A stretch of 39,458 bases of DNA from Gammaproteobacteria bacterium. Lineage in GTDB: Bacteria > Pseudomonadota > Gammaproteobacteria > UBA9214. This document shows, in pieces, positions 1 to 39,458 of the stretch (positions within the stretch are counted from its first letter, which is position 1; each line of letters begins with the position of its first letter). The translations under genes were made by a program, and so were the position numbers. The notes beneath the pieces were generated by a model. It was not told where the DNA came from. It was given only the letters and a program-made list of their open reading frames with translations, and searched no databases. The stretch is taken from contig JAJDNX010000054.1 in assembly GCA_022340485.1 (NCBI GenBank), positions 1 through 39,458 of the forward strand. Direction: 5' to 3'.

Positions 1-28
1 TCCAGATCAAGACTGCCTCGACAAAACA

Positions 29-859
29 CTAGGTTTTATCCTCCTTCTCAATACGATCCAGCTCTGCATCCATTTCTGCATCGCTCATGGGCTTGTAGGA
101 TGCGGCGGGTGATTCAGCACTGTTGTCTGACAAATCGTCTCTCTGCTTGATAAACCAGCCAGAGAAATAGACGCCCATCTCAAACAAGAGCCAGACGGGT
201 ACAGCAAGCAGTGTCTGCGAAATGACATCCGGTGGTGTCAAAAGCATTCCAATGACAAAGGCAGCAACAATAATGTAGGGGCGCTTTGCACGTAAACCTT
301 CCTGTGTGGCCATACCTGTCCACACCAGCAATACAGTAAGCACCGGCACCTCGAATGCGGCACCAAAAGCGAAAAACAGTGTCAGAACAAAATCCAGGTA
401 TCTGCTGATATCTGTCATCACTGCGACGCCTTCTGGTGCAGTGCCTGTAAAAAATGCGAACACCAGAGGAAATACTACAAAATAGGCAAATGCCGCACCG
501 GCATAAAACAGCGCAGTACTTGAAACGAGCAATGGAAATGCCAATCGCCGCTCATGCTTGTACAGACCGGGGGCTACAAAGGACCAGAGCTGGTACAGCA
601 CGTAGGGTATCGAGATAAACAGCGCCAGGAACAGTGTTAACTTGAAGGGTATTAGAAAGGGCGACGCCACTTCAATGGCAATCATGCTGCTATTATCCGG
701 CATGTGTGCCATCAAGGGCCCGGATAACAGCGAAAACAGGGTATTTGAAAACGGCAGCAGCGCAATAAATACCACACCGACCACCAGCACGACCCTCAAT
801 AATCGGTCACGCAGCTCAATAAGGTGATATATCAGTGGCTGTTCGGTTTCGTCTGACAC
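29..859 (-). CDS. tatC: Sec-independent protein translocase TatC
   Basis: TatC is the multi-spanning inner-membrane receptor that, with TatB, binds twin-arginine signal peptides of folded exported proteins. The 276-residue product starts with the typical cytoplasmic stretch containing HLIELRDRLLR, followed by hydrophobic segments consistent with six membrane helices, and a charged cytoplasmic tail. The family is usually about 250 residues, so the tail is somewhat long. The start is a GTG, with an AGGA-type ribosome site 7 bases upstream. It is last in a tatA-tatB-tatC run, 12 bases after tatB. The identification is secure. Confidence 0.97.
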   Translation of the reverse strand: MSDETEQPLIYHLIELRDRLLRVVLVVGVVFIALLPFSNTLFSLLSGPLMAHMPDNSSMIAIEVASPFLIPFKLTLFLALFISIPYVLYQLWSFVAPGLYKHERRLAFPLLVSSTALFYAGAAFAYFVVFPLVFAFFTGTAPEGVAVMTDISRYLDFVLTLFFAFGAAFEVPVLTVLLVWTGMATQEGLRAKRPYIIVAAFVIGMLLTPPDVISQTLLAVPVWLLFEMGVYFSGWFIKQRDDLSDNSAESPAASYKPMSDAEMDAELDRIEKEDKT

Positions 860-871
860 TCAGAATCCTGA

Positions 872-1228
872 TTATTTGGCTGCATCATCCGAGTCCGCGG
901 TATTGGCAGGTTGGTCATTATTATCCTTTGATAGCCTTCTTGTTGAGGAACCCGCAGGATGACTCTCCTTTGCCGCCAGCGGTGCACCGGTAACTTCATC
1001 GATCAATTCTTCGAGTTCATGAACCGATGCCTGCTTTTTCAGGGCCTTCTTGAGTTCCTCCGCTGCAAGTTCCTGATCAATGTCTGCCTTAACAGAAGCG
1101 ACGAAGCCACGCATTTTGCCGACCCACAAACCGGCCGTTCGTGCAATTCTAGGCAATCTCTCCGGCCCCACTACCAGCAAGGTTATCACCAGAATAAAAA
1201 TGATTTCCCAGAATCCAATATCAAACAT
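872..1228 (-). CDS. tatB: Sec-independent protein translocase TatB
   Basis: TatB forms the substrate-receptor complex with TatC. The 118-residue product has the usual N-terminal membrane helix starting MFDIGFWEI, then the VGPERLP hinge, an amphipathic helix and a polar, low-complexity tail. A TTG two codons upstream (1234) is also in frame, but the ATG at 1228 is preferred because a GGAGG ribosome site (1236-1240) lies 7 bases before it. It sits between tatA and tatC on the same strand. Confidence 0.96.
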   Translation of the reverse strand: MFDIGFWEIIFILVITLLVVGPERLPRIARTAGLWVGKMRGFVASVKADIDQELAAEELKKALKKQASVHELEELIDEVTGAPLAAKESHPAGSSTRRLSKDNNDQPANTADSDDAAK

Positions 1229-1261
1229 GAGCAATCCTCCAGCAGAATGCCAGAGTTATAC

Positions 1262-1492
1262 CTACACCTTGTCCTTGTCGTGCCTGGTCACCTCGGCATC
1301 TATTACCCGCCCCTGATCCTTGTCATCCAGTGACTTCTTGTCATTTGCCTCTTCTTCGCCTTCGCGCATGGATTGCTTGAATCCCTTGATGGCACTACCC
1401 AGATCAGAACCAATATTCCGCAACCGCTTGGCACCAAACAGCACCAGGACGATAGCCAGAATAATCAATAATTGCCAAATACTTATACCCAT
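1262..1492 (-). CDS. tatA: Sec-independent protein translocase TatA
   Basis: TatA is the pore-forming subunit of the twin-arginine translocase. The 76-residue product has one N-terminal membrane helix ([18 protein letters not shown]), the [10 protein letters not shown] hinge and an amphipathic helix with the conserved FK pair (IKGFKQSM), then a charged tail. The lack of the acidic/proline hinge seen in TatB (GPERLP) separates the two paralogues. It lies 41 bases downstream of hisE and is probably co-transcribed with the his genes. Confidence 0.96.
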
Positions 1493-1533
1493 AACATTTC
1501 TCCATCTGTGCCCACACAGAAACTAAAATTACA

Positions 1534-1857
1534 CTAGGTTTTATTATTTCTTGCCGCCTTTTCTTCCAGGCCGGACAAGCCGAAACGTCGTTCCAGCTCT
1601 GACAAAACATCCTCTGGACCCAATCCACGCGCAGACAACATCACCAGCGTGTGGAACCACAAATCGGCGGTTTCATATACCAGCTGTGAATCGTCATTCT
1701 CTTTGGCTGCAATGACTGTTTCTGTCGCTTCTTCTCCAACCTTCTTGAGGATGGTATTCATGCCTTTTTCAAACAAGCCGGCCACATATGAAGATTCAGC
1801 ACTTGCTGATTTCCGCGACTCGATCACTGCGGCCAGTGTTTTTAATGTATCACTCAT
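1534..1857 (-). CDS. hisE: Phosphoribosyl-ATP pyrophosphatase HisE
   Basis: HisE hydrolyses phosphoribosyl-ATP to phosphoribosyl-AMP and pyrophosphate, the second step of histidine synthesis. The 107-residue product starting [16 protein letters not shown] contains the MazG-like core with [12 protein letters not shown] and [10 protein letters not shown], which carry the metal-binding acidic residues. The frame stays open upstream to 1887, but the ATG at 1857 fits the family start and length. HisE and HisI are separate proteins here, unlike the fused HisIE of E. coli. hisI lies 16 bases upstream. Confidence 0.95.
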
Positions 1858-1873
1858 TATTACAGCTTCGTTA

Positions 1874-2281
1874 TCAGCTATTACCATATATTGAAGCAGG
1901 GTCTTTCAGCACCGGTTCAACCGTCACCCAGCAGCCATCTTCAAGACGTTGATAGAAACAGCTGCGCCTACCGGTGTGACAAGCGATGCCACCCCGTTGT
2001 TCAACCTGCAGCATCACAACATCATTATCACAGTCCAGGCGGATTTCACGGACAATCTGCTGGTGACCGGATTCTTCACCCTTGTGCCAGAGTTTACTTC
2101 GGGAGCGTGACCAGTAGACGGCTTTGCCGTACCGTGCAGTCAACATTAGTGCTTCACGGTTCATCCATGCCAGCATCAGAATCTTGCCGTCAGCGGCATC
2201 CTGCGCAATCACCGGCACCAGACCATCAACGGTCCATTTGACTGCATCCAGCCACGCCTCGCTATTCATCGATGCTCGCAT
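1874..2281 (-). CDS. hisI: Phosphoribosyl-AMP cyclohydrolase HisI
   Basis: HisI opens the purine ring of phosphoribosyl-AMP, the third step of histidine synthesis, using zinc. The 135-residue product shows [28 protein letters not shown] and the metal-ligand stretch [12 protein letters not shown] followed by [11 protein letters not shown], which hold the conserved cysteines and histidine. Two starts are possible, ATG at 2281 or ATG at 2269. An AGGA lies 1 base before the first and about 12 before the second, so neither is clearly favoured. The gene is within the hisBHAFIE run. Confidence 0.95.
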
Positions 2282-2314
2282 TCCTGTAGGTCACTATCAG
2301 GGTTCGTAACCTTG

Positions 2315-3088
2315 CTACAATCTCACCTCGATACCCCGGTCCGCCATATAACGTTTGGCTTCGCCAATACTGTACTCGCCGAAATGAAATATACTGGCAG
2401 CCAGTACCGCATCGGCCTTACCATCGATAATGCCTTCCACAAGGTGATCCAGTGTCCCAACGCCGCCCGAAGCAATGACAGGAACACTTACCGCGTCACT
2501 GATGGCGCGCGTCAAGGCGATATCAAACCCATCGCGGGTACCATCTCGATCCATGCTCGTCAGGAGTATTTCACCTGCACCTAGCGCAACCATACGTTGT
2601 GCCCACTCAAGCGCATCAATTCCGGTGGGTTTGCGACCACCGTGGGTAAAGATTTCCCAGCATGGTTTTTCGTCATTGCGACTAACACGCTTGGCATCAA
2701 TGGCAACAACGATACACTGTGAGCCAAAACGGTCTGCCGCCTGTTTCACGAACTCTGGATCGAACACTGCCGCAGTATTGATGCCCACTTTATCTGCGCC
2801 AGCATTCAGCATACGCTGGATATCAGCAACCTCACGAATCCCGCCGCCAACCGTGAGTGGTATAAAGACCTCGCCAGCAACCTGTTCAACGACATGTATC
2901 ATGGTCTCGCGTTGATCAGAGCTAGCAGTAATGTCCAGGAAGGTCAGTTCATCAGCACCTTCCATGTCATAACGCCGGGCGACTTCAACCGGGTCTCCCG
3001 CATCCCGGATATCGACAAACTTTACCCCCTTGACTACCCGGCCGGCATCGACGTCCATACAGGGAATTATGCGTTTTGCTAGCCCCAT
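2315..3088 (-). CDS. hisF: Imidazole glycerol phosphate synthase subunit HisF
   Basis: HisF is the cyclase subunit that uses ammonia from HisH to make imidazole glycerol phosphate and AICAR. The 257-residue (beta/alpha)8 barrel begins [20 protein letters not shown], with the catalytic aspartates at D12 and in the VVAIDAKRV strand, and phosphate-binding GGGI and ASGGVG loops. hisA lies 9 bases upstream, and the usual hisA-hisF order is kept. Length and motifs are normal. Confidence 0.97.
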
Positions 3089-3097
3089 AGTTCGGTC

Positions 3098-3847
3098 TCA
3101 GCTTGCCTCATTACCGCACAGTTGATCTGCCAGTTGCTGTGCAGCAGCGAGGTCCAGTGTTCCTTCATATATTGCTCGGCCGGTTATTGCACCCATGATG
3201 CCTTCTTCGGCAACCGCACATAATGCCCGTATATCATCGATATTGGTTATCCCACCGGATGCGATAACCGGGATATGAATCGCCTGAGCCAGCGCCACTG
3301 TTGAATCGACATTAACGCCACTCATCATGCCATCACGACCAATGTCTGTGAACACAATGGCTTCCACCCCATCCTGTTCAAAGCGCTGTGCCATATCGAT
3401 AACAGAGTGATGAGACAGCTTGGACCAGCCTTCTATTGCCACCTTGCCATCTTTAGCATCGAGTCCCACAATGATGTGTCCGGGAAACTCGAGACACAGG
3501 TCATTGACAAAGTGTGGCGCCCTGACAGCCTTGGTACCGATTATGACGTACTGCACACCGGCATCGAGATAGGTCTGTACCGTTTCCTCGTCGCGTATGC
3601 CGCCCCCCACCTGGATTGGAAGTTCTGGAAAGGCTTCCGCAACCGCCTTGATCGCAGCTGCATTGACCGGTGTACCTGCAAAGGCACCGTTCAGATCGAC
3701 CATGTGTAAACGGCGTGCACCCGCCCCCACCCAGCGTTGTGCCACTTCAACAGGGTCATCACTAAAAACAGTCTCATCTTCCATACGACCCTGCCGCAGA
3801 CGCACGCACTTGCCATCCTTGAGATCTATCGCGGGTATCAACAACAT
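3098..3847 (-). CDS. hisA: ProFAR isomerase HisA
   Basis: HisA catalyses the Amadori rearrangement of 5'ProFAR to PRFAR in histidine synthesis. The 249-residue barrel starts [17 protein letters not shown] with catalytic D8. The paired half-barrel phosphate motifs are [10 protein letters not shown] and IASGGITN, and the second acidic residue lies in TDIGRDGM. It is separated from hisH by 3 bases and from hisF by 9, so translation is probably coupled. Confidence 0.97.
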
Positions 3848-3850
3848 CTT

Positions 3851-4498
3851 TCAGATATCTCCATTCCAATGAACAAAATTTGACAGAAGCTGCAGGCCTG
3901 CGTGCTGGCTCTTCTCCGGGTGAAACTGGACGGCGAAGATATTCTCGTGTGCAAGCACAGATGCGAAATCAATACCGTATGGCGTTACAGCTGCAATATC
4001 CGTCACCCTCTCAGGCACTGCATAATAGCTATGTACGAAATAAAAACGACTGCCAGCAGGAATATCTGTCCACATGGAATGACTGCACTGTTGGTGCACC
4101 TGGTTCCAGCCCATATGTGGTATCTTCAGTCGGGAACCCTCGGCACCCTCCTGTAACTCTTCGGGGAAACGCACAACCTTCCCGGGAATGATACCGAGGC
4201 ATTCTGTTCCCTGGTTTTCCTCACTGATATTCAGCAATGCCTGCATACCCAGGCAGACCCCCAGTAACGGTTTTGTCGCAGCTGCCTGCAGCACCACTTC
4301 GTTCAGCCCACTGCGCATGAGTTCCGCCATACAGTCCCGAATTGCACCAACACCCGGGAACACCACCCTGTCGGCCGCAAGAATTTGTGCAGGCTGGCTG
4401 CTGACGATAACGCGCTCCTTGCTGGCAACATGTTCCAGTGCCTTAGCAATGGAATGCAGGTTGCCCATGCCATAATCAATAATCGCGATAGATGTCAT
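3851..4498 (-). CDS. hisH: Imidazole glycerol phosphate synthase amidotransferase HisH
   Basis: HisH is the class I glutaminase that feeds ammonia to HisF. The 215-residue product contains the nucleophile motif LLGVCLGMQAL, the oxyanion-side FPGVGA near the N-terminus, and the His-Glu pair in VQFHPEKSQ near the C-terminus. These are the three catalytic sites expected. It lies 52 bases downstream of hisB, and that gap holds an imperfect hairpin (4515-4540). Confidence 0.96.
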   Translation of the reverse strand: MTSIAIIDYGMGNLHSIAKALEHVASKERVIVSSQPAQILAADRVVFPGVGAIRDCMAELMRSGLNEVVLQAAATKPLLGVCLGMQALLNISEENQGTECLGIIPGKVVRFPEELQEGAEGSRLKIPHMGWNQVHQQCSHSMWTDIPAGSRFYFVHSYYAVPERVTDIAAVTPYGIDFASVLAHENIFAVQFHPEKSQHAGLQLLSNFVHWNGDI

Positions 4499-4514
4499 AG
4501 TGAACCACGTGCGT

Positions 4515-4540
4515 TAATCAGCTGCGACGCAGCGTGATTA
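4515..4540. repeat. Imperfect inverted repeat between hisB and hisH
   Basis: The arms TAATCAGCTGCG and CGCAGCGTGATTA pair over their full length with one bulged base and a very small loop. The repeat lies wholly in the 52-base gap between the hisB stop and the hisH start. No T-run follows it on either strand, so it does not look like an intrinsic terminator. It could be an mRNA-stabilising or processing hairpin within the his transcript. I did not see another copy in this window. Confidence 0.6.
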
Positions 4541-4550
4541 TCGGCTTTGT

Positions 4551-5144
4551 TTAAAGGCTTCCCTTGGTCGAAGGCAACTGATTGCCCAATGCTGCATCGG
4601 CTTCAAGCGCCATGCGCATGGCACGTCCAAATGCCTTGAAGATCGTCTCCGCAATGTGATGGGCATTGTCACCCCGCAAACTGTCAATGTGCAATGTGAC
4701 TGAAGCGTGATTGCAGAATCCCTGAAAAAACTCGTGCAACAGGTCCACATCAAAATCACCAATGCGTGCACGAGGATACACGGCATGGTATTGAAGCCCT
4801 GGACGCCCGGAGAAATCGATAACAACACGCGACAATGCCTCGTCTAGCGGCACATAGGCATGCCCGTAACGACGAATACCACGCTTGTCAGCCAGGGCCT
4901 TGGCAACTGCCTGTCCAAGTGTAATACCGATATCTTCTACCGTGTGGTGACTGTCTATATGCAGGTCACCTTGCGCCTTGATTTCAATATCCAGCAGCCC
5001 ATGACGTGCTACCTGCTCGAGCATGTGCTCAAGAAAAGGCAGCCCGGTGTCTAAATTGACAATTCCAGAGCCATCAAGGTTTACAGATACACTGATTTGT
5101 GTCTCCAGTGTATCGCGGCTAACGCGTGCCTGTCGCTGCGACAT
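4551..5144 (-). CDS. hisB: Imidazoleglycerol-phosphate dehydratase HisB (monofunctional)
   Basis: This enzyme dehydrates imidazole glycerol phosphate to imidazole acetol phosphate. The product from the ATG at 5144 is 197 residues and has the paired metal-binding motifs [14 protein letters not shown] and [18 protein letters not shown], plus GLPFLEHML. It covers only the dehydratase domain. The histidinol-phosphatase half found in E. coli HisB is absent, so a separate phosphatase must be encoded elsewhere. The frame is open to 5195, but those 17 residues are unlike the family. Confidence 0.96.
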
Positions 5145-5186
5145 ATTAAATTTCCATAAATTACATCCAGTTACCTGAATTTTACG

Positions 5187-5211
5187 CCTGTTCAATATCT
5201 ATATTAACAGG
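5187..5211. repeat. Bulged inverted repeat directly after the dtd stop
   Basis: CCTGTTCAATAT and ATATTAACAGG form an 11-bp stem with one bulged C and a two-base centre. The repeat abuts the dtd stop codon and lies 43 bases before the hisB start, inside the minus-strand transcript. No U-tract follows on the minus strand. It may stabilise the dtd 3' end, act as a processing site, or be an operator for transcription starting before hisB. Confidence 0.55.
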
Positions 5212-5661
5212 TTACTGCCGCGGATTAACCTGCAACCAGAAAGTAACCGGCCCATCATTTACCAACGATACCTGCATATCCTCACCAAACCGACCACTCG
5301 CAACCGGTAGTGGCTGTAACTGTGCCTGAGCAAGCATATAGGAAAACAACTGCTCACCCACCACAGGGCTGGCAGCCGTAGAAAAACCGGGGCGCATGCC
5401 GCTACTGGTGTCGGCCGCAAGTGTGAACTGCGGCACCAGCAGCAATTCTCCACCTGTCTGCTTAACATTCAGGTTCATCCTGCCTTTGGCATCCGCGAAC
5501 ACCCGGTAACCGAGCAATCGCTCCAGCAAACGGTCCGCTGTCGCTTCATCATCGTCATGTTGTACCCCGATCAGTACCAGCAAACCCGCACCAATTGCCG
5601 CAACACATTCGTCAGCAATTTCAACCTGCGCCTGTCGCACACGCTGTAACAGTGCAATCAA
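5212..5661 (-). CDS. dtd: D-aminoacyl-tRNA deacylase
   Basis: Dtd removes D-amino acids wrongly attached to tRNA. From a TTG at 5661 the product is 149 residues (family about 145) and begins with [13 protein letters not shown] after the start, as expected. The catalytic-site motif is [12 protein letters not shown], and the Gly-cis-Pro motif lies in the VNDGPVTFW region. The frame stays open upstream, but that part runs through pip and is unlike Dtd. The TTG overlaps the pip stop as TTGA, which suggests translational coupling. The start is inferred from protein alignment, not from a strong ribosome site. Confidence 0.93.
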
Positions 5662-6608
5662 CGGAAACGCCTCGCAAACTGTTCGGTAGCAGTCACCAGG
5701 GCATCGACAATCCCCGGCTCTGTTGCCGAATGACCAGCATCCTGAATAATCTCCAGGCGCGATTGTGGCCACGCCTGATGCAACAGCCATGCCTGTTCAA
5801 GCGGGCAAACCACATCATAGCGCCCATGTATGATAATACCGGGAATCCCATTTAAACGAGACACGTTTGCCAGTATCTGGTTGGGCTGCAGGAAACTGTC
5901 ATTCATGAAATAGTGGCACTCGATCCGCGCCAAGCTCAATGCTGTTTTGGGGTTCCCAAAATGATCGACAACCGCCGCTTTGGGCAACAGGGTCGATGCG
6001 CGTCCTTCCCACAGAGACCAGGCCTTAGCAGCCGACATCATAGCGATCTCGTCATCGCCGATCAGCCGGCGGTAATAGGCACTGACCATATCGCCTCGTT
6101 CGGATTCCGGTATCGGCTGGATAAAATCCTGCCACTGGTCCGGCAATAGGCAGCTTGCCCCATCCTGGTAAAACCACTGTATATCCCTGGATCGACAGAG
6201 AAATATGCCACGCAGAATCAGGCCCAGAACCTTTTCAGGGTGTGTCTCGGCATATACCAGACCGAGGGTTGATCCCCATGAACCACCGAAAACCACCCAC
6301 CGATCGATACCCAGCACTGCACGGATAATCTCCATATCCGAAACCAGAGCCTGTGTAGTATTACCCTGCAAGGAAGCATGTGGCGCAGATTGCCCGCAAC
6401 CACGCTGATCAAACAGCACGATCCGGTAAATCTCCGGATTAAAGAATTGCCTGTGGTACCTTTCACAGGCAGCACCAGGGCCACCGTGTACAAATATGAC
6501 GGGGAGCCCATCTGCCCTGCCGCATTCCTCGACGTACAGATCATGTCCGTCTGATACGGATAGCCTGTGTACCTTATAGGGTTCTACAAACGGAAATAGC
6601 TGTTGCAT
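5658..6608 (-). CDS. pip: Proline iminopeptidase
   Basis: This alpha/beta-hydrolase (family S33) removes N-terminal proline from peptides. The roughly 316-residue product shows VHGGPGA (oxyanion hole), DQRGCGQS, the nucleophile elbow GGSWGST, the acid residue in HGRYDVVCP, and the catalytic histidine in [11 protein letters not shown] prefer the ATG at 6608 ([11 protein letters not shown]) over the ATG at 6620, but the choice is not firm. The 3' end overlaps the dtd start. A hairpin that probably terminates the upstream dsrE2 transcript lies between 6649 and 6672. Confidence 0.93.
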
Positions 6609-6648
6609 ACACCTGTACATTAACCATGCTTGCCAGATAACAAATGCA

Positions 6649-6672
6649 AAGGGCGTGCAATCGCACGCCCTT
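6649..6672 (-). terminator. Probable intrinsic terminator of the dsrE2 transcript
   Basis: AAGGGCGTGC and GCACGCCCTT form a perfect 10-bp stem with a 4-base loop. Read on the minus strand, the stem is followed by a T-rich stretch (TTTGCATTTG), so it is a moderate rho-independent terminator. It lies about 70 bases past the dsrE2 stop and about 40 before the pip start, and would separate the two transcripts. Confidence 0.7.
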
Positions 6673-6683
6673 CATCTGTCGCA

Positions 6684-6714
6684 GACTAACCCTGATACGG
6701 GTTCGTCATTTTTT
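6684..6714 (+). terminator. Hairpin plus T6 facing the plus strand
   Basis: GACTAACCC and GGGTTCGTC pair at 8 of 9 positions around a 6-base loop (6684-6707). On the plus strand they are followed at once by A and then six T residues (6709-6714). This is the form of an intrinsic terminator for a plus-strand transcript, yet the nearest genes on both sides, pip and dsrE2, are on the minus strand. It may end antisense transcription or a small plus-strand RNA. No such RNA can be shown from sequence alone. Confidence 0.5.
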
Positions 6715-6730
6715 CTGAAACAGCCAGAGA

Positions 6731-6758
6731 GTATGCCTGTTTATATGAACAGACATAC
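6731..6758. repeat. Inverted repeat over the dsrE2 stop codon
   Basis: GTATGCCTGTT and AACAGACATAC pair at 10 of 11 positions around the 6-base loop TATATG. The repeat covers the last five codons of dsrE2, its TAA stop (6741-6743) and 10 bases beyond. In the mRNA it would fold the stop codon into a stem-loop. Together with the hairpins at 6684 and 6649 it makes three stem-loops within 110 bases. Confidence 0.55.
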
Positions 6759-7352
6759 ATCTGACTTCTGTGCAACAGGGAGGAATGAGGTTGCCCCGAC
6801 AAAGTCGGTGACTTCCGGTATAAACTCACTGGCATCGAAGCCGAACACGTCTACAGTCATTTGACAAGCAACCATTTTCACTTCAGCTTCCAGGCAAAGA
6901 CTGCGCAGCTCCTCTACAGTAGCCACACCCTTGTTCTTGAATGTCTTCTTCATCAGCCCAGTGGCAACATTCTCAAACCCCGGCACACCCGCCATTAGCA
7001 AGTTTGGCATCGGCCAGTCGAATTCCTGGAACCACTTCGGACCAAACGGCATCTTCATCGGCATCGCCGGATTACCAAGTGGACTGACCTTGGCATCAAG
7101 ATCTTTTTTCAGTAACAGCAGACCATAGAAGGTAAAGAACACTTCCACTTCCCAGCCTAGTGCGGCAGCAGTGGATGCCAGGATAAAGGGTGGGTATGCC
7201 CAGTCCAGTGTTCCCTTGGTAGCGATAATGGACATGGTAGGTGTTTTGGACGCTTCAATCTTTTCTAGCTTGGCGGGTAGTAATTCGTCCAGCTTTTTGT
7301 CCAACCAGGCATCCAGTTGTGCATTGCTTGGAGTGTTATCTGTAGTTGACAT
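6741..7352 (-). CDS. DsrE2-like DsrE/DsrF-family protein
   Basis: The 203-residue product resembles DsrE2-type proteins of the DsrE/F/H family, which in sulfur-oxidising bacteria carry or pass on cysteine-bound sulfane sulfur. It shows a charged N-terminal helix (about 1-36), the Rossmann-like core from SIIATKGTLDWAYPP, a hydrophobic stretch around 58-80, and the signature cysteines C153 and C163 in LCLEAEVKMVACQMT. A third cysteine, C200, is near the end. A GAGGAG ribosome site precedes the ATG. The rhodanese gene lies 203 bases upstream on the same strand. Cargo and partner are inferred from family and context. Confidence 0.85.
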   Translation of the reverse strand: MSTTDNTPSNAQLDAWLDKKLDELLPAKLEKIEASKTPTMSIIATKGTLDWAYPPFILASTAAALGWEVEVFFTFYGLLLLKKDLDAKVSPLGNPAMPMKMPFGPKWFQEFDWPMPNLLMAGVPGFENVATGLMKKTFKNKGVATVEELRSLCLEAEVKMVACQMTVDVFGFDASEFIPEVTDFVGATSFLPVAQKSDVCLFI

Positions 7353-7520
7353 AAGTTGTACTCCTCAAAGGCCACTCCGCAACACCAATAAGATGTGCTG
7401 GAATGACTTGATTAAGAACAGGTTATAAGCCCTGTGTTGCATTCAACCTCACGTTGTAACCAAGGTTATTTACATACCCATGATCCATATGATTGGGTTT
7501 GTTATTTATATGAACCTATT

Positions 7521-7549
7521 AGTATATTTGCCTATTCTACTACGGTCAA
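7521..7549 (-). promoter_or_regulatory. Sigma-70-type promoter for dsrE2
   Basis: On the minus strand TTGACC (7549-7544) is followed after 17 bases by TATACT (7526-7521), close to the consensus at both boxes. Transcription would start near 7514 and leave a leader of about 160 bases before the dsrE2 ATG. The -35 box begins 6 bases after the rhodanese stop, so dsrE2 can be expressed independently of that gene. The leader is AT-rich and I found no riboswitch fold I recognise in it. Confidence 0.55.
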
Positions 7550-7555
7550 TTTATG

Positions 7556-7981
7556 TCAGCACTGCTCCCAAGGTAAGCCATGAAAACGCCAGCCACCCCG
7601 TGTCGAACGATGGTGGCTATCGTCTAGTTCCCCTTCAAAACCCTCGGACACATTGTATACCTCAATGAATTCCTTACTTATTAATAACTTACCTGCCTCA
7701 AGCGAGCGTTTTCCGCTGCGGCAGATCAGTACCACCGGTGCATCACTGCCGTGATTGTCCATACCGACACCACCGAGCATAACCTTGCGTACCTCTGTGA
7801 CAAAATTAGGATTTACGATCCAGTCCGGCTCATCTATCCAGGGTACATGAATACTTCCGCAAGGGTGCCCTACAAACAGGTACTCCATACTGGAACGAAC
7901 ATCGATCAAAACAGCGCGCTGGTTTTCCTGGATAAAGCTCCATGCCTCTGTGGGTGATAATGACTGAACTTTGATGACCAT
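7556..7981 (-). CDS. Rhodanese-like sulfurtransferase
   Basis: The 141-residue product is a single rhodanese domain. It begins MVIKVQSLSPTEAW, carries the CH2A-type stretch VLIDVRSSMEYLFVGHP with GSIHVPW, and the active-site loop CRSGKRS with the persulfide-forming C87. It ends in a second cysteine, C141. The loop composition fits thiosulfate or persulfide sulfurtransferases. The frame is open to 8047, but the ATG at 7981 has a GGAG ribosome site and matches the domain edge. dsrE2 lies downstream on the same strand, which recalls the rhd-tusA-dsrE2 clusters of sulfur oxidisers. No tusA is present here. Confidence 0.9.
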   Translation of the reverse strand: MVIKVQSLSPTEAWSFIQENQRAVLIDVRSSMEYLFVGHPCGSIHVPWIDEPDWIVNPNFVTEVRKVMLGGVGMDNHGSDAPVVLICRSGKRSLEAGKLLISKEFIEVYNVSEGFEGELDDSHHRSTRGGWRFHGLPWEQC

Positions 7982-8188
7982 GTAGAAATCTCCAGCTGCA
8001 CAGACAGCTTTAGATTGCATTCTGTAACTAACCGGCCAACTAGGCAAACATCTGTATAGATGAAACTAAACTTAGACTATCGGTTAGAGGGATGTGAAGA
8101 TATGCTGAACTTTTGGTTGATTGCGAGCTACACCAGTGTGTATTCATGATAGCGATCCCCTGATATAACACAACCGCCCTGCAATTGA

Positions 8189-8216
8189 TTCATAATACCC
8201 ACAATACCAATATAAT
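8189..8216 (+). promoter_or_regulatory. Candidate promoter of the acyltransferase gene
   Basis: TATAAT at 8211-8216 is a perfect -10 box. TTCATA at 8189-8194 lies 16 bases upstream and is a weak -35 box. Transcription would start near 8223, about 84 bases before the GTG start at 8307. The -10 box is inside a perfect inverted repeat (8210-8228), so a bound protein would block it. Confidence 0.4.
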
Positions 8217-8228
8217 TAGCAATTATAT
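8210..8228. repeat. Perfect 8-bp dyad overlapping the -10 box
   Basis: ATATAATT and AATTATAT are perfect inverted copies around the 3-base centre AGC. The left arm contains the candidate TATAAT box. The placement is typical of an operator, but AT-rich sequence makes chance dyads more likely. Confidence 0.45.
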
Positions 8229-8240
8229 GCGTTTATTCTA

Positions 8241-8268
8241 CACATGTTATAGAAATACTATATATGTG
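8241..8268. repeat. Imperfect dyad downstream of the candidate start point
   Basis: CACATGTTATAG and CTATATATGTG are imperfect inverted copies, with matching CACAT/ATGTG ends and TATAG/CTATA inner parts, around a short AT centre. It lies about 20 bases after the likely transcription start and 39 before the GTG. It could be a second operator or a leader hairpin. Confidence 0.4.
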
Positions 8269-8306
8269 GTAAATCAATAGCATAATAAAGCATTTATTTC
8301 ATTAAA

Positions 8307-9233
8307 GTGGATCTATTTAACCATATGCGGCCCACAATAATAAGGTTTGTCTTATATCTTTGTGCCTACTTGCCCTTGCCTGTCCTGCACGCAATCGGGA
8401 TATGCATCGGTTGGGGCCTTTACCTGATTCCGAATCGTTCCCGAGACACGAGTGAGATCAATATCGCTCTGTGCTGGCCGGAACTCTCTCCCCACGAGCA
8501 ACGTACACTGCTCCGCAACAGTCTCAAGGAAACCGGTAAGACCATCATAGAAACCAGCGCCTTGTGGTTGCGGACCGGTGAAAAGGCGCTGCGTTTAATC
8601 AGGCGGGTGGATGGTAACAAACTCGTTGAACGTGCTATCGCTCAAGGCTCTGGCGCTATCCTTGCCACACCACATCTTGGCGCCTGGGAAGCAGCCGGCC
8701 TTTATGCTTCAGCACAATACAAAATCAGCTGCCTGTACCGCCCGCTGAAGATGAAGGAACTGGAGCATCTGGTACGAACTGCACGCAACCGCCTCGGTGG
8801 CAACTATGTACCGGCAACCAGCAAGGGTATCCGCACCCTCTATAGAGATCTGGATCGTGGTGGTGTAGTGGCCATGTTACCGGATCAGGAACCAAAGGCC
8901 GGTACCGGCATTTTTGCACCATTCTTTGGAATATCTGCCTACAGCATGGTATTTCTGGCAAGACTTGCCGCAACAACAGATACACCGATCATCTTTGCGT
9001 GGTGCGAACGACTATCCTGGGGGCGCGGATACCACCTGCACTTCAGAGCAGCACCTGAAGCAGTACGCAGTAGAGACATACACACCGCGGTCACAGCAAT
9101 TAATCAGGCTGTTGAAGACTGTGTACGAGAATGCCCGGAACAGTACCAGTGGAGTTACCGTCGCTTCAAAACTCGCCCGGATAGTGAAGCGTCATTTTAC
9201 AAAAAGAAGCAACCTGCCATTGAAACCGTTTGA
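8307..9233 (+). CDS. Lipid A acyltransferase, LpxL/HtrB family
   Basis: Members transfer secondary acyl chains to Kdo-lipid A on the inner face of the inner membrane. The 308-residue product starts with one membrane helix (about 11-40). It has the catalytic H-x4-E motif in ATPHLGAWEAAG, the CLYRPLK substrate region, and the DQEPKAGTGIFAPFFG block typical of the family. The reading starts at GTG 8307, with an ATG at 8325 as an alternative. Neither has a clear ribosome site. It could be LpxL, LpxM or LpxP, which I cannot separate here. Its stop lies 3 bases from the convergent trkH stop. Confidence 0.88.
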   Translation: MDLFNHMRPTIIRFVLYLCAYLPLPVLHAIGICIGWGLYLIPNRSRDTSEINIALCWPELSPHEQRTLLRNSLKETGKTIIETSALWLRTGEKALRLIRRVDGNKLVERAIAQGSGAILATPHLGAWEAAGLYASAQYKISCLYRPLKMKELEHLVRTARNRLGGNYVPATSKGIRTLYRDLDRGGVVAMLPDQEPKAGTGIFAPFFGISAYSMVFLARLAATTDTPIIFAWCERLSWGRGYHLHFRAAPEAVRSRDIHTAVTAINQAVEDCVRECPEQYQWSYRRFKTRPDSEASFYKKKQPAIETV

Positions 9234-9236
9234 TCG

Positions 9237-10688
9237 CTAGCGTCGCCAGAATGCACGTGTAAACAGAATCATCAGGGTAAAAATCTCCAGCCTGCCGAGC
9301 ATCATGGCGAACGATAATGCCCACTTTGCAGGATCCGTCAGAGCAGTGAAATTCTTCCCCACGCCTGCCAGGCCGGGACCCAGATTATTCATGCACGCGG
9401 CGACAGCCGAAAATGCAGTGATCTGGTCCTCGCCGGTTGCCATCAGGAACAGCATGATGACAACAAAGCTGGCGACGTAAGCAGCAAAAAAACCCCACAC
9501 GGCACTAATAACCCGATCGGGCATTGGCTTGCCGCCGACCTTGACCGGTATCTGCGCATTTGGCCTTATCAGTCGCAAGGTTTCCCGATGCCCCTGTTTG
9601 AGCAGCAACAAGAACCGGATAACTTTCATACCACCACCTGTCGAACCGGCACAGCCACCGATAAAACTCACAAATAACAACATAACCGGCAAAAAACCAG
9701 GCCACTGAAAGTAATCTGCAGTCGTAAACCCGGTCGTGGTCCCGATAGAAACAGCCTGGAACAGTCCTGCATAGAGTGCCTCGTCAACGACTATGAATGT
9801 ATCTGTGTAGTACAGATAACCCACTGTGATAACGGTGACCAGTGCAAGCACCGTCAGATAGGTACGCAACTCGGAATCATGCAGGTAGGCCTTCAGGCTC
9901 AGTGACCGCCAGGCAACAAAATGCAGCGCAAAGTTCATGCCTGCAAACAGCATGAAGACCACTGCAATCATCTCGATACTGGTGCTTTGAAAAAAGCCGA
10001 TGCTTTCATCGTGGGTCGAAAATCCGCCAATCGCAATGGTAGAAAAACTATGGCCAATGGCATCAAAACCACTCATCCCGGCAAGCCAGAAGCACACTGC
10101 ACATACAATGGTCAGCGTCAAATATATGTACCAAAGTGCTTTTGCCGTCTCGGTAATACGCGGCGTCAACTTGGTATCTTTCAGGGGCCCCGGGGTTTCA
10201 GCACGGTACAATTGCATACCGCCCACACCAAGCATTGGCATAATGGCAACGGCCAGAACGATAATACCCATCCCACCCAGCCACTGCAGTTGCTGGCGAT
10301 AATACAACACTGACTCAGGAAGATTATCCAGTGCTGTGAGAACGGTAGCACCAGTGGTTGTCAACCCGGAAAAAGACTCGAATACGGCATCCGTAATCGA
10401 CATCTCCGGCTGGATAGACATTGCAAACGGCAAGGCACCTGCAAGACCCAGCACCAGCCAGAACAACACGACAATCAAAAAGCCGTCCCGCACACGGAGT
10501 TCATCCTTGAAACGCCTTGCAGGTAGCCACATGAGGCAACCCAGCACCAGCAGCGCAAACATGCCGTCCAGGAATACAACCATCTGTCCGTCATTGTAAA
10601 GCCAGGAAACGACGACAGGCGGCAACAGCGTAAGGCTGAACATCATCAGCAGTAAGCCAAGCAGTCGTTGAATAGACAGCAGGTGCAA
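9237..10688 (-). CDS. trkH: Trk potassium uptake membrane subunit TrkH
   Basis: TrkH is the potassium-translocating membrane subunit of the Trk system. The 483-residue product has four pore repeats with selectivity loops SGLTTTGATV, STIAIGGFSTHDES, GTTTGFTTADY and MNNLGPGLAGVG, and many hydrophobic helices. The start is TTG. An in-frame stop lies two codons upstream, and the start MHLLSIQRLLGLL fits the family N-terminus, so the TTG is well supported. trkA ends 58 bases upstream, so the two probably share a transcript. Confidence 0.96.
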   Translation of the reverse strand: MHLLSIQRLLGLLLMMFSLTLLPPVVVSWLYNDGQMVVFLDGMFALLVLGCLMWLPARRFKDELRVRDGFLIVVLFWLVLGLAGALPFAMSIQPEMSITDAVFESFSGLTTTGATVLTALDNLPESVLYYRQQLQWLGGMGIIVLAVAIMPMLGVGGMQLYRAETPGPLKDTKLTPRITETAKALWYIYLTLTIVCAVCFWLAGMSGFDAIGHSFSTIAIGGFSTHDESIGFFQSTSIEMIAVVFMLFAGMNFALHFVAWRSLSLKAYLHDSELRTYLTVLALVTVITVGYLYYTDTFIVVDEALYAGLFQAVSIGTTTGFTTADYFQWPGFLPVMLLFVSFIGGCAGSTGGGMKVIRFLLLLKQGHRETLRLIRPNAQIPVKVGGKPMPDRVISAVWGFFAAYVASFVVIMLFLMATGEDQITAFSAVAACMNNLGPGLAGVGKNFTALTDPAKWALSFAMMLGRLEIFTLMILFTRAFWRR

Positions 10689-10746
10689 GGGTCAACCACC
10701 TGACGCAAGCAGCGACATGAGCACATCTGCGTTGCCAGCAGACATA

Positions 10747-12120
10747 TCAGAAAAAGGTAACTCCGACCTGGAACAAACGTTCAACTTCCTGAATACATTT
10801 CTTGTCAGCAAGGAACAAAATCACGTGATCATCAGTCTCGATCACTGTGTCGTGATGAGCAATAATGACCTCTTCACCGCGTACGACAGCACCAATCGTT
10901 GTACCTTTCGGCAACTTGATTTCATCAATGGACCTTCCTACTACCTTCGAACTGCCACGGTCACCATGAGCAACCGCCTCAATCGCTTCAGCCGCACCGC
11001 GCCGCAATGAATGCACCATGACAACATCGCCACGCCGCACATGTGTCAGCAAGCTGCCTATTGTTGCCTGCTGCGGCGAGATTGCGACATCGATAGTGCC
11101 ACTTTGCACCAAATTAACGTATGAAGCACGGTTAATCAGTGACATGACCTTGCGTGCTCCAAGACGTTTGGCAAGCATTGCTGAAAGTATATTGGCTTCC
11201 TCGTCATTGGTCAGTGCACAGAAGACATCAGTATTCTCTATGTTCTCTTCCAGCAACAACTCTTCATCTGCCGCATCGCCAAGCAGTACGATTGATTTAT
11301 CAAGTGTTTCCGAGAGCATCCGTGCACGCACTTCCTGCCGCTCGACAATCTTGACCTGATAGCGACTCTCGATTGCAGAGGCAAGGCGCATACCGATATT
11401 GCCACCACCTGCCAGCATTACCCTTTTTACCGCCTTGTCCATCTTGCGCAGCTCGCCCATTACAGCACGAATATGCTTGTGAGCAGCGATGAAAAAGACC
11501 TCGTCGTCGGCTTCGATAATGGTGTCACCTTCCGGCGCAATCGGCTTGCCCTGACGGAAAATTGATGCTACACGTGCCTCTATACCCGGCATGTGTTCTT
11601 TCAAGTCGCGTAACTCATGCCCCACCAGCGGACCACCATAGAAGGCATGCACGGCAACCAGCTGTACCTTGCCACCCGCAAAATCTAGCACCTGCAAGGC
11701 ACCGGGGTTTTCAATCAGGCGCTGTATATAGTCCGTCACCAGCTGCTCCGGACTGATAAGCACATCGACCGGCAGTGCTTCCTGTGCAAACAAGCGCATA
11801 TGGTTCAAATACTCAACCGAACGCACCCGTGCAATTTTCGTAGGTGTGTGAAACAGGGTATATGCGACCTGGCAGGCAATCATGTTGGTTTCGTCGCTAT
11901 TCGTAACAGCGATGATCATGTCGGCATCATCCGCACCCGCCTGCGCCAGCGTTTCCGGATGCGAAGCATGTCCCTTAACAGTACGAATGTCGAGCCGGCC
12001 CTGCAGCTCCTGCAGTGTGGCCGCATCTTCATCAACGACGGTGATATCGTTGGCTTCACTGGCCAGATTGGCTGCGACCGAGGCACCAACCTGACCGGCG
12101 CCCAGGATTATGATTTTCAT
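10747..12120 (-). CDS. trkA: Trk potassium uptake regulatory subunit TrkA
   Basis: TrkA is the cytoplasmic NAD(H)-binding gating ring of the Trk system. The 457-residue product has two RCK units, each with a Rossmann N-half ([16 protein letters not shown] at 1 and [17 protein letters not shown] near 235) and a TrkA_C half. Full length matches the two-unit E. coli form. It lies 56 bases downstream of ntrX and just upstream of trkH. Confidence 0.97.
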
Positions 12121-12176
12121 GTACTGGTCTTCCCGATTCAGAATTCCTGACAGATGGAAACGAAGTCAGTAAACAT

Positions 12177-13544
12177 CTATTCGTTACCCTTCTTGTGGTC
12201 AATACCAAGGGCGCGCAATTTTCTGTACAGGTGGGTGCGTTCCATACCCACACGCTTGGCAAGTTTGCCAATACTGCCTCCAGATTCCATTAACTGATGC
12301 AGCAAGTAGTCGTGCTCGAATTTTTCTCGTGCCTCGCGTAATGGCAGGTCAAATGGCAAGACAGGTGCAGCAGACTGATCTGATACCGGGTGCGCGCTGA
12401 TCGCCTGTTCAACCTCTGCTACTTCAATCTCTTCACCCGAGCCAAGTATCAGCAGGCGCTGCACCAGGTTCTTCAACTCACGGATATTTCCAGGCCAGTC
12501 ATAGTTACGCAGCCGGTTCTGTGCTGCAACCGTAAAATGCCGGTACGTGAGTCTTTCATGGGTAACCAGGAAATTTATATAGTAATCCAGCAGTTCGTGG
12601 ACATCATCTGCATGCTCACGCAAAGCAGGAATATGCAAAGGCACAACATTCAGGTGATAAAACAGGTCATCTCTGAATCTGCCTGCACTCACTTCATTCT
12701 CCAGGTTACTCTGGGTGGTAGCAATGACTCGCAGATCAACCTCGACATTCTCAATGCCACCCAGCCGTGTAAAGGAATGTGTCTGGAACACACTCAACAG
12801 GCGCGTCTGGGTTTGCAAATCCATATCCGCAATATCACCGATACAAAGTGTGCCACCATTAGCTTGTTCAAGCCGCCCGTAATGAACCGTCTCCCCGTCT
12901 TCCGTGCCAAATAATTCCGCAGCGGAGTTTTCACCTGAAATTGAGCCGACCGCGATCTCGACAAAAGGTCCGTCACGACGGGCACTGTGACTGTGAATAT
13001 AGCGCGCGAAGGTACCTTTGCCGGCTCCCGCCTCTCCGCTAATCAGCACCCAGCTATTGTGTTGTGCGAGTTTCCTTGCCTGTTCGCGCAGTCGCATCAT
13101 TACTGGTGATTTGCCTTGCGGCTCAACAATCGGCTGGGAATGTTCCCGCAGATCCAGGTTTTCACGCTGCAGCCGCTCGCTCTCAAAGGCACGCTCTATC
13201 GTGAGCAATAGCTTGGCCAGTGAAATCGGCTTCTCGATAAAATCATACGCGCCCAGCCGGGTTGCTTCGACTGCGGTCTCCACAGTTCCGTGTCCTGACA
13301 TCATGACAACCGGGCAGGTCAATCCACCGTTTTCTGACCATTCGCGCAACAGGGTGATGCCATCAATATCTTCCATCCAGATATCAAGCAAAATCAGGTC
13401 CGGTCGCCGCAAGCGTCGTGCCTTGCGCGCAGCCTCGCCACCTTCCGCGGTGGCAACAGAGTAGCCCTCATCCTCGAGGACCTCCTGCACCAGATTGCGG
13501 ATATCTGGTTCATCATCAACAACGAGTATGTGTCGACTAGTCAT
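12177..13544 (-). CDS. ntrX: NtrX-like response regulator with a degenerate AAA+ domain
   Basis: The 455-residue product has a receiver domain (1-120; phosphorylated D54 in LILLDIW, K105 in EKP), a sigma-54-activator-type AAA+ domain (about 145-375) and a Fis-type helix-turn-helix (GSIGKLAKRVGMERTHLYRKL). It pairs with ntrY upstream. The AAA+ domain departs from active enhancer-binding proteins. Walker A is GEAGAGKG. The sigma-54 contact motif GAFTGA is absent (FGTEDGETVHYGRLE stands there). Walker B reads LCIGDI in place of LFLDEI. The second arginine-finger position is H297. It probably does not activate sigma-54 and may act as a plain DNA-binding regulator. A TATAAT on the minus strand at 13625-13630 may give it its own promoter. 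Confidence 0.93.
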   Translation of the reverse strand: MTSRHILVVDDEPDIRNLVQEVLEDEGYSVATAEGGEAARKARRLRRPDLILLDIWMEDIDGITLLREWSENGGLTCPVVMMSGHGTVETAVEATRLGAYDFIEKPISLAKLLLTIERAFESERLQRENLDLREHSQPIVEPQGKSPVMMRLREQARKLAQHNSWVLISGEAGAGKGTFARYIHSHSARRDGPFVEIAVGSISGENSAAELFGTEDGETVHYGRLEQANGGTLCIGDIADMDLQTQTRLLSVFQTHSFTRLGGIENVEVDLRVIATTQSNLENEVSAGRFRDDLFYHLNVVPLHIPALREHADDVHELLDYYINFLVTHERLTYRHFTVAAQNRLRNYDWPGNIRELKNLVQRLLILGSGEEIEVAEVEQAISAHPVSDQSAAPVLPFDLPLREAREKFEHDYLLHQLMESGGSIGKLAKRVGMERTHLYRKLRALGIDHKKGNE

Positions 13545-13658
13545 ACACCGTAACCTGCATTCATGAAATCCATGTATATCGACAGTACCACAGCTTGAGC
13601 AAACGGTTGTCCGGCCAGAAACGGATTATAGCCCACCCTGTCTGGCAGGTGTCGCTGC

Positions 13659-15875
13659 TCAGGGTAATGCCTGGCTTTCTGATCTCGATTCGCTTTCGCC
13701 TGATAATAAAAATCGAATCCTGACGAGCGCACCCCCAGCCTGGCTGGATTCGGCACTGATCGTCCCCCCATGCTCCTCTACAATCTTTTTCACTATCGCC
13801 AGCCCCAGCCCGCTTCCCTTGGGTTTTGTTGATACATAGGGCTCGAATATATTTTCCAGAACATCCGGCTTGAAGCCGGGCCCGTTGTCATCTACACAGA
13901 GTTCAATCTGTTTCGATCCTTTCCCCCCGACACGGTTAGTCGCTACAATGATTCGGGCATCAGGCACATCCTTGACCGCCTCCAGCGCATTCTTGATCAG
14001 GTTATGCAACAGCTGACGCAAACGTCCAGCGTCTCCCTCGATAACATCATATTCGGCGTCAAGCTGCTCAATGATCTGAACATCCAGACTGTTGCTTCGG
14101 TAGAGATCCATAACCTCCCGAACGAGACCGTTTAAACTCATCGCCTCCATGCACAGGTTAGGTGCCCTGGCATATTCGCTAAAGGCATTCACCATCTTCT
14201 TCATAGCATCTACCTGATTGACTATGGTATGGGTCGCCCTGTCAAGCACCTCGGCATCCTCGGCATCCATTCGTGACAGATAACGACGCCGTAATCGTTC
14301 CGCGGACAATTGTATGGGTGTTAGCGGATTCTTGATTTCGTGTGCCAGGCGGCGTGCCACTTCACCCCATGCAGCATCACGTTGTGCCTGTATCAGCGTA
14401 GTGACGTCATCAAATACGATGACCAGTCCTCCGGCACGCTTGCCCTTGCCACCCAGCACGGAGCCCCGACACATCAGTACCTGATGGCCACTGGCCCCGA
14501 ACAACGTAATTTCTTCCTCCCAGGAATTATCACCCTCAGTACGGTGTCTAGTGATCGCATCCACAAAGTGATGCAAATGCTCATTTTCTGATGCAAGAAA
14601 CGATAATTCACGGCCAACAAATTGTTTGGAATCTATACCTAGGCTCTTGCTGGCTGTCCGGTTGATGGCACGCACCACTGAATCAGCACTCATGCTGATG
14701 ACTCCCGACGACAGGTTGGCAAGTACCGCTTCCAGATAGGCACGCTGGCCTTCTATCTGCTGCTGCCCACGTATGGTCTGCTCGCGAGACCTGGCGAGGC
14801 GTCGTGTCATCTCGTTGAATGAGCGCACCAGAAAGCCAAGTTCGTCTTCGCTGGCGACCGAGAGACGCTTGCTGTAATCACCCTCAGCAACAGCATGTGT
14901 TGCTTCAGCCAGGTCACGCACCGGTGCAACCAGGCGGCGTGCAGATTGAAACGCGGCCCAGATCGCTGACAGCAAACTCAATACCAGTACGACAGACAGG
15001 GTCAGGCTATAGCTGAATTTCAGTGGCGCTCGCAGGTAGGACAGTTCCTTGTAGCGTGTATAGGCAGACTGAACGTTCTCCGCAAGCATACTGAAGCGCT
15101 CTGACACCTCATACAAAGCCTGCAGGGTGTAGACCTCGTTGTCGGAACGTGAAGACAACACCGGCACCAGCGCACGTGCATACAGGCCACTGTCGCCAAT
15201 GGGATCGAGTCCAATATAATGCTTTCGATTACGCATCAACGTCATCATTTCGCCCGGTGGCTGGTCAGGAATAATATGGGAAATGTCTGAACTGCTGGAG
15301 GCAACAATCCGGCCATCGCCACCAATTAATGTTAACTCGGCTGCACCGCTCCTGACGCGGTGATCGTACAGTGTCAGCGACAGTGTTGCTGGTGCCGCAT
15401 CGGCAAGGTCTTCTGCCATGCGCACGGTGAGATTCAGTAAATCTACGAGCCTGACATCCAGAGCCGCCCTGCTGAGATCAAGCGCATTATCCAGACCTTG
15501 CTCAATCCTCACGTCAAACCAGCTGTCAATGCCACGTTGCAGGAACTGCAGCGAAAAGTAATAAACGACGGACACTGGCACCACGGCAAGAATGACAAAC
15601 ATCACGACCAGCCGACTCGTCATGCGTGCACCTGGAACCTTCATACGCTGTTGACGTACCAGGCTGATGATATTTGCTGCCACTAGTGCCATGAGAAATA
15701 CCAGTGCAGCTGCATTGACCAGCAACAGCACGGAATACATCTGGCCGAATCGTTCAGAGTTATGGGTTGCGCCGCTCAATAGTGACAGTGACACTAGCAA
15801 CAGACCGAATAACGCCAGCATCGGCAGGATGCTGAAACCAGTGCGTTTTATCGTAGCAGCGGCCATTTGTACCAT
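13659..15875 (-). CDS. ntrY: NtrY-like membrane sensor histidine kinase
   Basis: NtrY kinases sense an envelope or redox/nitrogen signal and phosphorylate NtrX. From the ATG at 15875 the product has 738 residues. There are three N-terminal membrane helices, a periplasmic or extracytoplasmic region (about 115-285), a fourth helix (about 290-310), HAMP (about 312-365), a PAS domain (about 375-490), and a HisKA domain with H512 in RLAHEIKNPLTP. The ATPase follows with DNGPGFKPDVLENIFEPYVS and GSGLGLAIVKK. ATG 15866 and TTG 15893 are other possible starts. Its 5' end overlaps the DUF4390 gene. Confidence 0.94.
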   Translation of the reverse strand: MVQMAAATIKRTGFSILPMLALFGLLLVSLSLLSGATHNSERFGQMYSVLLLVNAAALVFLMALVAANIISLVRQQRMKVPGARMTSRLVVMFVILAVVPVSVVYYFSLQFLQRGIDSWFDVRIEQGLDNALDLSRAALDVRLVDLLNLTVRMAEDLADAAPATLSLTLYDHRVRSGAAELTLIGGDGRIVASSSSDISHIIPDQPPGEMMTLMRNRKHYIGLDPIGDSGLYARALVPVLSSRSDNEVYTLQALYEVSERFSMLAENVQSAYTRYKELSYLRAPLKFSYSLTLSVVLVLSLLSAIWAAFQSARRLVAPVRDLAEATHAVAEGDYSKRLSVASEDELGFLVRSFNEMTRRLARSREQTIRGQQQIEGQRAYLEAVLANLSSGVISMSADSVVRAINRTASKSLGIDSKQFVGRELSFLASENEHLHHFVDAITRHRTEGDNSWEEEITLFGASGHQVLMCRGSVLGGKGKRAGGLVIVFDDVTTLIQAQRDAAWGEVARRLAHEIKNPLTPIQLSAERLRRRYLSRMDAEDAEVLDRATHTIVNQVDAMKKMVNAFSEYARAPNLCMEAMSLNGLVREVMDLYRSNSLDVQIIEQLDAEYDVIEGDAGRLRQLLHNLIKNALEAVKDVPDARIIVATNRVGGKGSKQIELCVDDNGPGFKPDVLENIFEPYVSTKPKGSGLGLAIVKKIVEEHGGTISAESSQAGGALVRIRFLLSGESESRSESQALP

Positions 15876-16465
15876 TTGCTCACCATGCTCCAATCCGAGG
15901 ACACGTAAGCCAGTAAACGCACCGGTGTTGGCAGCGATTCAACATCCAGACTGCCTCTGAGCCGGATGCTGTATTTTGGACCCCGGTCCAGCGACTGGTC
16001 GGTTAAGAGCAAATTTCTGATTTTACCTGCTGCCCGTAATGCATCATCCAGGCGACGATAGTTGCCCTGTGTACCAGCATTGAGGTCCTTGACCTGATAA
16101 CTTTGGCTAAGGGCATGGTATTGCAGTGAGCGGCGTTCGGTTATCTCGATTTCAACGGAATCCCACAGCCAGGTATGTGTCTCAACAACCTGCACCTGCA
16201 GCTCAAATACCAGCGGAATGGCGCTTTGCACGGCTTCCTCGGCACCCGAACTCAAGTCAATGGAGAACTGTGCTTCCAGGTAATCTTTACCATCGCTTCG
16301 CCAGGTGTGTGCATCCTCGAGCTTGACTGTTCCGGGATGTCCTGCACAAACCTGTGTCGGAAAATAGCAGATTGCTGACAGCAACAGCAGAACTACCCGA
16401 CAGCGGAATAAACCGGTGACAGAGGATATCGAAAAAGAAATTGTTAACCGAGCTTGCGCAAACAT
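15848..16465 (-). CDS. DUF4390 protein, exported
   Basis: The 205-residue product matches the DUF4390 family, whose function is not known and whose gene usually precedes an ntrY homologue. An N-terminal hydrophobic stretch (RVVLLLLSAICYFPTQVCA, ending near residue 42) looks like a signal peptide with cleavage after VCA. The rest is polar and beta-rich in appearance, with ARRL-free spacing and a tryptophan-rich C-terminus (SDWSMVSKWYKWPLL). It overlaps the rsmB 3' end by 22 bases and the ntrY start by 28, so it is probably translated in step with both. An envelope role linked to NtrY sensing is an inference. Confidence 0.85.
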   Translation of the reverse strand: MFAQARLTISFSISSVTGLFRCRVVLLLLSAICYFPTQVCAGHPGTVKLEDAHTWRSDGKDYLEAQFSIDLSSGAEEAVQSAIPLVFELQVQVVETHTWLWDSVEIEITERRSLQYHALSQSYQVKDLNAGTQGNYRRLDDALRAAGKIRNLLLTDQSLDRGPKYSIRLRGSLDVESLPTPVRLLAYVSSDWSMVSKWYKWPLLR

Positions 16466-17745
16466 GCGAAATAAAATCCATCCATTTCATTTTCACCCGG
16501 TAATATCTGCCTGCCGTGCCCGCAAACACGCCCCCATGAAGCTCTTATTGGCACTTCTTCTGCATCAATCTGCATTTCGAGAAAGCGGCCAACCTGGCCA
16601 ATGTTCTCATCTCGCAACACCGAACAGGTACAGTACAAGAGCATACCGCCTGGCACCAGCAAGGGCCATAGTGCCTTCAGCAAACGCGCCTGTCTGGAGA
16701 CGAGTGTCGCAACGTCACCTGGCTTGCGCAGCAACTTGATATCAGGATGCCGGCGAATCACACCGGTTGCACTACACGGGACATCCAGAAGAATACGGTC
16801 ATAGGGTTGACCATCCCACCAGCCCTGTGGTTCTCCGGCATCGCCCTGCTGCAGGTGAGCAGATAATGACAAGCGCACCAGGTTTTCTTCAATGCGTCGC
16901 AGCCGGTGCCCGTCGATATCAAGCGCGGTCAGGCCGGAAAGACCAGGCTCTGCCTCGAGTATGTGTGCCGTTTTTCCGCCCGGCGCCGCACAGGCATCCA
17001 GCACCCGCAGACCCGGAGCAAGTGCCAGCAATCCGGCAGCCAGTTGCGCAGCACCATCCTGTACCGATACCACACCTTCAGAAAAGCCGGGCAAGTTCTC
17101 CACCGGCAGTGGCTTTTTCAACAACAGACCTGTAAGGACCTGCGGTAATGGCGTAGCCGCTATTGACCGGGCCGCCAATTCATCAAGGTATTCCTCCCTG
17201 GTCACGCGGCACTGATTAACGCGTAAACTGAACGGTGGTCGAGCATTATTTGCGGACAATATGTTTTCCCAGTTATCCGGCCAGTCAGCTTGCAGCCACT
17301 TCACAAGCCAGGCTGGATGCGCATATTTCATCTCGACAGCAGAATCCCCCGTCACCTCCAGCGAATCAGCACGGCGCAGATAGTTGCGTAACACGGCATT
17401 CACCAGCCCCCGCGCCCAGGATTTGTTCAATGTTACTGTTGCCTGCACCGTCTCATTAACCGCTACCCGCTGCGGCATTGCCAGCTGCATTAGCTGGTAC
17501 AAGCCGATCAGCAACAGGCAGCGAATATCGGCATCCCGCTGTTTCAGAGGCTTTTGCAGAAGCTGCTTGAGAACCGCATCCAGTTGGTAATACCAGCGCA
17601 AGGTACCATATGCCAGTTCCTGGATCAGTGCCCGCTGACGCACGTCTTCCACAAACTGCACGGCCTCGGGCAGTGCCTCTGCAAGTGAATGCCCGCTGGA
17701 AATAACCCGTACCAATACCCGGACAGCGCAGGCACGGGCATCCAT
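16444..17745 (-). CDS. rsmB: 16S rRNA m5C967 methyltransferase RsmB
   Basis: RsmB (Sun/Fmu) methylates cytosine 967 of 16S rRNA using S-adenosylmethionine. The roughly 433-residue product has the N-terminal NusB-like domain (about 1-135) and the methyltransferase domain with the SAM site LDACAAPGGKTAHILE. The release cysteine is C324 in DVPCSATGV and the catalytic cysteine is C374 in YCTCSVL. The ATG at 17745 is favoured because GGTGGG (17753-17758) lies 7 bases before it. ATG 17751 and GTG 17757 are also in frame. fmt lies 33 bases upstream. Confidence 0.96.
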   Translation of the reverse strand: MDARACAVRVLVRVISSGHSLAEALPEAVQFVEDVRQRALIQELAYGTLRWYYQLDAVLKQLLQKPLKQRDADIRCLLLIGLYQLMQLAMPQRVAVNETVQATVTLNKSWARGLVNAVLRNYLRRADSLEVTGDSAVEMKYAHPAWLVKWLQADWPDNWENILSANNARPPFSLRVNQCRVTREEYLDELAARSIAATPLPQVLTGLLLKKPLPVENLPGFSEGVVSVQDGAAQLAAGLLALAPGLRVLDACAAPGGKTAHILEAEPGLSGLTALDIDGHRLRRIEENLVRLSLSAHLQQGDAGEPQGWWDGQPYDRILLDVPCSATGVIRRHPDIKLLRKPGDVATLVSRQARLLKALWPLLVPGGMLLYCTCSVLRDENIGQVGRFLEMQIDAEEVPIRASWGRVCGHGRQILPGENEMDGFYFACLRKLG

Positions 17746-17778
17746 TGTCATACCCACCGGTCAGTCCAGAGGCTATTT

Positions 17779-18711
17779 TCAACCAAGAAGAACGCCTTCC
17801 AGTGCATGCGCATTAATAAAATCAGCTGCGTCAGTAACGCGCGCACCCGGCAATTGCACCTTGTGAAGGTACAACCGGCCTTCACCACATGCCACTTCAA
17901 TTCCTGCTGCGGTTGCTGACAATACGGTACCGGGGGTCGCTTCCACATCGCGGCCAGTTCGCGCAGGATGTGCTTCCCAGACTCGCAACTGGCGCCCGCC
18001 ATAAAGTGTTTCGGCAACCGGCCATGAATTGAATGCCCGGATTTTGTTGGCAATATCAGTTGCAGACGATGCCCAGTCAATACGCGCTTCGGCTTTTTGT
18101 AACTTGCTGGCATAACACGCCAATGACTGGTCCTGTGAACGCGGCTCAAGATCACCTCTTTCCAGTGCCGCCAGATTCCGTGACAGTAACTGTGCACCCA
18201 GCACTGAGAGCTTATCGTGCAGGCGGCTCCCGGTGTCATCTGCTGCAATTTCACAACGGCTACAGGCAAGTATAGGCCCGGTATCCAGCCCAACATCCAT
18301 CTGCATCAGACAGACACCGGTCTCAGTATCACCGGCAAGAATCGCTCTTTGTATTGGTGCAGCACCACGCCAACGTGGCAGCAATGATGCATGTACGTTG
18401 ACACAGCCCAACCTCGGGATAGCCAGCACTGCAGGTGGCAATAACAAGCCATAAGCGACCACAACCATGAGTTCAGGCTGCCAGGCTGCAAGTTGCTGCT
18501 GCGCTGCTTCTCCCCGTAATGAATCAGGCTGGCAAACGGTGAGACCATTGTGCATGGCCAGTTGTTTAACCGGGCTTGCCATCGTATGCCGACCGCGCCC
18601 GGACGGCCGGTCTGGCTGCGTATAGACTGCCACGACATCGTGCGGACTATCCAGCAGTGCCTGCAGTGAAGGTACAGAAAATTCCGGCGTACCGGCAAAA
18701 AGTATTTTCAT
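17779..18711 (-). CDS. fmt: Methionyl-tRNA formyltransferase
   Basis: Fmt formylates initiator methionyl-tRNA using 10-formyltetrahydrofolate. The 310-residue product starts MKILFAGTPEFSVPSLQAL and has the catalytic block NVHASLLPRWRGAAPIQRA with the family's Asn-His pair. A C-terminal OB-like domain follows from about residue 205. An AGGC ribosome site lies 8 bases before the ATG. It sits between def (51 bases upstream) and rsmB, the common def-fmt-rsmB order. Confidence 0.97.
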   Translation of the reverse strand: MKILFAGTPEFSVPSLQALLDSPHDVVAVYTQPDRPSGRGRHTMASPVKQLAMHNGLTVCQPDSLRGEAAQQQLAAWQPELMVVVAYGLLLPPAVLAIPRLGCVNVHASLLPRWRGAAPIQRAILAGDTETGVCLMQMDVGLDTGPILACSRCEIAADDTGSRLHDKLSVLGAQLLSRNLAALERGDLEPRSQDQSLACYASKLQKAEARIDWASSATDIANKIRAFNSWPVAETLYGGRQLRVWEAHPARTGRDVEATPGTVLSATAAGIEVACGEGRLYLHKVQLPGARVTDAADFINAHALEGVLLG

Positions 18712-18762
18712 GATATTGCCTGTGAATCAGGCAAGTTCCGGTCGGGATATATGAGAACTCGA

Positions 18763-19302
18763 TCAGATGACACGTTTGCTGGATTGGGGATTGGCAACCG
18801 TGGTTGTCTGTCGTTGCTCTTTTTCCAGTCTCTGTCGGATTCGTGTGCGTTTGAGCTGTGAAAGGTAATCAACGAACAACTTGCCATCCAGATGATCGAT
18901 TTCGTGCTGGATACAAACCGCTAGCAAACCGTCTGCCTGCATCTCGAAAGACTGCCCATCACGATCCAGTGCTCGCAACCGTACCCGTTCCGCACGTTGC
19001 ACTGCCTCATAAACACCTGGCACAGAAAGACAGCCTTCCTCCATCTCTTCAACGCCCTCAAGCTCCAGTATTTCTGGGTTGACCAGGCATAAAGGTTGGT
19101 TCTTTTCTTCCGATACATCAATGACGATGACTCGTCTGGCAACATTGACCTGCGTCGCCGCCAATCCAATGCCGGGGGCTGCATACATGGTATCGAGCAT
19201 GTCATCCAGCAATTGCCTGATGCTGGCATCGACCGCTTCTACAGATTGAGCAGTGTTGCGCAGACGCGGGTCGGGAAAATGCAGTATTTCGAGGATAGCC
19301 AT
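18763..19302 (-). CDS. def: Peptide deformylase
   Basis: Def removes the formyl group from new proteins. The 179-residue product from ATG 19302 begins [15 protein letters not shown] and has all three conserved motifs: [19 protein letters not shown] (metal ligand C91) and [10 protein letters not shown] (ligands H133 and H137, catalytic E134). A TTG nine codons upstream is in frame but unlikely. It is the first gene of the minus-strand block, and diverges from the LysM gene across 206 bases. Confidence 0.97.
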
Positions 19303-19391
19303 GTGATTACCGTCACGATCAAATGTCAATTTAATGGATATACTTTACCACAATCATGTGCTCGGCGGTCGCAGTAAAGCGACAAAAGGTT

Positions 19392-19419
19392 TTGTTCTGT
19401 GTGGGTTTTCCGCTAGACT
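19392..19419 (+). promoter_or_regulatory. Candidate promoter of the LysM (tsaP-like) gene
   Basis: TTGTTC at 19392-19397 and TAGACT at 19414-19419 are 16 bases apart, with four of six consensus bases in each box. The start would fall near 19426, about 83 bases before the ATG. Just downstream, CTGAAACTG and CAGTTACAG (19430-19448) form a nearly perfect dyad with a one-base centre, which would sit at the start of the transcript. Rest of the def/tsaP gap: nothing else recognised. Confidence 0.35.
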
Positions 19420-19508
19420 CGCGCATGACCTGAAACTGCCAGTTACAGCATCTCGGCGTTGGCAAACTTGACTGGCAGCGATACACACTCGACGTAAAAA
19501 GGACACCC

Positions 19509-20540
19509 ATGACAACCAAGAAATTGTTCGGAATGGTCTTCGCCGCATTACTTGCCAGCTCACTGTTTGCTGCTGATGTGGTTCTTAACCCGGAACACCC
19601 GGATCGCTATGTCGTTGTTGAAGGTGACACTCTCTGGGATATCTCAACCATGTTCCTGCGTGACCCGTGGCTCTGGCCGGAGATCTGGTATGTCAACCCA
19701 CAGGTTAAGAATCCGCATCTGATCTACCCGGGTGATATCCTCACACTGGTCTATGTCGACGGAAAGCCAACGCTGCAAATGTCCCGAGGCTACTCAACCG
19801 TCACCCTGTCTCCACAGGTGCGCGAGGAAAGTCTTGAAAAAGCCATCCCAACAATACCGCTGAACGTTATTGAACCGTTCCTGACCCGGGCTATCGTGGT
19901 CAGCGAAGATGAGCTGGAAACTGCCCCTTATGTAGTACAAAGTGCCGGTGAACATGTGGTCACAGGCGTTGGTGATCGTGTCTATGCACGGGGTATCGAG
20001 GAACAAAATCACCCTGTCTATGACATCTACAATCCGGGCGGTCCTTATATCGACCCGGATACCAATGAGTTACTCGGTTATGAAGCCCTCTTTGTGGGCC
20101 GCGGACCAGTAGAACAGTATGGTGACCCGGCGACACTGTATCTTGCTGAAACAACTAGAGAAGTTCGTGTTGGCGACCGCTTGCGTCCGAGTGACCGCAC
20201 CACCGCATTTACCCACTACCAACCTCACAGACCACCCGACAACACCGAGGGTCGCATTATTTCCGTGCTGGATGGTGTAACCCAGATCGGTCAGTTTAAT
20301 GTGGTAACTATTAACCTTGGTACACGTGAGGGCATTGAACCAGGCCATGTTTTCCGTGTTTATCAGGATGGCGCAATGGTCAAGGATACTGTCAGCGGCA
20401 AGCGCAACGATATGGTCAAGTTGCCTGATGAAGATGCTGGTCTGATCATGGTATTCAGAAGTTTTGAAAAGGTTAGTTTTGGACTGGTGATGAAAGCTAC
20501 CAGCGCAATACACATCAATGATTTTGTACGAACTCCCTGA
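19509..20540 (+). CDS. tsaP: LysM-domain protein, TsaP-like
   Basis: The 343-residue product has a signal peptide (MTTKKLFGMVFAALLASSLFA, cleavage near residue 21-22). One LysM domain follows at about 32-78 (VVEGDTLWDISTMFLRDPWLWP), which would bind peptidoglycan. The long C-terminal part is probably FlgT-like. Length, domain order and place between def and dprA match P. aeruginosa PA0020, described as the type IV pilus secretin-associated protein TsaP. The pilus role here rests on that match; no pilus gene is in the window. A GGA ribosome site precedes the ATG. Confidence 0.85.
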   Translation: MTTKKLFGMVFAALLASSLFAADVVLNPEHPDRYVVVEGDTLWDISTMFLRDPWLWPEIWYVNPQVKNPHLIYPGDILTLVYVDGKPTLQMSRGYSTVTLSPQVREESLEKAIPTIPLNVIEPFLTRAIVVSEDELETAPYVVQSAGEHVVTGVGDRVYARGIEEQNHPVYDIYNPGGPYIDPDTNELLGYEALFVGRGPVEQYGDPATLYLAETTREVRVGDRLRPSDRTTAFTHYQPHRPPDNTEGRIISVLDGVTQIGQFNVVTINLGTREGIEPGHVFRVYQDGAMVKDTVSGKRNDMVKLPDEDAGLIMVFRSFEKVSFGLVMKATSAIHINDFVRTP

Positions 20541-20581
20541 AAGGCAACTTAACACACACAATCACCAAGGATGGTGAACGA

Positions 20582-20623
20582 ATGACTTCCAATACAGCCC
20601 CCGCGTCCAAGAGAAACGGTTAG
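20582..20623 (+). CDS. Possible 13-codon leader ORF before dprA
   Basis: An ATG at 20582 preceded by AAGGA about 10 bases upstream opens a 13-codon frame (MTSNTAPASKRNG) that stops 5 bases before the dprA ATG. dprA itself has no clear ribosome site, so re-initiation after this short frame is possible. No family is recognised, and at this length chance is the simpler explanation. Confidence 0.2.
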   Translation: MTSNTAPASKRNG

Positions 20624-20628
20624 CCACT

Positions 20629-21765
20629 ATGGCACACCGCTTCTCTGAACCTGCGACAACCGACACTCTCAAACACTGGCTTGCCCTCTACCACACACCA
20701 GGCGTGGGTGCAGTCACTTTCCATCGCCTGCTGGAATCTGATCCAGACTCGCCGGGGCTGACGCACTCAGACACTAGAGCATTGCGAAATCTGGGACTGC
20801 CGCAGCAAGCTATTGATGCATTGAATCACACAGACACGGCAGCCATCGGGCGTGACCTGGAGTGGCACGACAAGCCTGGCAACCGCATCATGACGTGTTA
20901 TGACCCGGACTATCCGGTATTGCTCTCACAAATAGAAACCCCGCCCCCGTTGCTCTATATTCACGGCAATACCGAGGTTCTAAGCGAACCCATGCTGGCC
21001 ATGGTTGGAAGTCGTAATCCGTCGGCTGCGGGCACGCGTACAGCAACAGACTTCGCACGCCACCTTTCAGCGACCGGTCTGGTAATCAGCAGCGGCCTTG
21101 CATTAGGCATCGACGCTGCCAGCCACCGGGGTTCGCTGGATGCAGGCGCACCTACCGTAGCTGTGATGGGTACTGGCCTGGATCGGGTGTATCCAGCCAG
21201 GCATCGTGATCTGGCACGGCAGATTGCTGAACAGGGTGTTCTGGTATCGGAGTTTCCTGTAGGCACTGCCCCGCGTGCGGAAAACTTTCCGCGTCGAAAC
21301 CGCATTATTAGCGGCTTAAGTCTGGGCACGCTGGTAATCGAAGCGGCGATACGTTCCGGTTCCCTGATTACCGCCCGTTATGCCTGTGACCAGGGACGTG
21401 AAGTTTTCGCCATTCCGGGATCGATTCATAACCCGCTGGCTCGCGGCTGCCACCAATTGATACGCCAGGGTGCCAAGCTGGTTGAGACTGCACAGGATGT
21501 GATCGATGAGCTTGGCACATTGGCAGTTCGCTGCTACCCACCGACCCAGACCTCGGTTACCACCAATGCGGAGGATGAAACAGACAAACTCGATGATGAA
21601 TACATGCAACTCATTGATTTAATTGGTTTCGATACCACATCGATCGACCAGCTTGTGTGTAGCAGCGGATTGACGCCGGCCGAAGTTTCCTCCATGCTCC
21701 TGCAGTTGGAACTGAGCGGTTATATTACTTCCAGCCCTGGGGGTGTTTATAACCGACTGAAATAA
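20629..21765 (+). CDS. dprA: DNA-processing protein DprA
   Basis: DprA protects incoming single-stranded DNA and loads RecA during natural transformation. The 378-residue product has an N-terminal SAM-like helical domain (about 1-75). The Rossmann core follows (about 80-290), with MVGSRNPSAAGTRTA, ISSGLALGIDAASHRGSL and FPRRNRIISGLS. A C-terminal winged-helix domain (about 320-378) completes it. All expected parts are present. It is followed 10 bases later by smg. Confidence 0.96.
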   Translation: MAHRFSEPATTDTLKHWLALYHTPGVGAVTFHRLLESDPDSPGLTHSDTRALRNLGLPQQAIDALNHTDTAAIGRDLEWHDKPGNRIMTCYDPDYPVLLSQIETPPPLLYIHGNTEVLSEPMLAMVGSRNPSAAGTRTATDFARHLSATGLVISSGLALGIDAASHRGSLDAGAPTVAVMGTGLDRVYPARHRDLARQIAEQGVLVSEFPVGTAPRAENFPRRNRIISGLSLGTLVIEAAIRSGSLITARYACDQGREVFAIPGSIHNPLARGCHQLIRQGAKLVETAQDVIDELGTLAVRCYPPTQTSVTTNAEDETDKLDDEYMQLIDLIGFDTTSIDQLVCSSGLTPAEVSSMLLQLELSGYITSSPGGVYNRLK

Positions 21766-21775
21766 AAGGTTAAAT

Positions 21776-22249
21776 ATGAAAGAAAACGTCTTCGACGTAC
21801 TGATGTACCTGTTTGAAAATTATTACATGGATGACGACGGTACATCCCCACCGGATCGCGATATTGTTCAGCAGGAACTCAGTCAGGCAGGTTTCCCGGC
21901 ATTGCAAATCGATCGCGCCTTTCATTGGATGGAAGGGCTTTCCGGAGAAGATAACCCACCGAGCATGCAGGCCGAACGTTCATTACGCCTGTTTTCGGAT
22001 AATGAAATGAGACGGCTCGATACTGCCTGCCGTGGCTTTATCCTGTTTCTTGAACAAATGGGTGTCCTGACACCCGCCAGCCGTGAATTGGCGATCGATC
22101 GTGCGATGGCGCTGGAGAGCGAGGATTTCGACCTTGATCAGCTCAAGTGGGTCATCCTGATGGTACTGTTTAACCAGCCCGGCCAGGAAGCCGCCTACAC
22201 CTGGGTCGAAGATCTGGTGTTCGACGAGACGAAAAATAGCCTGCACTGA
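21776..22249 (+). CDS. smg: Smg family protein (DUF494)
   Basis: The 157-residue product begins MKENVFDVLMYLFENYY and matches the Smg/DUF494 family, whose genes usually follow dprA and precede topA. The molecular function is not established. The sequence is acidic and helical, with no signal peptide or membrane segment. An AAAGGT ribosome site lies just before the ATG. It is probably co-transcribed with dprA and topA. Confidence 0.93.
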   Translation: MKENVFDVLMYLFENYYMDDDGTSPPDRDIVQQELSQAGFPALQIDRAFHWMEGLSGEDNPPSMQAERSLRLFSDNEMRRLDTACRGFILFLEQMGVLTPASRELAIDRAMALESEDFDLDQLKWVILMVLFNQPGQEAAYTWVEDLVFDETKNSLH

Positions 22250-22285
22250 GCACCTGGCAATCCTGTCTGCCGGTAACAGATATCT

Positions 22286-24577
22286 ATGAGCAAGAATCTC
22301 GTAATTGTTGAATCGCCTGCCAAGTGCAAGACGATCAAGAAATACCTCGGGAAAGGCTACGAGGTCATGGCGTCCTATGGTCATGTCCGTGACCTGATCC
22401 CCAAGGAAGGTGCTGTCGATACAGAACATGACTTCGCCATGAAGTATCAGCTGATCGACCGTAACTCAAGACACGTCGATGCCATCGTCAAGGCAATGAA
22501 AAAATCCGACGCGCTCTACCTTGCAACGGACCCTGATAGAGAAGGCGAAGCCATTTCCTGGCACCTGTACGAATTACTCAAGGATCGAAATGCAGTCAGG
22601 GAAGATCAGGTTTACCGGGTTGTTTTCAACGAAATAACCAAGCGCGCGGTAAACGATGCGATAGAACACCCGCGTGAGCTGTCCAGGGAACTGATCAATG
22701 CACAACAGGCAAGGCGCGCCCTTGATTACCTGGTCGGATTTAACCTTTCGCCGCTGCTGTGGAAAAAAATCCGCCGAGGTCTGTCCGCTGGACGCGTACA
22801 AACACCTGCACTGCGGATGATTGTAGAACGTGAAACCGAAATCGAAAATTTCAAGCCACGCGAATACTGGACACTGGAGGGCGATCTTGTCCATGAAGAC
22901 CAGGAAATTGTTGCACGACTGACGCAACTGCATGGGGAAAAGCTCAAGCAGTTTTCCATCACTGATTCCGAAAGCGCTAATGCTGCCAGAGATGAATTGC
23001 TCCAGACCGCCAATGGCAAGCTGATTGTAGAAGAGGTTGAAAGGAAACAGCGCAAGCGAAACCCGGCCGCACCGTTTACAACCTCAACGCTGCAGCAGGA
23101 AGCCTCGCGCAAACTGGGGTTTACGGCCAGCCGCACCATGCGCGTGGCCCAACAGCTGTATGAGGGTATGGACATCGGGGGCGACACAGCGGGTTTGATT
23201 ACCTATATGCGTACCGATTCAGTCAATCTCGCACAGGATGCACTAGATGAACTGCGTACCTTCATCCCTGAACGCTACGGCAAGGATTCGTTACCTCCGC
23301 AGGCACGCACCTACAAAACCAAGGCAAAGAATGCACAGGAAGCACATGAGGCGATCCGGCCCACCTCTGTACGAAATACACCAGAGGACATCAGGAAGTA
23401 CCTGTCTGCAGAACAGTTCAAACTCTATGACCTGATATGGAAACGTACCATCAGTTGCCAAATGATCCACGCAACAATCAATACCGTCAGCGTTGACTTC
23501 AAATGTGGCAATGGAAACCTGTTTCGTGCCAATGGTTCAACCATCGTGGATCCTGGCTTCATGGCGGTCTACCAGGAAGGTGTGGATGATAAAAAGGCTG
23601 GTAGCGATGAGATGCTGCTGCCGCCGCTTGAAAAGGGTGACATCTGTATACTCAAAGCGATTCGTGCTGACCAGCATTTTACCGAACCTCCACCTCGTTA
23701 TTCGGAAGCAAGCCTGGTCAAGGCACTGGAAGAACACGGCATTGGGCGACCTTCAACCTATGCCACCATCATTTCCACTTTACAGGCTCGTGAGTATGTC
23801 ATCCTTGACAAGAAGCGCTTTTACCCTACGGATGTTGGCCGGGTTGTGATCGAATTCCTGACAACTAATTTCACATCCTATGTGGACTATGATTTTACCG
23901 CCGGCTTGGAAGACGAACTGGATGCCGTTGCACGCGGGGAAAAGGACTGGATTCCGTTAATGAATGAGTTCTGGATACCATTCAACCAGCTGATAGGCAA
24001 AGACTATCCACGACCGTACCCAAAACCGATAGAAGAAAAGTGCCCTGAATGCGGCAAACCATTGCAAATGAGTCTCGGCCGTGGCGGTTTCTTTATCGGT
24101 TGCTCCGGTTATCCGGACTGCAAGTACACACGCAATGTTGATGAATCACAGGAAAACCCGGCACCGGAGGTTGTTGAAGACCGGAGCTGCCCGAAATGCG
24201 ATTCTGACCTGATTATCCGCTCAGGCCGCTATGGGAAGTTCATAGGCTGCAGCAGCTACCCGGATTGCAACTACATCGAGCCACTGGAAAAGCCGGAAGA
24301 TACCGGCGTGCAATGTCCGGAGTGCAAGAAGGGCACCATCCTGAAACGCAAATCACGGCGCGGTAAAATTTTCTTTTCCTGCGAGCGCTATCCCGAGTGC
24401 AAGTACGCCATCTGGAACCAGCCGCTGGCACTACCCTGTCCGAAGTGCCACTGGCCGATTACGTCGATCAAAACCACAAAGCGATCCGGTACCCAACGCG
24501 TGTGCCCGCAACAGGACTGCAAATTTGTTGAACCCTGGGATGAAGTGGTCTCTGCCGTGGAAGATATTGAGGCATAG
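22286..24577 (+). CDS. topA: DNA topoisomerase I
   Basis: TopA relaxes negative supercoils through a type IA single-strand break. The 763-residue product starts with a TOPRIM domain (MSKNLVIVESPAKCKTIKKY; TDPDREGEAISWHL at 81-94). The catalytic tyrosine is Y307 in ITYMRTDSVN. Four C-terminal Cys4 zinc-ribbon repeats follow, from about residue 585. The fourth, CPKCHWP with CPQQDC, is more divergent but keeps its four cysteines. Length is near that of other gammaproteobacterial enzymes, and no break is seen. Confidence 0.98.
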   Translation: MSKNLVIVESPAKCKTIKKYLGKGYEVMASYGHVRDLIPKEGAVDTEHDFAMKYQLIDRNSRHVDAIVKAMKKSDALYLATDPDREGEAISWHLYELLKDRNAVREDQVYRVVFNEITKRAVNDAIEHPRELSRELINAQQARRALDYLVGFNLSPLLWKKIRRGLSAGRVQTPALRMIVERETEIENFKPREYWTLEGDLVHEDQEIVARLTQLHGEKLKQFSITDSESANAARDELLQTANGKLIVEEVERKQRKRNPAAPFTTSTLQQEASRKLGFTASRTMRVAQQLYEGMDIGGDTAGLITYMRTDSVNLAQDALDELRTFIPERYGKDSLPPQARTYKTKAKNAQEAHEAIRPTSVRNTPEDIRKYLSAEQFKLYDLIWKRTISCQMIHATINTVSVDFKCGNGNLFRANGSTIVDPGFMAVYQEGVDDKKAGSDEMLLPPLEKGDICILKAIRADQHFTEPPPRYSEASLVKALEEHGIGRPSTYATIISTLQAREYVILDKKRFYPTDVGRVVIEFLTTNFTSYVDYDFTAGLEDELDAVARGEKDWIPLMNEFWIPFNQLIGKDYPRPYPKPIEEKCPECGKPLQMSLGRGGFFIGCSGYPDCKYTRNVDESQENPAPEVVEDRSCPKCDSDLIIRSGRYGKFIGCSSYPDCNYIEPLEKPEDTGVQCPECKKGTILKRKSRRGKIFFSCERYPECKYAIWNQPLALPCPKCHWPITSIKTTKRSGTQRVCPQQDCKFVEPWDEVVSAVEDIEA

Positions 24578-24625
24578 CAACCCTTACTCAATCGAACTGA
24601 TAAAGAGTCTAATAGCAACAACATC

Positions 24626-26154
<1,529 letters not shown>

Positions 26155-26377
26155 AAAATTTTCCTGACTGCGAGGTGACCCTGCTGGCAGGGTCACAGGA
26201 CTGGTTGCAGCATGACCCGAGCAAGCTCAGTAAAAACACGCCACGTGTGGTGCTGTCACATTCCCCGCTGCAACTTGCTACAAGGGCGGGAACTTCTGGA
26301 ACGATGATGCCGTGCAGGTACAGGCATTACTGAAAGCGTTCAAGAAGGCAAAAAAAACCCGCCTTGCGGCGGGTTGA
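26155..26377 (+). pseudogene. Remnant of a calcineurin-like metallophosphoesterase gene
   Basis: Two adjacent plus-strand frames read like consecutive parts of a metallophosphoesterase. The first (26154-26273) gives EVTLLAGSQDWLQHD, then TPRVVLSHSPL, the usual region around a metal-binding histidine. The second (about 26279-26350, another frame) continues with YKGGNFWNDDAVQVQALLK. A frameshift at about 26273-26279 separates them. No start, N-terminal metal sites or downstream GHxH motif remain, and the second frame runs into the hairpin at 26356. The fragment begins at the hemF stop, as if left by a deletion. The family call is from motif memory only. Confidence 0.5.
26356..26375 (-). terminator. 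Intrinsic terminator of the BASS transporter gene
   Basis: AACCCGCC and GGCGGGTT form a perfect 8-bp stem with a TTGC/GCAA tetraloop. On the minus strand the stem runs into a T-tract of seven or more residues, a textbook rho-independent terminator. It lies about 205 bases past the stop of the minus-strand transporter gene. It has no T-tract on the plus strand, so it would not stop hemF transcription. Confidence 0.85.
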
Positions 26378-26580
26378 AAACGCTTTTCAGCGTCGGAGGA
26401 GCCTCTACTACTACAGTGCATGACAAAATCTTCTCTGAGATAGTTCCTGACAGGTACTCAAAGTCGAGAACCATTTCACAGTGCACTGTTGCATCACTGT
26501 CTGCTAATCTTATCGGCGCAAGGGCTGAGGTCTTGAGGATAATTTCATGCCTGTTTTTCACACCACATGAAAACCCCATC
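26378..26580. other. 3' region of the transporter transcript, no supported gene
   Basis: This stretch lies between the transporter stop and the terminator. A minus-strand frame of 79 codons (26340-26579) starts 1 base after the transporter stop, without a ribosome site, and ends beyond the terminator hairpin, which it would translate. I recognise no family in it and treat it as untranslated. A small TGAAAA/TTTTCA dyad lies at 26375-26389. Confidence 0.45.
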
Positions 26581-27540
26581 TCATTGTTTGGAATTGGTAT
26601 TACTCGCCTTTAACAACTTGCCATGCTGGCGTAGCCAGGCGCTTGCACCTGTAGCAGTGAGGATGCACCACACGGCAAACAATGCTCCAGGCAACGCGGT
26701 TTGCGGTGAAAAATGCGCCAGGGCCAGCGCCACACCCAGGCCGGCATTCTGCATGCCGATTTCAATTGCCAGTGTCAGACGATAGTGTCCATCGAAGCCA
26801 TACCATCGCCCCAGCCACCAGCCGGAGAGATAGCCCAGTGCATTCAGTGATACCACCATGGCAACCACCCAGGCACCGACCGTGGCAATGCGTTCCTGAT
26901 TGGCGGCCACGGCATAGCTGCAGATAATAATAATCGCCGTCGCAGCCACAGCCGGCGAGACAATGCGCGCAACCGCCAGGTAGGATCCCAGGTATTTCCG
27001 CAACCACATCCCCGCACCCAGGGGCAACACCACGGTCAGGAGGATGGTTTCCATCATTGGCCAAAATGGAATGTGCAACAGTTTACCCCCCAGTAACTCG
27101 ACCAGCACCGGTGTCAGCAATGGCGAAAGAAAGGTCGATACGGTCGTCATGGCTACAGAAAATGCCACTGCGCCGCCAGCGAGATAAACCATCACGTTAC
27201 TTGCCATGGCACCGGGTGCGCAGGCAACGATAATAAAGCCCAGCTTGAGATCAGGGGACAGCGGGCTCAGCAACGCCAGCACGAAGCCCAGTATGGGCAT
27301 GACCGTATATTGCGTCATGACACCAATACCGATTTGCCATGGCTTGTGCAACGTCTGCTGTAACTCCGCCGTATTCAGTACTATGCCCATGGCAAACATG
27401 GTGGCGGCAAAGAACCACAGGAAAGTGGACTTGAAGACCATGAAAAGTGGTGGAAAGAGATACGCCATCACGGCACCCAGCAGGGTAAGCAGTGCCATCC
27501 GGTTGGCAATAAATTTGCAAAGACTTATGACAACATGCAT
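26581..27540 (-). CDS. Bile acid:sodium symporter (BASS) family transporter
   Basis: The 319-residue product from ATG 27540 is very hydrophobic, with about nine to ten membrane helices. It carries BASS-type motifs: VACAPGAMASNVMVYLAGG near the middle and EIGMQNAGLGVALA near the C-terminus, which form the crossing helices of the sodium and substrate site. The family moves organic anions with sodium, and the substrate here is unknown. The frame is open for another 117 codons upstream, but that part overlaps hemB on the other strand and has no transporter features. It is transcribed away from hemB. Confidence 0.88.
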   Translation of the reverse strand: MHVVISLCKFIANRMALLTLLGAVMAYLFPPLFMVFKSTFLWFFAATMFAMGIVLNTAELQQTLHKPWQIGIGVMTQYTVMPILGFVLALLSPLSPDLKLGFIIVACAPGAMASNVMVYLAGGAVAFSVAMTTVSTFLSPLLTPVLVELLGGKLLHIPFWPMMETILLTVVLPLGAGMWLRKYLGSYLAVARIVSPAVAATAIIIICSYAVAANQERIATVGAWVVAMVVSLNALGYLSGWWLGRWYGFDGHYRLTLAIEIGMQNAGLGVALALAHFSPQTALPGALFAVWCILTATGASAWLRQHGKLLKASNTNSKQ

Positions 27541-27569
27541 TTTCCACCCGGGAAACACAAAAGGAGCCG

Positions 27570-27593
27570 CTCGCAGCAGATCTCGGCTGCGAG
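27570..27593. repeat. GC-rich dyad in the transporter/hemB intergenic region
   Basis: CTCGCAGC and GCTGCGAG are perfect inverted copies around an 8-base centre. Read toward the transporter gene, the hairpin is followed by GCGGCTCCTTTTGTG and, 30 bases on, the start codon. It could be a leader hairpin or weak attenuator for the transporter, or an operator shared with hemB. The remaining 178-base gap shows no gene. Confidence 0.45.
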
Positions 27594-27661
27594 GCCTGGT
27601 GAACGAACTTACACACACCCTATGGTAATGGTACAGTGTTAGGCCCGCCGGATGGGACTGA

Positions 27662-29570
<1,909 letters not shown>

Positions 29571-29574
<4 letters not shown>

Positions 29575-30107
29575 TCCGATTCGGCCTTGTAACGGTTTTT
29601 CAGTTCCACGTAATGCAAAACGTTATACGTCAGGAAAGCCTCTTCCTCAGAGCGTAAAGGACGCGCCTTGCGGGCAGGTGATCCAACCCAGAGGAAGCCC
29701 CCCTCAAGCTCCTGGCCGGGCGTTACCAGGCTGCCGGCACCAACGATAGCACCACAATGGATAACCGCACCATCCATCACCGTGGCTGCCATACCAATCA
29801 GGCAACGATCCTCCACCGTGCAGCCATGCAATATGGCCTGGTGTCCGACGGTAATGTCGGCACCAATGTGCAGTGCAAATCCACCAGGTGCGAAATCACT
29901 GTCATGGCTGACATGCAAAATGGTGCCGTCCTGGATGTTGGTTCTAGCACCGATGTAAATGGAATTAACATCCCCCCTGGCAACCACTTTCGGCCACAGC
30001 GACACATCTTCTTCGAGAGTGACTTCCCCTATTACCAGTGCGGTTTCATCCACGTAGGCGCTGTTTGCGATACGTGGCTTGATACCTGCAAAATTTCGTA
30101 CGGTCAC
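29571..30107 (-). CDS. Gamma-class carbonic anhydrase-like hexapeptide protein
   Basis: The 178-residue product is a left-handed beta-helix of the gamma carbonic anhydrase family (YrdA/PaaY group). Hexapeptide repeats run from about residue 15 to 125 (VIGEVTLEEDVSLWPKVVAR). The three metal-binding histidines are in the LHVSHDS and VGHQAILHGC segments. A C-terminal helix packs trimers. Carbonic anhydrase activity is not certain, because many members act otherwise or show none. It is divergent from prlC, an arrangement also seen in Pseudomonas. Confidence 0.9.
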
Positions 30108-30258
30108 AAGCTACCCCAGCTCAATATCGTGCAATACTGGCTATTGTAGAGCATTGCAACTTTCTGAAAAGAACTACCGTCAAATGGTGTCAGACAGTAC
30201 ACTTTCACAAATGCGCCATTATCAGGCCCGCCGCCGCATATAACGAGGTACTACACGA

Positions 30259-32298
30259 ATGACGAACCCCCTGCTGGAACAGTACGCCCTGCCACCTTTT
30301 TCACGCATCAAACCGGAACATATCAAACCCGCCATAGAAACCCTGCTGGCAGAGAGCCGTCAGCTGGTAGAACAGTTACTGCAACAGAACAGTGACTATA
30401 CCTGGGATAATCTGGTCGAACCACTGGAAGCGATGGACGACCGCATCAGTCGTGCCTGGTCACCAGTCAGTCACATGAACTCGGTCGTCAACAGCGAGGC
30501 ATTACGAGATGCCTATAATGAATGCCTGCCGATACTGAGTGAATATGGTACCGAGATGGGTCAACACGAGGGTCTGTACAGGGCTCACCGGCAAATTGCG
30601 GATGGTGATGCCTACCAGCAACTTGACAGCGCACAGAAGAAAGTCATCGACAACGCGTTACGTGACTTCCGACTTTCGGGTATCGAACTTGATAAGGCTA
30701 ACCGCGACCGCTACAAGGCCATTCAGCAGGAACTCTCCAGGCTCACCGCGCATTACAGCGACAACGTGCTGGATGCAACCAACGCCTGGCACAGGCAGAT
30801 CATGGATGAATCCCTGCTCGCAGGATTGCCGGTGAGTGCTCGCTCACTGGCCATGCAAACTGCCAAACAGCGTGGACTGGAAGGCTGGATTTTCACACTG
30901 GAGTTTCCCTCCTACTTCCCGGTCTTGACCTATGCAGATAACCGCGAGTTGCGCGAGGAACTGTATACCGCCTATGTAACGCGCGCCTCTGATCAGGGAC
31001 CGCAGGCTGGTCAGTGGGACAATACCGGAATCATGGAGCAAATCATGGCGCTGCGTCACGAGGCAGCAGAGCTACTGCAGTATAGCAACTACGCGGAGCG
31101 CTCACTGGCTACCAAGATGGCAGAATCAACCACCCAGGTCATGAGCTTTCTGGAGGACCTCGCACAGCGCTCAAAACCTGCCGCACAACGGGAGCTGCAA
31201 GAACTCAGCCAGTTTGCCCGGGAACACCATGGGCGTGACGACCTGCAAGCCTGGGACATTGCGTATTATTCGGAGAAACTGCGACAGCAGAAACACGCCA
31301 TTTCACAGGAAGAACTGAAACCCTACTTCCCCGAACCCCGTGTTGTCAGCGGCTTGTTTTCCATCACAGAGAAGCTCTATGGACTGCAAATCGAGGCTGT
31401 CAAAGGGATAGACACCTGGCATGAAGATGTTACCTTTTACCGCATCCGGGATGCAGCCGGTGCACTGCGCGGAGAATTCTATCTCGACCTGTATGCGCGC
31501 CCACACAAACGCGGCGGCGCATGGATGGATGAATGTATCTCCCGCCGCCGTCATGCTGAGGGCCTGCAACTACCAGTCGCCTATCTGACCTGCAATTTTT
31601 CTCCACCGATCGGTGACGAGCCCGCGCTGTTTACCCACGATGAAGTCATTACCCTGTTTCATGAATTTGGCCATGGCCTGCACCACATGCTCACACAGAT
31701 TGATTATGCCGGCGTTTCCGGCATCAGTGGCGTTGCCTGGGATGCGGTAGAATTGCCCAGCCAGTTCATGGAGAACTGGTGCTGGGAACGCGAGGCGCTG
31801 GATCTGTTTTCCGGACATTTCGAGACCGGAGAAAAGATCCCAGAGGTCCTGTACCAGCGCATGCGGCAGGCGAAGAACTTCCAGTCCGCCATGCAAATGC
31901 TCAGGCAACTCGAGTTTGCCATCTTCGATTTACGCATTCACCGCGATTACAGCAAGGAAAGTGGTGCACGAATTCATGACACCTTAAACGAGGTCCGCAA
32001 ACAGATCGCCGTACTGCAACCACCCGCTTTTAATCGTTTTGAAAACGGCTTCACACATATCTTTGGCGGTGGCTACGCAGCTGGCTACTATAGCTACAAA
32101 TGGGCAGAAGTCCTTTCTGCAGATGCCTTTTCGGCCTTTGAGGAATGTGGCATTTTCGACCGCGAAACCGGTAACAAATTTCTCAAGTGTATACTGGAAA
32201 AGGGCGGCTCCCGTGACCCCATGGAACTGTTTGTGGAATTCCGTGGCCGTGAGCCCAGCATTGATGCGCTGCTGCGGCACAGCGGTCTTGCCGCCTAG
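30259..32298 (+). CDS. prlC: Oligopeptidase A
   Basis: PrlC (OpdA) is a cytoplasmic M3-family zinc peptidase that degrades short peptides, including cleaved signal peptides. The 679-residue product has the zinc site H468-E-F-G-H472 in TLFHEFGHGLHH, with the third ligand E498 in WDAVELPSQFMENW. The start matches the family (NPLLEQYALPPFSRIKPEH). A GAGG ribosome site precedes the ATG. Length equals that of E. coli OpdA. Confidence 0.97.
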   Translation: MTNPLLEQYALPPFSRIKPEHIKPAIETLLAESRQLVEQLLQQNSDYTWDNLVEPLEAMDDRISRAWSPVSHMNSVVNSEALRDAYNECLPILSEYGTEMGQHEGLYRAHRQIADGDAYQQLDSAQKKVIDNALRDFRLSGIELDKANRDRYKAIQQELSRLTAHYSDNVLDATNAWHRQIMDESLLAGLPVSARSLAMQTAKQRGLEGWIFTLEFPSYFPVLTYADNRELREELYTAYVTRASDQGPQAGQWDNTGIMEQIMALRHEAAELLQYSNYAERSLATKMAESTTQVMSFLEDLAQRSKPAAQRELQELSQFAREHHGRDDLQAWDIAYYSEKLRQQKHAISQEELKPYFPEPRVVSGLFSITEKLYGLQIEAVKGIDTWHEDVTFYRIRDAAGALRGEFYLDLYARPHKRGGAWMDECISRRRHAEGLQLPVAYLTCNFSPPIGDEPALFTHDEVITLFHEFGHGLHHMLTQIDYAGVSGISGVAWDAVELPSQFMENWCWEREALDLFSGHFETGEKIPEVLYQRMRQAKNFQSAMQMLRQLEFAIFDLRIHRDYSKESGARIHDTLNEVRKQIAVLQPPAFNRFENGFTHIFGGGYAAGYYSYKWAEVLSADAFSAFEECGIFDRETGNKFLKCILEKGGSRDPMELFVEFRGREPSIDALLRHSGLAA

Positions 32299-32313
32299 AC
32301 TGCAGTGTTTCCC

Positions 32314-32430
32314 ATGGCAACAACACCTCATTTATGCACAACGGTCAACCACCCTGAAGTGCAGCCACCAATTTATCATGGATACGACGCGATCCAGCGA
32401 GGTATCGAAACCCGACGGCAAACAGCATGA
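32314..32430 (+). CDS. Possible 38-codon ORF overlapping the xthA start
   Basis: An ATG at 32314 opens 38 codons that end in a TGA overlapping the xthA ATG (ATGA). xthA has no clear ribosome site of its own, so coupled translation is possible. The peptide is polar, with one cysteine and no membrane segment. It contains a short run (VQPPIYHG) that loosely recalls the start of PLP-dependent sulfur-amino-acid enzymes, but too little remains to claim this. It has no ribosome site itself. Confidence 0.3.
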   Translation: MATTPHLCTTVNHPEVQPPIYHGYDAIQRGIETRRQTA

Positions 32431-33194
32431 AAATTGCCACCTGGAACGTGAATTCACTGAAGGTACGCCTGCCACAGGTACTTGACTGGCTGGCGGTCTC
32501 ACAGGTGGACATCCTGTGCCTGCAGGAAACCAAGACCACTGATGAAAATTTTCCTGTTGATGAAATATCAGCCGCCGGCTATCAAGTGATTTACTCGGGA
32601 CAAAAGACCTATAACGGAGTTGCCATCCTCAGCAAGCAAGTCGCCACTGACATCGTCACTGACATACCGGGACTGGATGATCCGCAGCGCCGCATACTGG
32701 CTGCCACCATTGATACGGTACGGGTCCTTGATCTGTACGTCGTCAACGGACAGGAAGTAGGCAGTGAGAAATATGCACACAAGCTGCAATGGTTGGAAAG
32801 GGTTACCGGGTTTATCAGCGAGCAGCTGCAACAGCATGAACGTTTCGCAGTTGTAGGCGATTTTAATATTGCTCCCGACGACCGTGACGTATACGACCCG
32901 GAGGCCTGGCATGAACGAATATTATGCAGCACAGCGGAACGGCAGGCATTGCAAAGGATTATCGACCTTGGACTGGCCGACACCTTCCGCTTGTTTGATC
33001 AGCCCGAGAACAGTTACAGCTGGTGGGACTATCGGGCTGCTGCATTCAGAAGAAACATGGGGCTGCGCATAGACCTGGTACTCGCCAGTCACTCGCTATC
33101 CAGCACTTGCACTGCGTGCCTTATCGACAGGGAGCCGCGCACCCTGGAACGACCGTCTGACCATGCACCGGTGATCGCCGAATTCAAGCTGTAA
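32427..33194 (+). CDS. xthA: Exodeoxyribonuclease III (AP endonuclease)
   Basis: This enzyme repairs abasic sites and degrades the 3' end of duplex DNA. The 255-residue product has the exonuclease-endonuclease-phosphatase core: MKIATWNVNSLKVRLPQ, metal-binding E in CLQETKT, VVGDFNIAPDDRDVYDP, RRNMGLRIDLVLAS, and the terminal SDHAPV catalytic pair. Its 3' end overlaps the convergent epimerase-like gene by 11 bases. Confidence 0.95.
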   Translation: MKIATWNVNSLKVRLPQVLDWLAVSQVDILCLQETKTTDENFPVDEISAAGYQVIYSGQKTYNGVAILSKQVATDIVTDIPGLDDPQRRILAATIDTVRVLDLYVVNGQEVGSEKYAHKLQWLERVTGFISEQLQQHERFAVVGDFNIAPDDRDVYDPEAWHERILCSTAERQALQRIIDLGLADTFRLFDQPENSYSWWDYRAAAFRRNMGLRIDLVLASHSLSSTCTACLIDREPRTLERPSDHAPVIAEFKL

Positions 33195-34071
33195 AGCAGG
33201 CGCGCAGGCCTGAATCAAGGTCAGGGTAAAGCAGTGTCACAGCCAGTTCGTCCAGCATCTTGGCATTGCTCATGCGTCTGGAATCATTAAGAAACGAGAG
33301 CATGCCTGCAGAGAGCACCTGCGCTGCCTCACTACGGCTAATCGTTGGAGGGCGCGGCAAGCCAGCGGCATCGGCCACCTTGAAAAAGTAATCCGTCATG
33401 TTGCTGGGCTGTCCATCACTGACGTTATAGACCGTATCGGCATGCGGACTGTTCATGGCGGCAACGCAGATTCTGGCGAGATCATCGGCATGAATGCGAT
33501 TGGTATACGGTGAATCTGCCTCGCGCAATACCGCTGTGCCCTCGCGTAACCGTGCCAGTGGTAATTTACCCGGCCCGTAGATCCCTGGTACACGCAACAG
33601 CAGCCACTGGATGTTGTGTAATTCACAGTAGGCCTGTAGCTGTTGCTCTGCGTCCAGCCGGCGCTGACCGCGCGCCGTGGTCGGGTTGAGGGCTTGCGAT
33701 TCAGTGATCCATGCTCCCTGGCAGTCACCATAAACGGCGCTGGTACTGATGTATACGATGCGGCGCGGTAGCGCCGCAGTGTCTATCGCCTGAAGAAATG
33801 CATGCATGCGCAAATCCTGCTCCCCATGCGGGGTTGGCGGTGCAAAGTAAAACACCTCATCAAAGCCATCCGCCCAGCCCGTCTTGGCAGCAGGCTGGTC
33901 CAGATCGATCACCAGCGGTGCGATGCCTGAAAGCTCGAGTTTTGCTGCACTTTGCTTGCTGCGAACACAGCCTGTGATCTGGCAGGTATCCGCCGGCAAC
34001 AAGTCGGCCACACGCCGGCCGACATAACCGCAGCCCACGATTAGCACAGATTTATACGGTTTATCTTGCAT
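33184..34071 (-). CDS. NAD-dependent epimerase/dehydratase-like protein (YeeZ type)
   Basis: The 295-residue product from ATG 34071 begins with the extended-SDR nucleotide-binding motif VLIVGCGYVGRRVADLL. A FYFAPPTPHGEQD loop, the strand IVYISTSAVYGDCQG with the Ser/Tyr pair, and RVPGIYGPGKLPL with NRIHADDLA follow. It resembles the YeeZ-like group, whose substrate is not known. The usual YxxxK lysine is not seen at its normal place, so catalysis is uncertain. The frame is open to 34212, but that part overlaps the divergent oxidoreductase gene. Confidence 0.87.
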   Translation of the reverse strand: MQDKPYKSVLIVGCGYVGRRVADLLPADTCQITGCVRSKQSAAKLELSGIAPLVIDLDQPAAKTGWADGFDEVFYFAPPTPHGEQDLRMHAFLQAIDTAALPRRIVYISTSAVYGDCQGAWITESQALNPTTARGQRRLDAEQQLQAYCELHNIQWLLLRVPGIYGPGKLPLARLREGTAVLREADSPYTNRIHADDLARICVAAMNSPHADTVYNVSDGQPSNMTDYFFKVADAAGLPRPPTISRSEAAQVLSAGMLSFLNDSRRMSNAKMLDELAVTLLYPDLDSGLRACFTA

Positions 34072-34120
34072 CCTAAATCGGCGACAATGCCTCTCCCATT
34101 CTGTAGAGTTTGCGCACCGC

Positions 34121-35149
34121 ATGTCGTACCAGGTCACCATACAGTCCAGCGGACATACGTTCAGCGTCGAGCCGTCCGAAACGGTTCTCGAAGCTGCGCT
34201 GCGCCAGGGCATTATACTGCCCTACGGGTGCCGCAATGGTAAATGCGGTTCCTGTATGGGCGAGGTCATCAGTGGTGCGGTTGGCTATGACAGCGGTCTG
34301 CCACCGGCACTCAGTACCGATGCCGCTGAGCACAACAAGGCCCTGTTCTGTCAGGCGTTGCCACGCAGTAACCTGTTCATAAAGATACGCGAAGTCGACG
34401 CTGCCAGGGACATCGAGATCAGGACCATGCCCTGTCGGGTCGAAAAACTTGAAAACCTGGCACATGATGTCGTGCGCATTTATCTGAAAATCCCTGAATC
34501 CAATCGCCTGCAGTTTCTTGCCGGCCAGTATATCGATGTGCTTCTCAAGGACCACGCCCCTCGTGCCTTTTCGATAGCCAATGCACCGCATGATGACAAA
34601 TTCATCGAATTGCATATTCGCATAGTCAGCGGCGGCTTCTTCGGTGCGCAGGTATTCGGGCAGATGCAGGAAAAGGCCATGCTGCGCATCCAGGGGCCGC
34701 TGGGTACGTTCTTCCTGCGTGAAGACAGCGAGCGCCCTGCGATCCTGATCGGTGGAGGCACCGGTTTTGCTCCCCTCAAGGCGATGCTGGAACATGCCTT
34801 TTATACCTCGGTCGAGAAACCCCTGCATCTGTTCTGGGGGGTGCGTGCCAAACGAGACCTGTACCTGGGTAAATTACCTGAACAATGGCAGCAGACCCGC
34901 AAAAACTTTCTTTATACTGCGGTCCTGTCTGAGCCTGTCGCCAGCGATAACTGGCAGGGCGAGACCGGCTTTGTCACCGACAGCGTCATCAGACACTACC
35001 CGGACCTGTCAGCCTACGATGTCTATATGAGCGGCCCACCGGTGATGGTAGAAACCGGGCACAAGTTGTTCCTGCAGCACGGCCTTAATGAAGAGCGATT
35101 TTTTTCTGATGCGTTCGAATACGCCGCACTCTCTGACAAACTGAAATAA
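34121..35149 (+). CDS. 2Fe-2S ferredoxin / FAD-NAD(P) oxidoreductase
   Basis: The 342-residue product joins a plant-type ferredoxin (about 1-90; cluster cysteines C37, C42, C45 in YGCRNGKCGSC and C77) to a ferredoxin-NADP reductase unit. That unit has FAD site APRAFSIANAP, NAD site IGGGTGFAPLKAM, and C-terminal YMSGPPVMVETG. The order matches CDP-6-deoxy-glucoseen reductase-like and oxygenase reductase proteins. No oxygenase or sugar gene is nearby, so its partner is unknown. Similar genes occur near ubiD/rho or hem genes in related bacteria. The identity as an electron-transfer reductase is firm; the pathway is not. Confidence 0.9.
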   Translation: MSYQVTIQSSGHTFSVEPSETVLEAALRQGIILPYGCRNGKCGSCMGEVISGAVGYDSGLPPALSTDAAEHNKALFCQALPRSNLFIKIREVDAARDIEIRTMPCRVEKLENLAHDVVRIYLKIPESNRLQFLAGQYIDVLLKDHAPRAFSIANAPHDDKFIELHIRIVSGGFFGAQVFGQMQEKAMLRIQGPLGTFFLREDSERPAILIGGGTGFAPLKAMLEHAFYTSVEKPLHLFWGVRAKRDLYLGKLPEQWQQTRKNFLYTAVLSEPVASDNWQGETGFVTDSVIRHYPDLSAYDVYMSGPPVMVETGHKLFLQHGLNEERFFSDAFEYAALSDKLK

Positions 35150-35156
35150 AGCAATG

Positions 35157-35915
35157 CTAGCGCTGCTGAACAGCAGCGAAGATCGCCTCATCACTCGCAT
35201 TGGCCGCGATCAGCGGTGCATGGACAAATCCCAGTTGCTGTGCCAGTGTTGCCTGACGCCCCCCCATGACTACCAGAGGAATCCTGAGCAACAACGGCCG
35301 CCCTTCTGGCCCGGCCATTGTAACGAGGTTCTGTAGCGCCTCGTTACTGGTGATGGTGATGCAGTCAAGGTAGCCGGGCTGCAACAATGCCTGCATGCGC
35401 TGTGCATCCACATCAGGACACTTGCGATGGTAAACCTCAACGTAGTCTACCTCGGCACCACGCGCGAGCAATGTTTCGCGTAGCACTTCACGTCCACCGT
35501 TGCCGCGGAAAATGACCACACGGTGACCGGACATATCCTGCAGCTCATCCAGTGCCAGCAGGGCCTCACTGTTGTACTGGTGTTCGGGCAGCAGGTTGAC
35601 GTACAGACCATATTGCAGCAGCGCCTCTGCGGAGCTTGCACCGACCGTGGCAATACGGGTGCTCGCGGGCCAGTCACGGTGATTAAGGATAAACTCAACA
35701 CCCATTTTGACTGCATTGATGCTGACAAATATTGCCAGGTCATAGTCTTCAAGCGCATCGGTTACGGCCTCGAGGCGGTAGTTGTCAGACGCTTCCAGAA
35801 TTTCTATCGCTGGCAACCGAATGCAAACATGACCGGCTGCTTCAAGCAGCCCGCAGAGACGCGCCGCCTGCCCGGCCGGACGTGTGACGAGTACGCGGGA
35901 CTTAGCGTTCCGCAC
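35157..35915 (-). CDS. hemD: Uroporphyrinogen-III synthase
   Basis: HemD closes hydroxymethylbilane to uroporphyrinogen III. The 252-residue product has the two-lobed fold's weakly conserved marks: [18 protein letters not shown] at the start, [26 protein letters not shown] and [13 protein letters not shown]. The family is poorly conserved, so the call leans on these and on its place right after hemC, which it overlaps by 14 bases. hemX and hemY, which follow hemD in Pseudomonas, are not next to it here. Confidence 0.92.
35161..35178. repeat. Perfect short dyad in the 3' end of hemD
   Basis: CGCTGCTG and CAGCAGCG are perfect inverted copies around AA, giving a 7-8 bp stem. They lie within the last codons of hemD and 11 bases past the stop of the convergent oxidoreductase gene. 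Neither strand shows a good T-tract, although on the minus strand CTAGCATTGCTTTATTTC follows. It may serve as a weak terminator or barrier for both converging transcripts. Confidence 0.35.
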
Positions 35916-36837
35916 TCAGCAACTCATCAAGAATCGTCCGTGCGCCACGAGCCAGCAATTCATCGGCAAGTTGCTTGCCCAGTGTTTCAGCATGCGCAAA
36001 GGAACCACGGACATCGGTACGAATTACCGTGCTGCCATCAGGGCGCCCCACCAGGCCACGCAGTTCAAGTACACCGTCATTCAGCTCCGAATAACCGGCG
36101 ACCGGGGCCTGGCAACCTCCTGCAAGTGCGGCATTCATGGCGCGTTCAGCATCTGTCCGGTACCGTGTTTCTTCGTGGTTTAAGTCGCTTATCAGTCGAT
36201 TGATGCGTTCATCATCCGCGCGGCATTCAATGCCAATCACGCCCTGCGCAATCGCAGGTAACATTTCTTCAGCTGCCAGTTCCCGGGTGATGCGAGCCGA
36301 CAAACCAAGGCGTTTCAGGCCGGCGCAGGCGAGCACGATTGCATCATAATCACCTGCGTCCAGTTTACCCAGGCGGGTACCAACATTGCCGCGCAGGTCC
36401 AGGATATGCAGGTCGGGACGACGTGAACGCAACTGGCACTGGCGTCGCAGACTGGAGGTACCCACCCTCGCGCCTTCAGGCAAGCTGTCCAGGGAGGCGT
36501 AGTGATTGGAGACAAAGGCATCCCGCGGGTCCTCACGTTCCAGGATGGCGCCAATACACAGACCTGGCGGCAACTCCGCTGGCACATCCTTCATCGAATG
36601 CACTGCAAGATCCGCCCGCCCTTCCAGCATGCCCTGCTCCAGCTCCTTCACAAACAGGCCCTTGCCACCAATCTTCGCCAGCGGACTGTCCAGGATGCGG
36701 TCGCCCTGGGTGCTCAGCTTCAGTAACTCGACCCGCAGCCCGGGCTGCAATGCCAGCAGGCGGGCACGCACATGCTCGGCCTGCCACAAGGCAAGCGGGC
36801 TCTTGCGTGTTGCAATACGTATCAGTTCGGTTGACAT
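35902..36837 (-). CDS. hemC: Porphobilinogen deaminase (hydroxymethylbilane synthase)
   Basis: HemC links four porphobilinogen units into hydroxymethylbilane on its dipyrromethane cofactor. The 311-residue product starts with [19 protein letters not shown], carries the catalytic aspartate in AVHSMKDVP and the arginines in [11 protein letters not shown]. The cofactor-binding C242 is in [14 protein letters not shown]. Only 31 bases separate its start from the divergent thioredoxin-like gene. hemD follows with a 14-base overlap. Confidence 0.97.
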
Positions 36838-36868
36838 CAGTCGCTGTCTCGCTACTTAATAGAGTGAA

Positions 36869-37429
36869 ATGAAACGATTATACAGTCTGGTGATTATAGT
36901 ATCTGCCTTCCTGTGGCCGGTAGATTCCTCATTGCACGCCGCTATGACTGTCCCCGTTGTCACGAACCTGCAACAGGACGGTAGCCAGGCCGTCTCACAG
37001 CGATTGCCGATTCTGCTGACGGTAACCTCCCTTGGGTGCAGTTACTGTGAGCTTCTGGAACAGGATTTCCTGCAGCCCATGATACTTGGCGGTCATTACC
37101 GCGACAAAGTCATTATCCGCAAGCTGGAGCTGTACCCGGGCGCTACAGTCATCGATTTTAATGGCCAGTCAATCACTGCCAGTGAGCTGTCCGACCGCTA
37201 CCGGGTATTCGTCACACCGACCCTGCTGTTTGTCGACGGTAACGGCAAGGAACTCGCCGAGCGCATCATTGGCATCAACACACCGGAGCTGTATGGGGGT
37301 TACCTGGACAACTGCATCGAGACCGCATTGCTGTATATCAGGGATCCAGAGAAGGCCGCCCGCATCAGAGGCTGTCAGCTGCAACCGGCTGCAAACAGGG
37401 ACACGCTTTTCACGACTGCAGCGCCTTGA
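36869..37429 (+). CDS. Exported thioredoxin-fold protein with CSYC motif
   Basis: The 186-residue product has an N-terminal signal sequence (hydrophobic YSLVIIVSAFLWPV, cleavage near SLHAA, residue 25) and a thioredoxin-like domain. The redox pair is C57-S-Y-C60 in TSLGCSYCELLEQ, and the cis-proline is in VFVTPTLLFVDGNGKE. It recalls SoxW-like or DsbD-gamma-like reductants of the periplasm. The partner is unknown. It diverges from hemC and its end overlaps the convergent response regulator gene by 20 bases. Confidence 0.85.
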   Translation: MKRLYSLVIIVSAFLWPVDSSLHAAMTVPVVTNLQQDGSQAVSQRLPILLTVTSLGCSYCELLEQDFLQPMILGGHYRDKVIIRKLELYPGATVIDFNGQSITASELSDRYRVFVTPTLLFVDGNGKELAERIIGINTPELYGGYLDNCIETALLYIRDPEKAARIRGCQLQPAANRDTLFTTAAP

Positions 37430-38150
37430 CAAGCTTGCGAACCTCTGCGAGGTGGCGCCGGCTGACTTCCAGTGTCTGTTCAACCCCGGCAAGGGATACC
37501 TGTGCATGCCCATCTGCATCCCTACCGAGGCCGGTAATATAGCGCCTGGCAACCAGCGCGTTACGGTGTATACGCACAAAGCGGTCGGAAAATTCCTGCT
37601 CCAGTGACTTCAGGGTGTCCTCGATCAGTATCTGGGTATCGGCCGTGCCGACAACTACATATTTCTGGTCGGCCTGGAAATAACGTATCTCGGCCACCGG
37701 GATGAGTTGCAGGCTGCCGCGAACATTGGCACAGATGCTCTGCCGCGCACCGGCACGGGTACCGGCTTCCCGCAGGGAGGCAGCCTGTGCCCCGGTCATG
37801 CGCCGCGCATGCAACAGCGCATCGACCAAACGCTCCCGACGTACCGGCTTCAACAGGTAGTCGACAGCATGCGACTCAAAAGCCTGCAGCGCATAATCAT
37901 CATAGGCAGTGGTAAAAATTATGGCCGGAGGTTGCTGCAGTAGCTGCAGGTACTGTGCAGTCTCGAGGCCGTCCATTCCTGGCATACGAATATCCAGTAA
38001 CAGCATATCCGGCTGCTTATTTTCGCACTGCTGCAGTGCTTCACGGCCGTTGGCAGCTTCCCCGCATACCTCGTGGCCACCGATCTCCTCGAGCATGGAA
38101 CACAGCCGCGCGCGTGCCGGGGCTTCGTCATCGACGACCAGTATCTTCAT
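37410..38150 (-). CDS. algR: LytTR response regulator, AlgR-like
   Basis: The 246-residue product has a receiver domain (1-118; acidic pocket in VVDDEAPARAR, phosphorylated aspartate in LLLDIRMPGMDG, lysine in YLLKPV). A LytTR DNA-binding domain follows (about 145-245; RYFQADQKYVVV and RFVRIHRNALVARRYI). It is next to an AlgZ-like kinase, whose stop overlaps its ATG as ATGA, and to hemC and argH. This is the Pseudomonas algZ-algR neighbourhood. In Pseudomonas AlgR controls alginate and twitching genes; its targets here are unknown. Confidence 0.9.
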   Translation of the reverse strand: MKILVVDDEAPARARLCSMLEEIGGHEVCGEAANGREALQQCENKQPDMLLLDIRMPGMDGLETAQYLQLLQQPPAIIFTTAYDDYALQAFESHAVDYLLKPVRRERLVDALLHARRMTGAQAASLREAGTRAGARQSICANVRGSLQLIPVAEIRYFQADQKYVVVGTADTQILIEDTLKSLEQEFSDRFVRIHRNALVARRYITGLGRDADGHAQVSLAGVEQTLEVSRRHLAEVRKLVKALQS

Positions 38151-39223
38151 GAGATTATCACTTTCGGGAACCGCATAATGACCCTGTAAATATTTTCATC
38201 AAGCGACGTTAACAGCTCGGCACCACCGCCGAAAGCGATCTGCAGACGCTGGCGGATATTTTCCTGTGCAATACGGTTACCTTCACGCTGTCCGCCGCTC
38301 TCGGTGTCCGGCAGCGGGTTACTGACAGCAATGGTCACCATATCCTGCTGGCAATCACCATCCACATGAATGGTACCGCCCTCGGGTAATCGTTCAATGC
38401 CATGATAGATTGCGTTTTCAAGCAACGGTTGCAGGGTCAGCGGGGGCATGCTCACAGCCGCCGGGATCCTCTCCACACTCCACTGCACCGAGAGACGTTC
38501 GCCGAGGCGCAGGGTTTCAATATTCAGATATCGCTGTGCCAGCGTCAGTTCGTCCGCAAAGGTACTCTGTTCATGTGAACTGTTCAGCGAGGCACGAAAC
38601 AGGTCGGATAAATCTTCGATGGCAGACTCGGCGCGCTCGGGAGCGCTCCGGGTTAATGCGGCAATGGTATTCATGCTATTGAAAAAAAAATGCGGGCGTA
38701 TCCGTGCCTGTAGTGCCTGTATTCGTGCTCGCGCCTCGGCCTTGAGTTGTTGCCGCCACTGGAACTGGACATACAGGTAACGCAGTACAACCGCTGCAAT
38801 AACAGTGCTGATAATGAGGTTACGCAACAGGAATTCTGCATGCTGCCCGTCATCAACCTGCGGAAACAGGGTACTTGCAAGCATCAAGCCGAAAGCAATC
38901 TCGCTGATAATTGCCGTAACCAGCAACACCAACAGGTAGCTCACTATGGCAGCCACCGTATTGCCAAGACGCGCCAGTAACGACCGGCAGACACACAGCA
39001 GTGCCGCACTGGTCAGCGCTATCCATTGCATAAATATCGAGATCAGACCGAGATTGACCCACCGATTCTCCACTATCCCCGGACTTACCAGGGTCAGAAT
39101 GAAGGCCAGCAGCTCGGCAATCACCACCACCGCGAACACCATGCGGACATCACAAAAGCTGGGTAAAAAGAACGGTTCCGCGGACTCGATCGCAAACTGC
39201 TCAGCTGGCTGGCGTGGCTTCAT
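38147..39223 (-). CDS. algZ: LytS-type membrane histidine kinase, AlgZ/FimS-like
   Basis: The 358-residue product has four predicted membrane helices (about 28-145). A His_kinase domain follows, with the H-box RPHFFFNSMNTIAAL (usual form PHFLFNSLN), and an ATPase domain with N-box LLENAIYHGIERLPEGG and a glycine-rich stretch near GNRIAQENIRQRL. It lacks a large extracytoplasmic sensor domain, so signals are probably sensed in the membrane. It overlaps algR by 4 bases and diverges from argH. Confidence 0.9.
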   Translation of the reverse strand: MKPRQPAEQFAIESAEPFFLPSFCDVRMVFAVVVIAELLAFILTLVSPGIVENRWVNLGLISIFMQWIALTSAALLCVCRSLLARLGNTVAAIVSYLLVLLVTAIISEIAFGLMLASTLFPQVDDGQHAEFLLRNLIISTVIAAVVLRYLYVQFQWRQQLKAEARARIQALQARIRPHFFFNSMNTIAALTRSAPERAESAIEDLSDLFRASLNSSHEQSTFADELTLAQRYLNIETLRLGERLSVQWSVERIPAAVSMPPLTLQPLLENAIYHGIERLPEGGTIHVDGDCQQDMVTIAVSNPLPDTESGGQREGNRIAQENIRQRLQIAFGGGAELLTSLDENIYRVIMRFPKVIIS

Positions 39224-39315
39224 GGCTGCAGTTTCAACCCTGTCTTCCCGGCATGCAAGCTTTGCGGTACAGCTTCTTCATGGCTGCCAGGCACTATGCA
39301 AAAGGCAAACGCAAA

Positions 39316-39337
39316 CCCGATCGGGATTGGTTATACT
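39316..39337 (+). promoter_or_regulatory. Candidate argH promoter with a palindrome in the spacer
   Basis: TATACT at 39332-39337 is a good -10 box about 30 bases before the argH ATG. The -35 region is weak. The perfect 10-bp palindrome CCCGATCGGG (39316-39325) lies in the spacer just upstream, a usual place for a regulator of this promoter. The rest of the 143-base argH/algZ gap shows no gene. Confidence 0.4.
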
Positions 39338-39366
39338 GCGGCAAAACAGGCACCCCGGTTAACCAC

Positions 39367-39458
39367 ATGACAAACAAAAAACCTTCTGAAAAACCCTGGG
39401 GCGGACGCTTCACGGAATCTACAGACGCCTTCGTCGAGGCCTTTACCGCATCGATCGA
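39367..39458 (+). CDS. argH: Argininosuccinate lyase (5' end only)
   Basis: ArgH splits argininosuccinate into arginine and fumarate. Only the first 30 codons are in the window; the gene runs off the right edge. The visible residues include the family start KPWGGRFTESTDAFVEAFTA, which is distinctive. Its place beside an algZ-algR pair agrees with the Pseudomonas order. Confidence 0.93.
   Translation, partial: MTNKKPSEKPWGGRFTESTDAFVEAFTASI

Follow-up and report, generated by a model that had tools for sequence, protein, structure and literature searches.

The window, that is, the whole stretch of 39,458 nucleotides analysed here, carries on its minus strand a run of six genes in the order rsmB - DUF4390 - ntrY - ntrX - trkA - trkH. 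The genes of this cluster, together with a conserved hexamer in front of ntrX, are the following:

16444-17757, minus strand: rsmB
15848-16465, minus strand: gene for a DUF4390 protein (PF14334, E 1.1e-40), a PlrP homologue, adjoining ntrY
13659-15893, minus strand: ntrY, the partner histidine kinase, with NtrY_N, HAMP, PAS, HisKA and HATPase_c domains
13625-13630, minus strand: TATAAT, a -10-like hexamer upstream of ntrX, conserved in the family
12177-13544, minus strand: ntrX, an open reading frame whose translation of 455 aa is ordered receiver - AAA+ - Fis-type HTH
10747-12120, minus strand: trkA, 56 bp downstream of ntrX
9237-10688, minus strand: trkH

Elsewhere in the window, DsrE/DsrF-like and rhodanese-like proteins are encoded side by side (6741-7352 and 7556-8047), a hint of sulfur metabolism, and a histidine kinase of Pfam family PF06580 (38147-39223) is found towards one end of the window, in the neighbourhood of hemC and hemD.

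The ntrX frame is open throughout, and its product displays Pfam matches to Response_reg, Sigma54_activat, AAA_lid_14 and HTH_8. Brucella NtrX is its top PDB match (5m7n, E 1.5e-105), and NAssimRespRegNtrX is its top NCBIfam model with 476 bits; since this score lies below the curated cut-off of 600 of the NCBIfam equivalog NF051870, we class it as NtrX solely in a broad sense, that is, as a receiver, AAA+ and Fis-type HTH protein whose best named model and structure match are NtrX. Its domains and catalytic sites map as follows:

13185-13544, minus strand: receiver domain (residues 1-120), with D10, D11, D54, S83 and K105 present
12621-13127, minus strand: AAA+ core with a degenerate catalytic site (residues 140-308)
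13014-13037, minus strand: Walker A, GEAGAGKG, with Lys176 kept and the Glu after the Lys replaced by Gly177
12951-12953, minus strand: switch Asn position, occupied by Ala198
12873-12920, minus strand: site of the missing GAFTGA loop (residues 209-224)
12831-12848, minus strand: Walker B, LCIGDI, with the canonical Asp replaced by Gly236 and the Glu by Asp237
12654-12677, minus strand: RxDxxxR motif, FRDDLFYH, with R291 and D293 kept and the second Arg replaced by His297
12480-12482, minus strand: sensor II Arg355, kept
12375-12620, minus strand: AAA+ lid (residues 309-390), Pfam match
12201-12335, minus strand: Fis-type HTH DNA-binding domain (residues 404-448), Pfam match

The preliminary description of this DNA had called the AAA+ domain triply degenerate, naming the lack of GAFTGA, the Walker B LCIGDI and H297. 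All three departures are present where it had placed them, and the span that it gave, 12654-13037, runs exactly from Gly170 of Walker A to His297; the count itself falls short, as Ala198 and Gly177 are two further changed sites. Opposite the GAFTGA loop the alignment shows LFGTEDGETVHYGRLEQANGG; the loop site spans 16 aligned residues, versus 21 in loop-bearing proteins. Altogether, five of the nine canonical catalytic residues are changed, while Lys176, R291, D293 and R355 remain, and the protein lacks the marks of a bEBP: GAFTGA is absent, Walker B carries Gly-Asp and the last arginine of RxDxxxR is His297. The fold is nevertheless formed in the AlphaFold model (mean pLDDT 84), in which ten-residue blocks from 141 to 380 score between 82 and 93, except for 73 at 201-210. 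Among the nearest folds of this model are Brucella NtrX, NtrC1 and the AAA+ domains of FleQ/FlrC, and Vibrio VpsR is a fold match as well.

What these changes would mean for catalysis can be gauged from PspF, whose positions were matched by motif and by the usual PspF numbering. The NtrX of the window is changed at the positions of PspF D107, R168, N64 and E43 together and has Asp in place of E108; only the His at the R168 position is a letter tested in PspF, the others being different substitutions. Reported ATPase activities of PspF are 39.5 per min for the wild type, 0.23 for D107A, 0.43 for R168H, 1.50 for N64Q and 1.37 for E43A, with a Km above 5000 uM for R168H (PMC3419264). Because four such positions are changed in combination, ATP hydrolysis by the NtrX of the window is, by this analogy, unlikely.

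A first question is whether these states are peculiar to one assembly, which is fragmented (161 contigs). We searched the 23 genomes of the same family, an order-level search returning the identical 23, and obtained a strong NtrX match in 21 of them, all 21 proteins being distinct; of the two others, G013 has an NtrX fragment only (residues 1-112, 88% identical) and the best match in G008 is a paralogue (35% identical). GAFTGA is absent and the switch position is Ala in 21/21. At Walker B, 15 of the proteins carry Gly-Asp and six carry Ser-Asp; 20 have His297 and one has Gln there, Lys176 is kept in 20, and none of the 21 matches contains an in-frame stop. With the same procedure, the NtrC proteins of the family, which share the receiver-AAA+-HTH order, kept GAFTGA, GESGTGKE, LDE, FREDL[FY]HR and WPGN.R in 17/17, so that loop, Walker, RxDxxxR and sensor II are intact, and matched the switch-Asn pattern in 15/17; one of them that was scanned (L002) passes the NtrC cut-offs. 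The canonical state of NtrC speaks against an assembly error. The preliminary description had asked for an alignment of close relatives at its three sites and a tree, and had counted canonical motifs in those relatives as a sign of sequencing error; instead the pattern is shared by 21 distinct proteins from separate genomes. Given also an open frame under purifying selection, a sequencing error, an assembly error or a pseudogene has a negligible probability, and private decay or error as the cause of the motif losses is ruled out by the relatives.

Selection on the domain was compared with that on NtrC in the 13 genomes that hold both. The AAA+ core is 82.6% identical in NtrX (dN 0.121, median dN/dS 0.059) and 91.5% identical in NtrC (dN 0.054, median dN/dS 0.033); these ratios are rough, as synonymous sites are saturated in many pairs (depending on the NtrX domain, between 4 and 35 of 78 pairs gave no dS), while the identities are unaffected. 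The receiver shows the reverse, with 88.6% identity in NtrX versus 75.5% in NtrC, and the HTH domains are equal (85.5% versus 86.2%). Thus the most conserved domain is AAA+ in NtrC and the receiver in NtrX. The AAA+ domain of NtrX is still constrained, apparently no longer as a motor.

The comparison was then widened to the class, which includes the betaproteobacteria. NtrX was found at E 1e-95 in 225 of 369 class genomes. From 261 candidates scoring 260 or more, 34 duplicates and one short row were dropped, giving an alignment of 226 distinct proteins: 185 gamma/beta-type NtrX, 13 alpha NtrX and 28 loop-bearing relatives. "Gamma/beta" is our own label, most of these genomes belonging to the class of the window, and the set comprises proteins scoring above 385 plus four lower rows added by hand (L074, L075, L229, L263). 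The 28 outgroup loops read GAFTGA in 18 cases; the other 10 differ slightly from it, for example as GAFTSA or GSFTGA. Read at the loop, GAFTGA is found in 0/185 gamma/beta-type proteins, where a loose pattern flagged only AGAFER (L266 and L276) and GAVTPG (L213), and it is absent from 13/13 alphas. This bears out the earlier remark that other NtrX lack the motif, as do the published cases of Caulobacter NtrX (PMC10274813) and one Thioalkalivibrio NtrX, that of T. thiocyanoxidans (PMC5744179).

Beyond the loop, the catalytic residues are widely lost in the gamma/beta-type proteins. Kept in the 185 are K176 in 151, R291 in 167 and R355 in 153, and N198 in 15, D236 in 67, E237 in 80 and R297 in 22; the second arginine is thus lost in 163, mostly to His or Gln (123), and the Walker B Asp in 118. 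The six key residues K, D, E, R, R and R are all present in 28/28 outgroup proteins and 13/13 alphas versus 9/185 gamma/beta-type proteins, and the switch Asn in 26/28, 9/13 and 15/185, respectively. Four of nine catalytic residues lost is the mode (57 proteins); 39 proteins, among them that of the window, have lost five and 31 have lost six or more. The Walker B and finger changes, viewed earlier as possible further decay of this one protein, are therefore clade-wide and recurrent, and with five losses against a mode of four the NtrX of the window is nothing special but typical of NtrX in gammaproteobacteria. Not all of the clade is dead, since nine of 185 keep the six residues and one protein, L272, keeps all nine while having no GAFTGA. 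L272 offers itself as a natural control for ATPase activity without sigma-54 contact.

A tree was built from 93 of the 226 rows (52 of the 185 gamma/beta-type), chosen by similarity to the NtrX of the window, with the catalytic columns and the loop left out. Loop-less NtrX forms one clade (100/97), within which gamma/beta (100/100) and alpha (100/98) proteins each form one clade; the four rows placed by hand fell inside the former, and the NtrX of the window groups with the alphas in the NtrX clade, apart from the loop-bearing relatives. A quick tree that takes in all 226 rows requires, as a minimum, 14 two-state changes for K176, 18 for N198, 26 for D236, 24 for E237, 10 for R291, 11 for R297 and 19 for R355. 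The loop state needs two changes there, one of which we read as the longer variant loop of SAR116 alphas. Since the outgroups are canonical, these changes are probably losses rather than gains, with a method that by itself infers no root.

Further stages were met by way of the DUF4390 gene, which has a match in 243 of the 369 class genomes. Stretches from seven genomes with DUF4390 and no NtrX match were examined, and four held a complete ntrX. L303 (234 aa) and L304 (240 aa) are NtrX frames with receiver and HTH that have no AAA+ domain and lie in the order rsmB-DUF4390-ntrY-ntrX, while L305 and L306, with 430 and 438 aa, have an eroded AAA+ domain and are apparent intermediates towards its loss. 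Betaproteobacterial NtrX without an AAA+ domain has been reported (PMC13001219, citing Bonato 2016), whereas the NtrX of the window keeps the domain in full length; as a likeness to PlrR and beta NtrX (Bordetella, Herbaspirillum), similar receiver and HTH domains are seen in the AAA+-less L303 and L304. As far as residues tell, the gamma/beta clade, whose motor is largely dead, stands between alpha NtrX, which has its ATPase residues but no loop, and AAA+-less beta NtrX.

Such a series raises the alternative that the AAA+ domain is a functionless leftover in the course of being lost, as the loss in betaproteobacteria would suggest. The recurrence of the catalytic losses and the relatives with shrunken or absent domains agree with it, and single in-frame stops in the NtrX rows of G102, G194, G147 and G260 may do so as well. 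AAA+ core and lid are also the most variable domains within gamma/beta-type NtrX, a survey-wide contrast that mixes groups of unequal breadth and for which the 13-genome comparison with NtrC is the matched test. There, a dN/dS near 0.06 and an identity close to that of the HTH domain do not fit a domain free to decay; nor do the absence of stops in the family matches, the uniform length of the loop stretch (16 residues in 156/185) or the good confidence of the modelled fold. We consider a passive remnant improbable.

Could the protein still be a sigma-54 activator with unusual residues? Its genome has rpoN, as do 218 of the 225 NtrX-bearing class genomes by a Sigma54_DBD match. The other seven have no such match, nor a Sigma54_CBD match, but each of the five that were searched encodes two or more strong sigma-54 activator domains in addition to NtrX, including a canonical NtrC-like protein in G060 (99% complete), which makes assembly gaps the likelier cause of the missing rpoN. 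However, six other activators with GAFTGA or GSFTGA are encoded in the genome of the window and can account for rpoN there, and the window has no excess of sigma-54-like sites over chance (40 with up to two mismatches versus 33.6 expected; 16 of 100 shuffles reach 40). Set against a loop missing from all 185 proteins and five changed catalytic positions, continued sigma-54 activation is very improbable. This part of the interpretation in the preliminary description holds up: the AAA+ domain has probably lost its ATPase activity and would be unable to act on sigma-54.

Absence of the loop alone does not imply independence from ATP, as Caulobacter NtrC, without GAFTGA, is reported to need its Walker A and B residues in vivo (PMC10274813). 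Together with Rhodobacter capsulatus NtrC and Vibrio VpsR (printed there as VspR) it belongs to the loop-less NtrC-family proteins that act with sigma-70 at other promoters (PMC10274813), and the Walker B residues that it needs are those commonly lost in gamma NtrX. A closer likeness is alpha NtrX of Brucella abortus (PDB 5m7n/5m7o/5m7p), the best sequence and fold match, which has the same domain order and no GAFTGA; alpha NtrX is likewise partnered by NtrY. Unlike the NtrX of the window, sampled alphas keep the six key ATPase residues.

A second alternative is that the AAA+ domain serves as a nucleotide sensor, in which binding without useful hydrolysis sets the oligomeric state and DNA affinity. 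With Lys176, the P-loop glycines, R291, D293 and R355 kept, the NtrX of the window may bind nucleotide, or hydrolyse it slowly via Asp237. Among gamma/beta-type proteins Gly170 is kept in 185/185, Gly175 in 180/185 and the lysine in most, and the Walker A Lys varies much less (32nd entropy percentile in AAA+ and lid) than the switch Asn (86th) or the Walker B Asp (85th). By their titles, the PDB entries of Brucella NtrX include crystals with ATP and others with ADP, and R. capsulatus NtrC gives a precedent, as it is reported to require ATP binding and not hydrolysis (PMC10274813). Yet the lysine is lost in 34/185 and L303 and L304 do without the domain; the P-loop glycines may serve the fold, and the Km of PspF R168H would imply weak nucleotide use with His297 (PMC3419264). 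A sensor is a possibility to be taken seriously, though we hold it to be unlikely.

Whatever the AAA+ domain does, the input and the neighbourhood of NtrX are conserved. The receiver residues D10, D11, D54 (the phosphoacceptor), S83 and K105 are invariant in 185/185 gamma/beta-type proteins, which makes plausible the control by phosphorylation that had been proposed. The ntrY gene lies directly upstream of ntrX in the window and in 118 of the 132 gamma/beta-type loci whose upstream sequence is long enough. As in a PlrPSR-type cluster, rsmB and the DUF4390 gene lie 5' of ntrYX in the window; among 131 such loci, DUF4390 is present in 116 and rsmB in 114. Downstream of ntrX, in loci with enough sequence, trkA was found in 137/172 and trkH in 82/127. 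The window reproduces the gene order described for Bordetella PlrR, rsmB-plrP-plrS-plrR-trkA-trkH, whereas nine compared alphas have ntrBC, not rsmB-DUF4390, 5' of ntrYX (PMC13001219). Genetic evidence makes PlrP (DUF4390) a third component of the Bordetella plrSR two-component system; rsmB, trkA and trkH are reported there to be dispensable in the infection model used, and the cluster to have internal promoters (PMC13001219). As for trkAH, the idea that NtrX regulates these nearby genes came from gene order and finds no support, linkage to ntrX not showing regulation.

In 15 of 17 aligned family members the hexamer TATAAT stands 70-112 bp in front of ntrX, mostly preceded by TG.G. Of 184 upstream regions 33 contain it, versus about five after resampling; 15 of these come from the family relatives and the other 18 from the remaining 167 regions. 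The hexamer does not appear in the promoter-scan list. On conservation, we suggest that it is a candidate ntrX promoter. This would fit an internal promoter such as that reported in the 3' end of Bordetella plrS (PMC13001219). For the DNA bound by NtrX itself, the published half-site is GCAn9TGC (PMC7240162).

Altogether, we put at roughly 0.8 the probability that NtrX of this kind is an ATPase-dead, sigma-54-independent regulator that uses its AAA+ fold as a scaffold. The sigma-54-touching GAFTGA loop would already have been gone in the ancestor shared with alpha NtrX; the ATPase residues, thereby freed in the gamma/beta line, would next have been lost repeatedly in differing combinations; and in betaproteobacteria the AAA+ domain would have shrunk and then vanished. 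In present proteins, NtrY would phosphorylate Asp54, and the DUF4390 protein may take part as a third partner. The receiver and the AAA+ fold, the latter as a non-catalytic assembly scaffold, would place the Fis-type HTH domains on DNA, where ordinary sigma-70-type RNA polymerase may be activated or repressed by contact or blocking, without ATP-driven remodelling. It is conceivable, if rather doubtful, that the AAA+ ring has become a permanently assembled, nucleotide-independent scaffold, phosphorylation alone setting DNA binding. Loss of the second RxDxxxR arginine would then mimic PspF, in which changes at R162, D164 or R168 are reported to give constitutive hexamers, with little ATPase activity (PMC3419264).

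The lack of GAFTGA in NtrX and of the AAA+ domain in beta NtrX was already known; no description of a class-wide eroded stage was found in the literature searched, which was covered in part. The NCBI naming of such NtrX implies a sigma-54 activator. Acidithiobacillia NtrX is likewise taken to activate nitrogen genes through sigma-54 (PMC12194929). Should the gamma clade have a dead motor, regulons predicted under this label would have to be revised. If the proposed history is true, the family preserves the steps by which a motor is dismantled: full motor, loop loss, catalytic loss and domain loss. The NtrX family would thus be a natural series of how a transcription factor outlives its motor, one that would separate the AAA+ residues needed for fold and assembly from those needed for catalysis only.
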